This document shows, piece after piece, positions 1-64,000 of a stretch of DNA of 64,000 nt. Made by a program: the position numbers and the translations under genes. Position 1 is the first letter of the stretch. Each line of letters begins with the position of its first letter. The notes under the pieces are model-generated. The model did no database searches. It saw only the letters and a list, made by a program, of their open reading frames with translations, and had not been told where the DNA came from. The DNA is from Pseudomonas sp. 10S4 (lineage in GTDB: Bacteria > Pseudomonadota > Gammaproteobacteria > Pseudomonadales > Pseudomonadaceae), in contig NZ_CP133774.1 in the NCBI RefSeq assembly GCF_034344865.1, forward strand, positions 2,232,001 to 2,296,000, given 5' to 3'.

Positions 1-1
1 C

Positions 2-970
2 CTCGTGTTGTCCACGGCGCTGCTGGCGGTGAACACGCTGATGGAGCCGCAGTACTTCATGGAGCCGCGACAGCTTTATCCGCTGTGGCCGCAATGGCAC
101 CCGGACAAAGCCGTCGCGCTGTTCTCGACGACCATCGTGCTGCTGTTCCTGCCGAAGTTGTTGAGCATCATCCTGATCTGGGCCAAGGGCGCGAAAGAGT
201 TCGGTGGCAAGTTCAAGGTGACGTTCTCGATGCTGCTGGAGATGCTGTTCTCCATGTTGCTGGCGCCGGTGCGGATGATTTTCCACACCCGTTTCGTACT
301 CGCCGCGTTCCTCGGCTGGGCTGCGACCTGGAACTCGCCGCAACGTGACGACGACTCCACTCCCTGGAGCGAAGCGGTCAAACGCCACGGTCCGCAAACC
401 TTGCTGGGCTTCTTCTGGGCCTTGCTGGTGATCTGGCTGAACCCGAGCTTCCTCTGGTGGCTGGTGCCGATCGTCGGTTCGTTGATGCTGTCGATCCCGG
501 TGTCGGTGATCTCCAGTCGTGTTGGCCTGGGCCTGAAGTCCCGTGACGAGAGCCTGTTCCTGATCCCTGAGGAATACAATCCGCCACAGGCCTTGCTGGC
601 GACCGACCAGTACACCCACGAAAACCGTTATCACGCGTTGAAGGACGGCTTTATTCGGGCGGTGGTCGATCCACAGCAGAACGCCTTGGCGTGCTCGTTG
701 GCGACGTCCCGTCACGGTCAGGCCGAGCCGATTGAGTTTTTGCGCGCCGAGCGCGTTCGTCATGCGTTGAAGGCCGGGCCTGCCGGGCTGAACAACCATG
801 AGCGCCTGCAACTGCTGAGCGATCCGGTGGCACTGGCTCGCTTGCATGAGCAGGTCTGGAGCGAAGGCCACGCCGAGTGGCTGGACGCCTGGCGGCAATC
901 GGTGAAAGCCGATCCCCATGCGCCGTTGCTGCCGCTCAAGCCTCTGAGTGCACAGCCTCAGTTGGCCTGA
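2..970 (+). CDS. opgH: Glucans biosynthesis glucosyltransferase OpgH (MdoH), C-terminal part
   Basis: This is the last 322 residues of OpgH, the inner-membrane glucosyltransferase that builds the beta-1,2 backbone of osmoregulated periplasmic glucans. The 5' part lies outside the window and the frame is open from the first bases. What is visible is the membrane-rich C-terminal half: hydrophobic segments around residues 1-20, 35-57, 75-105 and 135-165, the family block [12 protein letters not shown], and the stretch [11 protein letters not shown] followed by a cytosolic tail. The order OpgH, ABC transporter, chemoreceptor matches the PA5077-PA5072 region of P. aeruginosa. Identification is by family sequence patterns; the catalytic GT2 domain itself is not in view. 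Confidence 0.93.
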
Positions 971-1005
971 CGAAAACCCCGCTTCCTTCAGACTCGGGGC
1001 GCTTC

Positions 1006-1076
1006 AAAAAGATCGCAGCCTTCGGCAGCTCCTACGGATGTATATCGTGTAGGAGCTGCCGAAGCTGCGATCTTTT
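1006..1076. repeat. REP-type palindrome, class B
   Basis: Two arms of about 28 bp, read as AGATCGCAGC...GGCAGCTCCTAC and its complement, face each other across a short loop at about 1036-1047. The same arm sequence recurs at 19091-19178. It lies just after opgH and could act as a transcription terminator or RNA stabiliser. Confidence 0.85.
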
Positions 1077-1253
1077 GCTTTTCTGCCCTACAACAAGCCA
1101 ACAAATCCTCCGTAAACCCTTGTGCAAACGAACGAGTGCGTTAGCATCCGTCCCCGAATTGGTGCGCCCGGGCAGCTTTCTGTTCGTATCTATCGGTTTT
1201 CAAAGGAAAATCGTCGATTGTGCGCCTCACAACGCAATGGTTTTGGGGGCTTG

Positions 1254-2058
1254 ATGATGAAGAAGTATCTGTCGATGCTGCTGGTCGGCGTCACGGCATT
1301 GGTTGCAGTCAACGCGGCGCAGGCCGGCGCCATCGATGACGCGGTCAAGCGTGGCACGCTGAAAGTCGGCATGGACCCGACCTACATGCCATTCGAAATG
1401 ACCAACAAGCGCGGCGAGATCATCGGGTTCGAAGTCGACATCCTCAAAGCTATGTCCAAGGCCATGGGCGTCAAGCTGGAGCTGGTGTCCACCGGCTACG
1501 ACGGCATCATCCCGCGCACCGTCGATGACCGACAAGTTCGACATGATCGGCAGCGGCATGACCCTGACCCAGGAGCGCAACCTGCGCCTGAACTTCAGCG
1601 AACCGTTCATCGTGGTCGGCCAGACCTTGCTGATCCGCAAGGACCTGGAAGGCACCATCAAGTCCTATAAAGACCTGAACACCGACGACTACCGCATCAC
1701 CTCCAAGCTCGGTACCACCGGCGAGATGGTTGCCAGGAAGCTGATCTCCAAGGCCAAGTACCACGGCTACGACAACGAGCAGGAAGCCGTGCTCGACGTG
1801 GTCAACGGCAAGGCCGACGCCTTCATCTACGACGCGCCGTACAACGTTGTGGCGGTGAACAAGGTCGGTGCCGGCAAACTGGTGTTCCTCGACAAGCCGT
1901 TCACTTACGAGCCGCTGGCCTTCGGCCTGAAGAAGGGCGACTACGACAGCCTCAACTTCATCAACAACTTCCTGCACCAGATTCACGAAGACGGCACCTA
2001 CGATCGCATCCATGACAAGTGGTTCAAAGACTCTGCTTGGCTCAAGGACATGGAATAA
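1254..2058 (+). CDS. Amino-acid ABC transporter substrate-binding protein (frameshifted)
   Basis: This is a periplasmic solute-binding protein of the HisJ/GlnH type (SBP_bac_3). It starts at ATG 1254 with a signal peptide (basic MKKY start, hydrophobic core, AQA-G cleavage site near residue 24). The first binding-domain block, GTLKVGMDPTYMPFE, follows. The frame breaks at about 1513-1525: up to GYDGIIP it is in one frame, and from MTDKFDMIGSGMTLTQ it continues in the next one until 2058, so one base (or four) is in excess. Corrected length is about 266 residues, normal for the family. It is the first gene of a three-gene importer with the permease and ATPase downstream. The transported amino acid cannot be read from sequence. 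Confidence 0.85.
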
Positions 2059-2132
2059 GGGCTTCAGCAGCGGTGTGTCAGTAACACCGCGCCGCTCCCA
2101 TCGCGACACAGAATTCGGAACCATAAGACGCA

Positions 2133-3090
2133 ATGAAACATAAAAAATCCCAATGGCCATGGCACGTTCTAACCGTGCTGTTGCTCATCGGCCTGGCCGG
2201 CGCGTTGTATTACGCCACCTCGCTGATGTCCTACGAATGGCGCTGGAACCGCGTGCCGCAGTACTTCGCCTACCACGCCGAAGAGTCCCAGCGCGCCGCC
2301 GACATCTCCACGGTCAGCGAACTGGCGCGCCAGGGCGACAAGGCTGAAGTCACCCTGCGCAATGAAGCGGGCGATGAGCAACACCTGAGCGTCGACGCAA
2401 ACAGCCTGCAAGTAGCCCAGGGCGATGACGTGGCTGAAGGCGACGTGATCGGTGTCACCCGGCATTGGGCCGCCGGACCACTGCTCTGGGGGCTATGGAC
2501 CACGTTGTGGCTGTCCGTGGTGTCGGGCGTGCTCGGGCTGTTGATCGGTCTGGCTACTGGCCTGTGTCGTCTGTCGAACAACCCGACCCTGCGTGATCTC
2601 TCGACCATTTATGTCGAACTGGTGCGCGGTACGCCGCTGTTGGTGCAGATCTTCATTTTCTACTTCTTCATCGGCACCGTGATGAACCTGTCCCGAGAGT
2701 TCGCCGGGATCGCCGCGGTCGTTGTTCACCGGCGCCTACGTGGCCGAGATCATCCGCTCCGGCGTGCAGTCGATCGCCCGTGGTCAGAATGAAGCAGCGC
2801 GCTCCCTCGGTTTGAGTGCTGGTCAGTCGATGCGTCATGTGGTGCTGCCACAAGCACTGAAACGCGTACTGCCGCCGCTGGCCGGGCAGTTCATCAGCCT
2901 GGTGAAAGACACCTCGCTGGTGTCGGTGATCGCCATTACCGAACTGCTGAAAAGCGGTCGTGAAGTCATAACCACCTCGTTCTCGCCGTTCGAAATCCTG
3001 TTCTGCGTGGCCGGGCTGTACCTGTTGATCAACCTGCCGCTGTCGAAAATCGCCAGCCGGCTTGAGCGGAGGCTCGCGCAAAGTGATTGA
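2133..3090 (+). CDS. Amino-acid ABC transporter permease (frameshifted)
   Basis: Inner-membrane permease of the HisMQ type. A first membrane helix at residues 8-30 is followed by an unusual 75-residue charged, probably periplasmic segment; the usual permease core begins near residue 115 (GLWTTLWLSVVSGVLG) and carries the block ELVRGTPLLVQIFIFYFFIG. The coupling-loop EAA signature is present as ARGQNEAARSLGLSAGQSM. The frame breaks at about 2713-2720, where IAA is followed by two missing bases before SLFTGAYVAEIIRSG. Corrected length is about 319 residues. The gene overlaps the next one by 8 bases, so the two proteins are probably translationally coupled. Confidence 0.85.
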
Positions 3091-3816
3091 AGTCCGCGAC
3101 CTGGTAAAAGTCTTCGACACTCGCGGCCAGGTTGTGCGCGCGGTGGATAACGTGTCCACGCAAGTGGCGAAGGGCGAAGTGCTGGTGGTGATCGGCCCGT
3201 CCGGCTCCGGCAAATCGACCTTCCTGCGTTGCCTCAATGGCCTGGAAGCATTCGATTCGGGCTCGGTGAGCATCGACGGCCTGCAACTGGCCGACCCGAA
3301 AACCGACGTGAATGCCTATCGTCGGGAAGTCGGCATGGTGTTCCAGCGCTTCAACCTGTTCCCGCACATGACCGTGCTGGAGAACCTGTGCCTGGCCCAG
3401 AAAGTCGTGCGCAAGCGCGGCAAGAAAGAGCGCGAGGCCAAGGCCCTGGCGTTGCTGGAGAAAGTCGGCATCGCCCAAAAGGCCAACGAGTTTCCGTCAG
3501 CTTTCCGGCGGCCAGCAACAGCGCGTCGGCGTTGCCCGCGGCGCTGGCGATGGAACCTAAGGTCATGCTGTTCGATGAACCGACCTCGGCGCTCGACCCG
3601 GAAATGGTCGGCGAGGTACTGGACGTGATGAAAACCCTGGCCGTGGAAGGCATGACCATGGTTTGCGTGACCCACGAAATGGGCTTCGCCCGGGAAGTGG
3701 CGGATCGGGTGCTGTTCTTCGATCACGGCAAATTGCTGGAAGACGCCTCGCCGGCCGAGTTCTTTGATGCGCCGAAGGATCCGCGAGCCCAGGCTTTCTT
3801 GCGGCAGGTGCTTTAA
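3083..3816 (+). CDS. Amino-acid ABC transporter ATP-binding protein (two frameshifts)
   Basis: Cytoplasmic ATPase of the importer (HisP/GlnQ family). GTG 3083 is chosen as start because GGAGG lies 10 bases upstream, inside the permease gene. Walker A is [12 protein letters not shown], the Q-loop [10 protein letters not shown], the signature LSGGQQQRV, Walker [14 protein letters not shown] and the H-loop [13 protein letters not shown]. The signature is readable only in the third frame: two bases are missing at about 3496-3498 (before QLSGGQ) and one is in excess at about 3537-3540 (before ALAMEP). Corrected length is about 244 residues. The two closely spaced indels around an intact signature look like sequencing error. 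Confidence 0.85.
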
Positions 3817-3838
3817 TCGCGTCGACTGTCAGATCGCT

Positions 3839-3931
3839 TTCGCGAGCACGCCCGCTCCCACAGTGGATCTCGGTCGAGCACAAAAAATGTGTTCAGCGAA
3901 AATCTAATGTGGGAGCGGGCTTGCTCGCGAA
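3839..3931. repeat. REPIN, class A (paired REP)
   Basis: Two inverted copies of the core TGTGGGAGCGGGCTTGCTCG are separated by about 45 bases. The left copy has one mismatch (CACGCCC instead of CAAGCCC). It lies between the convergent ABC operon and chemoreceptor gene. Confidence 0.85.
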
Positions 3932-3946
3932 TGGCTTCACCTCGGT

Positions 3947-5863
3947 TTAAACCTTAAACCGCCCAACCAACATCTGTAGATGCGTCCCCAGCCGCGCCAG
4001 CTCAACGCTGGAGGCCGCGGTCTCTTCACTCGCTGCCGAGGTCTGCTCAGACACATCGCGCACGTTCAGCACGCTACGGTTGATCTCTTCGGCCACGGCG
4101 CTTTGTTGCTCGGCGGCAGCGGCAATCTGCTGGTTCATCGACTGGATCGCTGACACCGTGCGAGTGATGCTTGCCAACGAGCCACCGGCCCGGCGGGTCA
4201 GTTCGACGCTGCTGTCGGTCAGGCTGCGGCTGTTGTCCATGATGGTCGCCACCTGCTGGGTACCGGTTTGCAGGCCGACGATCAGTTCTTCGATTTCTTC
4301 AGTGGACTTCTGGGTGCGCTGGGCCAGGCTGCGGACTTCGTCGGCGACCACCGCGAAACCACGTCCGGCCTCACCGGCACGGGCGGCTTCGATGGCGGCG
4401 TTGAGCGCCAGCAAGTTGGTCTGTTGCGCTACGGACTTGATCACGTCGAGCACGCTGCCGATCTTGTCGCTTTCGCGCTTCAGATCGCTCATGGCGACGG
4501 TGGAGTTGCCGACTTCGATAGCCAGCCGCTCGATTTGGGCGATGGCTTCACCGACCACTTTGTCACCTTCGCGGGCCTGCTGATCGGCGGCGACGGCGGC
4601 TTCAGAGGCTTCCTCGGCGTTACGCGCGACTTCCTGCACGGTGGCGGTCATCTCGTGCATGGCCGTGGCGACCTGATCGGTTTCCACTTTCTGACTGTTG
4701 ACCCCGGCGCTGGTTTGCTCGGTGACGGCGGACAGTTCTTCCGCAGCGCTGGCGATTTGCGTCACGCCGTTGCTGATACCGCCGATCAACTCACGCAGGC
4801 CCAGGGTCATGCTCTGCATGGCGCGCTGGAGCTGGCCCAGTTCGTCCTGACGTTCGGAGATGAGGTTGTGAGTCAGATCGCCAGCCGCGACGCGCTCGGC
4901 GACTTTGAGGGTCTGGCTCAGCGGAATGACGATCTGGCGAGTGATCGCCCACGCCGCGAGCAGGCCGAAAGCCAGTGCGAGGACGGTGGCCATCAGCAGC
5001 AGGTTTTTTGCGCTGGCGGCGTCGGTGTCCCGCACGATGGTTTGCGATGTGGTCAGTTTTTTGCTGAGGTCGAGCAGGATATCGCCTTGCTCGCTCATGC
5101 GTTTGAGCGCGGCGGCACTGGCCACTTGAGAGTCACGGAATTGGCTGACGGCAGCGCGATAGGCCTTGAGCGAGTCGGTGGCCTGTTGCAGGTTGGCGGC
5201 GTGCTGTTCCGGCAGATTGGCCGGCAGGGTCTCGAGGTTTTTCAGGGCGGCGTCGATGGCGTCCAGCGCCGGCTGCTCAGCTTCGGTCTTGGCGCTATAG
5301 GTGTAGCCGCGCACCTGGAAGCGCGCTTGCTGGATCAGTTTGCTCAGGTCGATCACGCTGTTGAACTGGGCGACGCTGTCGCCTTGCAGCAGCGCTTTCT
5401 CGACTTCAGCGACCTTGGCCACGGCGTTGTCGGCGGTAGCGCCAAGCTTGCTGCGAGCATCTTCGCGATTGGCACCGGCCTGGGTCATGGCGATAAAGGC
5501 TTGCTTGTACTGGCTGACGGCGGCCAGTTGCTGGTCGATCATCGCAACGTCGGCGGGTTGCTCGATCAGCTTGCGCGCGGTTTGCAGGCCAGCGTCGAGT
5601 TGGCCCACCAGGTCGTTGACCGCGCCCGGGCCTTGTTCGCCTCGGCGCATTTCGTAGTCCAGGCGCGCCAGGCGCAGGTCCTTGGTCAGCTCATTGAGAC
5701 TGGAAATGAACCCCAGCTTATCGCCGCGGCTCATCACACCTGTCAGGCCGGTCCAGCCGGTAAAGGTGATCAAAAGGGTCAGGAGCAGGACGAGACCGAA
5801 GCCGACACCCAGTTTGCGATTAACGCTTACGTTTCCCAGTTTCTCGGCTAGCCAACGGTACAT
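3947..5863 (-). CDS. Methyl-accepting chemotaxis protein with large periplasmic sensor domain
   Basis: A 638-residue chemoreceptor. ATG 5863 is chosen because GGGAG lies 7 bases upstream; upstream in-frame codons lack a ribosome site. TM1 is at about residues 18-40, then a long all-helical periplasmic domain of about 240 residues, TM2 at about 285-305 ([18 protein letters not shown]), a HAMP domain, and a signalling domain with the conserved tip around [23 protein letters not shown]. The sensor's size and helical character fit the helical bimodular (HBM) class. In P. aeruginosa the gene at this place, PA5072, is McpK, an alpha-ketoglutarate receptor with an HBM domain; orthology is inferred from synteny and length. 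There is no C-terminal CheR-binding pentapeptide. Confidence 0.9.
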
Positions 5864-5905
5864 GCTGCTACTCCCCTCGGACCACAAATTGGTTTTATGA
5901 GGGCT

Positions 5906-5932
5906 GTATCGGCTGATGGGAGAGAATCTGTA
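5906..5932 (-). promoter_or_regulatory. Candidate sigma-28 (FliA) promoter of the chemoreceptor gene
   Basis: On the minus strand TACA, 15 bases, GCCGATAC fits the FliA consensus TAAA-N15-GCCGATAA with two mismatches and exact spacing. The -10 box ends about 43 bases upstream of ATG 5863. FliA control is usual for chemoreceptors and flagellar late genes. Confidence 0.65.
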
Positions 5933-5965
5933 GACGGGATGCAGTATTCAGACGGGCAAATGACT

Positions 5966-6082
5966 TGTGGCGAGGGGCTTGCCCCCGTTTGGGCGCGAAG
6001 CGGCCACCGCTCTTTTCCTGCTGAACCGTATCCGTCTGGTTTACGACTGCTTCGCAGCCGAAGGGGCAAGCCCCTTGGCACA
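5966..6082. repeat. REPIN, class C variant
   Basis: Inverted arms reading GTGGCGAGGGGCTTGCCCC and its near-complement enclose about 65 bases. The core differs from the class A REPs. It lies between the chemoreceptor promoter region and the 3' end of rsmE. Confidence 0.75.
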
Positions 6083-6099
6083 ATGGACCGTGTTTGTGA

Positions 6100-6807
6100 T
6101 CAGAAGAGCCGGGCCAGCAGCGCAGTAACGGCCGTTTCAACCCGCAGAATACGATCGCCCAGTTGCACTGGTCGCAAGCCGGATTTGCCCAACAACTCGA
6201 TTTCGTAAGGGATCCAGCCGCCTTCGGGGCCGATGGCCAGGGTTACCGGTTCGTCCAGGCCACGAGGGCAGGGCGGGTAGTTGCCGGGGTGGCCGACCAG
6301 GCCGAGGGTGCCTTCAGTGATGGCGGGCAGACGGTCTTCGACGAATGGCTTGAAGCGCTTCTCGATGACGATCTCCGGCAACACACTGTCCCGGGCTTGT
6401 TCGAGGCCGAGAATCAACTGCTCGCGAATCGCTTCAGGCTCCAGAAACGGGGTTTGCCAGAAGCTCTTCTCGACGCGGTAGCTGTTCACCAGCACGATGC
6501 GCGGCACACCCATGGCGGCCACGGTCTGAAACACCCTGCGAAGCATTTTCGGGCGTGGCAGGGCCAACACCAGGGTCAACGGCAGCTTGGTCGGTGGCTG
6601 TTGATCGAGAACGACGCGCAATTCGGCTTCATCAGCATCCAGGCGCAGCACTTCGGCCGAACCCATTAAACCGCCGATCCGCCCGACACGCATGCTGTCA
6701 CCCACCTCACAGCGATGGACTTCCTGCATGTGCGTTAACCGGCGATCACGCAGGATCACCCGGTCGGCCGCAATAAAGTCGGCCTCTTCGAGGAGCAGCA
6801 GGTTCAC
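6100..6807 (-). CDS. rsmE: 16S rRNA (uracil(1498)-N(3))-methyltransferase RsmE
   Basis: 235-residue SPOUT-fold methyltransferase that modifies U1498 of 16S rRNA in the 30S subunit. The N-terminal PUA-like part runs to about residue 70 ([12 protein letters not shown]). The trefoil-knot SAM site is made by AIGPEGGW and [11 protein letters not shown] near the C-terminus. It starts with GTG, whose last two bases belong to the tatC stop (GTGA overlap), so it is the last gene of the tat-his-ubi run. Length and motifs are normal for the family. Confidence 0.95.
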
Positions 6808-7598
6808 GGCTGGGTCGCTGGCGGCTGGTCGTTGTGATCGTCAGCCGGTTGATCGTCCGGGTGTTCACCGCGTTTGCTGACCAGGCTGCCGAACAGGATG
6901 CCGATTTCAAACAGCAACCACATCGGTACGGCCAACAGCGTCTGCGAGAAAATGTCCGGTGGGGTCAGGATCATGCCGACCACGAAGCAGCCGATGACCA
7001 CGTACGGGCGGATTTTCTTCAGGTATTTGACGTCGACGACGCCGATCCACACCAGCAGTACCACGGCCACCGGGATCTCGAACGCTACGCCGAAGGCGAA
7101 GAACAGCGTCATGACGAAATCGAGGTAGCTGGTGATGTCGGTCATCATTTCCACGCCGGCCGGGGTGGCAGAGGCGAAGAACTTGAAGATCAGCGGGAAG
7201 ACCAGGTAGTAGGCGAACGCCATGCCGGTATAGAACAGCAGGATGCTGGAGACCAGCAACGGCACGGCGATGCGTTTCTCGTGCTTATAAAGGCCCGGTG
7301 CGATAAAGCCCCAGATCTGATGCAGGATCACCGGGATCGCCAGAAACAGCGACACCATCATCGTCAGTTTCAACGGCGTCAGGAACGGCGAAGACACGTC
7401 GGTAGCGATCATCGTTGCGCCGACGGGCAGGTACGCCCGCAGGGGAGTCGAGACGAAGGTGTAGATCTGCTGGGTAAACGCGAACAACCCGGCGAAGATG
7501 ATGAAAATCGCCGCTACACAACGCAGCAGGCGGGTACGCAACTCGGTGAGGTGCGAAACCAGCGGCATGTGCTGGTCGTTTTCAGGAAGTTCGCTCAT
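6804..7598 (-). CDS. tatC: Sec-independent protein translocase TatC
   Basis: 264-residue polytopic inner-membrane receptor of the twin-arginine translocase, which exports folded proteins with RR signal peptides. The N-terminal cytosolic block [15 protein letters not shown] contains the conserved HLxELR motif that contacts the signal peptide. Six hydrophobic segments can be counted, including [32 protein letters not shown] and [16 protein letters not shown]. The tail is short and charged. The start overlaps the tatB stop by four bases (ATGA), so TatB and TatC are probably made in step. Confidence 0.97.
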
Positions 7599-8077
7599 GG
7601 GGCTCGCGGCGGCAATGTTGGGTCGTGAGGAGCCGGCGTTGTCGGCGCGGCGGCAGGAGCAACATGTTCAATTGGTGTCGGTGCGACAACGACAGGCGCA
7701 GGCTCGACGGCAGCCACGGTAGGCGCGTGTTCTGCAGACGGGACAACAACGGCAGGTTCTGCAACTACCGGAGCATGAATCGTCTGCTCCGCCACCGGCT
7801 CAACCGGTTGCACCGGCGTCGCCTCCTGCTGGGTCGGCGTGAAGATCTTCCGCGCCTCCTGTTCCAGGGACAGAATGTGCTCGTTGTGCAGTTGCCGACG
7901 AATCTCGTCGGCACCGATTTCACGTTCAACTTCCTGTTTGATCGCGTTGAAGCTGCGCTTCAGCCGCCCGATCCACAGGCCGGCGGTGCGCGCAGCACCC
8001 GGCAAACGCTCGGGGCCCAGTACCAGCAGGGCAACGAGGCCGACGAGCAGCAGTTCAGAGAAGCTGATACCAAACAT
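7595..8077 (-). CDS. tatB: Sec-independent protein translocase TatB
   Basis: 160-residue TatB. One N-terminal membrane helix ([21 protein letters not shown]) is followed by the conserved GPERLP hinge, a basic amphipathic helix and a long Pro/Val/Ala-rich disordered tail (residues about 95-160). TatB binds TatC and presents the signal peptide. The tail is low-complexity and variable, as in other pseudomonads. Order is tatA-tatB-tatC on the minus strand. Confidence 0.96.
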
Positions 8078-8087
8078 TAGTCAGTGC

Positions 8088-8366
8088 TCACACGTCTTTG
8101 CGGATCGGCTCTTCGACTTTCTGCGCCTGCACGTCAATGGTGTGCGGCTGGTTCAGTGGCGAGGTCGTCGTTGGTTGAGCAGGTGGCACCGGTTGGGCCG
8201 GGGTCACCGTCGGGTCAACTGGCTTCTCTTCATCGTTCATGGCTTTGCGAAAGCCCTTGATCGACTCGCCGACGTCAGTGCCGAGGTTTTTCAGTTTCTT
8301 GGTGCCGAACACCAGCACCACGACAACCAGGATGACGATCCAGTGTTTCCAGTCAAAAATGCCCAT
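8088..8366 (-). CDS. tatA: Sec-independent protein translocase TatA
   Basis: 92-residue pore-forming Tat subunit. ATG 8366 is chosen because GAGGAG lies about 8 bases upstream and the protein then begins [21 protein letters not shown], the standard TatA/E start; a longer in-frame extension upstream overlaps the hisE 3' end and is unlikely. The membrane helix, the [10 protein letters not shown] hinge and a Pro/Thr-rich tail are visible. It is the first of the three tat genes. Confidence 0.95.
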
Positions 8367-8391
8367 GTTGCTGCTCCTCTCTAATAATTGT

Positions 8392-8724
8392 TCAGGCGGA
8401 CGGGCGCGAGGCTTTCTCGGCGTGTCCGGACAGACCGAAGCGACGGTCCAGTTCATCGAGTACAGCCTGGGGATGCTGCCCCAATTGGGCGAGCATGACC
8501 ATACTGTGGAACCACAAATCGGCGGTTTCGTAGATCACATCGCTGCAGTCACCGCTGATGGCGGCGTCCTTGGCGGCAATGATGGTTTCGACCGACTCTT
8601 CGCCGACTTTTTCCAGAATCTTGTTCAAGCCCTTGTGGTACAGGCTGGCGACATACGAGCTGTCGGCGGCGGCGCCTTTGCGCTCTTCCAGCACCTCGGC
8701 CAGACGGGTCAAAGTGTCACTCAT
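8392..8724 (-). CDS. hisE: Phosphoribosyl-ATP pyrophosphatase HisE
   Basis: 110-residue all-alpha MazG-like NTP pyrophosphohydrolase that hydrolyses PRPP-ATP adduct (PR-ATP) to PR-AMP in histidine synthesis. The metal-binding pattern is seen in [14 protein letters not shown] and [12 protein letters not shown]. HisE and HisI are separate proteins here, unlike the fused HisIE of enterobacteria. The start overlaps the hisI end by eight bases. Confidence 0.96.
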
Positions 8725-9118
8725 GGGTGTGTCCTGCAGAATAGATGGCGTGCGGGTCTTTGAGTACCGGGTCGACGGTTTTCCAGTCGCCGTTCTCGAA
8801 GACGCGGTAGAAGCAGCTCTGGCGGCCGGTATGACAGGCGATGTCGCCGATTTGCTCGACCATCAGGATGATCACATCGGCGTCACAGTCCAGGCGCATC
8901 TCATGCAGGGTTTGCACGTGGCCGGACTCTTCACCTTTGCGCCACAACTTGCCACGGGAACGTGACCAGTAAATGGCACGGTTCTCGGCAGCGCTCAGTT
9001 CCAGCGCTTCGCGGTTCATCCAGGCCATCATCAGGACGCGCCCGGTCTTGTGATCCTGGGCAATCGCTGGCACCAGGCCATCGGCGTCCCACTTGATCTC
9101 GTCCAGCCAGTTTTTCAT
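8717..9118 (-). CDS. hisI: Phosphoribosyl-AMP cyclohydrolase HisI
   Basis: 133-residue zinc enzyme that opens the purine ring of PR-AMP, the step after HisE. ATG 9118 ([11 protein letters not shown]) is chosen as the family start. Metal and active-site residues are visible in [27 protein letters not shown] and CHTGRQSCF. The overlapping arrangement with hisE suggests coupled translation. Confidence 0.96.
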
Positions 9119-9197
9119 CTTCGACTCCGACAGCGGGCCCGACACTTCATTAGTCGGGCAGGCGTTGAAACAGTGTGCCAGCGTGCGAAGGCTCTGG

Positions 9198-10802
9198 CTA
9201 TCGGCGAACGACCAGATACAAGCCGACGGCCACCATGATGCCGGCCGGCCAATGCCCCAGTTCGTTCAGTGGCCCACCCGCAGCGAGTATCGTCCCGCCG
9301 GCCAGATGTGCACAACCGAGCAGTCGCAGCAGCCAGTCGTCCTTGCGCCGGTGCCACGGTGGTGGCGGGTCGTAGGCGTGGGGCTGGGACATGCGTTCGA
9401 GCAGGTCGCGGGCCATGTTGGCCAGGTGCGGCAACTGTTCGAACTGGCTCTGTACGTTGCCGATCAAGGCTTTGGGGCTGACGCGTTCACGCATCCAGCG
9501 TTCGAGGAACGGCTGGGCTGTGTTCCACAGATCGAGGTCCGGGTACAACTGACGGCCCAGGCCTTCGATGTTCAACAGGGTTTTTTGCAGCAAAACGAGT
9601 TGCGGCTGCACTTCCATGTTGAAGCGCCGAGCGGTCTGGAACAGGCGCATCAGCACCTGACCGAAGGAAATATCTTTTAACGGTTTTTCGAAAATCGGTT
9701 CGCAAACCGTACGGATCGCCGCTTCGAACTCGTTGAGTTTGGTTTCCGCCGGCACCCAGCCCGAATCGATGTGCAACTGCGCCACACGCCGGTAATCACG
9801 TTTGAAGAACGCGAACAGGTTGCGCGCCAGGTAATCCTGGTCTTCCGGGGTCAGGCTGCCGACGATGCCGCAGTCGATCGCAATATACTGCGGGCTCCAC
9901 GGGTTGACGGTGCTGACGAAGATGTTGCCCGGGTGCATGTCGGCGTGGAAGAAACTGTCGCGGAACACTTGGGTGAAGAAGATCTCCACGCCACGTTCGG
10001 CGAGCATCTTCATGTCGGTGCGCTGGTCGGCCAGGGTCGTCAGGTCGGTGACCTGGATCCCGTAGATGCGCTCCATCACCAGCACTTTCGGCCGGCACCA
10101 GTCCCAATAGACTTGCGGTACGTACAGCAGCGGCGAGCCTTCGAAGTTGCGCTTCAACTGGCTGGCGTTGGCCGCCTCGCGCAGCAGGTCGAGTTCGTCG
10201 TAGATGGTTTTTTCGTAGTCCTGGACCACGTCCACCGGGTGCAACAGGCGCGCGTCGGCCGAGAGTCTTTCGGCGGCGCGGGCGAGGATGAACAGCCACG
10301 CCAGGTCTTGCTTGATGATCGGTTTGAGGCCCGGGCGGATGACTTTGACGACCACTTCTTCACCGGTTTTCAGCTGCGCGGCATGCACCTGCGCCACCGA
10401 GGCCGAGGCCAGCGGTTCGACGTCGAAACGGCTGAAAACTTCGCTGATTTTTTTGCCGAGCTGCTCTTCGATCAGCTTGATCGACACTTGCGAGTCGAAC
10501 GGCGGCACCCGGTCCTGCAACTTCATCAGCTCATCGGCGATGTCTTCCGGCAACAGGTCGCGGCGGGTGGACAGGATCTGCCCGAACTTGATGAAAATCG
10601 GCCCCAGGTCCTGCAGCGCCAGGCGCAATCGCGCGCCACGGGTCAGGTCCAGCGTCTTGCGCGGGAACCAGCGCCACGGCAAGGCATAACGCAGCGCCAG
10701 CAAAAACCAGGGCAGCGGCAGGGCGAACAGCAGGTCATCGAGGCGGTAGCGGATCACGACGCGCTGGATGCGCAACAAACGGCGGACGGCAAGCAGCTTC
10801 AT
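9198..10802 (-). CDS. ubiB: Ubiquinone biosynthesis regulatory kinase-like protein UbiB
   Basis: 534-residue member of the UbiB/ABC1/ADCK atypical kinase family, needed for aerobic ubiquinone synthesis and thought to act as an ATPase that extracts lipid intermediates. The family KxGQ motif is in [19 protein letters not shown] (about residue 70). The nucleotide-binding lobe includes [10 protein letters not shown] and VLVMERIYG; the catalytic loop is [10 protein letters not shown] followed by IDCGIVG. The C-terminus has two hydrophobic helices that anchor it to the inner membrane. The start overlaps the ubiJ stop by four bases. Confidence 0.96.
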
Positions 10803-11422
10803 GCGTTATCGCTTGGGTCGAGGGATCGGGAAAGGCGCTCGAAACGCGCCTCGAGACGTTCCAGATCGAGTTTGATCTGGTCCAGTTCACTGAAACGGGC
10901 TTCGGCTTCGCGCTGCCCGACGAGGGCGCGCGATTCTTCGGCCAGGTATTCGCCCAGGTTCTGGTTCAGGCTGGCGAACCCTTGCTGATAAAAGCGTGCG
11001 CGGCTGCGCAGGTGACCGCCGAGCAGTTGCGTGGCGACCGGGCCGAGCCAGCGCGAGAGTTCATACTCCCAGTCCAGCTCAAGGTCTTGCAGGACGGCTG
11101 CCAGTTCCAGCAGTACGCCGCTGTCGCCATCAAGCTCGACTTGCGGGCTGTGCAAGATCGACGTCTTGTCCTTGCTCGTCGCCAGTTTCAACAGGCTTGA
11201 GGCCGGTGCACGCAAGGTGCAGTCGGCGCCGGTTTCCCACTGGGAGGCGAGCATCAGGCCTTCATCGCTGGGCAGTATGAACAGTTGCAGCGCCGGGCTG
11301 CGGCAATCGACGGCAATCACTTTGCCGGTCAAATGCGCCAGCCGCGGCAACGCGGTGCTGTCGAGGCGCAGCACCCGGTTCAGGCCGAGTTCAACGCTGG
11401 CGAGCAGGCCGGCCAGCAGCAT
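10799..11422 (-). CDS. ubiJ: Ubiquinone biosynthesis accessory factor UbiJ (SCP2 domain)
   Basis: 207-residue lipid-binding accessory protein of the Ubi complex, carrying an SCP2-type sterol-carrier fold in its N-terminal half (residues about 15-115) and a coiled-coil C-terminus (about 170-205, [20 protein letters not shown]). It is sandwiched between ubiE and ubiB and shares single-base and four-base overlaps with them, the standard ubiE-ubiJ-ubiB order. Sequence conservation of this family is low, so the call rests on context as much as on pattern. Confidence 0.93.
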
Positions 11423-12192
11423 CAGGGCTTGATGCCGCGGTGCAGGGCGACGATGCCTGCGGTCATGTTGTGGTAGGTCACGCGGTCGAAACCGGCCTCG
11501 ACCATCATCGACTTCAGTGTTTCCTGATTCGGGTGCATGCGAATCGATTCGGCCAGGTAGCGATAGCTTTCCGAGTCGTTGGTGATCAGCTTGCCCATCA
11601 GCGGCATGAAGGCGAACGAGTAGGCGTCGTAGGCTTTGGACATCAGCGCATTGGTCGGCTTGGAGAACTCCAGCACCAGCAGGCGACCGCCAGGCTTGAG
11701 CACGCGCAGCATCGAGCGCAGGGCGTCTTCTTTATGAGTGACGTTGCGCAGGCCGAAGGCGATGGTCACGCAGTCGAAATGGTTGTCGGGGAACGGCAGC
11801 TTTTCAGCGTCGGCCTGGACGAATTCGACGTTGCCAGCCACACCGAGGTCCAGCAGGCGGTCACGACCGACCTTGAGCATGGATTCGTTGATGTCGGCCA
11901 ACACCACCTGGCCGGTCGGGCCAACGAGGTGCGAGAACTTCTTGGTCAGGTCGCCAGTGCCTCCGGCGATGTCCAGCACACGATTACCGGTGCGAACGCC
12001 CGACAGTTCGATCGCAAAACGCTTCCACAGACGGTGCATGCCGCCCGACAGGAGGTCGTTCATCAGGTCGTACTTGGCGGCTACCGAGTGGAAAACCTCA
12101 GCGACTTTTTCCGCTTTTTGGCTTTCCGGAACGTTTTTGAAACCGAAGTGAGTGGTGGGTTCGGCATCGCTGCCTTTGCGCTGATCAGTCAT
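11422..12192 (-). CDS. ubiE: Ubiquinone/menaquinone biosynthesis C-methyltransferase UbiE
   Basis: 256-residue class I SAM methyltransferase that methylates the ring carbon of demethoxy-benzoquinol (and demethylmenaquinol where present). ATG 12192 (MTDQRKGSD) is chosen; the frame stays open upstream to 12330, but that extension is not family-like. SAM motif I is [11 protein letters not shown]. The family signatures [18 protein letters not shown] and [14 protein letters not shown] are present. It is the first gene of ubiE-ubiJ-ubiB and is divergent from the small PHA-system gene across about 155 bases. Confidence 0.97.
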
Positions 12193-12347
12193 ATCGCTGT
12201 CACCAGAAGAGAATGCGGGACATTCTAATCCCGGTGGCCTGCTTTGTCTTGGCAAGGCTGAAGGTAAGATAGGCAACCACCGGGACGTTTTGCCGCACAG
12301 ACGGTCAAGATGCTTCAGGAAAGTATCCATAAAGCAGGAGTCATTCG

Positions 12348-12623
12348 ATGGCCCGAATTAGTGTTGAACGTGCCCACGGCCTGGGCAAGGAAGCTGCGCG
12401 CGAGAAGGCCGACCTGTTGGCGCAGAAACTGTCCGATCAATATGGCCTGGAGCCGCAGTGGTCCGGCGATACCCTGAACCTCAAGCGTTCGGGTGTGAAA
12501 GGCGCGGTGTATGTCGGTGAAAATTCAATCAAGATCGATGTCGAGCTGGGCCTGTTGATGTCGGCCATGAGCGGCACCATCAAATCGGAAATTGAAAAGG
12601 CCCTCGATAAAGCGTTGGCTTAA
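12348..12623 (+). CDS. Polyhydroxyalkanoic acid system family protein
   Basis: 91-residue small protein ([21 protein letters not shown]), the counterpart of PA5062, found next to pha genes in pseudomonads and annotated as PHA-system family without a proven biochemical role. It contains a central beta-rich part ([17 protein letters not shown]) and an alpha-helical C-terminus. It lies before the IS110 element, which separates it from phaI. Confidence 0.85.
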
Positions 12624-12651
12624 CCGGCAATCGATTTGCGAATGCATTCCC

Positions 12652-12741
12652 TGTGGGAGCGAGCTTGCTCGCGATGGCGGTGTGTCAGACAACATGTATG
12701 TCGACTGGCACGACCTCATCGCGGGCAAGCTCGCTCCCACA
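12652..12741. repeat. REPIN, class A
   Basis: Inverted arms TGTGGGAGCGAGCTTGCTCG and its near-complement, about 45 bases apart, lie 30 bases after the PHA-system small gene. Confidence 0.85.
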
Positions 12742-12989
12742 TCTATGGTTCCCCCTTTTCTGCAATACTGTTTTTGATGATGTGTTTGGCTTGCTTTCAT
12801 CTATCCGGCGTCTGAGTGGAGGTTGGTCCATTCGCGCCTTGATGAGAATCGATGCCCGGCGATCCTAATTACTTGGACGGCCTTTCAGCCGTGTGGGAGC
12901 TCAGGGTTTTCGTCAGGCCGGTTGGCCGTTCACGTCATCTGTTATCCAGCATCGCAAACCAGGTGGGTGGTGCTCGGGTGACAGCGGGG

Positions 12990-14015
12990 TCAGGCGTTCA
13001 TCGCGCCTGGCCCCGCATCGAATTCGGTGTGGTGTGCTGCAATCGCCCAGGCGATTCTCGCCAGTTTGTTGGCCAGTGCGCAGACCACATGATTGGAGTG
13101 ATGGTTGTCCCATAGCCGTCGGACCCAGTCCGCCAGCGCTCCTTTCTGTCGATCCAACTGCATCAGATAGACGCGGGCACACTGGATCAGCAGGCGTCTC
13201 TGGTTTCGGTCACCCCGCTTGCTGATGCCTAAAAGTACGGTTTTTCCGCCCGTGGAGTGTTGTTTGGGCACTAGCCCGATCGAGGCCGAATAGCCTCGGC
13301 CGCACTTGAACTGTTTGCCATCGCCCAACTCGGCAGCCAGGACGCTGGAGGTGATCGGGCCGACACACGGCATCGTCATCAAGCGAACAGCCAGATCATC
13401 TTCAGCGGCTTGGCACTCCACTTCCTTATCCAAAGCCTTGACCTGCTCGTGCAAGTAATTGAAGTGCTCACGCAGCCTGGTCAGTAGTTTTTTGATGGAA
13501 TCGGGAAGTGGATGCGCTTCAAGCAGCGCTGGAAGATCTTTGATGGACTTGAAGCCTGGGGCCAAGCTGATTCCGACTTCCAGGAGGGCTGCGTGAATCC
13601 GATTGACGGTAGCAGTACGTTCTTTGATGAACGAATCACGTGTCGAGTTGAGCATGGCCAGCGCCTGCTGAGCCTGATTCTTGGGCGGCACAAAGCGCAT
13701 TGTTGGACGAGTTGCAGCCTCGCAGATCGCTTCGGCATCAGCGAAGTCGTTCTTGTTGCTTTTCACATACGGACGCACGAGATGCGGAGCAATGAGTTTG
13801 GGTATATGCCCCAGTCTTGAGACTTCCTGCGCCATGAAGTGGGCTCCGCCGCAAGCTTCCATCGCAACGGTGCAGGGTTCGAGATTGGCCAGATGCTGGA
13901 TGAGCGCCGCCCGATTAAACTTTTTGCGGTAAAGCTCATGACCACGATCATCTTGTGCATGCAGATGAAAGCTGTGTTTTCCCAGATCGATGGCGACAAC
14001 AGCTACTTTGTTCAT
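12990..14015 (-). CDS. IS110-family transposase
   Basis: 341-residue DEDD transposase. The RuvC-like N-terminal domain has AIDLGKHSFH (first Asp), the EACGG block (Glu) and NDFADAEAI (last Asp pair). The C-terminal Tnp_20 domain includes MPCVGPITSSVLAAELGD and the block with GYSASIGLVPKQHSTGGK carrying the conserved serine. The frame is intact from ATG to stop and the protein is of normal length, so the element may be active. The gene points away from phaI and lies between two PHA genes that are normally neighbours. Confidence 0.95.
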   Translation of the reverse strand: MNKVAVVAIDLGKHSFHLHAQDDRGHELYRKKFNRAALIQHLANLEPCTVAMEACGGAHFMAQEVSRLGHIPKLIAPHLVRPYVKSNKNDFADAEAICEAATRPTMRFVPPKNQAQQALAMLNSTRDSFIKERTATVNRIHAALLEVGISLAPGFKSIKDLPALLEAHPLPDSIKKLLTRLREHFNYLHEQVKALDKEVECQAAEDDLAVRLMTMPCVGPITSSVLAAELGDGKQFKCGRGYSASIGLVPKQHSTGGKTVLLGISKRGDRNQRRLLIQCARVYLMQLDRQKGALADWVRRLWDNHHSNHVVCALANKLARIAWAIAAHHTEFDAGPGAMNA

Positions 14016-14033
14016 GGCAACGGTCTCCGATGA

Positions 14034-14070
14034 GCCCCCTGTGAAAGCTTAGTGGGTGATCACAGGGGGC
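14034..14070. repeat. Perfect 11-bp hairpin upstream of the transposase
   Basis: GCCCCCTGTGA at 14034-14044 pairs with TCACAGGGGGC at 14060-14070 around a 15-base loop. It lies 18 bases before the transposase start and may be part of the element's end or shield the transposase from outside transcription. Confidence 0.8.
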
Positions 14071-14221
14071 GGCGGGGGAGCCATTTCATTATTTGTTTGT
14101 GGTGTCTCCAAGGTTTTATGTCAGTTGTTAGGGTGCCGTTTCTAATTTTTCTCCCTACTTTGTGCATGAGCCCGACACTTTCGCGGGCAGTTCCTCAAAC
14201 CTTCTGCGCGTGAGGTGCACC

Positions 14222-14643
14222 ATGGCCAAAGTTATTTTGAAGAAAAAATCGACGCATCGACTAACGCTCTGCAAGACGTCAGATCGTATGCCCGCAAGAT
14301 CTGGCTGGCAGGCCTGGGTGCCTACACCAAGGTTGGCCACGAGGGTAGCGAGTACTTTCAAGAGTTGATCAAGGCTGGTCAAACTGTTGAAAAGAAAGGC
14401 AAAAAGGTCGTTGCTGAAAAACTCGAAGCGGCCAATGCCGAGATCGATGAAGCCAAGAGTGAAGTGAGCACTTTCAAAGGCAAGGTCGAGGTTCAACTCG
14501 ACAAGGTCGAGAAGGCTTTTGACTCGCGTGTCGCAAGTGCCTTGAATCGTATCGGCATTCCGTCTAAACATGACGTTGAGACACTCTCTGCTAAGCTCGA
14601 TGAGCTGACGGCATTGCTCGAACGTGTCGCGCGTAAATCTTAA
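14222..14643 (+). CDS. phaI: Phasin PhaI (frameshifted)
   Basis: PHA granule-associated protein of about 140 residues, the small phasin that coats polyhydroxyalkanoate granules. ATG 14222 gives MAKVILKKK, the usual start, with AGGTG upstream. The frame breaks in an A-run at about 14241-14246, where one A appears to be missing; after it the protein reads IDASTNALQDVRSYARKIWLAG, the conserved phasin block. A coiled-coil C-terminal region follows. It stands directly before phaF, with which it forms an operon. Confidence 0.9.
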
Positions 14644-14653
14644 GGAGAACGGG

Positions 14654-15523
14654 ATGGCTGGTAAAAAGAATACTGAAAAAGAAGGCAGCTCGTGGATCGG
14701 GAAAGTCGAAGACTACTCCCGCAAAATCTGGCTGGCTGGTTTAGGCGTGTATTCGAAGATCGACACTGACGGCAGCAAACTCTTCGATACATTGGTTAAA
14801 GACGGCGAGAAAGCCGAGAAGCTCACCAAAAGCGCTGTCGGCAAAAAAGTCGACGCCGCCAAGGACACTGCTTCGTCGGCCAAGTCGCGCATCAGCGGCG
14901 TGAAAGATCGCGCACTGGGCAAGTGGGATGAGCTGGAAGGGGCTTTCGACAAGCGTCTGAACAGCGCCATTTCGCGCCTTGGTGTTCCGAGCCGCAACGA
15001 AGTCAAGGCGCTGCACAGCAAGGTCGATACCCTGACCAAGCAAATCGAACGGCTCACAGGTGCCAAGGTTGCGCCTGTTGCGGCGAAAACCGCAGCGGCC
15101 AAACCAGCTGCCAAAAGCGCTGCCAAGCCACTGGTTAAAGCTGCCGCTAAACCGGCTGCCAAACCAGCGGCGAAGCCTGCTGCCAAAACTGCCGCAGCGA
15201 AACCTGCAGCAGCCAAGCCAGCGGCCAAACCGGTCGCCGCCAAAGCCGCCGCTAAACCAGCAGCGAAGCCTGCCGCGGCTAAGCCCGCAGCAAAAACCGC
15301 AGCAGCGAAACCTGCAGCCAAGCCAGCGGCAAAACCTGCCGCAGCGAAGAAGCCCGCAGTGAAAAAACCGGCAGCTCCAAAAGCCGCCGCCGCACCAAAA
15401 CCAGCAGTGGCTGCCGCCAAACCGGCAGTCCCGGCCAGCACAACGAACTCCGTTGCCGCACCGACCCCGGCTGCTACCCCGACTGCCGCGCCAGCTCCAG
15501 CGACGCCAACCAGTCAGTCCTGA
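14654..15523 (+). CDS. phaF: PHA granule protein PhaF (phasin with histone-like tail)
   Basis: 289-residue protein with two parts. The N-terminal half (to about residue 140) is a phasin domain similar to PhaI (YSRKIWLAGLGVYSKID), followed by a short coiled coil (VDTLTKQIERLTG). The C-terminal half is made of AKPAA-type repeats, rich in Lys, Ala and Pro, like histone H1; in P. putida this part binds DNA without sequence preference and helps share granules between daughter cells. ATG 14654 has AAGGAG five bases upstream. The long frame on the opposite strand here is only a shadow of the repeats. Confidence 0.96.
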   Translation: MAGKKNTEKEGSSWIGKVEDYSRKIWLAGLGVYSKIDTDGSKLFDTLVKDGEKAEKLTKSAVGKKVDAAKDTASSAKSRISGVKDRALGKWDELEGAFDKRLNSAISRLGVPSRNEVKALHSKVDTLTKQIERLTGAKVAPVAAKTAAAKPAAKSAAKPLVKAAAKPAAKPAAKPAAKTAAAKPAAAKPAAKPVAAKAAAKPAAKPAAAKPAAKTAAAKPAAKPAAKPAAAKKPAVKKPAAPKAAAAPKPAVAAAKPAVPASTTNSVAAPTPAATPTAAPAPATPTSQS

Positions 15524-15538
15524 TTTTCAGGGCTCAAG

Positions 15539-15573
15539 AAAACGCCCGGCCTGCAAAGGTCGGGCGTTTTTTT
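15539..15573 (+). terminator. Rho-independent terminator after phaF
   Basis: Hairpin AACGCCCG...CGGGCGTT followed by a run of seven T, 15 bases after the phaF stop. Confidence 0.92.
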
Positions 15574-15601
15574 ATGCACAGTTCTATCAACACCGCAGAT
15601 C

Positions 15602-15698
15602 CCCTGTGGGAGCGGGCTTGCTCGCGAAAGCGTCGTGTCAGCCACCTTCAATGTTGAATGACTCACCGCATTCGCGAGCAAGCCCGCTCCCACAGGGG
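15602..15698. repeat. REPIN, class A
   Basis: Inverted REP arms (TGTGGGAGCGGGCTTGCTCG core) about 45 bases apart lie between the convergent phaF and phaD genes; the right arm ends 2 bases from the phaD stop. Confidence 0.88.
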
Positions 15699-15699
15699 G

Positions 15700-16320
15700 T
15701 TAGTCGTGTTCTTCCAGGTATTGGAGTGCTAGCTGTTCTGTCGCAGCCTTGATCGGCGGAAGCAGATGCGGCGCCACCAGCATCATGATCTGGTACACCA
15801 CCAACCTCACCTCGCCCTCGCGATCCAGAATCCGCTGATAGTCCAGCGAAAACAGCAACGTCATGGTGATCTGCTCCACCAGTTGCCCCAACGCCTGGGT
15901 GTCGCTGACCAACTGCCCCTGAGCCTTCAACCGCGCCAGCAATGACGCCAGTGTGCGCTTCAACGCATTGAGCAAATTGCGGATGCCCTTGGCCAGTTTC
16001 GGCAGGCGCCCAGCCAGGTTCGACAGGTCCTGGAACAGAAACCGGTAATGCGCCAGACGCTCAACGATCAGGTGCAGGAACAGCCAATAATCTTCGGGGC
16101 CCAGTTCCACATCGGACGGTGGATCGAGCAGCGGTGCCAGCTCATTCTGGAAGCGTTCGAACAACCCGAGAATCAGCGGTTCCTTGCCGTGGAAGTGGTA
16201 GTAGAGGTTGCCGGGGCTGATCCCCATTTCGTTGGCAACTTCCATGGTGGAAACGTTCGGTTCGCCCTTTTGGTTGAACAACTGCAAAGCACATTCGAGG
16301 ATCCGGTCGCGGGTTTTCAT
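15700..16320 (-). CDS. phaD: TetR-family regulator PhaD
   Basis: 206-residue TetR regulator. The N-terminal helix-turn-helix (residues about 1-50) reads TRDRILECALQLFNQKG and GISPGNLYYHFHGK. In P. putida PhaD is an activator of phaC1 and phaI transcription and responds to fatty-acid CoA derivatives; that role is taken from the literature. It lies last in the minus-strand phaC1-phaZ-phaC2-phaD set. Confidence 0.93.
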   Translation of the reverse strand: MKTRDRILECALQLFNQKGEPNVSTMEVANEMGISPGNLYYHFHGKEPLILGLFERFQNELAPLLDPPSDVELGPEDYWLFLHLIVERLAHYRFLFQDLSNLAGRLPKLAKGIRNLLNALKRTLASLLARLKAQGQLVSDTQALGQLVEQITMTLLFSLDYQRILDREGEVRLVVYQIMMLVAPHLLPPIKAATEQLALQYLEEHD

Positions 16321-16379
16321 CCAGTCTTCTTAATGGTCGAGTCATGCCACGGCCTGCGTCGGCCGTGGTTCGTTGAGCG

Positions 16380-18060
16380 TCAGCGCACGCGGACGTAAGT
16401 GCCGGGTGCGGCTTCCATCGGTGGATAGTTCTGGTTGCCGAGGGCCATGTGGGTTTCTTTTGCGCGCCGGAGCGTTCCTGAATCCAGCTCAACCATTGGG
16501 TCCACCAACTGCCGTTGACTTGCTTGGCGTCGTAATACCAGGCACGCGGGTCGCTGCTCAGTTTCGGGCTTTCGACAAAGTTGGCTTTCGGGTTGGAAGG
16601 CGGGTTGAGGATGCTCTGTACATGGCCGCTGTTGGACAGCACGAAGCGTCGCTCGCCACCCAGCAGCAGGGTCGAGCGATACACCGCATCCCACGGGGTG
16701 ATGTGATCGTTCATGCCGGCCACGCTGAAACTGTCGACCGTGACTTTCTGCAAGTCGATTGGCGTGCCACACACCTCAAGACCGCCCGGATGGCTCAGTG
16801 GGTTGTGCTTGAAGAAGTCCAGAAGGTCTCCATGGAACGCCGCGGGCAAGCGCGTGTTGTCGTTGTTCCAGTAGAGAATGTCGAACGCCGGCGGCTCCTT
16901 GCCCAGCAGGTAGTTGTTGACGAAGTAGCTCCAGATCAAGTCGTTGGGGCGCATCCAGGCGAAGACCTTGGCCATGTCGCGACCGTCCAGCACGCCCTTC
17001 TGATAGGAGCGACGCTTGGCCGCTTCCAGGGTCTGTTCGTCGGCGAACAGGGTGGCGGGGCTGTCCATCTGGCTGTCGAGCAAGCTCACCAGATAGGTTG
17101 CGCTGGAGACTCGGCGCAGTTGTCGCTTGGCCTGAAGATGACCTTGCAACGCGGCAATCGTCAGCCCGCCGGCGCAGGCGCCCATCAGGTTAACCTCGCG
17201 GGCGCCAGTGATCGCCCGGCAGACGTTCATTGCTTCTTCCACTGCCTCAACGTAGGTCGACAGCCCCCACTCGCGGTGACGCACATCCGGGTTGCGCCAA
17301 CTGATCATGAAGGTTTGCAGGCCGTTCTTCAGGGCGAACTGGACGAAGCTGTTGTGCGGGCTCAGGTCGAAAATGTAGTACTTGTTGATCTGCGGCGGCA
17401 CCACCAGCAGCGGTTTTGAATACTGTTTTTCGCTCATCGGCTTGTACTGGATCAGCTCCAGCAACTCGTTGCGAAACACCACGGAACCGGTGGTGGTGGC
17501 GACGGTTTTACCGACCTCGAAGGCTTGCTTGGTGACTTGCCGGGGCAAGCCATCGTTGTGCAGGAAGTCGTCGATCAGGTGACTGACTCCGCGCACCAGG
17601 CTGTTGCCGCCGGAGTTGAAAATCTCCTTGATCGCCAGCGGATTGAGCAGGGTATTGGAGGGCGCTACGGCATCGTTGAGCAGGGCAAAAGCAAAGTGGG
17701 CGCGGGCGCGATCGTCCGGGCTCATGTTGCTCTCGTCGATCCAGGTTTTGACCTGTTTCTGCCAGCTCAGGTAGGCCTGCAAACTACGCCGGTAAAACGG
17801 GTTGAGGCTCCACGCCGGGTCGGCAAAGCGACTGTCCTGCGGGTTGGTCGGATGCAGGGTTTCCCCAGCAGCACACGGCCCAACTGACCGCCCAGTTTCA
17901 AGGCATGCCGGGCGCTGTGCACCGGGTTGCGCAAACCGTGGGCAGCCACACTGCGCAGGGTCGACAGCAGATCCCGGCCGCGCAGACCGGTAATCGCACT
18001 TTGTGCGTTGATGAAGGCGGCGGGAGAGGGCAACGAGCCCGTCGCTGGTTTTTCGCGCAT
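16380..18060 (-). CDS. phaC2: Class II PHA synthase PhaC2 (two frameshifts)
   Basis: Medium-chain-length polyhydroxyalkanoate synthase that joins (R)-3-hydroxyacyl-CoA units at the granule surface. ATG 18060 gives MREKPATGSLPS. The first break is at about 17864-17867 in a G-run: one G is missing between LGRVLLG and ETLHPTNPQD. The second is at about 16462-16468: one base is missing before MALGNQNYPPMEAAPGTYVRVR. The catalytic cysteine lies in the lipase-like box GACAGG; the aspartate is in NDHITPW and the histidine in SGHVQSIL. Corrected length is about 560 residues, as expected. Confidence 0.92.
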
Positions 18061-18190
18061 GAGTCAACACTCCTTCGTCTTCAGGCCAAAAACAAACACA
18101 TCGAACCAGATCACCATAGACGCTGTTACGGGTTGTTGCGCGGAACGGCGTCCTGCCATCCCTTTCCCATCAACAAAAAGTCGGGGCGGA

Positions 18191-19045
18191 TTAGCCGCCC
18201 AATGGCGTCGGGTGCGGATGCATCACCGCACGCTGACGTTCTTCCTCGAGGAATTTCATGATGATCGGCGCCACAGCTTCGGCCCGGGTAATCAGGAACA
18301 GATGCCCATCATCGATGATGTGCAACTGGGCGTTGGGGATCCGCCAGGCGAGCATGCGCATGTTGATCAGCGGGATCAGCGGATCGTCGTCGCCGGCCAG
18401 CACCAGCGTCGGCTGGTGGATCTTGTGCAGCCAGTGAATGCTGGTCCAGCCGAGGCCGGCAAACAGTTGCCAGTAGTAACCGAGCTTGCCCGCCGAACGC
18501 ACTTTCGCCGCGTGACTGGCGGCCAGCGTCGGGTCGCGGCGGAACGAGCCGCCGTAGATCATCGGCGCAATGCGAATCACGTGGGACGGCTGGATGTAGC
18601 GCCGGGGGCTGGCCATCATCCACAGGACTTTCGGCTTGCCGGGCACCATCACCGTACCGGCCGCCGTGGCGGCCAGCACCAGTTTTTTGCAGCGCTCGGG
18701 ATAGTCGTAGGCGAACTGCTGCGCCAAGGCGCCGCCCCAGGACACGCCGATCACGTTGACCTGTCCGTAGTCGAGATAGTCGAGCATCCGTGCCGTGAGC
18801 TTCGCCAGCCCCGGAAAGCGATACGGCCGGTTCGGCGTCGACGAGCCGCCGACACCGGGAACGTCGAAAGCGATGACTTCCAGGTCCGGGTCCAGCGCCG
18901 CGACGAACGGAAACACCAGCTCAAGGTTGGCGCCGATGCCGTTGAAAATCAGCAAGGGCGTCAAGTGAGGCTTGCCGGGGCGTACCGCGGTGCGGAGGGT
19001 CTGGCCATCCAGGTCGACGGTACGAAAAATGAACGGTTGCGGCAT
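18191..19045 (-). CDS. phaZ: Intracellular PHA depolymerase PhaZ
   Basis: 284-residue alpha/beta hydrolase that breaks down stored medium-chain PHA. ATG 19045 (MPQPFIFRT) is chosen; the frame extends a few codons upstream without ribosome site. The serine elbow is GVSWGG, the acid is in AGDDDPLIP and the histidine in DDGHLFL. It lies between phaC1 and phaC2, the arrangement found in most pseudomonads, so synthesis and breakdown are made together. Confidence 0.95.
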   Translation of the reverse strand: MPQPFIFRTVDLDGQTLRTAVRPGKPHLTPLLIFNGIGANLELVFPFVAALDPDLEVIAFDVPGVGGSSTPNRPYRFPGLAKLTARMLDYLDYGQVNVIGVSWGGALAQQFAYDYPERCKKLVLAATAAGTVMVPGKPKVLWMMASPRRYIQPSHVIRIAPMIYGGSFRRDPTLAASHAAKVRSAGKLGYYWQLFAGLGWTSIHWLHKIHQPTLVLAGDDDPLIPLINMRMLAWRIPNAQLHIIDDGHLFLITRAEAVAPIIMKFLEEERQRAVMHPHPTPLGG

Positions 19046-19090
19046 GCTTCTGGCCCTGTGGGTCACTTTCTAAAATTCATCCTCGATCCC

Positions 19091-19178
19091 CTGTAGGAGC
19101 TGCCGAAGGCTGCGATCTTTTGATTTTGGTTTAAGAGAATCAAGATCAAAAGATCGCAGCCTGCGGCAGCTCCTACAG
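19091..19178. repeat. REPIN, class B
   Basis: Inverted arms CTGTAGGAGCTGCCGAAGGC and its near-complement enclose an AT-rich centre. The same class occurs at 1006-1076. It lies between phaC1 and phaZ, where it may tune relative expression. Confidence 0.87.
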
Positions 19179-19196
19179 TGGCGCGAGGTGTGTCAG

Positions 19197-20876
19197 TTAC
19201 CGCTCATGTACGTAAGTGCCCGGCGCAGCTTCGCCGGCGGTGTAGGTTTTGTTGCCCAGTGTGGTCGGGGATTTCTTCAATTTGCCCGAGCGCTGAGCCT
19301 GCCACGCCTGCCAGTGCAGCCACCAGGAATCGGTATGCTTGGTGGAGTTCTCTTGCCAGTCCTCGGCTTTCACCGGCATATCGATGCTGGTCATGTAGCG
19401 CGATTTCGGGTTGCCCGGCGGGTTCAGGATGCTCTGGATGTGGCCGCTGCTGGACAGCACGAATTCAACATTGCCGCCGAACAGTTGCGCCGACTTGTAG
19501 CAAGACTTCCACGGCGTGATGTGGTCGTTGGTGCCGGCCAGGGAAAAGATGTCGGCCGTGACTTGCTTGAGGTCGATCGGCGTGCCGCACACTTCCAGTG
19601 CGTTGGGGCGGATCAGTGGATTACTTTTGAACATCTCGATCAGGTCACCGTGGAACGCGGCCGGCAACCGTGTGGTGTCGTTGTTCCAGAACAGGATGTC
19701 GAATACCGGCGGCTCGTTGCCCAACAGGTAGTTGTTGACCCAGTAATTCCAGATCAGGTCGTTGGGGCGCATCCAGGCGAAGACTTTCGCCATGTCGCGG
19801 CCTTCCAGCACACCGGCCTGGTAGGAATGGCGCTTGGCGGCCTCGAGGGTCTGTTCGTCGACGAACAGGGCCACGTCGCTGTCCAGGGTGGTATCCAGCA
19901 CGCTCACCAGCAAGGTCAGGGCGTTGACCTTCTTCTCGCCGATCGCCGCGTAGTGGCCCAGCAGGGCGGTGCAGGTGATGCCGCCGGAGCAGGCGCCGAG
20001 CATGTTCACGTCTTTGCTGCCGGTGATCGCGGTGACCACATCGACCGCTTCCTTGAGCGCTTCGATATAAGTCGAAAGGCCCCACTCGCGCTGTTCCTTG
20101 GTCGGGTTGCGCCAGCTGACAATGAACGTCTGCACGTTGTTGCGCAGGCAGAAGCGCGCCAGGCTCTTGTCCGGGCTCAGGTCGAATACGTAGAACTTGT
20201 TGATCTGCGGCGGCACCACCAGCAGTGGGCGCTCGTACACCTGTTCGGTGCTCGGCCGGTACTGGATCAGCTCCAGCACGTCGTTGCGAAACACCACCGC
20301 GCCTTCGGTCACGCCAAGCGACTTGCCGACTTCGAACGCACCCATGTTGACCTGGCTCGGCATGCCGCCGTTATGGACGATGTCCTTGGCCAGGTGGGAG
20401 AGGCCGTCGAGCAGGCTCTTGCCGCCGGTTTCGAAGAAGCGTTTGACCGCCGCAGGGTTGGCCGCACTGTTGGTCGGGGCCATGGCTTCGGTCATGAGGT
20501 TGATCACGAAATGACCGCGAGCGACGTCTTTGGGCGACAGGCTGCTGTCGTCGATCCAGGCATGGAGTTCTTTGCGCCACGCCAGGTAAGTTTGCAAATA
20601 ACGTTTATAGAGCGGGTTCTGGCTCCAGGCCGGATCGGCAAAGCGACGGTCTTCGCCTGGCGGTTGCAGCTCGGATTTACCGAACAACACATTCTTGAGT
20701 TCGAGACTGAAATGAGCGACATGCTTGACACTGTGAATCGGTTGTTTGATGGCCTGCCTGAGCACCATTCGAGCAGAAGCCAGTAGATCCTTTCCACGCA
20801 GCCCAACAACTGGATTAAGCCCCAGGGTGTTTTCCGAGGCTTGATACTTCAGGTCATCGTTGTTCTTGTTACTCAT
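19197..20876 (-). CDS. phaC1: Class II PHA synthase PhaC1
   Basis: 559-residue PHA synthase, intact. The catalytic cysteine is in the box GACSGGITC near residue 296; the aspartate is in GTNDHITPW and the histidine in SSGHIQSIL, in the usual order. Its C-terminal end AAPGTYVHER matches that of PhaC2. It is the first gene of phaC1-phaZ-phaC2-phaD. The upstream region contains a sigma-54-like site (21003-21018) and a large nested palindrome (21062-21327). Confidence 0.97.
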   Translation of the reverse strand: MSNKNNDDLKYQASENTLGLNPVVGLRGKDLLASARMVLRQAIKQPIHSVKHVAHFSLELKNVLFGKSELQPPGEDRRFADPAWSQNPLYKRYLQTYLAWRKELHAWIDDSSLSPKDVARGHFVINLMTEAMAPTNSAANPAAVKRFFETGGKSLLDGLSHLAKDIVHNGGMPSQVNMGAFEVGKSLGVTEGAVVFRNDVLELIQYRPSTEQVYERPLLVVPPQINKFYVFDLSPDKSLARFCLRNNVQTFIVSWRNPTKEQREWGLSTYIEALKEAVDVVTAITGSKDVNMLGACSGGITCTALLGHYAAIGEKKVNALTLLVSVLDTTLDSDVALFVDEQTLEAAKRHSYQAGVLEGRDMAKVFAWMRPNDLIWNYWVNNYLLGNEPPVFDILFWNNDTTRLPAAFHGDLIEMFKSNPLIRPNALEVCGTPIDLKQVTADIFSLAGTNDHITPWKSCYKSAQLFGGNVEFVLSSSGHIQSILNPPGNPKSRYMTSIDMPVKAEDWQENSTKHTDSWWLHWQAWQAQRSGKLKKSPTTLGNKTYTAGEAAPGTYVHER

Positions 20877-21002
20877 CTACGACGCTCCATTGTCCTGAGA
20901 CGAGTACCTGAGCTCAGCCGTGTAGTCACACAACCAATACCAGGTACTGCTGCTCGGGTGACCGTTAATTCTGCATCGCTGCTTTTTTAGTACAACGAGC
21001 AC

Positions 21003-21018
21003 TGCAGGGAACTTGCCA
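21003..21018 (-). promoter_or_regulatory. Candidate sigma-54 promoter upstream of phaC1
   Basis: On the minus strand TGGCAAGTTCCCTGCA fits the -24/-12 consensus TGGCACG-N4-TTGCW with two mismatches, with GG and GC ten bases apart as required. It lies about 127 bases before the phaC1 start. RpoN dependence of PHA synthesis has been reported in pseudomonads. Confidence 0.5.
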
Positions 21019-21061
21019 GCTCCATTGGTTACCCGAGTTTAATTTTTTCGCAAGCAGGCTG

Positions 21062-21327
21062 GGGCCTGTCATCCATTATTTCCTGCGCCGCGCCGGGTCT
21101 GCTGTGCCGCAGGGCAAGGCGCGAGGAGCGTAGTTTGGTCATTCCAAATAAGCTCCGAGCAACGCAGCCCTGCGGCACAGCAGGCCCGGCCCTCCGGGTT
21201 GTGCCTGAAAGCGGGCCAGGCTGCGTTGCAAGCCTTGGAAAGGGAACAGCCATTCCCAGCGGCCTGCGCCTTGCCTGGCCCGCTTTCAGGCGACAACGCG
21301 GCGCAGGAAATAATGGATGACAGGCCC
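21062..21327. repeat. 266-bp nested palindrome, possible three-way-junction or MITE-like element
   Basis: Outer arms 21062-21092 and 21297-21327 are perfect 31-bp inverted repeats. Inside are two further stem-loops: 21093-21115 with about 21167-21189 (one mismatch) and 21203-21220 with 21274-21291 (perfect 18 bp). Folded, this makes an outer stem closing two hairpins. There is no coding frame of interest inside. It is longer than, and unrelated in sequence to, the REPINs of this window. It fills most of the gap between the DUF971 gene and the phaC1 promoter region. Confidence 0.85.
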
Positions 21328-21401
21328 AATCCTCAGCCTGACGGCAGAGCATTCAAACAGATGAAATTAGAAAATGCCCTCTAAAGAGCAAGAAGCCTGA
21401 A

Positions 21402-21782
21402 CTAGAGCATCAGCTTGACGATGGACTGGCTTGGGTCGCGGGTTTTGCCGGCGGCTTTGAGCTCGGCAAGATAATCGTTCCAGAGGTCTTCTTGGCGCAC
21501 GCCCAACTGGTAGAGATATTCCCAAGTGAACAGGCCGCTGTCGTGGCCGTCATCGAAGGTCAATTTCAGTGCGTACTGACCGGCCGGTTCTACCTTGGAA
21601 AGACCTACGCCGATCTTGCCAAATTGCAGGATAGGTTTGCCGTGGCCCTGGACCTCGGCGGAAGGAGAGTGCACGCGAAGGAACTCGGCGGGCAGGTGAT
21701 ATTCCTCGCCGGACGCATATTTCAGCGACAGGGTTTTCGAGGCTTTGTGCAGTTTGATGTCGGTGGGGAGTTGGGTCGTCAT
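21402..21782 (-). CDS. DUF971 domain protein (gamma-butyrobetaine hydroxylase-like N-terminal domain)
   Basis: 126-residue protein, counterpart of PA5055. The family block LKYASGEEYHLPAEFLRVHSP and the C-terminal FDDGHDSGLFTWEYLY are seen. The domain is shared with the N-terminus of gamma-butyrobetaine hydroxylases, where it binds zinc, and with Fe-S related proteins; no enzyme activity can be claimed for the stand-alone form. It lies downstream of hslV-hslU on the same strand, separated by a REPIN. Confidence 0.88.
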   Translation of the reverse strand: MTTQLPTDIKLHKASKTLSLKYASGEEYHLPAEFLRVHSPSAEVQGHGKPILQFGKIGVGLSKVEPAGQYALKLTFDDGHDSGLFTWEYLYQLGVRQEDLWNDYLAELKAAGKTRDPSQSIVKLML

Positions 21783-21830
21783 GGGGCCGGTCGTCCGTCT
21801 TGATGAAGGCCCTGTGTCGGCGGGTGATCC

Positions 21831-21962
21831 TGTGGCGAGGGAGCTTGCTCCCGCTCGGCTGCGCAGCAGTCGTAAATCCGGCGAATGCGGTCTTGCTGAT
21901 AAATCGCGTTCGCCGATTTTGGGGCCGCTTCGCGACCCAGCGGGAGCAAGCTCCTCGCCACA
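21831..21962. repeat. REPIN, class C
   Basis: Inverted arms TGTGGCGAGGGAGCTTGCTC and its near-complement, about 90 bases apart, lie between hslU and the DUF971 gene. A second example is at 24046-24177. Confidence 0.82.
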
Positions 21963-21987
21963 GAAGCCCGCTCACACAGTAGGTGAC

Positions 21988-23326
21988 CTACAGGATATAA
22001 CGGGACAGGTCTTCGTTCTGTGCCAATTCGCCGAGGTGGCTGTTGACGTACTCGGCGTCGATCAGGATCACCTTGTCGTCGTGGGCGCTGGCCAGATCAC
22101 CGGCGCTGAACGATACCTCTTCCAGCAGACGCTCAAGCAGCGTGTGCAGGCGGCGAGCACCGATGTTCTCGGTCTTCTCGTTGACCTGCCAGGCGATCTC
22201 GGCGATGCGCTTGATCCCGTCCGGCTGGAACTCGATGGTCAGGCCTTCGGTTTTCAGCAGGGCGCAGTATTGCTCGGTCAGCGACGCGTGCGGCTCGCTG
22301 AGAATGCGCTCGAAGTCTTCCGGGGTCAGCGCTTTCAGCTCGACGCGAATCGGCAGGCGACCTTGCAACTCAGGCACCAGATCGCTCGGCTTGCTCAGGT
22401 GGAACGCACCGGAAGCGATGAACAGGATGTGGTCGGTCTTGACCATGCCCAGTTTGGTGTTGACGGTGCAGCCTTCGATCAGCGGCAGCAAGTCACGCTG
22501 CACGCCTTCGCGAGACACGTCGATGCCGCCGGAATTGCCGCGCTTGGCGACCTTGTCGATTTCGTCGATGAACACGATACCGTGCTGCTCGACCGCTTCC
22601 AGCGCCTTGGCCTTCAACTCTTCATCGTTGACCAGGCGACCGGCTTCTTCGTCACGCACCAGTTTCAGCGCTTCCTTGACCTTGAGCTTGCGGCTTTTCT
22701 TTTGCCCTTGCCCATGTTGGCGAACAGGCTCTGCAACTGGTTGGTCATTTCTTCCATGCCCGGTGGCGCAGAGATATCGACGCCGGCCACTTCGGCGACT
22801 TCGATTTCGATCTCTTTGTCATCCAGCTGGCCTTCACGCAGACGCTTGCGGAACAGCTGGCGGGTGTTGGAATCAGCCGAAGGTGCGGCGTCGTCGTTGT
22901 GGAAACCCATGCGTGCCGGCGGCAGCGGGCGTCGAGGATGCGCTCTTCAGCGGCGTCTTCGGCGCGGTGGCGAACCTTGGTCATTTCCTGTTCGCGCAGC
23001 AGCTTGATGGCGGCGTCGGCGAGGTCACGAATGATCGATTCAACATCGCGACCGACATAGCCGACTTCGGTGAACTTGGTCGCTTCGACCTTGATGAACG
23101 GCGCGTTGGCCAGTTTGGCCAGGCGACGGGCGATCTCGGTTTTACCGACACCGGTCGGGCCGATCATCAGGATGTTCTTTGGCGTTACTTCAACGCGCAG
23201 CTCTTCCGGCAGTTGCATCCGGCGCCAGCGGTTACGCAGCGCGATGGCGACGGCGCGCTTGGCATCGTCCTGGCCGATGATATGGCGATTGAGTTCGTGG
23301 ACGATTTCACGGGGAGTCATGGACAT
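21988..23326 (-). CDS. hslU: ATP-dependent protease ATPase subunit HslU (two frameshifts)
   Basis: Clp/Hsp100 family unfoldase that feeds proteins into HslV. It begins [25 protein letters not shown]; Walker A is [12 protein letters not shown], the pore motif is in [11 protein letters not shown], Walker [11 protein letters not shown] and the C-terminal docking tail ends in SRYIL. Frame breaks are at about 22925-22932 (one base missing, between ILDA and LLPPARMGF) and at 22696-22702 in an A-run (one A missing, in [12 protein letters not shown]). Corrected length is about 446 residues, typical. It follows hslV by 54 bases. Confidence 0.93.
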
Positions 23327-23380
23327 AGTAATTGGCGGTCCTCTAGCAAAAGCGAGCCGTGGCGCTAGGCCGAAACAGGC

Positions 23381-23911
23381 TTACTCGGCGAGGTCCTGCT
23401 CCTCAATGGTGAAGGTGTGGTTGGTGAATACACAGATGTCGCCGGCGATGCCGAGCGCGGTTTCGACGATTTCCCGGGCCGACAAATCGGTTTTCTTCAG
23501 CAGGGCACTCGCGGCGGCCTGGGCGTAACCGCCACCGGAACCCATGGCGATCAGGCCTTCTTCGGGTTCAACGACGTCACCGTTGCCGGTGATGATCAGC
23601 GAGGCGTCTTTGTTGGCGACGGCGAGCATGGCTTCGAGGCGGCTGAGGGAACGGTCGGTGCGCCATTCTTTGGCGAGTTCGACGGCGGCGCGAACCAGGT
23701 GACCCTGATGTTTCTCGAGCTGGCCTTCAAAACGCTCGAACAGGGTGAAGGCGTCAGCGGTAGCCCCGGCAAAACCGGCGATGACCTGACCGTGGTACAG
23801 GCGGCGAACTTTCTTCGCGTTGCCTTTCATCACGGTATTGCCGAGAGAAACCTGGCCGTCGCCGCCCATGACGACTTTGCCGTGGCGGCGAACTGAAACG
23901 ATGGTGGTCAA
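23381..23911 (-). CDS. hslV: ATP-dependent protease subunit HslV
   Basis: 176-residue proteasome-like peptidase. After removal of the initiator Met the catalytic threonine is exposed (M-TTIVSVRR). The family blocks [13 protein letters not shown] and [16 protein letters not shown], and the glycine-rich [14 protein letters not shown], are present. It is the first gene of the hslV-hslU pair and has a heat-shock type promoter upstream. Confidence 0.97.
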
Positions 23912-23956
23912 GGGAGAGTCTCCACGCAGCGGGGCGAAAATGCCTTATGCAAACTC

Positions 23957-23984
23957 ATATGGGGGTGGTGGAGCGTTTTTCAAC
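23957..23984 (-). promoter_or_regulatory. Candidate sigma-32 (RpoH) promoter of hslVU
   Basis: On the minus strand GTTGAAA, 13 bases, CCCCATAT is a near-perfect match to the heat-shock consensus CTTGAAA-N11-16-CCCCATNT. The -10 box ends 45 bases before the hslV start. Confidence 0.85.
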
Positions 23985-24045
23985 TGTAGGACGAGGCGGG
24001 GGACGAGCGGTGTGTCATCTGCGAGGAAGAGTGCAGGTGAATCCC

Positions 24046-24177
24046 TGTGGCGAGGGAGCTTGCTCCCGCTGGAGTGCGCAGCACTCCCAAATCCAGCCAC
24101 TGCGGTATGTCAGATAGACCGCAGTGGCCTGATTACGACTGCTTCGCAGCCGGACGGGAGCAAGCTCCCTCGCCACA
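24046..24177. repeat. REPIN, class C
   Basis: Inverted arms TGTGGCGAGGGAGCTTGCTC and the complement lie between the SPOR-protein gene and the hslV promoter. The rest of the 287-base gap (23912-24198) holds the hslV promoter and nothing else I can name. Confidence 0.85.
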
Positions 24178-24198
24178 AAGCAGGTTGTTTCTGCTGGA

Positions 24199-24905
24199 TC
24201 AGCGGCTCTGGCGTTGTTGTAACAACAGATTGCTGAACCCGCTGCCAGCCAGTTGCTTCTGGGCAGTGGTCAGTTGTTCACGGTTGCTGAACGGCCCGAC
24301 CAAAACCCGATACCAGGTTTCGTCCTTCACCGTGCCGGATTCAACCGCCACTGCCTGACCGAGCAAGATGATCTGCGCGCGAACCTTGTCGGCATCAGCC
24401 TCTTTGCGGAACGAACCGGCCTGCAAGAAGAACTTGGTCACTGGCGCCGCTTTGGAAACCGGTGGCGCTGGTGGCGGGGTAATTCCGGACAGCGCAGCCT
24501 GTGCCCGCGCGGTGTCGATCTTCGCCGCTTGTTCTGGCGTGACCGGCGTGGTCGGCACCGTCGGCACTTGTGGTGTCGGCAGGGTTTTCTCCGGCACCGC
24601 GTCCGGCGGCACGATCACTTCCGATTCCGGCAGCAAGGTATAGAAGTCGTACTTCGGCTTCACCGGTTGCGTCGGGCTCGGCGGAGTCTTGTTGGCCTCG
24701 GCGATCTTGGTGGCTTTCTGCTGCTCGATCTTCTCGCGCTTGACGCTTTCGCTGCCCTTGCCAGGCTCCAGTTTCATCAGAAACACGATAAACGCGCCGA
24801 CGGTCAGGCCGACGGCCATCCACAGCCAGCCCGGGATCGGTTTCTTTGCAGGAGCGGTGTAACGACTGGCGCCACGCTTGGGTGCAGGTTTTTCTTGGCA
24901 GCCAA
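24199..24905 (-). CDS. SPOR-domain membrane protein, FtsN-like (frameshifted)
   Basis: About 235 residues after correction. It starts with TTG 24905 one base after the argS stop. The basic N-terminus AAKKKPAPKRGASRY is restored only by adding one A to the A-run at 24889-24893. A single membrane helix follows (PGWLWMAVGLTVGAFIVFLM), then a Pro/Thr-rich linker and a C-terminal SPOR domain (FFLQAGSFRKEADADKVRAQ to the end) that binds denuded septal peptidoglycan. Position and layout match PA5052. FtsN, a late divisome activator, is the likely role, but SPOR proteins are easily confused. Confidence 0.85.
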
Positions 24906-24906
24906 C

Positions 24907-26643
24907 TTACATACGCTCCAGAGTTTCCAGACCCAAGAGTTCCAGGCCTTGCTTGAGTGTGCGACCGGTCAGCGCGGCGAGGCGCAGACGGCTCTGCATT
25001 TGCACCGGGGTATCGGCGCTGAGGATCGGGCAGTTCTCGTAGAAGCTGGAGAACAGGCCGGCGACATCGTACAGGTAGGTGCACAGAATGTGCGGCGTCC
25101 CTTTGTCGGAAACGTTGTTCAGCACTTCGCCGAACTGCGCCAGTTTGGCCGCCAGTTCATGTTCGTGCGGTGCTTCGAGAACGATCTGGCCTTCGACTTC
25201 GCTGAAGTCCTTGCCGAGCTTGCGGAACACGCCGGCCACGCGGGTGTAGGCGTACAGCAGGTACGGCGCGGTGTTGCCTTCGAAGTTCAGCATCAGGTCG
25301 AAGTTGAAGCTGTAGTCGCTGGTGCGGTGCTTGGACAGGTCGGCGTATTTCACTGCGCCAATGCCCACGACCTTGGCGATGTTACGCAACTCGTCTTCGG
25401 CCAGTTCCGGGTTCTTCTCTTTCACCAGGGTGTAGGCGCGGTCCTTGGCTTCGGTCAGCAGATCGACCAGCTTCACGGTGCCGCCATCACGGGTCTTGAA
25501 CGGACGGCCATCGGCGCCGTTCATGGTGCCGAAGCCCATGTGTTCCATGTCCATCGGGTGCGTCACGAAACCGGCGAGGCGCGCGACCTGGAACACCTGC
25601 TGGAAGTGCAGGGCCTGACGCTGGTCGACGAAGTACAACGCACGATCAGCCTTCAGTTTGCCGCTGCGATAACGCACGGCTGCCAGGTCGGTGGTGGCGT
25701 AGAGGTAGCCGCCGTCAGCCTTGACGATGATCACCGGCAGTGGGTCGCCGTCGGCGTTCTTGAATTCGTCGAGGAACACGCACTGGGCGCCGTTGCTCTC
25801 GACCAGCAGGCCGGCAGCCTTGAGGTCGTTGACCACGTTGATCAGGTCGTCGTTGTAGGCGCTTTCGCCCATTACGTCGGCCATGGTCAGTTTGACGTTC
25901 AGTTGTTCGTAGATCGCCTGGCAGTGGGACAACGAGATATCGCGGAAGCGCGACCAGAGCGCCAGGCACTCGGCGTCGCCGGCCTGCAATTTCACCACCA
26001 GACCACGGGCGCGATCAGCAAACTCTTCGGATTCGTCGAAGCGTTGCTTGGCCGCACGGTAGAAGTTTTCCAGGTCCGACAGCTCGTCGCTGGTGATCGG
26101 GTTCTCTTGCAGGTACGCCATCAGCATGCCGAACTGGGTGCCCCAGTCGCCGACGTGGTTCTGACGGATCACGGTGTCGCCGAGGAACTCCAGCACCCGC
26201 GCCACGCCGTCGCCGATGATGGTCGAGCGCAAGTGGCCGACGTGCATCTCTTTGGCCAGGTTTGGCGCCGACAGGTCAACCACGGTGCGCTGCACCGGGC
26301 CGGCCTTGCGCACGCCGACGTTCTTGTCAGCCAGCGCCGCGTCGAGGCGCGCGGCCAAGGCCTGGGTGTTCTGGAAGAAATTCAGGAAGCCCGGGCCGGC
26401 GATTTCGGTCTTGGTGACGTTTTCGTCAGCCGGCAGCGCGGCGATGATTTTTTCTGCCAGGTCGCGCGGCTTCATGCCCGCCGGTTTGGCCAACATCATC
26501 GCGATGTTGCTGGCGAAGTCGCCGTTCTTCTTGTCGCGGGAGTTTTCCACCTGGATCGCCGGCGACAGGCCTTCAGGCAACACACCTTCGTTGACGAGTT
26601 GGGTGATGGCTTGTTGGATCAGCAGGCGAATGGTGTCTTTCAT
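24907..26643 (-). CDS. argS: Arginyl-tRNA synthetase
   Basis: 578-residue class I synthetase. ATG 26643 (MKDTIRLL) is the family start. The N-terminal Add1 domain is followed by the HIGH motif HVGHLRS within [16 protein letters not shown]. The KMSK motif is degenerate, as usual for bacterial ArgRS ([15 protein letters not shown]). The C-terminal anticodon-binding DALR domain ends in [18 protein letters not shown]. It lies between priA and the SPOR gene on the minus strand. Confidence 0.97.
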
Positions 26644-26775
26644 GGTGTTCTCTTTCGACCGCAAGCGCGGCGGCGCTTCGATGCGCTAGTGGAAAAACTG
26701 GGCATTATCCGTGGCCCAAGCGTGCTTGCCAACTATAGCGGGCAGGTTATGGATATGTGGTGACAAATCCACCGC

Positions 26776-26870
26776 CATCGCGAGCAAGCTCGCTCCCACA
26801 GTGGATCAGCGGTGTTCATGCATTGTTGGCCCACCACACCCTCCTGTGGGAGCGAGCTTGCTCGCGATAG
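26776..26870. repeat. REPIN, class A
   Basis: Inverted REP arms (TCGCGAGCAAGCTCGCTCCC and complement) separated by about 45 bases lie between priA and argS and end 12 bases after the priA stop. Confidence 0.87.
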
Positions 26871-26881
26871 CGATCGATCAA

Positions 26882-29101
26882 TCAATACAAATCGACGGGA
26901 TCAACATCCAAAGACCAGCGCACCGCCCGCCCACTCGGCATCTGCTCCAGCGCCAGCAACCAACTGCTGAGCAACCGATGCAACGGTGCCCGGGCCGTAG
27001 CCTGTAACAACAGCTGCGCCCGATAACGCCCGGCCCGACGCTCCATCGGTGCCGGCACCGGCCCGAGCAACTCGATACCGCTCAGATTCTGCTCGGCCAG
27101 CAATCGTTCCGCCTCGCTGCACGCCTCATCGAGAAAGCCTTCGGCCTGCCCCGGTTTGTGCGCCTCGGCCCGCAGCAGCGCGAGGTGCGCAAACGGCGGC
27201 AAACCAGCAGCGCGACGCTCGCTCAGGGCCTGTTCGGCAAAGGCGAAATAACCCTGTTCGGTCAGTTGCACCAGCAGCGGATGGTCCGCCAGGTGGGTCT
27301 GGATGATGACTCTGCCCGGCTCTTCAGCTCGCCCCGCACGGCCAGCGACCTGAACGATCAGCTGCGCCATGCGCTCGCTGGCGCGGAAGTCGCCGGAGAA
27401 CAGCCCGCCGTCGGCATCGAGAATCGACACCAGCGTCACCCGAGGGAAATGGTGCCCTTTGGCAAGCATCTGCGTGCCGACCAAAATGCACGGCTGGCCT
27501 TTTTGAATGGTTGCGAATAGCTGATTCATCGCGTCCTTGCGCGAGGTGCTGTCCCGATCAACCCGCAACACCGGCACGTCCGGAAACAGAATCGCCAAGC
27601 GTTCTTCGGCGCGCTCGGTGCCCGCGCCGACGGGCCGCAAATCGACCTTGCCGCATTTCGGACAGTGCCGGGGCACGCGTTCAACGTAGCCGCAATGGTG
27701 GCAACGCAGTTCGCCGGAGCGCTGGTGCACGGTCATCCGCGCATCGCAGCGTTGGCACTCGGACATCCAGCCGCAATCGTGGCAGAGCAAGGTCGGCGCA
27801 AAGCCGCGGCGGTTGAGGAAAACCAATACTTGCTGGCCGGCGGCCAAGGTCTGGCCGATGGCCTGCTGCATCGGCCCGGAAATCCCGCTATCGAGCGGGC
27901 GACTTTTCACATCCAGACGCAGGAAGCGTGGCTGCTTGGCGCCGCCAGCCCGCTCATTCAGGCGTAGGAGGCCGTAGCGGCCGGTGTAGGCGTTGTGCAG
28001 GCTTTCCAGCGAAGGTGTGGCGGAGCCGAGGACAATCGGGATGTTTTCCTGCCGGGCGCGGACCAAGGCCAGGTCGCGGGCGTGGTAGCGCAAGCCTTCC
28101 TGCTGTTTATAAGAGCCGTCGTGCTCTTCGTCGATGATGATCAGGCCGGGGTTTTTCATCGGCGTAAACAGCGCCGAACGGGTGCCGATAATAATGTCGG
28201 CATCGCCGTCCCGGGCGGCGAGCCAGGCTTCCAGGCGCTCGCGATCATTGACCGCCGAGTGGATCAGCGCGATCCGGGCGTTGAAGCGCTGCTCGAAGCG
28301 CGCCAGGGTTTGCGGACCGAGGTTGATCTCCGGGATCAGCACCAGCGCTTGCTTGCCGGCCTCAAGGGTTTCGCGGATCAGTTGCAAATAGACTTCGGTC
28401 TTGCCGCTGCCGGTGACGCCAGCCAGCAGAAACGCGTGATAACTGTCGAACCCGGCACGGATCGCCTCGTAGGCGGCGCGTTGTTCCGGGTTGAGCGGCA
28501 GCTCCGGCTGGGCCAGCCAATGTTCATGACGGGCGCCGGGGGCGTGCTTGCGGATTTCCACTTGCACCAGGTCTTTGGCCAGCAACAGATCGAGGCTGTC
28601 CTTGCTCAACATCAGTTTACTCAGCAACTGATGAGCCACGCCGTGCGGGTGTTGAGCCAGCGTCGCCAGGGCATCACGCTGGCGCGGGGCACGGGCGATG
28701 CGCGGATCATCGAGGCTGGCGCCGGGGGCGGCAGACCAGAAGCGCTCCTGGCGTGCTTCCGCCAGTTCACCCTGGCGCAACAGCACCGGCAACGCCCAGC
28801 TCAAGGTATCTCCGAGGCTGTGCTGGTAATACTGGGACGTCCACAGGCACAGCTTGAATAGCGCGGGCGGCAGCGGCGGCGTGGCATCGAGCAGGGCCAG
28901 GGCCGGTTTAAGCTTTTCCACCGGCACTTCGCTGGTGTCGGTGACCTCCACCAGAATCCCGATCATCTCCCGCCGGCCAAACGGCACTCGCAGGCGCATG
29001 CCCGGCTGCAACTGGGCGCGCAGGACTCCGGCCGGGGCACGGTAATCGAACAGGCGGCGCAGCGGCGAAGGCAGGGCAAGGCGCAAAATGGCGTCGGGCA
29101 C
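26882..29101 (-). CDS. priA: Primosomal replication protein N' (PriA helicase)
   Basis: 739-residue superfamily 2 helicase that restarts stalled replication forks. The N-terminal 3'-end-binding domain (to about residue 110) is followed by the helicase: Walker A GVTGSGKTEVYLQ, the DEEH box in LIIIDEEHDGSYKQ, and GSATPSLESL. The zinc-binding insertion has paired cysteines in LCHDCGWMSECQRCDARM, LRCHHCGYV and HCPKCG. The helicase motif QVAGRAGRAE is intact. Confidence 0.97.
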   Translation of the reverse strand: MPDAILRLALPSPLRRLFDYRAPAGVLRAQLQPGMRLRVPFGRREMIGILVEVTDTSEVPVEKLKPALALLDATPPLPPALFKLCLWTSQYYQHSLGDTLSWALPVLLRQGELAEARQERFWSAAPGASLDDPRIARAPRQRDALATLAQHPHGVAHQLLSKLMLSKDSLDLLLAKDLVQVEIRKHAPGARHEHWLAQPELPLNPEQRAAYEAIRAGFDSYHAFLLAGVTGSGKTEVYLQLIRETLEAGKQALVLIPEINLGPQTLARFEQRFNARIALIHSAVNDRERLEAWLAARDGDADIIIGTRSALFTPMKNPGLIIIDEEHDGSYKQQEGLRYHARDLALVRARQENIPIVLGSATPSLESLHNAYTGRYGLLRLNERAGGAKQPRFLRLDVKSRPLDSGISGPMQQAIGQTLAAGQQVLVFLNRRGFAPTLLCHDCGWMSECQRCDARMTVHQRSGELRCHHCGYVERVPRHCPKCGKVDLRPVGAGTERAEERLAILFPDVPVLRVDRDSTSRKDAMNQLFATIQKGQPCILVGTQMLAKGHHFPRVTLVSILDADGGLFSGDFRASERMAQLIVQVAGRAGRAEEPGRVIIQTHLADHPLLVQLTEQGYFAFAEQALSERRAAGLPPFAHLALLRAEAHKPGQAEGFLDEACSEAERLLAEQNLSGIELLGPVPAPMERRAGRYRAQLLLQATARAPLHRLLSSWLLALEQMPSGRAVRWSLDVDPVDLY

Positions 29102-29152
29102 GCGGGGGATTCTCTTTGGGCGGGCAATAATTGAATGGCTGTGCGCATAACT

Positions 29153-29242
29153 TGTGGGAGCGGGCTTGCTCGCGAAAGCGTTGCGTCAGACAACGTAAAT
29201 GCTGACTGACACGCCCTCTTCGCGAGCAAGCCCGCTCCCACA
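29153..29242. repeat. REPIN, class A
   Basis: Inverted arms TGTGGGAGCGGGCTTGCTCG and complement lie between the divergent priA and rpmE genes. Confidence 0.87.
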
Positions 29243-29294
29243 GGGATGGTGTTAAGTGCCGGGAGCCTAGCAGACGGTCGGTAGAAGGGACAGC

Positions 29295-29322
29295 TTGCGT
29301 GATTGCAAAGGTCTGGTAGAAT
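29295..29322 (+). promoter_or_regulatory. Candidate sigma-70 promoter of rpmE
   Basis: TTGCGT, 16 bases, TAGAAT on the plus strand. The transcript would have a leader of about 60 bases containing a small hairpin TCAACA-ATAG-TGTTGA (29347-29362) before the ribosome site. Confidence 0.6.
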
Positions 29323-29392
29323 CCGCGGCCTAATTACGTGCGGTATTCAACAATAGTGTTGAGTGGCGGCACGCTAGCCTGAGGAATACACC

Positions 29393-29623
29393 ATGAAAGC
29401 CGATATCCATCCAGCATACGAAACCATCGAAGTAACTTGCAGCTGCGGCAACAAGTTCGAAACTCGTTCGAACCTGTGCAAGCCACTGGGTACTGACGTA
29501 TGCAACGAGTGCCACCCGTTCTACACCGGTAAGCAGAAGACTCTGGATACTGGCGGCCGTGTACAGCGCTTCGCAGACCGCTTCGGTGCTTTCGGCAAGA
29601 AAGCTCCAGCTGCTGCAGAGTAA
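29393..29623 (+). CDS. rpmE: 50S ribosomal protein L31
   Basis: 76-residue L31 of the zinc-binding (C+) type: cysteines in [10 protein letters not shown] and [11 protein letters not shown] form the CxC...CxxC site. GAGGAATACACC precedes the start. It is a monocistronic-looking gene with its own promoter, divergent from priA. Presence of the zinc form suggests a paralogue without cysteines elsewhere, but none is in this window. Confidence 0.97.
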
Positions 29624-29637
29624 GGCTGAAGAGCCCG

Positions 29638-30441
29638 ATGGGCTTTTCCCTGCTGTTGAAAAAGGCGTCCCTTGCGGGCGCCTTTTTTGTGTCCGCGATT
29701 TGGCTCTCTGGCGCCCAGGCCTTCTGCCCGGCGCCGAGCGGTTTGACGTCTGTCGCCGTGCAGCGAGTGGTGGACGGCGACACCCTGCGCCTGAGCGATG
29801 GCCGCAGTGTGCGGATGATCGGCTTGAATACTCCGGAACTGGGGCGCCAAGGCCGCACCGACGAACCGTTCGCCGTGGCGGCACGCAAACGCCTTGAAGC
29901 GCTGGTTGCTGCCAGCAATGACCAAGTGGGTTTGCTGCCCGGTAAAGAGGCCAAGGATCGCTACGGCCGCACCTTGGCTCACGTCTACGGTGCTGACGGC
30001 GCCAATCTCGAAGCGCAAATGCTCGCCGAGGGCCTCGGTTTTCAGGTGGCCGTGGCGCCGAATGTCGATTTGGTGGCGTGCCAACAAGCGGCGGAGCGTG
30101 CGGCCCGACAGGCTGGTCTTGGTCTGTGGCGACAGTCGCCTGTACTGAAAGCGGAGCAGATCCGCGCGTCCGGTTTCGCCGTGCTCAGTGGTCGTGTGAG
30201 CAAGGTTCAACGCAATCGCGGCGGGGTTTGGATCGAGTTGCAGGATTCGGTTGTATTGCGCGTTGCACCCAATCTGCTCGGGCAGTTCGATGTCGCCGCG
30301 CTTGAACGGCTCAAAGGCAAGCAGATCGAAGCCCGAGGCTGGGTGCTGGACCGTTCCCGTCGTGGCGGACTTGAGAGCGGACAAGCGCGCTGGCTATTGC
30401 CGCTTGGCGATCCGTCGATGCTTCAAACCACCTCGCGATAA
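29638..30441 (+). CDS. Thermonuclease family protein (SNase-like), exported
   Basis: 267 residues. The N-terminus has a signal-like hydrophobic stretch (ASLAGAFFVSAIWLSGAQA) and the mature part starts near FCPAP. The staphylococcal-nuclease fold spans about residues 40-165, with VVDGDTLRL, MIGLNTPELGR and the active-site region AKDRYGRTLAHVY. A further 100-residue C-terminal domain follows (SGFAVLSGRVSKVQRNRGGVWIE), perhaps an OB fold. It matches PA5048 in position. Substrate is not known; a periplasmic nuclease is the likely role. Confidence 0.88.
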   Translation: MGFSLLLKKASLAGAFFVSAIWLSGAQAFCPAPSGLTSVAVQRVVDGDTLRLSDGRSVRMIGLNTPELGRQGRTDEPFAVAARKRLEALVAASNDQVGLLPGKEAKDRYGRTLAHVYGADGANLEAQMLAEGLGFQVAVAPNVDLVACQQAAERAARQAGLGLWRQSPVLKAEQIRASGFAVLSGRVSKVQRNRGGVWIELQDSVVLRVAPNLLGQFDVAALERLKGKQIEARGWVLDRSRRGGLESGQARWLLPLGDPSMLQTTSR

Positions 30442-30621
30442 AAAATTGTAGACATTTTTAATCAGGATTGTGAACAGTAAAGCCCTTGTGTTCCGTGGCT
30501 CTTGGCCCAAAGTCGTAGGGCAGGGCGCTTGACAGGGGTGACTGGTCAGTCTTGTAGGGACTTTGCGACACGCGTATCCTCGGCGGTCCGTCTGTCCAAC
30601 AGTAAAAAGCGGAATGCCCAC

Positions 30622-31890
30622 ATGTCTGATTTGAAAACTGCCGCTCTCGAATATCACGCCCATCCTCGTCCAGGGAAGCTGAGTGTCGAGCTCACCAAGG
30701 CCACCGCTACCGCTCGCGACCTGTCGCTGGCCTACAGCCCCGGCGTAGCCGAACCAGTACGCGAAATCGCCCGCGATCCTGAACTGGCCTACAAATACAC
30801 CGGCAAGGGCAACCTGGTTGCAGTCATTTCCGATGGCACCGCGATCCTCGGCCTGGGTAACCTCGGCCCATTGGCTTCCAAGCCAGTGATGGAAGGTAAA
30901 GGCGTGTTGTTCAAGCGCTTCGCCGGCATCGACGTTTTCGACATCGAAGTCGACTCCGAAAGCCCGCAAGCCTTCATCGACACCGTCAAGCGTATCTCCA
31001 TCACCTTCGGTGGCATCAACCTGGAAGACATCAAGGCACCTGAGTGCTTTGAGATCGAACGTGCTCTGATCGAGCAGTGCGACATTCCGGTATTCCACGA
31101 TGACCAGCACGGCACCGCGATCGTTACCGCTGCCGGCATGATCAACGCCCTGGAAATCGCTGGCAAAACCCTCGCTGACGCCAAGATCGTCTGCCTGGGC
31201 GCTGGTGCGGCCGCTATCTCCTGCATGAAATTGCTGGTGAGCATGGGCGCCAACATCGAAAACATCTTCATGGTTGACCGTACCGGCGTGATCCACTCCG
31301 GCCGTGACGACCTGAACCAGTACAAAGCTGTCTTCGCTCACGCGACCGACAAGCGCACCCTGGCTGATGCCCTGACCGGTGCTGACGTGTTCGTTGGCCT
31401 GTCTGGCCCGAACCTGTTGAGCGCTGAAGGCCTGAAGTCCATGGCGGCCAACCCGATCGTGTTCGCGTGCTCCAACCCTGATCCGGAAATCGCCCCGGAA
31501 CTGGCTCACGCCACCCGTGACGACGTGATCATGGCGACCGGCCGTTCGGACTACCCGAACCAGGTCAACAACGTACTGGGCTTCCCGTTCATCTTCCGCG
31601 GTGCCTTGGACGTTCGCGCCAAGCGCATCAACGAAGAAATGAAAGTGGCTGCGGCCAACGCCCTGCGTGAACTGGCCAAGCTGCCGGTTCCTCAGGAAGT
31701 GTGCGACGCCTACGGCGGCATCAAACTGGAATTCGGTCGTGAGTACATCATCCCGAAACCAATGGATGCCCGTCTGATCACCGTGATCTCCGATGCCGTG
31801 GCCAAGGCCGCCATCGAGACCGGCGTAGCAACCCTGCCGTATCCGAAGAACTACCCGCTGAAAAGCGTGGATGACGTGTTCAACGGCTAA
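30622..31890 (+). CDS. maeB: NADP-dependent malic enzyme (MaeB-type)
   Basis: 422 residues. ATG 30622 (MSDLKTAALEYHA) is the family start; the frame continues upstream without a ribosome site. It decarboxylates malate to pyruvate, supplying NADPH. The N-terminal block AYSPGVAEPVREI, the metal-binding HDDQHGTAIV and the Rossmann GAGAAAISC are clear. The phosphotransacetylase-like C-terminal domain of long MaeB proteins is absent. The 180-base gap before it contains its leader; I see no named element there. Confidence 0.93.
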   Translation: MSDLKTAALEYHAHPRPGKLSVELTKATATARDLSLAYSPGVAEPVREIARDPELAYKYTGKGNLVAVISDGTAILGLGNLGPLASKPVMEGKGVLFKRFAGIDVFDIEVDSESPQAFIDTVKRISITFGGINLEDIKAPECFEIERALIEQCDIPVFHDDQHGTAIVTAAGMINALEIAGKTLADAKIVCLGAGAAAISCMKLLVSMGANIENIFMVDRTGVIHSGRDDLNQYKAVFAHATDKRTLADALTGADVFVGLSGPNLLSAEGLKSMAANPIVFACSNPDPEIAPELAHATRDDVIMATGRSDYPNQVNNVLGFPFIFRGALDVRAKRINEEMKVAAANALRELAKLPVPQEVCDAYGGIKLEFGREYIIPKPMDARLITVISDAVAKAAIETGVATLPYPKNYPLKSVDDVFNG

Positions 31891-31912
31891 GCTGTTGTAA
31901 CGCTTCAACCGA

Positions 31913-31945
31913 AAGCCCCGGCTCTTATTGAGTCGGGGCTTTTTT
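31913..31945 (+). terminator. Terminator after malic enzyme
   Basis: Hairpin AAGCCCCG...CGGGGCTT with a T6 tail, about 20 bases after the stop. Confidence 0.92.
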
Positions 31946-31980
31946 ATGCCTGTGGATTTTGTGGTGTTTGTGAGGGCCCC

Positions 31981-32068
31981 TTCGCGGGCAAGCCTCGCTC
32001 CTACAGGTTTAGGTCGCTCGCGATATTGCTTACGACGGAAACCTGTAGGAGCGAGGCTTGCCCGCGAA
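31981..32068. repeat. REPIN, class D
   Basis: Perfect 27-bp inverted arms at 31981-32007 and 32042-32068 (core CCTGTAGGAGCGAGGCTTGC) lie between the two terminators of convergent maeB and ponA. Confidence 0.9.
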
Positions 32069-32094
32069 GAGGTCGGCACAGAAAACACAGATAT

Positions 32095-32131
32095 AAAAAA
32101 GCCCCGCGCTTCTCTCGAAGGCGGGGCTTTT
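32095..32131 (-). terminator. Terminator after ponA
   Basis: Hairpin AAGCCCCG...CGGGGCTT; read on the minus strand it ends in a T6 run 17 bases after the ponA stop. Confidence 0.88.
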
Positions 32132-32147
32132 GCGTTGCGCTACCCGA

Positions 32148-34601
32148 TCAGAACAAATCGATCGGTGCCGCTTCGTCCGCTGGCAGCGGGCTACCCGGCG
32201 CAGCGCCGTTGCCCAGCTCGTTCACCGACGGTGGCGTGTCTTCGGCCTTGAACAGCTCGAAGTAGGCCCCAGGTGTGCTTGGGGTGGCTGCACGGCCGCT
32301 GACCGGGTCGACCCGCAGGCTGAGGATGCCTTCCGGTTCGGCTTGCGTGTGTGGCGGCTTGCCTTTGAGCGCAGCGCCCATGTAGTTCATCCAGATCGGC
32401 AGCGCGACGGTGCCACCGAACTCCTTGCGACCCAGGCTTTCAGGCTGGTCGAAACCGGTCCAGACCGTGGTCACGTAATCGGCGTTGTAGCCGGAGAACC
32501 AGGCGTCCTTGGATTCGTTGGTGGTACCGGTCTTGCCCGCGATGTCCGGACGACCCAGGGCCAGTGCGCGGCGGCCGGTACCGAGTTTGATCACGTCCTC
32601 CAGCATGCTGTTGAGGATGAACGTGGTGCGGCCATCGACAATGCGCTCGGCCAGGGCCGGGGTTTGCGGCAGTGTGCCAGGCGCGGCCGGTGCGGCAGGC
32701 GCTTCGCCCGGGGTCGGGTTGACCGTGAACGACTGGGCGGGCGGCGCAGCTACACCGCTGGTCGCTGCATTACCTTGAGGCACCGACGGCGGGTTGGCGA
32801 CGAACAACGTGTCGCCATTGCGGCTTTCGATCTTGTCGATGATGTACGGGGTGATCTTGTAGCCGCCGTTGGCGAAGGTGCTCCAGCCGGTCGCGATCTC
32901 CATTGGCGTCAGGGTCGCGGTGCCGAGGGCCAGGGACAGGTTGCGCGGCAGATCCTGCTTGTTGAAGCCGAACCGGCTGATGTAGTCGATGGTGCGATCA
33001 ACGCCCAGCGCCTGCACCAGTCGGATCGACACCAGGTTACGCGACTTGTACAGCCCTTCACGCAAGCGGATCGGGCCGAGGAAGGTGTTGGTGTCGTTCT
33101 TCGGACGCCAGACCTTGTCCAGGTACTCGTCGACAAACACGATCGGCGCATCGTTCACCAGCGTGGCGGCGGTGTAGCCGTTATCCAGCGCAGCGCTATA
33201 AACGAATGGCTTGAAGCTCGAACCCGGCTGACGCTTGGCTTGTAGGGCGCGGTTGTAGTTGCTCTGCTCAAAGGCGAAGCCGCCGACCAGCGAACGAATC
33301 GCGCCGTTCTGCGGATCAAGGGAGACCAGTGCGCCCTGGGCCTGCGGAATCTGGCTGAACTTCAGCGAGTTGTCCGCCTGGCGTTGTACGCGAATCAAGT
33401 CACCGACCTGAGCCACATCCGACGGCTGTTTCGGGTTGGCGCCCATGCTGTTGGTGTTCAGGAATGGCCGTGCCCACTTCATGCTGTCCCAGCCAACGTG
33501 CTCGTCGCCGGTGCGGGTCATCACTTGCAGACCGTTTTTGTCGATCTGGGTGACGATAGCCGGCTCAAGGCTGCTGATGGTGCGCTGCTTGGTCAGTTCG
33601 GTGGCCCAGGCTTCACGAGTCTTGCCCGGCAGGCGCGACTCAGGACCGCGGTAGCCGTGACGCTGGTCGTAGGTCATCAAGCCTTCGTGGACTGCGGTGT
33701 TGGCCATTTCCTGCAAGTTGCTCGGCACGGTAGTCGTGACGCGGAAACCTTCGGTATAGGCGTCGCTGCCATAACGGCCGACCATTTCGGCACGGGCCAT
33801 TTCAGCGATGTACGGCGCGTTCACTTCCGGAGTCGGCACGTGATAGCTGGCGTTCAGCGGTTCGTTGATCGCGGTGGTGTAGTCGGCTTCGGTGATTTTC
33901 CCGAGCTTGTACATGCGCCCCAGGATCCAGTCGCGACGCTCCTTGCTGCGGGCCGGGTTGGCCAGCGGGTTGAAGCGCGACGGGGCTTTTGGCAGGCCGG
34001 CGATCATCGCCATCTGCGCCAGGCTCACATCACGAATCGATTTGCCGTAGTAGACCTGCGCCGCCGCCTCGATGCCGTAGGCGCGGTTACCCAGATAAAT
34101 CTTGTTGACGTACAACTCAAGGATCTCGTCCTTGGTCAGTTGCCGTTCGATTTGAAGGGCTAGCAGGATTTCGGTGGTTTTGCGCGAGAAGCTGCGTTCG
34201 CTGCTCAGGAAGAAGTTCTTCGCCACCTGCATGGTGATGGTGCTGCCGCCGGACTGGATGTGTCCGCTTTTAACCAGTTGGGTCGCGGCACGCATCAGGC
34301 TGCTGGGGTCGACACCATAGTGGTTGGCGAAATTGTCGTCTTCAGCACTTAGTAACGCATTGATGAAATTGGGGGGAATGTCGGCGAAACGGATTGGAGT
34401 CCGGCGCATTTCGCCAAATTCTGCAATCAACTTGTTGTCGCTGCTGTATACCCGTAGAGGAATCTGCAACTGAATGCTTCTCAGCGCCTCCACGGATGGC
34501 AAACCCGGACTAAGGTAAAGATAGGCGCCACTGAGACCTAAAAGCAGTCCGCAGAAAACGGCGACGATGGACCAACCGAAAAATTTCAGCAGACGAATCA
34601 A
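32148..34601 (-). CDS. ponA: Penicillin-binding protein 1A (bifunctional)
   Basis: 817-residue class A PBP that polymerises and cross-links peptidoglycan. One N-terminal membrane helix (IVAVFCGLLLGLSGAYLYL) precedes the GT51 glycosyltransferase domain, whose catalytic glutamate is in SAEDDNFANHYGVD. An OB-like insert follows. The transpeptidase domain has the SxxK serine in PGSSFKPF, the SxN motif in KSRNLVS and KTGT in AGKTGTTNESKDAW. A Pro/Ala-rich linker lies around residues 610-650. It is divergent from pilM, as in P. aeruginosa (PA5045). Confidence 0.97.
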   Translation of the reverse strand: MIRLLKFFGWSIVAVFCGLLLGLSGAYLYLSPGLPSVEALRSIQLQIPLRVYSSDNKLIAEFGEMRRTPIRFADIPPNFINALLSAEDDNFANHYGVDPSSLMRAATQLVKSGHIQSGGSTITMQVAKNFFLSSERSFSRKTTEILLALQIERQLTKDEILELYVNKIYLGNRAYGIEAAAQVYYGKSIRDVSLAQMAMIAGLPKAPSRFNPLANPARSKERRDWILGRMYKLGKITEADYTTAINEPLNASYHVPTPEVNAPYIAEMARAEMVGRYGSDAYTEGFRVTTTVPSNLQEMANTAVHEGLMTYDQRHGYRGPESRLPGKTREAWATELTKQRTISSLEPAIVTQIDKNGLQVMTRTGDEHVGWDSMKWARPFLNTNSMGANPKQPSDVAQVGDLIRVQRQADNSLKFSQIPQAQGALVSLDPQNGAIRSLVGGFAFEQSNYNRALQAKRQPGSSFKPFVYSAALDNGYTAATLVNDAPIVFVDEYLDKVWRPKNDTNTFLGPIRLREGLYKSRNLVSIRLVQALGVDRTIDYISRFGFNKQDLPRNLSLALGTATLTPMEIATGWSTFANGGYKITPYIIDKIESRNGDTLFVANPPSVPQGNAATSGVAAPPAQSFTVNPTPGEAPAAPAAPGTLPQTPALAERIVDGRTTFILNSMLEDVIKLGTGRRALALGRPDIAGKTGTTNESKDAWFSGYNADYVTTVWTGFDQPESLGRKEFGGTVALPIWMNYMGAALKGKPPHTQAEPEGILSLRVDPVSGRAATPSTPGAYFELFKAEDTPPSVNELGNGAAPGSPLPADEAAPIDLF

Positions 34602-34789
34602 GGCTTTTGGACATCCAGGGCAAAGAATGAATTTGGCATCAGGGTCTCGGCTACACAGAGAACGACCCGCGCCGGCAGTAAAAGCGGAAAAAAACGCTGG
34701 GCATTATAAGCATTTTTCCGCAGGGAGCGTTATTTGCGCTTCTGTCAAGAAGGGGTGATTGAACGCAACACACATTACAGAGTCCGTAA

Positions 34790-35880
<1,091 letters not shown>

Positions 35881-35881
<1 letters not shown>

Positions 35882-36447
35882 TGGCGCGGATCAACCTTTT
35901 ACCCTGGCGCGAAGAACTGCGCGAAGAACGCCGCAAGCGTTTTCTGCTGACGCTGGCGGGTGTGCTGGTCGGCTCGGTGGGTTTGCTCCTGATTGCCGAT
36001 CAGGTCATCAGCAGCGCCATTGATCAACAAGTGGCCCGTAACGATTACCTGGGCAAACAGATTGCCGTGGTCGATGAGCGAATCAAGCAAATCAGTGACC
36101 TCAAGGCCCGTCGCCAGCAATTGGTGGAGCGCATGCGCATCATTCAGGACTTGCAAGGTAACCGGCAGATCAGCGGGCGAATTTTCGACCAGTTGGCGCG
36201 AACGCTGCCGGACGGGGTGTACTTCACCGAAGTAAAACTGACCGGCAAGACCCTGGCCATCACCGGTGCTGCGGAGTCGAACAACAAAGTATCGGAGTTG
36301 ATGCGCAATCTGGAGGCCTCCGACTGGTTCGACGCGCCGAGTCTGACCGAGGTCAAGGCGACGACCGCCGGTCAGCTGGACCAGGCCAACGTTTTTCAGC
36401 TGACCGTCCATCAGACTCAGCCTGCCTCGATGGAGGTCGCTAAATGA
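35881..36447 (+). CDS. pilN: Type IV pilus alignment protein PilN
   Basis: 188-residue bitopic inner-membrane protein. The conserved cytoplasmic tail MARINLLPWREELRE, which PilM holds, is followed by one membrane helix (residues about 21-42), a coiled coil and a ferredoxin-like periplasmic domain. The start shares one base with the pilM stop (TGATG). Confidence 0.96.
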
Positions 36448-37067
36448 GGCCATCCGAATGGTTCGAAGGGCTGCGCAAGATCGACATCAACGATCTGGAC
36501 ACCAACAACATGGGTTCCTGGCCGCCGGCCATCAAGGCGCTGGCGGGTATTCTGCTGATGGTTATGGTTCTGGGGCTGGGCTACTACTTTTACATCAGTG
36601 ACCTGGAAGATCAGCTCGATCTCAAGCGCACGGAAGAATTGACGCTCAAGGACCAATTCGCCAGCAAGGCCAGCATGGCGGCGAACCTTGAGCTCTACAC
36701 CCAACAGATGAAAGAGATGGAGAACTCCTTCGGCGTGCTGTTGCGGCAATTGCCCAGCGACACCGAAGTGCCCGGCCTGCTGGAGGACATCACCCGCACC
36801 GGCCTGGGCAGTGGCCTGGAGTTCGAAGAGATCAAGTTGCTGCCGGAAGTCACCCAGCAGTTCTACATCGAGTTGCCGATCCAGATCACCGTGACCGGCG
36901 CCTACCACGACCTGGCGACGTTCGTCAGTGGCGTGGCGGGGTTGCCGCGAATCGTCACGCTGCATGACTTCGACCTTGCGCCGGCCAATCCCGAAGGTGG
37001 TGCGAAGCTGCGCATGAGCATCCTCGCCAAGACCTACCGCTACAACGACAAGGGGCTGCAAAAATGA
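36444..37067 (+). CDS. pilO: Type IV pilus alignment protein PilO
   Basis: 207-residue partner of PilN. A short cytoplasmic segment, one membrane helix (AGILLMVMVLGLGYYFYI), a coiled coil and a ferredoxin-like periplasmic domain containing TEVPGLLEDITRTGLGSGLEF. PilN and PilO form a heterodimer in the periplasm. Four-base overlaps join it to pilN and pilP. Confidence 0.96.
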   Translation: MRPSEWFEGLRKIDINDLDTNNMGSWPPAIKALAGILLMVMVLGLGYYFYISDLEDQLDLKRTEELTLKDQFASKASMAANLELYTQQMKEMENSFGVLLRQLPSDTEVPGLLEDITRTGLGSGLEFEEIKLLPEVTQQFYIELPIQITVTGAYHDLATFVSGVAGLPRIVTLHDFDLAPANPEGGAKLRMSILAKTYRYNDKGLQK

Positions 37068-37591
37068 CCCCGTTTCGTTGTTTATCCATCGGTGTGTTGC
37101 TGGCGAGCCTGGCCGGGTGTGGCGGTGACAATGGCTTCAGCGACCTCGACGCGTACATGAACGAAGTGCGTCTGCATCCAGCCGGCAAGATTGAACCAAC
37201 GCCGACATTCCGGTCTTCCCCCACATTCACCTATAGCGCCGCCAGCCTGCGCAGCCCGTTTTCACGGCAGGTCAGAGTCGACATGGCCGGTCAAAAGCAC
37301 GGTTCGCGTAACGTCAAACCTGACCTTAATCGGGTCAAGCAGTACCTCGAAGGATTCAACATCGAGCAGTTTGAAATGGTCGGCACGATCTCCAATGCCA
37401 GCGGTTCCTTTGCGCTGCTGCGTGGGGCGGGTGGTGTGCATCGGTTGAAAGTCGGCGATTACCTGGGGCGTAACGATGGGCGGATCGTCGCCATCAGCGG
37501 CTCGCAGGTCGATGTGGTCGAAATCGTTCCCGATGGCGAAGGCGCCTGGCTGGAACGGCCGCGGACCATCCCTTTGAAAGAGCACTCATAG
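37064..37591 (+). CDS. pilP: Type IV pilus lipoprotein PilP
   Basis: 175-residue lipoprotein. The lipobox LASLAGC puts the lipidated cysteine near residue 20. The N-terminal disordered part binds PilNO and the C-terminal beta domain (GTISNASGSFALLRGAGGVHRLKVGDYLG) contacts the secretin PilQ. Confidence 0.96.
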   Translation: MTPFRCLSIGVLLASLAGCGGDNGFSDLDAYMNEVRLHPAGKIEPTPTFRSSPTFTYSAASLRSPFSRQVRVDMAGQKHGSRNVKPDLNRVKQYLEGFNIEQFEMVGTISNASGSFALLRGAGGVHRLKVGDYLGRNDGRIVAISGSQVDVVEIVPDGEGAWLERPRTIPLKEHS

Positions 37592-37604
37592 TGGAACTCG
37601 AACA

Positions 37605-39687
37605 ATGAACAGGATTTTCTCAACCTTCGGTATTTCGCTATGGATAGCGCTGCTGTCGCCGATGGTACTAGCGGCCAACCTCAATACGCTGGATGTCGCA
37701 GCACTGCCGGGTGACCGCGTCGAGTTGAAGTTGACCTTCGATGGTCCGCCACCTCCGCCCCACGGTTACACCACAGAACAACCGGCGCGAATTGCACTGG
37801 ATCTGCCGGGCGTGGTCAGCAAACTGGCGAGCAAAAATCGTGAGCTGGGTGGCGGCAACGCGCGCAGTGCCACGGTGGTGGAGGCCAAGGACCGCACGCG
37901 ACTGATCATCAACCTGACCCAACTGACGCCCTATAGCACCCGGGTTGCCGGCAACACGCTGTTCGTGGTCATCGGGCAAGGCGCCAACGGCGCGGCGGCC
38001 AAACCGGTCGCCAGCGCACCGCGCGTCGCCACTGCCAAACCGGCTCCCGCAAAAACCTACGCACCCGTGAGCAAGGCTATTCGGGGCGTGGACTTTCAGC
38101 GCGGTACCCAGGGCGAAGGCAATGTGGTGATCGATCTATCGGATCCGACCATCGCCCCGGACATTCAAGAGCGAGAAGGCAAGATCATCCTCGGTTTCGC
38201 CAGGACCCAGTTGCCCGAGCCGTTGCGCGTGCGGCTGGACGTCAAGGACTTCGCCACCCCGGTGCAGTTCGTCAACGCCGCTGCCACCGGCGACCGCGCC
38301 ACGATCAGCATCGAGCCTGTCGGCGCTTATGAGTATTCGACCTACCAGACCGACAATAAGCTGACCGTCAGCATCCGGGCGGTGACCGCCGACGACTTGC
38401 AGAAGCGTAACGCCGAGCGCTTTGCGTATACCGGTGAAAAGCTTTCGCTGAATTTCCAGGACATCGACGTGCCGCTCGGTGCTGCAGCTGATCGCCGACT
38501 TCACCAACCTCAACCTGGTGGCCAGCGACACCGTGCAGGGCGGCATCACGTTGCGTCTGCAGAACGTGCCGTGGGATCAGGCGCTGGACCTGGTACTGAA
38601 AACCAAGGGTTTGGATAAACGCAAGATTGGCAACGTGTTGCTGGTTGCACCCGCGGATGAGATCGCCGCCCGTGAGCGCCAGGAGCTGGAGTCGCAGAAA
38701 CAGATCGCCGAACTGGCGCCGCTGCGTCGTGAGCTATTGCAGGTCAACTACGCCAAGGCTGCCGATATCGCCAAACTGTTCACCTCGGTGACCAGCGCTG
38801 AGGCGAAAGTCGACGAGCGGGGTTCAATCACCGTCGACGATCGAACCAACAACATCATCGCCTACCAGACCCAGGATCGCCTCGACGAGCTTCGCCGCAT
38901 CGTTGCGCAACTGGATATCCCGGTGCGTCAGGTGATGATCGAAGCGCGGATCGTCGAAGCCAACGTCGATTACGACAAGAGTCTCGGCGTGCGCTGGGGC
39001 GGGTCGGTCCAGAACAAGGGTAACTGGAACACCTCGGGTGTCAGTAATGGGACTTCAACCACTATTGGTACGCCCGGCAGCACCAGCACCAACTCACCGT
39101 TCGTCGACATGGGCACGGCGGGCAATACGTCGGGGATCGGCATCGCCTTCATCACCGACAATGTGTTGCTCGACCTTGAGCTGACGGCCATGGAGAAGAC
39201 CGGTAACGGCGAAATCGTCTCGCAACCCAAAGTGGTCACATCCGACAAGGAAACCGCGAAAATCCTTAAAGGCACCGAGATTCCCTATCAGGAAGCCAGC
39301 TCCAGCGGTGCGACATCCGTGTCGTTCAAGGAGGCGTCGCTGTCCCTGGAGGTGACGCCGCAAATCACCCCGGATAACCGCATCATCATGGAGGTCAAGG
39401 TCACCAAGGACGAACCGGACTACCTCAACAAAGTGCAGGACGTACCGCCAATCAAGAAAAACGAGGTCAACGCCAAGGTGTTGGTCAATGACGGCGAGAC
39501 CATCGTCATCGGCGGGGTTTTCTCAAATACTCAGAGCAAGGTTGTAGATAAGGTGCCATTTCTCGGCGATGTGCCGTATCTTGGCCGCCTTTTCCGGCGT
39601 GACGTGGTTTCGGAGAAAAAATCCGAGCTGCTGGTATTTCTCACTCCGCGTATCATGAATAACCAGGCGATTGCTGTGAGTCGTTGA
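37605..39687 (+). CDS. pilQ: Type IV pilus secretin PilQ (frameshifted)
   Basis: Outer-membrane secretin that forms the pilus exit channel. After a signal peptide (residues about 1-23) come two AMIN domains that bind peptidoglycan, N0/N1 domains ([38 protein letters not shown]) and the secretin core (residues about 420-690). The frame breaks at about 38471-38475, where one G is in excess between DIDV and SVLQLIA. Corrected length is about 693 residues. It closes the pilMNOPQ operon and is followed four bases later by aroK. Confidence 0.94.
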
Positions 39688-39691
39688 TTCT

Positions 39692-40210
39692 GTGCGAAAT
39701 TTGATTCTTGTAGGACCGATGGGGGCTGGTAAAAGCACCATCGGCCGGTTGCTGGCCAAAGAGCTGCGCCTGCCATTCAAAGATTCCGACAAGGAAATTG
39801 AATTGCGCACGGGCGCCAATATCCCGTGGATCTTCGATAAGGAAGGCGAACCCGGCTTTCGTGATCGCGAGCAAGCGATGATCGAGGAGCTGTGCGCGTG
39901 CGACGGCGTGGTACTGGCGACCGGCGGCGGTGCAGTCATGCGCGAAGCCAATCGTCGGGCCCTGCATGCCGGGGGGCGTGTGGTTTATCTGCACGCATCC
40001 GTCGAGCAGCAAGTCGGCCGCACCGCCCGTGACCGCAATCGCCCGCTGTTGCGCACCGCCGATCCGGCCAAGACCCTTCGGGACTTGCTGGCGATCCGCG
40101 ATCCGCTTTATCGGGAAATCGCCGATCTGGTGGTTGAAACCGATGAGCGGCCACCGCGAATGGTGGTGCTCGACATCCTCGAACGCTTGCAGCAGCTACC
40201 TCCCCGTTAA
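39692..40210 (+). CDS. aroK: Shikimate kinase AroK
   Basis: 172 residues, GTG start. The P-loop is [12 protein letters not shown]; the shikimate-binding blocks are [13 protein letters not shown] and [11 protein letters not shown]. It phosphorylates shikimate at the 3-hydroxyl. It directly follows pilQ, the standard coupling of pilus and aromatic-pathway genes in pseudomonads. A 151-base gap to aroB holds no further gene. Confidence 0.97.
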
Positions 40211-40361
40211 AGCGCAGCGCGAAATGCGCTATCCTCGGCGTCCTGTCATGGCCGCTCAAGGTTGTGGCGGATGGCTATCAACCGGCGTCATGCCAGCAGA
40301 TGCCGCGGACATTGGTTAACTCAAGGCAGGACGCCTGATTCCATCTTCACTGTGGGGACAC

Positions 40362-41462
40362 ATGCAGACACTCAAGGTCGATCTAGGCGAGCGCAGCTAC
40401 CCGATTCATATTGGCGAAGGTTTGTTGGATCAGCCCGAGTTGCTGGCCCCTCACGTTCGCGGGCGGCAAGTGGCAATCATCTCCAACGAGACTGTGGCAC
40501 CGCTCTATCTCGAACGTCTGACCAAAAGCCTCGCACAGTTCTCGGTCGTCTCGGTGGTATTGCCCGATGGCGAAGCCTTCAAGACCTGGGAAACCCTGCA
40601 ATTGATTTTCGACGGTCTGCTGACCGCCCGGCACGACCGCCGCACCACAGTGATCGCCCTCGGTGGCGGCGTGATTGGTGACATGGCCGGTTTTGCAGCG
40701 GCCTGCTACCAGCGCGGCGTCGATTTCATCCAGGTGCCGACCACATTGCTGTCGCAAGTCGACTCGTCGGTGGGCGGCAAGACCGGCATCAACCATCCGC
40801 TGGGCAAGAACATGGTCGGCGCCTTCTATCAGCCCAATGTGGTGCTGATCGATACCGCCACCCTCAATACTTTGCCGGCTCGCGAACTGTCTGCGGGCCT
40901 GGCGGAAGTCATCAAATACGGGTTGATCTGCGACGAGCCGTTCCTCACCTGGCTTGAAGAAAACGTCGATCGCCTGCGCGCCCTGGATCAGGTGGCCCTG
41001 ACTTATGCGATCGAACGCTCCTGCGCGGCCAAGGCTGCGGTGGTCGGTGCCGACGAAAAGGAAACCGGCGTGCGCGCCACGCTGAACCTGGGGCACACCT
41101 TCGGCCACGCCATTGAAACCCACATGGGCTATGGTGTGTGGTTACACGGTGAAGCGGTGGCTGCTGGCACCGTAATGGCGCTGGAAATGTCTGCACGCCT
41201 GGGCTGGATCAGCGAGCAAGAACGAGATCGCGGTATTCGCCTGTTCCAGCGTGCCGGCCTGCCGGTCATCCCGCCTGAAGAGATGACTGAAGCCGATTTT
41301 CTCGAACACATGGCAATTGACAAGAAAGTGATCGACGGTCGTTTGCGCCTGGTGCTGCTGCGCCAAATAGGCGAAGCAGTGGTGACCGACGATTATCCGA
41401 AAGAGGTTCTACAGGCCACGCTGGGAGCGGATTACCGCGCCCTGGCTCAGCTTAAAGGTTAA
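40362..41462 (+). CDS. aroB: 3-Dehydroquinate synthase AroB
   Basis: 366 residues. It converts DAHP to dehydroquinate with NAD and a divalent metal. NAD-binding [14 protein letters not shown], the substrate block [16 protein letters not shown], and metal ligands in [11 protein letters not shown] and [10 protein letters not shown] are all present. The reading frame is intact. Confidence 0.97.
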
Positions 41463-41472
41463 TAAGATCCCG

Positions 41473-43075
41473 ATGACTAGTTTGCATGCCGACGAGGCTT
41501 TCCTCGGCCATTACCAGTTAAGTCATGACCCTTTTGCTCCACGGGTGCCTGGCTTCAAATTTTTCCCGGCCCAGCGCAAACCGGTGCTGGGACAACTGCA
41601 TCACCTGGCCCGTTACAGCCAGTTGCTGCTGGTGGTCACCGGCCCGCAAGGCAGCGGCGAAGACTCTGTTGCGTCAGGCCCTGGTGGCCAGCACCAACAA
41701 GCAGTCCGTGCAGAGCGTGGTGGTTTCCGCTCGTGGTGCCGGCGATGCTGCAGGTGTGCTGCGTCAGGTCGCCCAAGCGCTGAACGTGGCCCAGGCTGAG
41801 GTCGGCGCGATTCTGGCCCAAGTGGTTCAGCTTGCCCTCACCGGGCAGGAAGTCTACTTGCTGGTGGATGACGCCGAGCAGCTCGACGAATCCGCACTCG
41901 AGGCCTTGATGGCCCTGGCGGCCGGTGCACCGGAAGGTCGCCCGCACGTGTTCCTGTTCGGTGAATCGTCGCTGATCGCTCAACTGGAGGCGCTGAGCCT
42001 TGAGGAAGAGCGCTTCCACGTCATCGAATTGCAGCCTTACACCGAAGAAGAAACTCGCGAATATCTAGACCAGCGGCTCGAAGGCGCCGGTCGGGGTATC
42101 GAACTTTTTACCGCGGATCAGATCTCTGATATTCACGAAAGCTCCGACGGTTGGCCTGGCAACATCAACCAGGTCGCCCGCGATGCGATGATCGAAGCCA
42201 TGATTGCCAGCCGCACAGCGGTGAAGCGTCCAAGTATGGGGTTCAACATGCCGAAGAAACACGTATTGGCGATTTCTGCCGTAGTCGTGGTCGCGGTAGC
42301 CGCCGCCTGGTTGATGCCGGGCCGCAGCAAGACACCGACCACCGGCGCACCGGCCAACGAACAGGCTCAGCTGCCACTGGGCACGCCAAAACCGAACGCC
42401 GCCGGAGGTGCTCCATCCGTGGAGTTCGCCGGTAACACGCAGCCGATGCCGTTGCCGCTGGTCGGCCAGTCGCAACCGGTCATGCGCAGCCCGCTGGCCG
42501 AAGCGGCCGGTGGCATCACTGAGGGCGACGACGGCGTGCCGGTCGAAGGCTCCAGCGCTACACCGCCGACCGTGACCACTATCGCGCCGCCTACGGGCAT
42601 CCAGCCGGGTCCTGCGCCGACGCCTGCCGCCAAGCCTGTGCCTGCTGTCAAACCGGCTCCGGCACCGACTCAGGTCGCTACTGCCAAGCCAGCGCCTGCC
42701 CCCGTGGCCAAACCGGCGCCAGCGCCTGCCAAGCCTGTGGTTGCTGCCAAACCTGCCGAGAAGCCGGTTGCCGTGGCCAAGGCCGCCGGTAGCGGCTGGT
42801 ACGCCGGGCAAGCGCCGGGCAACTACGTGGTGCAGATTCTCGGCACCAGCTCCGAAGCCTCTGCGCAAACCTTCGTCAAGGAGCAGGGCGGCGAGTACCG
42901 TTATTTCAAGAAAGTCCTCAACGGCAAACCGCTTTACGTCATCACCTACGGCAGCTTCGCCAACCGCGATGCAGCTGTTACCGCTATCAAGGCCTTGCCA
43001 GCGAAGGTTCAGGCTGGTAAACCTTGGCCTCGCTCCGTCGCCAGCGTCCAACAGGAACTGGCAACAGCTCGCTGA
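41473..43075 (+). CDS. DamX-like AAA ATPase with SPOR domain (frameshifted)
   Basis: About 533 residues after correction; counterpart of PA5037. The N-terminal AAA domain has Walker A GPQGSGKTLLRQ, broken at about 41659 by one extra G, and Walker B EVYLLVDDAEQL. A single membrane helix lies near residue 265 (HVLAISAVVVVAVAAAWLM), then a long Ala/Pro/Lys-rich linker and a C-terminal SPOR domain (NYVVQILGTSSEASAQTFVKEQ) for septal peptidoglycan. In enterobacteria damX also sits after aroB. The ExeA-like ATPase part makes the layout unlike short DamX forms. Confidence 0.85.
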
Positions 43076-43287
43076 AGATTCGGCGGCCTTACCCAGGCCG
43101 CCTCTCCCGGCACCTCAAAATTTCTACAAGCGCATGCCGCCTCTACAGGCCGCGTGCCTTGTGGTGTCTGCGTCACAGTAGTCTTTGAGTCGTTGCGGTC
43201 AACATTAAAAATGTTTTGACTAGCACAGCAGATCGCTTTAAACCTTTCACAAATGCGACATAGATTTGCGACAGATCGTCGTCAAAT
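43076..43287 (+). other. Intergenic region upstream of the gltB promoter
   Basis: 212 bases without a gene. A GC-rich hairpin GGCGGCC...GGCCGCC at 43083-43103 follows the DamX-like gene but lacks a T-run. A palindrome AACATTAAAAATGTT is at 43201-43215. No small gene is supported. Confidence 0.5.
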
Positions 43288-43316
43288 TTGTGAGCCCCTG
43301 TGTCGGTGTGTACAAT
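43288..43316 (+). promoter_or_regulatory. Candidate sigma-70 promoter of gltB
   Basis: TTGTGA, 17 bases, TACAAT, about 110 bases before the gltB start. The leader contains a hairpin GCCGACGTACGTTCGGC near 43339. Confidence 0.6.
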
Positions 43317-43425
43317 GACCTCCCTTTTGCTCCCGCAAAGCCGACGTACGTTCGGCGTGGGCGGCAAGTGGTTGAATTGAAAAGAAATTTGCCTCGAAAA
43401 GAGGCAGCCTGGTGAGAAAGTGTCT

Positions 43426-46400
43426 ATGAAAGCAGGTCTGTACCAACCAGATGAATTCAAGGATAACTGCGGTTTTGGCCTGATAGCCCATATGCAGGGC
43501 GAGCCCAGTCATACCCTTTTGCAAACGGCCATTGAGGCCCTGACCTGCATGACCCACCGCGGAGGGATCAACGCCGACGGCAAGACCGGTGACGGTTGCG
43601 GCTTGCTGATTCAAAAGCCGGATGTGTTCCTGCGAGCCATCGCCCAGGAAACCTTCGGCGTCGAATTGCCCAAGCAATATGCCGTGGGCATGGTCTTCTT
43701 CAATCAGGATCCGGTCAAAGCCGAGGCCGCTCGCGAGAACATGAACCGCGAGATCCTCGCTGCCGGCCTGACACTCGTCGGCTGGCGCAAAGTGCCGATC
43801 GATACCAGCGTCCTCGGCCGCCTGGCCCTCGAGCGCCTGCCGCAGATCGAGCAGGTGTACATCGGCGGTGAAGGCCTGAGCGATCAGGAGATGGCGGTCA
43901 AACTGTTCACCTCCCGTCGTCGCTCGTCGGTGGCCAACGCCGCTGACGCCGATCACTATGTCTGCAGCTTTTCGCACAAAACCATTATTTATAAAGGCCT
44001 GATGATGCCGGCGGACCTCACCGCCTTCTATCCAGACCTCAGCGACCAGCGCCTGCAAACCTCGATTTGCGTGTTCCACCAGCGCTTCTCGACCAACACC
44101 CTGCCGAAATGGCCGTTGGCGCAGCCGTTCCGCTTCCTCGCCCACAACGGCGAGATCAACACCATCACCGGCAACCGTAACTGGGCCGTGGCGCGTCGTA
44201 CCAAGTTCACCAACGATTTGATGGACCTGGAAGAACTCGGCCCGCTGGTTAACCGTGTTGGCTCCGACTCCTCCAGCATGGACAACATGCTCGAGCTGAT
44301 GGTCACCGGTGGCATCGACCTGTTCCGTGGCGTGCGGATGATCATTCCGCCTGCGTGGCAGAACGTCGAAACCATGGACCCGGATCTGCGGGCGTTCTAC
44401 GAATACAACTCGATGCACATGGAACCGTGGGACGGCCCGGCCGGCGTGGTAATGACCGATGGTCGTTACGCGGTGTGCCTGCTCGACCGTAACGGTCTGC
44501 GTCCGGCGCGTTGGGTCACCACCAAAAACGGTTTCATCACCCTGGCGTCGGAAATCGGTGTCTGGAACTACCAGCCTGAAGACGTGATCGCCAAGGGCCG
44601 CGTTGGTCCGGGCCAGATCTTTGCCGTGGACACCGAAACCGGTCAGATCCTCAACACCGACGCGATCGACAACCGCTTGAAGTCTCGTCATCCGTACAAG
44701 CAATGGCTGCGCAAGAATGCCCTGCGCATCCAGGCGACCATGGAAGACAACGACCACGGTTCAGCTTTCTACGACGTCGACCAGCTCAAGCAGTACATGA
44801 AGATGTACCAGGTCACTTTCGAAGAACGTGATCAGGTGCTGCGTCCGCTCGGCGAGCAAGGCTACGAAGCCGTTGGCTCGATGGGCGACGATACGCCGAT
44901 GGCCGTGCTGTCCCAGCGCGTGCGTACGCCGTACGACTATTTCCGCCAGCAGTTCGCGCAGGTCACCAACCCGCCGATCGACCCGCTGCGTGAAGCCATC
45001 GTCATGTCGCTGGAGATCTGCCTCGGTGCCGAGCGCAACATCTTCCAGGAGTCGCCGGAACACGCTTCGCGCGTGATCCTCAGCTCGCCGGTGATTTCCC
45101 CGGCCAAGTGGCGCTCGCTGATGAACCTCGACCGTCCGGGTTTCGAACGGGCGATCATCGACCTCAACTACGACGAAAGCGTCGGCCTCGAAGCGGCGAT
45201 CCGCAACGTCGCCGATCAGGCTGAAGAAGCCGTTCGCTCCGGTCGTACCCAGGTTGTATTGAGTGACCGTCACATTGCCCCGGGCAAGTTGCCGATCCAC
45301 GCTTCGCTCGCCACCGGCGCGGTACACCACCGCCTGACCGAAAAAGGCCTGCGTTGCGACTCCAACATCCTCGTGGAAACGGCGACTGCTCGCGACCCGC
45401 ATCACTTTGCGGTGTTGATCGGTTTCGGCGCCTCGGCGGTTTATCCGTTCTTGGCCTACGAAGTGCTGGGCGATCTGATCCGTACCGGTGAAGTGCTGGG
45501 CGACCTCTATGAGGTGTTCAAGAACTACCGCAAAGGCATCACCAAAGGTCTGCTGAAGATCTTGTCGAAGATGGGCATCTCGACCATTACTTCGTACCGC
45601 GGTGCGCAGTTGTTCGAAGCCATCGGCCTGTCCGAAGAAGTTTGCGAATTGAGCTTCCGCGGCGTGCCGAGCCGCATCAAGGGTGCGCGTTTCGTCGACA
45701 TCGAAGCCGAGCAGAAAGCCCTCGCCGCCGAAGCCTGGAGCCCGCGCAAGCCGATCCAGCAGGGCGGTCTGCTGAAATTCGTCCACGGTGGCGAATATCA
45801 CGCTTACAACCCGGACGTGGTCAGCACCCTGCAAGCCGCTGTGCAGCAGGGCGACTACAGCAAGTTCAAGGAATACACGGCGCTGGTGGACAACCGTCCG
45901 GTGTCGATGATCCGCGACATGTTCAAGGTCAAAACCCTGGACACGCCGCTGGACATCAGCGAGATCGAACCGCTGGAATCGGTGCTCAAACGCTTCGACT
46001 CCGCGGGCATCTCCCTCGGTGCACTGTCGCCAGAAGCCCACGAAGCCCTGGCCGAAGCCATGAACCGCCTCGGTGCGCGTTCCAACTCCGGCGAAGGCGG
46101 CGAAGACCCAGGCGCGCTACGGCACCATCAAGAGCTCGAAAATCAAGCAAGTGGCGACTGGTCGTTTCGGTGTAACTCCGGAATACCTGGTCAACGCTGA
46201 AGTGCTGCAGATCAAAGTCGCTCAGGGCGCCAAGCCCGGCGAAGGTGGTCAGTTGCCAGGGGGCAAGGTCAACGGTCTGATCGCCAAGCTGCGTTACGCA
46301 GTGCCGGGCGTGACCCTGATTTCGCCGCCGCCGCACCACGACATCTATTCGATTGAAGACTTGTCGCAGCTGATTTTCGACTTGAAACAAGTCAACCCGA

Positions 46401-47872
46401 AGGCCCTGGTCTCGGTGAAATTGGTTGCAGAAGCGGGCGTCGGCACCATCGCCGCCGGTGTGGCCAAGGCCTACGCGGACTTGATCACCATCTCCGGCTA
46501 CGACGGCGGCACCGGCGCATCGCCGCTGACCTCGATCAAATACGCGGGCGCTCCGTGGGAACTCGGCCTGGCCGAAACCCACCAGACCCTGCGCGGCAAC
46601 GACCTGCGCGGTAAAGTCCGGGTACAAACCGACGGCGGCCTGAAAACCGGCCTCGACGTGATCAAGGCAGCCATTCTCGGCGCTGAAAGCTTCGGCTTCG
46701 GCACCGCGCCAATGATCGCCCTGGGCTGCAAATACCTGCGCATCTGCCACCTGAACAACTGCGCCACCGGCGTCGCGACTCAGAACGAGAAGCTGCGTAA
46801 AGACCACTACATCGGCACCGTCGACATGGTGATCAACTTCTTCACCTACGTCGCTGAAGAAACCCGTGAGTGGCTGGCCAAGCTGGGCGTGCGCTCCCTC
46901 GAAGAGCTGATCGGTCGTACCGATCTGCTGGACATCCTCGAAGGCCAGACCGCCAAGCAGCAACATCTGGACCTGACCCCGTTGCTGGGCAGCGATCACA
47001 TCCCGGCAGACAAGCCTCAATTCTGCCAGGTCGACCGCAACCCGCCGTTCGACAAAGGCCTGCTGGCCGAGAAAATGGTCGACATGGCCACTTCGGCCAT
47101 CAACGACATGAGCGGCGCTGATTTCGCCCTGGATATCTGCAACTGCGACCGTTCGATCGGCGCGCGGATCTCCGGTGAAATCGCGCGCAAGCACGGCAAC
47201 CAAGGCATGGCGAACGCGCCGATCACCTTCCGCTTCAAAGGGACGGCTGGTCAGAGCTTCGGTGTGTGGAACGCCGGCGGCCTGAACATGTACCTGGAAG
47301 GCGACGCCAACGACTACGTCGGCAAAGGCATGACCGGCGGCAAGCTGGTCATCGTGCCGCCCAAGGGCAGCGTCTACAAGACTCAGGACAGCGCCATTAT
47401 CGGCAACACCTGCCTCTACGGCGCCACGGGCGGCAAGCTGTTCGCCGCTGGCACCGCGGGCGAGCGTTTCGCGGTGCGTAACTCCGGTGCTCACACCGTG
47501 GTTGAAGGCACCGGCGATCACTGCTGCGAGTACATGACCGGTGGTTTCGTCTGCGTCCTGGGCAAGACCGGTTACAACTTCGGCTCAGGCATGACCGGCG
47601 GTTTCGCCTACGTGCTCGACCAGGACAACACCTTCGTTGACCGGGTCAACCACGAACTGGTGGAAATCCAGCGGATCAGCGGCGAAGCGATGGAAGCCTA
47701 TCGCAGCCACCTGCAACGCGTGCTGGACGAATACGTCGCGGAAACCGACAGCGAATGGGGTCGTAACCTCGCTGAAAACCTCGACGACTATCTGCGCCGT
47801 TTCTGGCTGGTCAAGCCCAAGGCTGCCAACCTGAAATCGTTGCTTTCCAGCACCCGTGCCAATCCGCAGTGA
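43426..47872 (+). CDS. gltB: Glutamate synthase (NADPH) large subunit GltB (frameshifted)
   Basis: About 1481 residues after correction. It transfers the amide of glutamine to 2-oxoglutarate. A short propeptide precedes the catalytic Cys in [15 protein letters not shown], the N-terminal nucleophile of the class II amidotransferase domain; central, FMN-binding ([13 protein letters not shown]) and Fe-S parts follow, with cysteines in [17 protein letters not shown], and a GXGXG beta-helix forms the C-terminus. The frame breaks at about 46109-46114 with one extra base, between GEGGEDP and [16 protein letters not shown] 43426 is preferred over GTG two codons earlier. Confidence 0.95.
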
Positions 47873-49324
<1,452 letters not shown>

Positions 49325-49353
49325 TCACTTTCCAGAATTGGAATGCGATCAAA

Positions 49354-49445
49354 ATGTGGGAGCGGGCTTGCTCGCGAAGGCGGTGTAACAGTCAATATTG
49401 ATGTCGACTGACACACCGCTTTCGCGAGCAAGCCCGCTCCCACAT
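49354..49445. repeat. REPIN, class A
   Basis: Inverted REP arms (TGTGGGAGCGGGCTTGCTCG core) lie 30 bases after gltD, about 45 bases apart. Confidence 0.88.
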
Positions 49446-49576
49446 TGGTTTCAGGGTGTTACCAATACCGGAGTTTCACCGCAATAAATTGACCCGATAG
49501 ACAAAAGGCTGACCTGCAACCGTGCCTTTTGCGTCGCGCTCTGAGAAAATGCCCGCACTTTTTTCCGGATGCCGAC

Positions 49577-50644
49577 ATGACTGCCCTGAAGAACGACCGT
49601 TTCCTTCGCGCCCTGCTCAAGCAACCTGTAGACGTCACGCCGGTATGGATGATGCGTCAGGCCGGTCGCTACCTGCCTGAATACCGCGCCAGCCGTGCCA
49701 AGGCCGGTGACTTCATGAGCCTGTGCATGAACCCGGAGTTCGCTTGCGAAGTCACGATGCAACCGCTCGACCGCTATCCACAACTGGACGCGGCGATCCT
49801 CTTCTCCGACATCCTGACCATCCCGGATGCCATGGGCCAAGGCCTGTACTTCGAGACCGGCGAAGGTCCGCGCTTCAAGAAAGTCGTCAGCACCCTGGCC
49901 GATATCGAAGCCCTGCCGATTCCTGACCCACAAAAAGACCTTGGCTACGTCATGGACGCGGTCAGCACCATCCGCCGCGAACTGAACGGCCGCGTGCCGC
50001 TGATCGGCTTCTCCGGTAGCCCATGGACCCTGGCCACCTACATGGTCGAAGGCGGCTCGTCGAAAGACTTCCGCAAGACCAAAGCCATGCTCTACGACAA
50101 CCCGCAAGCCATGCACCTGCTGCTGGATAAACTTGCGCAGTCGGTCACCAGCTACCTCAACGGCCAGATCATGGCTGGCGCGCAAGCGGTGCAGATCTTC
50201 GACACTTGGGGCGGCAACCTCTCGGCGGCGGCGTACCAGGAATTCTCCCTGGCCTACATGCGTAAAATCGTCAGCGGCCTGATCCGCGAACACGAAGGCC
50301 GCAAAGTGCCGGTCATCCTGTTCACCAAAAACGGCGGCCTGTGGCTGGAAAGCATCGCCGACGCTGGCGCGGACGCGTTGGGCCTGGACTGGACCTGCGA
50401 CATCGGCGAAGCCCGCCAGCGCGTCGGCAACAAAGTCGCCCTGCAAGGCAACATGGACCCGACCGTGCTGTACGCCAAGCCAGAAGCCATCCGTACCGAA
50501 GTCGGCCGCATCCTCGCCAGCTACGGCAAGGGCAGCGGCCACGTGTTCAACCTCGGTCATGGCATCACCCCGGAAGTTGATCCGGAACATGCAGGCGCGT
50601 TCATGCGCGCGGTGCATGAGTTGTCGGCGCAGTATCACGAGTGA
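49577..50644 (+). CDS. hemE: Uroporphyrinogen decarboxylase HemE
   Basis: 355 residues. ATG 49577 ([14 protein letters not shown]) is the family start. The signature [16 protein letters not shown], the block [17 protein letters not shown] and the C-terminal [14 protein letters not shown] are present. It decarboxylates the four acetate side chains of uroporphyrinogen III in heme synthesis. It marks the end of the conserved core block. Confidence 0.97.
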
Positions 50645-50660
50645 TCGTCGCCCGATAACG

Positions 50661-50689
50661 AAAACGCCCGGCATTTGCCGGGCGTTTTT
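50661..50689 (+). terminator. Terminator after hemE
   Basis: Hairpin AACGCCCGGC-ATTT-GCCGGGCGTT with T5 tail; an A4 run on the other side lets it also serve the convergent nuclease gene. Confidence 0.92.
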
Positions 50690-50703
50690 GTTTGTGTTGG
50701 TTT

Positions 50704-51348
50704 TTAGTGACCGAGGAGTTGTTCGGCGTAGCGGGCGATGATGTGGTCGAAAGGTTTTTGATCCGAGATGTCGGTTGAGCGAATCGCGGTGACGAGGCGG
50801 TTGAGGTCTTCTTCACTGGCCTGTGTGATGAATTCCTCATCGAACAGCAGCCGGATTGTGTTCTGACGACGATTGTTCAGGTAGGCAATATCTAGCGCCA
50901 ACACTTCAATCATCTTCGATGCGGGCAGGTCTTCAGAGTCTGTTGGTTGGATTTCGCCGGTTCTCAGATACCGGAAGCGCAGTTCACATCGTTCATCCAT
51001 TGGAGAGATATGCAGCGCTTCGTCAAACCAGTTGCCCTTGCGATGGCCGCAGTGCAACGGGTTGCCGGGTTTTGTCTCGCGCAGGCAAGAGGCATGGAGA
51101 TTCTGATACTCCAATGCCAGTTTTTCGAAATGCTCTTGAGGTTTGAAATGTTCGATATGGCTGTTGGACGCCTCTATTTCTCTACCGCAGTAGCAGCAGA
51201 AGAATCCTTGTTCAGTTAACAAGCTGTTGAGAAGGTCCCGTTTTTGCGGGTTTTGCAGCGTTGGATAAGTAGGGCTCCACTCATCGTTTGCCGAGTTTTT
51301 CCATTCTGTAAATGAAGCGGGTTCAGTTCCTTTGAGCACTCGCTTCAT
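50704..51348 (-). CDS. HNH nuclease, PtuB-like (TIGR02646 type), of a Septu-like system
   Basis: 214 residues. The zinc/HNH region is seen in FFCCYCGREIEASNSHIEHFKPQE followed by LHCGHRKGNW: a CxxC pair, the HxxHF block and a downstream CGH. This pattern is that of the putative HNH nucleases paired with AAA ATPases in Septu and in Ec78-type retron systems (PtuB). It is encoded 25 bases downstream of the ATPase on the same strand, with GGAG before the start. No reverse transcriptase is nearby, so the retron form is not supported. Nuclease activity is inferred from family. The frame is intact. Confidence 0.8.
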   Translation of the reverse strand: MKRVLKGTEPASFTEWKNSANDEWSPTYPTLQNPQKRDLLNSLLTEQGFFCCYCGREIEASNSHIEHFKPQEHFEKLALEYQNLHASCLRETKPGNPLHCGHRKGNWFDEALHISPMDERCELRFRYLRTGEIQPTDSEDLPASKMIEVLALDIAYLNNRRQNTIRLLFDEEFITQASEEDLNRLVTAIRSTDISDQKPFDHIIARYAEQLLGH

Positions 51349-51373
51349 TTGCCGAGAATCTCCTTGCGCCTGA

Positions 51374-52620
51374 TCAACGCTTCGGCTCCTGCGAACTCTG
51401 GGAGGTCGGGGGCTTTTTCTTCAGCGCCTCAAGTTGGACTTTTGCTTTTTTGAGGTCGTTGTCTTCCAGGGTGGAGAACAGCTCAGAGAGCAGCCTTTCT
51501 ATTTCGGGCTCGCGTTGAGTAACGCCCATGACCTCCTCCAACACGCTACTGGAATCCAAGCCATAGGTGACCCGTGGGTGGGAGGCGTCGCCATTGTTTA
51601 GGACGATCACTTCTTCGGGTTTCAGACTGCCGATGATTTGAGGGGAGTGGCTGGCGGCGATGAACTGGACTTTGGGGAAGGCTTCTTTCAACGCCGGAAC
51701 AATGTTGCGTTGCCAGGCTGGATGGAGGTGGATGTCCAGTTCGTCGATGATGACCACGCCTGAGGTGTTTTTCAGGACGTCCTTGCCCATGTGCGGGTTG
51801 AGGATGCACATGCGTCGGGCGATGTCGGCGAAGAGGGCGACCATACCGCGCTGGCCGTCGCTAAGTTGACCGAAGGGGAGAGTTTGCCCGTCGCCCATAT
51901 CTATGAGTAGAGATTGCATCCGTAGGTCGTAGCGCAAGTCATTTGCTTCAGGCAATGCAAACTTAATTGCTTGATTGACCCAGGCTAGTTCGTCGTCAAA
52001 CTCCGAAGACGTCAAACCTTCATCCAGTAGGGTTTGCATCCGCTCCAGTGTCTTGGCGATCAGCCAGCTCTCGAAGTCCTTTAAATCCGCGACAGCATCG
52101 AACCAGTTGTTGTAGCTGCTGAAACGCGAAATTTTTTGTTGCGCCGCAAACTCTGCAGAAACATTCGCATTTTTCCAGCGTCGATCTGCGCGATAGAACG
52201 CGAGTATTGGTAGATCGGGGTAGATTTTTGCTTCCGGTAGAGACTGTGTAAGGAATTGATCGACCGCATTTTTCAGGTTCTGATTCGTCCCTGCGGCCCA
52301 GTCTTCTACAAGGCTGATTGTTGTCCAGTCGACTGCGCCGAGAACATCGCCCTTTGCGGCCAGCGTTATTGGAAACTTTTTTCATATCGTGTTCTGCCTC
52401 GAAACTTATCGACTATAAATCGGACATCATCATTTATCGCGAATGACTGGCCGGATTGCATGGCGCTGGCAAACTCAACAAACGACGCAGCCACCGCCTG
52501 CAACAACGAAGTCTTCCCACTCCCATTAACCCCCACCACCAGATTGAAACCCGGCTGAAAGTCAAAAGTGGCATCTTCGTAGCAACGAAAATTCTGAATG
52601 TGGAGACGGTCCAGGCGCAT
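51374..52620 (-). CDS. AAA/RecF-like ATPase, PtuA-like, of a Septu-like system (frameshifted)
   Basis: About 415 residues once one A is restored in the A-run at 52375-52380 (minus-strand AAAAAA after RTRYE). From there an open frame without its own start joins the N- and C-terminal parts (WTTISLVEDW, YPDLPILAFYRADRRW). Walker A is GVNGSGKTSLLQ near residue 32, the ABC-type signature LSDGQRGMVAL, Walker B GVVIIDELDIHLHP and the His switch AASHSPQIIG. This is the overcoming-lysogenisation/RecF-like ATPase type that partners HNH PtuB. If the frameshift is real the system is dead; if it is sequencing error the pair is complete. Confidence 0.8.
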
Positions 52621-52698
52621 TCTGGCTTCCCTTTACCAAGACTGACGAATGCCGTCAGTGTACCTTGGCTCGCGATTACCGCTAGGGCGCAGTTTTGG

Positions 52699-53977
52699 CT
52701 AAACCTGTGCGGTGCCCGCCAGCGGCGGCAACTTCGCCAGCTTCAACGCCACCAGCAACGCAATCACCAACAACCCGCCAATAAACAACCCAATCCCGTT
52801 CCACCCGCCCAAATGCCAGAACACCCCACCTGCCGTCCCGGCAATGCTCGACCCGGCGTAATAACTGAACAGATACAGCGAAGACGCCTGCCCCTTGGCC
52901 TTGATCGCCCGGCGCCCAATCCAGCTACTGGCCACCGAATGCGCGCCGAAGAAGCCGAAGGTGAAGATCAGCATGCCAATTATCACCACCGGCAGCGGTG
53001 TGAACATCGTCAGTGTGAGGCCGGCAAGCATCAGCACAATCGTCGCCCAAAGCACTTTGCGCCGGCCCAGTTTGTCGGCCAACGAGCCGATTTTCGCCGA
53101 GCTATAAATCCCCGACAGGTACACCACCGACAACAGTCCAACGAACGCTTGGTCCATGTTGTACGGCGCAGCCAGCAGGCGATAGCCGATGTAGTTGAAC
53201 AGCGTGACGAACGCGCCCATCAGCACAAAGGCTTCGACAAACAGCAGCGGCAGGCCGGCGTCGCGAAAGTGCATGGTGAAGCCGTCGAGCAGGCTGCGCG
53301 GGTGCATCGAGCGGGAACGGAAGTTGCGCGATTCGGGGAGGATCTTCCAGAACACCGTCGCTGCAATTAGCGCCAGACCGCCGATCACCAGCATCGCCGT
53401 GTGCCAGCTGACGAAATCGATCAAAACCCCGGTGATCAAGCGCCCGCTCATCCCGCCAATCGCGTTGCCACCGATGTACAACCCCATCGCCAAGCCGATG
53501 TGCTGCGGATGAATTTCTTCGCTCAGGTAAGTCATGGCCACCGCCGCCAGGCCGCTCAACGACAGCCCGATCAACGCGCGCATGATCAACACACCTTCCC
53601 AGCTCGGCATCATCGCGCTGGCCATGGGTGCACAGAGCCGCGGCGAACAACGCCGTCACCATCACCGGCTTACGCCCGACGCGGTCGGAAATCGGGCCAG
53701 TGATCAGCAGACCAATCGCGAGCATGCCAGTGGCCACCGACAGAATCAGGCTGCTCTGCGCTGCGTTGATCGAATATTCGTGGGACAGCAGCGGCATCAT
53801 CGGCTGCACGCAATACAGCAAGGCAAACGTCGCGAAGCCGCCGGAGAACAGCGCCAGCACCGTGCGCATGAACATCGGCGTGCCTTTTTCGATGTAGATC
53901 TCGTTCAGCTCGGCGACGACATCGTCCAGCGCGGTGGGCTGTATTTCATGGGCGAGTGGGGCGACAGCAGTTTTCAC
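52699..53977 (-). CDS. MFS transporter (frameshifted)
   Basis: About 426 residues, 12 membrane segments. GTG 53977 with GAGG six bases upstream is preferred to ATG 54010. The MFS loop motif is GPISDRVGRKPVM after TM2, repeated less exactly as GSLADKLGRRKVL. The frame breaks at about 53628-53634 with two bases missing between AALC and PMASAMMPSWEG. It resembles YnfM/PA5030-type exporters of unknown substrate. It is divergent from a LysR regulator, the usual arrangement for substrate-induced exporters. Confidence 0.85.
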
Positions 53978-54096
53978 TTCGGACCTCGGAGGGCGCAGCC
54001 GGTCAGGCAATGGAAAAAAGCATATAGCTGCCTAACGATTCAATCCAATATATTATTCGACCTGTTTAAGACGTTTCACGACCTAATGGGGTTTTC

Positions 54097-54999
54097 ATGG
54101 AATTGCGTCACCTGCGCTACTTCATCGCCGTCGCCGAAGAACTGCATTTCGGCCGCGCCGCCCAAGTGCTGGGCATCTCTCAGCCGCCCTTGAGCCAGCA
54201 GATTCAGGCACTGGAAGCCGAGGTTGGCGCGCGGCTTTTCGAGCGTACCAATCGTCGGGTCGAACTCAGCGAAGCCGGTCGGTTGTTTCTGGAAGAGGCG
54301 CGGTTGGCGTTGGCCCAGGTCGACAAAGCGGCAGATGTCGCCCGGCGGGCGCAACTCGGTGAGTTGGGTGAACTGAAAATCGGCTTCACCTCGTCGGCAC
54401 CGTTTAACTCGACCATCCCCCAGGCGATCTTCTCGTTTCGCCAACGCTTCCCGGCGGTACACCTGAACCTGCGGGAAATGAGCAGCACCCAAGTGGCCGA
54501 CGCACTGGTGGATGAGTCGATTGAAGTCGGGATCATGCGCCCGCTCGGTTTGCCGGATTCCCTCAGCGTCGTCGAATTGATGCGCGAGCCACTGGTGGCA
54601 GTGCTCAGCTCCAAGCATCCGCTGGTGAACGGCAGCGAAGAAGGCTTGTTCCTGTCGGCCCTGGCCCTCGAACCGTTCGTATTTTTCCCACGCAGTTACG
54701 GCAGTGGTCTGTACGCCCAGTTACTGACCTTGGCCCGAGATGCCGGCTTCAGCCCGCACTTCGCCCAAGAGGCCGGCGAGGCGATGACCATCATCGGCCT
54801 GGTAGCGGCGGGGTTGGGCGTATCGGTGTTGCCGGCGTCGTATCAGCGGATGCGCATTGATGGCGTGGTCTATCGGCCGCTGCTGGACCCGGAAGCGGTG
54901 TCGGCAGTGTGGCTGGTGCAGCGCAAGGATCAGAAATCGCCGATGGCCAAGGCGTTTGTGGAGTTGTTGACGCGCAAAGTTGAACCGTTAAAGGCGTGA
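54097..54999 (+). CDS. LysR-family transcriptional regulator
   Basis: 300 residues. The N-terminal winged helix-turn-helix (MELRHLRYFIAVAEELHFGRAA to about residue 60) is followed by a coiled linker and a periplasmic-binding-like effector domain (about 90-295). The 86-base gap to the MFS gene contains an AT-rich stretch (CAATATATTATTCG) that could be its operator. By position it probably controls the divergent exporter. Confidence 0.92.
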   Translation: MELRHLRYFIAVAEELHFGRAAQVLGISQPPLSQQIQALEAEVGARLFERTNRRVELSEAGRLFLEEARLALAQVDKAADVARRAQLGELGELKIGFTSSAPFNSTIPQAIFSFRQRFPAVHLNLREMSSTQVADALVDESIEVGIMRPLGLPDSLSVVELMREPLVAVLSSKHPLVNGSEEGLFLSALALEPFVFFPRSYGSGLYAQLLTLARDAGFSPHFAQEAGEAMTIIGLVAAGLGVSVLPASYQRMRIDGVVYRPLLDPEAVSAVWLVQRKDQKSPMAKAFVELLTRKVEPLKA

Positions 55000-55012
55000 C
55001 GGCTTCGCCGCC

Positions 55013-55037
55013 ATTCGCGAGCAAGCCCGCTCCCACA
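55013..55037. repeat. Single REP, class A
   Basis: One unpaired arm TTCGCGAGCAAGCCCGCTCC followed by CACA, 13 bases after the LysR stop. Confidence 0.8.
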
Positions 55038-55070
55038 GTGGGTAGCGAAATCCTGGCAGGAGCAAAACCC

Positions 55071-55358
55071 ATGACCAAACAATTCACTCGTTGGGACTCT
55101 GCCGAGTACCTCAAGACCGAAGAGGACATGGCTAATTATCTGGATGCTTGTATGGAGGAGGCTGGCGATGATCCGGCGTTCATCGCCAAGGCACTCGGGA
55201 CTATCGCTCGCGCTCGCGGCATGACTCAGGTGGCACGAGATGCAGGGCTTTCTCGGGAAAGTCTTTACCGGGCATTGTCAGGCGAAGGAAATCCAGAATT
55301 CGGTACCATCCTGAAAGTCGTCAAGGCGTTGGGACTGAAGTTACACGCCAGCACCTAA
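55071..55358 (+). CDS. Addiction-module antidote-like HTH protein (HigA/TIGR02684 type)
   Basis: 95 residues. GGCAGGAG lies 8 bases before ATG 55071. The helix-turn-helix ARGMTQVARDAGLSRESLYRAL is followed by GNPEFGTILKVVKALGLKL, the pattern of antitoxins paired with RelE/HigB-type toxins. No toxin gene is present on either side: upstream is a REP and LysR, downstream a terminator. It may be an orphan antitoxin kept as a regulator. Confidence 0.8.
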   Translation: MTKQFTRWDSAEYLKTEEDMANYLDACMEEAGDDPAFIAKALGTIARARGMTQVARDAGLSRESLYRALSGEGNPEFGTILKVVKALGLKLHAST

Positions 55359-55508
55359 GCTGAGAGAAAGGTTTAATGGCGAAGAAATACGCATTGAGCA
55401 ATCTTGCCAATGTTCCCGAAAGGGGCTTGTAAGACTCTGAAGATCCTGGATAACCAGCTATCGCAGAGCCGGACAGGTACAGGGCGATGACAAGCCAGCC
55501 TGTTTGTT

Positions 55509-55540
55509 AAGGGGCGCCGAAAGGCGCCCTTTGTCTTTTG
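55509..55540 (+). terminator. Terminator with GAAA tetraloop
   Basis: GGGCGCC-GAAA-GGCGCCC followed by TTTGTCTTTT on the plus strand. Confidence 0.8.
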
Positions 55541-55676
55541 GCATTCGCCAAATATGCAGCCCATTGCGGGCAAGCCACTGAACGTAGCCCAACTCGAAGG
55601 CCGGCAGCCTGAGCCAATTTCACCGGTTTGGAAATTGCGCAGTTGAGTAATACTGAACTCGAGGGACGGCCATTGT

Positions 55677-55715
55677 AAAAAAACAGACGACCCAGGCAGA
55701 TCGTCCGTTTTTCGT
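55677..55715 (-). terminator. Terminator of the DUF3077-like gene
   Basis: Minus-strand hairpin CGGACGA...TCGTCTG followed by a T7 run (A7 on the plus strand at 55677-55683). Confidence 0.8.
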
Positions 55716-55717
55716 TT

Positions 55718-55972
55718 CTAGGCAGAAACCTGCCCCCGCAATCGTCGGCCGATGACGTCCATCAGATCGCAGCCATCACGCAACGAAGTCACCAACACCC
55801 GCGCCAGCTCACTGTGAATACCCTCGCTGAACGCGATATTTTCCAGCAGTTGAGTCGCCGTGCGGATGCGGTAAGCCGCCGTTTCATGCAACACGTCCAG
55901 CGGTGCTTGTGTGTCGATCAGCAACGATGGGGTGGTGCAGTCGATACCGGTGATGGGCATATATCTATCCAT
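55718..55972 (-). CDS. Small hypothetical protein, DUF3077-like
   Basis: 84 residues from ATG 55972, chosen because GGAG lies 10 bases upstream; a longer start at 56038 would overlap the previous gene. The sequence APLDVLHETAAYRIRTATQLLENIAF resembles the short DUF3077 proteins common in Pseudomonas, whose function is unknown. It follows the DUF6124-like gene on the same strand. Confidence 0.65.
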   Translation of the reverse strand: MDRYMPITGIDCTTPSLLIDTQAPLDVLHETAAYRIRTATQLLENIAFSEGIHSELARVLVTSLRDGCDLMDVIGRRLRGQVSA

Positions 55973-56009
55973 GACAAAAAAACTCCAGTTTGAAAAAGCA
56001 TGCAGCGAC

Positions 56010-56393
56010 TCAGTGGTGGGAAGGGGTTGGGGTTTCACGCGAACCTTCGGGCAACTCCACTAGGTCCAGCGCCCGATTAACCAATAACTCGGCCAACGTG
56101 GCCAGTTGCTGAATGGCCAACGCCACATTGCGGTGGGAGCCTTCCAGATCGCAGGCCAGATCGGTGCTCATGACATTCAGGGAGGCGAGGGTTTCGCAGG
56201 CGTGACAGAGCAGGGATTCCTTGTCGGCGTCCGGGAGGATGGCGAAGACGTGGCTGATCGGGTCAGGGCGCTTTGGATTGCGCAGGCGTGCGCTGACGAG
56301 GGGTTCGGTGATGTCGGAGAGTTTGGGTGTATCGACGTTGTCGTCGGATGATGGATTTTGCGAGTCCGAGAGGGTAGGGGGTATTTTTTTCAT
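56010..56393 (-). CDS. DUF6124-like family protein
   Basis: 127 residues with AAGGGA before the start. The central block FAILPDADKESLLCHACETLASLNVMSTDLACDLEG and LAIQQLATLAELLVNRALD is that of the DUF6124 proteins of pseudomonads. Function unknown; a paired DUF3077-like gene follows. Confidence 0.75.
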   Translation of the reverse strand: MKKIPPTLSDSQNPSSDDNVDTPKLSDITEPLVSARLRNPKRPDPISHVFAILPDADKESLLCHACETLASLNVMSTDLACDLEGSHRNVALAIQQLATLAELLVNRALDLVELPEGSRETPTPSHH

Positions 56394-56795
56394 ATTGGTA
56401 TTCCCTTCAAGAGTTTAAGAAACCATTAACCCTATGCAGTCCGCCAAGGTGAATTGGCGGCGTGCAAAGGTGAATGGTGCGGTAGATTTATTACCAGAAA
56501 ATTCTATTTAATTAATCAAATAAATGAACATATGTGCAATTAAATGATTCATTTCTTTTCTAAATGATTTTGTAGGAAGTTGCTGTAAGAGATGACTGTG
56601 GGAAGTTTCATTAAGTTTTGTGGTATATGTCGGTAATCAAACATTCTGAATTTCTTGAGCGAAATATTATTTAATGAATGTTTTGCGTGTTTGTGATATT
56701 GATTTTGTATAAGTCCTGACTCTGTAGGATGCTGGGTTTGCAGCGAGAAACCTGCGTAGGGTTTATTTCGAGTGTGCAGCGTGTTGAAAGCGTAA
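56394..56795. other. AT-rich intergenic region at the edge of the low-GC islet
   Basis: 402 bases of markedly AT-rich sequence between divergent genes. It must contain promoters for the DUF6124-like and XRE genes, but I cannot single one out. No open frame of interest and no REP. The base composition change begins here. Confidence 0.55.
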
Positions 56796-57341
56796 GTGAA
56801 TGGTAGCTATTTAATGCATAAGAAAGTAAAGACAGAACGTTTAAAAAACAATATTAAATATCTGATAAAAAGTCGTGGAGAGACGCAGCTGTCCTTGTGC
56901 AATTCCAGTGGTCTGACACGGAGTACGATATATAACATTCTGGAAGGGAGGGTGGTGAATGTTCAGCAATCTACAATTCGTAAGATTTCTGATTTTTTCG
57001 GAGTGTCTTACAAAGAAATAGAGACCGTCGATTTTGAAGAAAAGGAAGTAATTGAGAGCAGTGTTTCCATACTTGGAAATATGAATCCGGCGGCGGTTCC
57101 TGTCATTAAAGAAATTTTATTGATTAAGAGTCTGGAAAAAAGAATCGGCGAATTGGCTACCACTCACCCGCTTACTTACTATTTCGGTTCAGCCTGCAAC
57201 GTAATAGGTGTGCTATTGGAAAATGATATCTGGGGTGTCTATGAGTCAGGGGATTTGCTGATAGTGAAGAAAGGTTTGTCGAGCAGTGCTACGGAGAAGT
57301 TAGTGTATGAAAGGGAAAACAAAGGCGTTGCATATAATTAG
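56796..57341 (+). CDS. XRE-type helix-turn-helix regulator
   Basis: 181 residues from GTG 56796 (175 from ATG 56814, which is equally possible; neither has a strong ribosome site). The Cro/CI-type HTH spans residues about 15-70 (LIKSRGETQLSLCNSSGLTRSTIYNILEGR). The C-terminal part, with TYYFGSACNVIGVLLEND, has no domain I recognise. AT-rich codon use contrasts with the core genome. Its 3' end overlaps the next gene by 35 bases, so it probably regulates it. Confidence 0.8.
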   Translation: MNGSYLMHKKVKTERLKNNIKYLIKSRGETQLSLCNSSGLTRSTIYNILEGRVVNVQQSTIRKISDFFGVSYKEIETVDFEEKEVIESSVSILGNMNPAAVPVIKEILLIKSLEKRIGELATTHPLTYYFGSACNVIGVLLENDIWGVYESGDLLIVKKGLSSSATEKLVYERENKGVAYN

Positions 57342-58276
57342 TGAGGCGTATTTTGATTCTGACGTTTTCTGTATTGTAGGGGATGTGCTGGAGCAACGAT
57401 TCAATGGATGATGCTGCTGAAAATAGTCGGTACAAGCTTCTCGGGTTTGAGAATAACAAAAATCTCGCCGTGATCATGGTTATCTCTACAGGAAAAGTTG
57501 TCCGAGTAAAGCTAGGCGAATTGTTGAAAAGTGATATTTTAGACAATTTAAGTAAAACGGAAATTAAGGATATTTACAGGAAGTTCTATTCTGGCGGGGC
57601 GGCATTAACTGCATACGAAGTCAATGATCGTCATGAGCGATCTTGGTTGACTTATGTTGTGCTCAATCTTTTTCTTTTCGCGCTTTATATTTTTACAAAC
57701 GTAGCGGCCACAAAACTTGTTTATTTAGAGCGATTTGATGTTGTCGTCACGCCCGGAGTTTTTCTATATCCACTAACGTTTTTAATAGTCGATCTACTCA
57801 ATGAGTCATATGGGTTTAAACTCGCGAGGAAGGCTATATTGTTTGCTTTTTGCAAGCAATGCACTCATTATCATCTTGCTGAGTTTTACTAGCTATTTGC
57901 CCGGTTTGGCTGGTTGGAAACTTGATGCGCCGTTTAGTGAAGTCATGACTCATGTGTCTTCAGTTTTGATCGCATCCTCCATTTCATTTCTTTTTCTGAG
58001 TATTTGAATTCTTGTTTACTGTGCAAGATAAAAGAACTCACGAATTCCAGGTTTCTGTTTCTTAGAGTATTTTTAAGCACGTTTTTTGCTGTGATAATCG
58101 ATAGTTTTATTTTTTGTTCTATTGCCTTTTATGGGGAGATGCAGAGTGTTGAAATACTAAGCATAATTTATATTCAGATAACTATAAAGATGTGCTTCGC
58201 TGTTTTTAATATTTTGCCAGCCTATGGGGCAAGGTACTTGTTTAAAAAGTATATAGCTGTGGCTCCGGTGGCGTAA
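57307..58276 (+). CDS. YhhQ-type queuosine precursor transporter with N-terminal extension (frameshifted)
   Basis: About 323 residues after correction. ATG 57307 has GGAG 10 bases upstream. Breaks: near 57405 (one extra G; RFN then DDAAENSRYKLL), near 57846 in a T-run (one extra T; LFAF then ASNALIIIL), and near 57998 (four bases missing, perhaps a collapsed GAGT repeat; FLFLS then EYLNS). The roughly 110-residue soluble N-terminal part precedes six membrane segments of the VUT/YhhQ family (NLFLFALYIFTNVAATK, PLTFLIVDLLNESYG, YGARYLFKK). YhhQ imports preQ0/preQ1. The sum of the three corrections gives a whole number of codons. Confidence 0.75.
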
Positions 58277-58280
58277 AAGA

Positions 58281-58303
58281 AAGGGGAGCCAATAGCTCCC
58301 CTT
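58281..58303. terminator. Hairpin between the convergent transporter and queC genes
   Basis: AGGGGAGC-CAATA-GCTCCCCT; a perfect 8-bp stem with no long T-run, probably a shared terminator. Confidence 0.6.
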
Positions 58304-58312
58304 GCAGTGTGT

Positions 58313-59014
58313 TCATCTGCTTAAATTTAGCTTTTCTTTTAGATGGTTCATGGTTTCTGCTTTGTTCCTCATGAATTCAGTTAAACCTTTTGCCCGAAGA
58401 CTGCACGCATCGCAACGGGTGCACCCACTACCCTTTATGCCGTTGTAACAAGACAGCGTATCGTAGCGAATCAAGTCTAACTGGTTGTGGTAATCGGCCA
58501 GGGCCCAGGTTTCCGCCTTGTTCAACCACATGAGTGGGGTTTCAATACGTAGTTTATAATCCATTCCCAATTCGATAGAGTTATTCAAAGCAGTGACAAA
58601 ATCGTCGCGGCAATCAGGGTAGCCCGAGCACTCTGTTTCACAAATACCTGTGATTAAAGCCTCGGCACCAACTTGATACGCATAAATAGAAGCCAGCGTT
58701 AAAAACAGAATATTCCGGCCGGGCACGAACGTGTTTGGCACGCTATCCCTTGAACTGGCAGCGGTTGGCACCGGGATATTGTCACGAGTCAGACTGCTGA
58801 TTGCTAACTCATTTAGTAATGACGTGTCGAGAACCTTATGTACTTTTATGCCAAGCCTTGCTGAGAGTTGTTGCGCCACTTCAATTTCCGCGCGGTGCCG
58901 CTGCCCATAATCAAACGTGATGCAATGTACTTCATCGTAGTTTGGCAAAGCATGGATTAAGCAGGTTGTTGAGTCTTGGCCGCCACTAAAAACGATAACT
59001 GCTTTTTTATTCAT
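58313..59014 (-). CDS. queC: 7-cyano-7-deazaguanine synthase QueC
   Basis: 233 residues from ATG 59014 ([15 protein letters not shown]); ATG 59026 is an alternative but its ribosome site would be too close. It makes preQ0 from carboxydeazaguanine with ATP and ammonia. The PP-loop is [11 protein letters not shown] and the zinc site is [20 protein letters not shown] with four cysteines. The sequence is much closer to the E. coli type ([33 protein letters not shown]) than I would expect of the chromosomal Pseudomonas gene, and codon use is AT-rich, so acquisition by transfer is likely. Confidence 0.95.
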
Positions 59015-59034
59015 GCTTTTGCTCATCCTTGGAG

Positions 59035-59058
59035 TGTCCCGACAGGTAGCTAGGGACA
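59035..59058 (-). promoter_or_regulatory. Hairpin before queC with preQ1-I-like loop (weak candidate)
   Basis: On the minus strand TGTCCC-TAGCTACCTGTC-GGGACA stands 8 bases before AAGGATG. CTAGCTAC, formed by the last stem base and the first loop bases, is identical to the core of the preQ1-I aptamer loop, but the A-rich tail expected for the pseudoknot is missing. The gene it precedes is a typical preQ1 target. Confidence 0.3.
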
Positions 59059-59233
59059 TTGACCCTACCGGGAAAGCCAAAGGTCTCGCTGTGGGACGTT
59101 TCCGAAATTACATGCACCGCTTTCCTATGTTTCATTTCTTTGCCAGAAGGAGGCATGGCAAGTCCAGCTTCGGCCGGCTGCTCCCGATCATTCGCTGTGC
59201 TTCTTTCGTTGATTGACGCACCCGTTTGAAAAG

Positions 59234-59283
59234 AGGAAAGGTCTGGCTGTATTAAAAGACCTTTCCTACATTAATCTTTTTTT
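59234..59283 (+). terminator. Terminator with no obvious gene before it
   Basis: AGGAAAGGTCT...AGACCTTTCCT, an 11-bp perfect stem, followed after a few bases by a T7 run. It lies between queC and vgrG. The 320 bases from 59027 to 59372 contain no coding frame I can support. Confidence 0.7.
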
Positions 59284-59372
59284 GCCGTTGCTACCGTGCG
59301 CGCCAATTTCGCGTGCACAGACCTCGAACGGTCTGGACATCACGCTTTTCTCCTCTGCTTAAGGATGAGCGT

Positions 59373-61445
59373 ATGTTCGGCTCGGCCAATACAGCGCATT
59401 TCGCGTTGCACATCTCCGCTGTTCGTAACGATTTCAAGGTGCTGGCTTTTGAAGGGTCTGAGGCCATCAGCACCCTCTACGCCATCCATGTTGATCTGGT
59501 CAGCGAGCACCCAGATTTCGATCTGGAGAGCCTGCTCAGCCAACCGGCGTTTCTGCAATTCGGCCTGAACGGCGAAGGACTTCACGGCCGTATCGAACAC
59601 GTCTGGGTGGGTGAAGCCGGTAAGCGCCTGACCCGTTATCACCTGACCCTGGTGCCGGCGCTGCACTATTTGCAGTTAAGTCACGACCAACGGATTTTCC
59701 AGCACCTGACGGTGCCGCAGATCATCACGCAAGTGCTCAAAGGGCACGGCATTCAGGGTGACGAATTCGCTTTCCATGTCAGCACCAGCCCTGTGCGCGA
59801 ATACTGTACGCAGTACGGTGAAAGCGACTTCGAGTTCATCCAGCGCCTGTGCGCCGAGGACGGCATCGCCTGGCACCACCAGCACTCGCAGGACGGTCAC
59901 CGGTTGGTGTTCACCGGCGATCAAACGTTCTTCCCCAAGCTGGGCGAAACCCCTTATCAGCAAGGCTCCGGCATGGTCGCGGAGCACCCGGTCGTCAGCC
60001 AGTTCGCCATGGGTTTCAGCACCCGCACCAGCACGATCACGCGCCGGGACTATGACTTCCAGCGCCCGAGCCTGCTGCTGGAAAGCCGCTTCACCGCCGA
60101 GTTCAGTCCTGAGCTTGAAGACTATCGCTACCCCGTACTGATCGAGAACGAAAAGCACGGCAAACAACTCGCTCAACAGGCCTTGGAGCGGCACCGTGCC
60201 GATTACCAGTTGGCCGAGGGCCAGAGCGATCAGCCGACTCTGCGTAGTGGTCACTTCTTCGACCTGATCGAGCACCCGCGTAAAACCTGCAACGATTTGT
60301 GGTTGTTGCTCAGCGTGACGCACCACGGGAAACAACCGCAGTCACTGGAAGAGGCCATCACCAGCGACGTCAAACCGCAAGACGGCTTCACTCAAGGTTA
60401 TCGCAACCACTTCAGCGCCATTCCATGGGACGTGCATTACCGCCCACCGTTGCGCCCGCGAAAAACACAACTGGTCAGCCAGACCGCCCGCGTTACCGGG
60501 CCTGCCGGTGAAGAGATTTATTGCGATGAATTTGGTCGTGTGAAGGTCGAACTGCCGTGGGACAGAGCCGAACTCAACAGTGAGAAAAGCAGTTGCTGGC
60601 TCCGGGTTTCCTCCAGTTGGGCGGGGGAAGGTTTTGGCGCGGTGACCATCCCGCGCGTCGGCATGGAAGTGTTGGTGATCTACCTCGAAGGCGATCCCGA
60701 TCAACCCTTGATCACCGGTTGTGTCGCCAACAAAGTCACGTCCGTCCCGCACTCCTTACCAGAGAACAAAACCAAAACTGTCCTGCGTAGCCACAGTTCT
60801 CCGCACACCGGTGGCTACAACGAACTGTCGCTGGAAGATCGCGCCGGGCAGGAAAAAATCTACCTGCGCGCCCAGCGCGACATCGAACAACTGATCCTCA
60901 ACGACAGCGACACTAAAATCGGTAACGACCGCCGCGAACAGATCACTCGGGACAGCCACAGCCTGATCAGCCATGACCGTTTTGAACAGGTCGATAACCA
61001 CAGCGCCAGCCTGATCAAGGGCGACGAGTTGCACACCACCCAAGGTCTTCGCAACACGGTAATCGGCGGGGATGAGCTGATCACCATCAGCGGCAATAGC
61101 AGCACGGCGGCGGCTGGCACGCTGGTGATTCAGGCTGGCGCGCACGCCCGCGTTACCGCGAGCCAGGTGGTAATCGATGCGGGTTCGAGCCTGACGCTCA
61201 CTGCTGGCGGCCATCACATCGTCATCAACGCCGGCGGGATTTTCAGCAGCGTGGCCATTGTCGAGGGCGGTTCTCCGGTGGCGGGGATGGCGGCGCAGGT
61301 GGCGTTGTCGGCTGAACAGATCACGTCAGTTGCTCTTGAAGCGCCCTTGCTACTTCAGACGCAACGTTTGGCCTTGATGGCCAAACAACCGATTTGCGCG
61401 GTATGCGAAGCCGCGAAACAGCAGAGTGAACACGCCAATGGTTAA
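59373..61445 (+). CDS. vgrG: Type VI secretion spike protein VgrG
   Basis: 690 residues from ATG 59373, which has AAGGA seven bases upstream. The N-terminal gp27-like part (to about residue 370) includes TPVREYCTQYGESDFEFIQRLC (shown here by its core YGESDFEFIQRL), then the gp5-like OB domain with GEEIYCDEFGRVKVELPWDR, and a DUF2345 needle region rich in beta repeats (VVIDAGSSLTLTAGGHHIV). A short C-terminal tail has CAVCEAAKQQ. No fused effector domain is seen. The next two genes are its cargo loader and cargo. Confidence 0.95.
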   Translation: MFGSANTAHFALHISAVRNDFKVLAFEGSEAISTLYAIHVDLVSEHPDFDLESLLSQPAFLQFGLNGEGLHGRIEHVWVGEAGKRLTRYHLTLVPALHYLQLSHDQRIFQHLTVPQIITQVLKGHGIQGDEFAFHVSTSPVREYCTQYGESDFEFIQRLCAEDGIAWHHQHSQDGHRLVFTGDQTFFPKLGETPYQQGSGMVAEHPVVSQFAMGFSTRTSTITRRDYDFQRPSLLLESRFTAEFSPELEDYRYPVLIENEKHGKQLAQQALERHRADYQLAEGQSDQPTLRSGHFFDLIEHPRKTCNDLWLLLSVTHHGKQPQSLEEAITSDVKPQDGFTQGYRNHFSAIPWDVHYRPPLRPRKTQLVSQTARVTGPAGEEIYCDEFGRVKVELPWDRAELNSEKSSCWLRVSSSWAGEGFGAVTIPRVGMEVLVIYLEGDPDQPLITGCVANKVTSVPHSLPENKTKTVLRSHSSPHTGGYNELSLEDRAGQEKIYLRAQRDIEQLILNDSDTKIGNDRREQITRDSHSLISHDRFEQVDNHSASLIKGDELHTTQGLRNTVIGGDELITISGNSSTAAAGTLVIQAGAHARVTASQVVIDAGSSLTLTAGGHHIVINAGGIFSSVAIVEGGSPVAGMAAQVALSAEQITSVALEAPLLLQTQRLALMAKQPICAVCEAAKQQSEHANG

Positions 61446-62313
61446 TTTGCCGCCACTGCCGGACGATTTGCCTTGGGCGATGTCGGCTTATTTGCTGCTT
61501 GATGGTGTAAGCGCGTCGAACCTGGCGCAACGTCTGCACCGCTGGGATAACCCGACGTATTGCCTGTACCAAGGCACTCGCTGGCATGAGTTGTCAGACA
61601 TATCGCCCTGCTTGATCCCGCTCAACGGTGAGCACGATCCACTGTTGGCGTACTTCCAGGAAAACGCCGCACTTGAATGGGGCTATTTGCTGTTCAGTCC
61701 AGCGGACGCGACAACGCTTTGTTCGCATTGGCGTCGCCTGCTGACCGTCGAACACCCCAGCGGCATTGAGGTCATGCCGCGCATTGCCGATCCAGCGGTC
61801 ATTCACCCCTTGCTTGTCCTTGCACGGCAAGCGCAAAGCGCCCGCTGGTTTGGCCCCGTCGAACGGGTGTGTTTGCCCGATAGCCTCCAGGCGATCTGGC
61901 ACCAACACGCACGCCCTGAGCGTGCGGCGCCAGACACCCTCGATAGCTATCGACTGACGGACGAGGAACTCACGGCGCTGGAAGAGGTGGCGTTTCGGCG
62001 TTTAGTCTTTGACTTGAGTGAGCACCTGCACGCGTACTTCCCCGAGTTCATGGCGTCGTATCCAGCGCAAAAGCGCCTGCTTCATATCCAGCAAGTGGCC
62101 CGAGAGGCTTATCAACGGGGCTTCACGTCGGAGCAGGAAATCACCCTCTACGCCAATGTTTTCGCCTATTTGGCCGGGCAGCCGGTGAGCGACCATGCGG
62201 ATATTGTCGAGCTGCTCACGGTACCCACAGCGCAATCCCCTTTGATGCGTGTGCAACGTGCTGCCGAGTTGGCTCGCAGTCATACCGCTGACCCGCAAGG
62301 AGGCCGACTGTGA
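61438..62313 (+). CDS. DUF4123 T6SS effector adaptor (Tap/TEC)
   Basis: 291 residues from ATG 61438, overlapping the vgrG stop by 8 bases; GTG 61426 is an in-frame alternative. DUF4123 features are the N-terminal YLLLDGVSA, the ENAALEWGYLLFSP block and the C-terminal helical part. DUF4123 proteins bind a specific effector and load it onto VgrG. The stop overlaps the effector start (GTGA). Confidence 0.9.
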   Translation: MVNLPPLPDDLPWAMSAYLLLDGVSASNLAQRLHRWDNPTYCLYQGTRWHELSDISPCLIPLNGEHDPLLAYFQENAALEWGYLLFSPADATTLCSHWRRLLTVEHPSGIEVMPRIADPAVIHPLLVLARQAQSARWFGPVERVCLPDSLQAIWHQHARPERAAPDTLDSYRLTDEELTALEEVAFRRLVFDLSEHLHAYFPEFMASYPAQKRLLHIQQVAREAYQRGFTSEQEITLYANVFAYLAGQPVSDHADIVELLTVPTAQSPLMRVQRAAELARSHTADPQGGRL

Positions 62314-64000
62314 CTGCCCGACTAGCGGCCTCACTCGATGCCAACGCCGCCGCCATGGCCACGCGTGCCAACGACGTCCGCTCACCGGTGGGGCAATGCT
62401 CTTTAATGAACCCCAAGGTGCAGTTGCTGCCGCTGCGATACGGGCTGGTCGAACACCTCGATCCCTCGTCCGAACTCGCCATGCCGCTCACACTGAGCAG
62501 TCAGCCCCTGGGCATCCGATTGTTGCGCGATGGCTACCTTTACATCATCGACAACGACACGGCCTATCTGCACGAATACCGCATTGAAAAAGGGCAGATC
62601 ACAAAGCTGTTATGGAGCAGCCAAGAGGTTGCCGGCGACACGCGCACCGCTTCGGTCGGTGATCCTCACTTGGTCTTTGCCCGGCAGAACACGTTGTACG
62701 CCAGCTATTCAGAAATTCAGTGGACGGCTTACAAGTGTTCGCAAGTGCTCAAGAACAGCGCCGAGCGCGAACGCTTGATGCAATGCATCGAGCTGGCCAG
62801 TGCGTGCCCGGTCAAGGGCGGCACTGATTTGCTGAGCAAACAGCAGGCCGAAAAATGGCTGGCGGAAGTGGCAGAAAATGTTACCCAGTCAGTCTCGATA
62901 AAGGCCCTGCCCGACGGCGCCAACCGGCAAGAAAGTGAGCACTATGCCTGGGAGGACACGCCGCTGTTTCAGGAGGCGGCGATTGAAACACTCACCAGCC
63001 AGGTGCTCGGCCCTTATCAGGATGACTACCTGTTTTTGGTGTTGCGCGATGACTTTGGCGTCATGCGCGATCTGGCCAGCGCGCAACTGAAAGTGGCTGA
63101 CTGGATTGAGCAATGGAGTGCCGACGATGCGGTTCAGCGCCAGTACCTGACGGGCGCTTACATCCAGTCCTTGTACGATGTGAATGCCGCGCGTCTGGAG
63201 GCTCTGGACGCGACAGATCCACAAGTCAAAGCGTTGAAAGACGACACCAGCGCCGAGCAGCAGAACGCGATTTATGACTACTTGCGGGCCAAACGTGACG
63301 ACAGGGGCGCAGGACTCTATGGCGACGAGGCGTTTTGGCGAGAGGCCGCCAAAACCAATCCTCATGCTCGAGCCCACCTCACTCTGCGAGACGCGCTGGG
63401 AGAGGTGCTTTGGCAAAAGCACCAAAGCACCATCACCACGCTCAACCTGCAAACCTGGGAGGCGCTATACGGCAAAGCCATCGGCCAACGCGGCATCGAT
63501 GACCTGGTCAACCGGGCAGAGATGGAAGCCTTCGTCAGCCAACAGCAACTCTTGCTGAGCCATTGGCACCAACGACTTAAGGCCATCCGCGAAGACCGGT
63601 TGAGCATGATCACCGGCGGCTACTTTCACCGGGCCGCCTGGTATTACGACTTCCAGCACGATGCGCTCATCAAGCATCGCCTGGAAACCGAATTCGTCTG
63701 CGTGGCCGCCCTGTGCTGGAATCGCGCCGCAACGGAAAAACTGGCGGCTTATCTGGAGCAAAACCTGCTTACTGTCGTGCCGGGGCTGGAAACCCTGGCG
63801 CTGAAGGACCAGTTGGAGGTGAGCAAAAAACTGACGGACTTGAGCAGCTTCTCGATCAAAGTGGGCACGGCCCAGGAGAGTCTTGCCAGCGTCAATGTGC
63901 TCGCCAGCCAGTTCAACAGTTTGATGAGTGAGCGGTTGCCCAACTATGCGGATTTGAATACGAGGTTTAAGGGGCTGCAAAGTTTGCTTGATAGCGCTTA
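62310..64000 (+). CDS. T6SS effector with VasX-type N-terminal region (partial, runs off the window)
   Basis: At least 563 residues, open to the window end. It starts with GTG 62310 overlapping the adaptor stop by four bases. The N-terminal region (residues about 25-110) holds CSLMNPKVQLLPLRYGLVEH and LGIRLLRDGYLYIIDNDTAYLHEY, the pattern of the toxin VasX N-terminal domain (BTH_I2691 family), which couples membrane-disrupting effectors to VgrG. A long helical middle part follows (about 150-560). The C-terminal toxic part, expected to hold membrane helices, and any immunity gene lie beyond the edge. Confidence 0.85.
   Translation, partial: MTARLAASLDANAAAMATRANDVRSPVGQCSLMNPKVQLLPLRYGLVEHLDPSSELAMPLTLSSQPLGIRLLRDGYLYIIDNDTAYLHEYRIEKGQITKLLWSSQEVAGDTRTASVGDPHLVFARQNTLYASYSEIQWTAYKCSQVLKNSAERERLMQCIELASACPVKGGTDLLSKQQAEKWLAEVAENVTQSVSIKALPDGANRQESEHYAWEDTPLFQEAAIETLTSQVLGPYQDDYLFLVLRDDFGVMRDLASAQLKVADWIEQWSADDAVQRQYLTGAYIQSLYDVNAARLEALDATDPQVKALKDDTSAEQQNAIYDYLRAKRDDRGAGLYGDEAFWREAAKTNPHARAHLTLRDALGEVLWQKHQSTITTLNLQTWEALYGKAIGQRGIDDLVNRAEMEAFVSQQQLLLSHWHQRLKAIREDRLSMITGGYFHRAAWYYDFQHDALIKHRLETEFVCVAALCWNRAATEKLAAYLEQNLLTVVPGLETLALKDQLEVSKKLTDLSSFSIKVGTAQESLASVNVLASQFNSLMSERLPNYADLNTRFKGLQSLLDSA

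Follow-up and report, generated by a model that had tools for sequence, protein, structure and literature searches.

A Septu cassette in a regular chromosomal slot of Pseudomonas, with a PtuA middle likely swapped between strains as a block

Introduction

The closest described relatives of the locus analyzed here are the Septu systems of Escherichia coli and the effector pair of retron Ec78/Eco7. In PMC13096335, Septu EcB88 is presented as a two-gene ptuA-ptuB system for which the Walker and HNH residues are needed. The reported target is tRNA-Tyr for EcB88 and nicked DNA for another E. coli Septu (PMC11555353 and PMC13096335), and retron-Eco7 PtuAB degrade tRNA-Tyr (PMC11555353). Structures are deposited for E. 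coli Septu PtuA/PtuB (PDB 8ee4, 8ee7, 8eea and 8sux) and for the retron pair (PDB 9nnb and 9kjx).

Here we analyzed a 64,000-nucleotide stretch of Pseudomonas sp. 10S4 (NZ_CP133774.1, positions 2,232,001 to 2,296,000), hereafter called the window. Its Septu pair is remote from that of E. coli, with PtuA about 28% identical in structural alignment and PtuB only distantly similar (E 2.5e-7); compared with E. coli Septu, the features seen here are a fixed site between hemE and an MFS gene and a PtuA middle that is likely exchanged as a block. The PtuAB of retron Ec78/Eco7 (PMC11555353) form a homologous effector pair, with a PtuA of about 550 aa versus about 423 aa here, and the middle of PtuA, which is decoupled from its surroundings in this lineage, is not decoupled in the retron protein.

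Results

A Septu cassette at 50704-52620

The interval 50704-52620 holds a Septu (PtuA-PtuB) cassette of a known kind, in its regular place and with what are most likely sequence errors in it. The cassette and its surroundings comprise the following features:

49529..50644, plus strand: left neighbor, presumably hemE; matched at E ≤ 1e-100 in 296 of 298 Pseudomonas genomes
50657..50692, plus strand: strong hairpin with T-run between the convergent hemE and ptuB (terminator scan, 16 pairs); left insertion limit
50704..51348, minus strand: ptuB, Septu HNH nuclease, 214 aa, intact; PADLOC PtuB1 PDLC00346, TIGR02646
51348..51452, minus strand: ptuA piece 3, in a third frame, the conserved C-terminal tail up to the ptuB start; tblastn frame -3, E 7.7e-9 and 1.4e-8
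51374..52381, minus strand: ptuA piece 2, a stop-to-stop stretch in another frame, about residues 81-405; tblastn frame -1
51866..52485, minus strand: central PtuA segment, likely exchangeable, about residues 46-250
52366..52620, minus strand: ptuA piece 1, an 84-aa ORF with the start and Walker A (GVNGSGKT), about residues 1-83; tblastn frame -2
52699..54010, minus strand: right neighbor, MFS transporter gene in two frames (ORFs 52699-53625 and 53102-54010); Pfam MFS_1 on 52702-53625

The name hemE for the left neighbor follows the first-pass annotation. The spacing is 59 bases from the hemE end to ptuB and 78 bases from the MFS gene to ptuA. The HNH protein that the first-pass annotation had placed downstream of an ATPase, between these two neighbors, was found there.

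Profile searches, in which the PtuA pieces were run separately against PADLOC and NCBIfam, confirmed the Septu naming. The ptuB product matched PADLOC PtuB1 (PDLC00346) over residues 1-212 at E 1.7e-99 and TIGR02646 (NCBIfam) at E 1.1e-38. Piece 1 of PtuA matched PADLOC PtuA1 (PDLC00277) at E 1e-34 (profile 1-83), and the ORF part of piece 2 (51377-52039) matched it at E 2.1e-114 (profile 193-403). Read from its own ATG, piece 2 spans 51374-52039 on the minus strand, its frame being open upstream to 52381, and it carries the PtuA middle, the signature LSDGQR, the Walker B DELD and the His switch. Pfam matches on the cassette proteins were HNH, AAA_21 and AAA_23. With PADLOC E-values of 1e-34, 1.7e-99 and 2.1e-114, we dismissed a chance likeness to PtuA and PtuB. 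The PtuA of an intact relative, L085, matched PtuA1 along its whole length (1-423 of 423, E 9.4e-202); the structural model of this relative's protein, not of the window's own PtuA, had a mean pLDDT of 84.2 and its best match in the E. coli Septu complex 8eea. The model was built from 134 sequences, a poorer one from 25 near relatives (mean pLDDT 54.3) having been discarded. In PtuB, C51, C54, H64, H67, N83, C88 and C100 are invariant in 26 relatives and kept in one Ec78-type PtuB; going by residue numbers rather than an alignment, the H67/N83 spacing of 16 equals that of H75/N91 in EcB88 (PMC13096335). Phage defense is the predicted function of the pair.

The Ec78 form suggested earlier did not fit. 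The NCBIfam Ec78 cut-offs were missed by PtuB (108.8 of 150 bits) and by the PtuA pieces, scored apart (167.2 and 36.1 of 500 bits). As hemE and the MFS gene are the direct neighbors, no reverse transcriptase gene adjoins the pair, judging from ORFs and from Pfam on these neighbors. A gathering-threshold Rfam scan of the window, which would show an msr-msd RNA only if Rfam models that of this retron type, listed only an asponA antisense RNA, at 34329-34623 (121.2 bits).

The two genes overlap by 4 bases in all 26 relatives, and ptuAB has a GC content of 51.9% against 58.9% for the window. A sigma-70 promoter scan of 50600-52900 found no candidate (shuffle mean 1.3), and we therefore claim no promoter for ptuAB.

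Frame breaks in ptuA are most likely assembly errors

Searched by tblastn with two intact homologues, PtuA was spread over three frames, covering residues 1-83, residues 81-403/405 and the tail (389-423/391-425), the last frame stopping at the ptuB start codon. The window sequence contains two frame changes and no uninterrupted PtuA reading frame. The earlier description of ATPase pieces with their motifs, linked by an open third frame across the gap, was borne out, but not their union through a single A-run indel into a 415-residue ATPase: the 3' end of that frame (..PPTSQSSQEPKR) is unlike the tails of all 25 aligned relatives, whose PtuA measures 416-424 aa, and at that place a different frame encodes the conserved tail (PDLPEFAGAEALIRRKEILGK; tblastn).

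The first-pass annotation had also taken the break for a sequence error, and the rest of the window points that way. The window and a conspecific genome (G216) were 99.1-99.6% identical in three aligned blocks, with 39 length differences. In 13 of these, both further relatives sided with G216 and neither with the window; the other 26 were indecisive or lay in poorly conserved stretches. No length difference clearly favored the window, two matching it in one relative only and one being ambiguous. Of 40 ORFs (130 aa or longer) picked mechanically from G216, 12 were spread over two or more frames in the window; in the relatives G049 and G005, none of the 39 and 37 found were split. G216 carries no ptuAB, and the comparison covers other genes, not ptuA directly. 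P0036 (16 members, metagenomes), which is intact at 425 aa, shares 94% identity with the middle piece in an alignment covering 97% of that piece.

On account of these window-specific length differences and split ORFs, we attribute the ptuA breaks most probably to assembly errors. That the gene is truly a pseudogene in this strain is very unlikely: it would explain the two frame changes in the given sequence, and one of the 26 distinct relatives, L096, also has the N-terminus of PtuA in another frame, but the 12 split ORFs of the window, with none in the two relatives, speak against it, and by order and size they include the MFS neighbor and a 1483-aa ORF before gltD. The other 25 distinct relatives have an intact ptuA; in L096 (about 7253-8514) only the N-terminus departs from the frame of the rest. 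Separately, with so many split ORFs in the part compared with G216, about 1-55000 of the window, gene annotations of this genome are likely rich in false pseudogenes.

The lineage regularly resides between hemE and the MFS gene

The first-pass annotation regarded this as an unexpected place for a defense locus and proposed comparing the gap in other Pseudomonas genomes; the comparison overturned that view. Genes like ptuB (E ≤ 1e-40) occurred in 19 of 398 Pseudomonas genomes, the window's genome counted, and all 18 others carry the pair at the hemE-MFS site. With 12 loci from named Pseudomonas records, these 18 made up a sample of 30 loci, 26 of them distinct. The MFS gene directly precedes ptuA in every one (30/30; 26/26 distinct), its match ending 80-157 bases away; a LysR gene lies beyond it. 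On the ptuB side, hemE lies within 60-81 bases in many loci and 0.7-12 kb away in others, where the interposed genes include, for example, LPMO_10/GbpA with type II secretion genes or an amidohydrolase (Pfam, four ORFs); for the named loci the flank covered was 6 kb, and hemE lay further out in a few of the 12.

Among 51 hemE stretches, chosen by hemE similarity or presence of ptuB, 13 contained ptuAB. In the other 38, an MFS match followed hemE after 62-206 bases, an empty site, in 24 and at 585 bases in one, and was absent within the stretch in 13. The conspecific G216 has an empty site as well: its alignment with the window breaks off at 50693 and picks up again at 52724, 151 other bases separating the two parts. 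For this Septu lineage, the stretch between hemE and the MFS gene is the usual location, a fixed slot.

The interval also varies beyond Septu: in three loci (L092-L094) it is 11-12 kb longer, and in L092 it holds an LPMO_10/GbpA protein along with type II secretion genes.

A tRNA gene as the integration site was rejected, as we found no tRNA gene in the window; the immediate neighbors of ptuAB include no integrase. Other features of the window lie further to the right. An HI1420-type addiction-module antidote (54996-55358) adjoins the LysR gene. The segment 56250-59080 has low GC (0.35-0.41 over 56250-57999), an HTH protein and a short match to Vut_1 (a vitamin-uptake-type transporter), followed by a QueC gene that also matches the PADLOC QueC model. 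At 59313-63998, three genes look like a type VI secretion effector unit: one is VgrG-like, one encodes DUF4123 and one has a VasX N-terminal domain.

The middle of PtuA differs as blocks between strains

Among the relatives, PtuA is conserved at both ends, in residues 1-45 with the P-loop and from about 256 to 423 with the signature, Walker B, His switch and tail. The middle, about residues 46-255, is not kept, and entire blocks of it differ in strains with near-identical flanking proteins. In the pair L033/L086, taken in 60-base steps, nucleotide identity of ptuA starts at 81-95%, falls to 33-56% between about codons 45 and 245, stands at 80% in the step after that and recovers to 90-100% beyond about codon 265; MFS (83-98%) and PtuB (93-100%) remain similar. 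Over five pairs, uncorrected synonymous differences per site were 0.77-0.84 in the middle and 0.04-0.33 outside it. L138 and L086 have a common middle (0.05), and L039/L042 show the inverse pattern (middle 0.22, PtuB 0.71). These three observations argue for block replacement rather than fast drift. That the middle is simply a weakly constrained arm is scarcely credible, even if the heads of SMC/Rad50-like ATPases are more conserved than their arms, since weak protein constraint would not raise synonymous differences in this way, and the middles of retron-type PtuA behave otherwise.

Divergence and tree comparisons pointed in the same direction. Among 26 relatives, divergence of the middle was poorly correlated with that of PtuB (r 0.18) and MFS (r 0.31), whereas the C part, PtuB and MFS correlated mutually (r 0.74-0.78). 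Trees, change-point tests and alignment A1 were made without L096, its N-terminus being in another frame. With 25 sequences, the middle rejected the C, PtuB, MFS and LysR trees by delta lnL 759-1300; the trees of the other parts conflicted less (27.5-338, mostly significant), the smallest value being that of C versus MFS (27.5, p-SH 0.30, p-AU 0.011). As the non-middle trees reject one another too, some mixing has occurred across the whole locus. Scanning 300 pairs for change points turned up 8 whose ends are alike around a diverged block; in 7 of them its limits fall at codons 37-45 and 252-264, and L037/L038 does not fit. In L034, the C part is far from close relatives too (pS 0.75-0.78).

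Compared with the 26 site relatives, the window's PtuA reaches at most 60% identity in the middle and up to 100% in residues 1-45; its middle is 92% identical to that of P0036. In a wider set of 146 unique PtuA (127 database proteins plus 25 of alignment A1, identical ones merged), single linkage at 80% gave one cluster for residues 1-45, one for the C part and 76 for the middle. The protein sets were picked by similarity from a database clustered at 90%, and the 76 clusters are for that reason not a population estimate; 7 of 134 database proteins outside 405-436 aa had been removed.

Taken from alignments and trees, the PtuA middle is likely swapped between strains as a block by recombination. 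A diversity-generating retroelement was rejected as the cause: the ORFs scanned with Pfam, part of those in the window, include no reverse transcriptase family, and the differences are entire blocks with high synonymous change, not targeted single changes. A literature search, mostly without subscription papers, returned no report of a hypervariable or recombining variable region in PtuA; on recombining hypervariable antiphage sensor domains, under the same limit, it returned only work on diversity-generating retroelements.

Retron-type PtuA and a second Septu lineage

In PtuA of the retron Ec78 type, the middle appears not to be decoupled. The correlation between middle and C part was 0.80 in 116 retron Ec78-type proteins versus 0.32 in 127 Septu PtuA, and at a C-part identity of 90-95% the mean identity of the middle was 91.7% in the retron type and 51.0% in Septu. 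The retron set was gathered by similarity, only the query PtuA being seen beside a reverse transcriptase, and proteins shorter than 520 aa (4 of 120) were removed.

A second Pseudomonas Septu lineage has its high variation mainly in a shorter stretch, about residues 80-160. The pair L026/L027 has PtuB 99% identical and PtuA at 55-70% over that stretch; L021/L028, with PtuB at 88% and PtuA stretches at 25-55%, resembles the main pattern, and pairs such as L023/L029 show little of the effect. HNH partners in this lineage were assigned by position, a motif search having missed most of them.

Discussion

We consider it fairly probable that this is a Septu pair in a fixed slot whose PtuA middle differs as blocks, likely through recombination, and would likely recognize phage. 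Block exchange itself is well supported; its meaning for phage sensing we infer, since the middle is the part most exchanged, is nearly independent of the nuclease and is left unexchanged where a retron is taken to sense. More tentatively, with chances that we put a little short of even, the middle would be the phage sensor of stand-alone Septu, renewed by cassette-like recombination at a resident locus, the retron having taken over sensing in retron PtuA.

By analogy with known Septu systems, PtuA and PtuB would form a complex, and a phage cue would alter the ATPase state and free the PtuB HNH nuclease. Freed PtuB would cut nucleic acid (host tRNA-Tyr or DNA in the types studied) and thereby stop phage growth. 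We propose that stand-alone Septu senses phage through the PtuA middle. Strains would renew it by exchange, with the conserved stretches around the P-loop (about codon 40) and the signature (about codon 255) as anchors; PtuB, the site and the engine (N- and C-lobes) would stay constant. In retron PtuA, the retron is taken to be the sensor, which would account for a middle that is not decoupled. Target-domain exchange in the HsdS of type I restriction systems likewise joins a constant engine to an exchangeable recognition part; HsdS is an unrelated protein, and the block exchanged here lies between the P-loop and the ABC signature.

The middle might instead serve target choice, assembly or escape from phage inhibitors. 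That it sets the cleavage target of PtuAB or the assembly of PtuA with PtuB, rather than sensing, would accord with the different targets of the PtuAB types studied, tRNA-Tyr and nicked DNA (PMC11555353 and PMC13096335). This is unlikely, given that the middle is nearly uncorrelated with the PtuB nuclease (r 0.18) and that retron-type PtuA, whose PtuB partner belongs to the same family, lacks the decoupling. Exchange that evades phage-encoded Septu inhibitors binding the middle would look alike, a constant engine with block diversity in the arm; we hold it to be improbable, as retron-type PtuA should meet inhibitors too and yet is not decoupled, and we know of no inhibitor of this Septu lineage.

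The cassette itself is of a known kind; the block exchange of the PtuA middle and its contrast to retron PtuA are the new part, and the part worth pursuing. Counts of Septu presence and absence mask large allelic differences. If the middle, as proposed here, is the sensor, the lineage would offer dozens of natural alleles on a constant nuclease engine, and the trigger could be mapped with simple chimeras. The retron contrast would then show how the same effector pair can take its cue from a protein sensor or from a retron.
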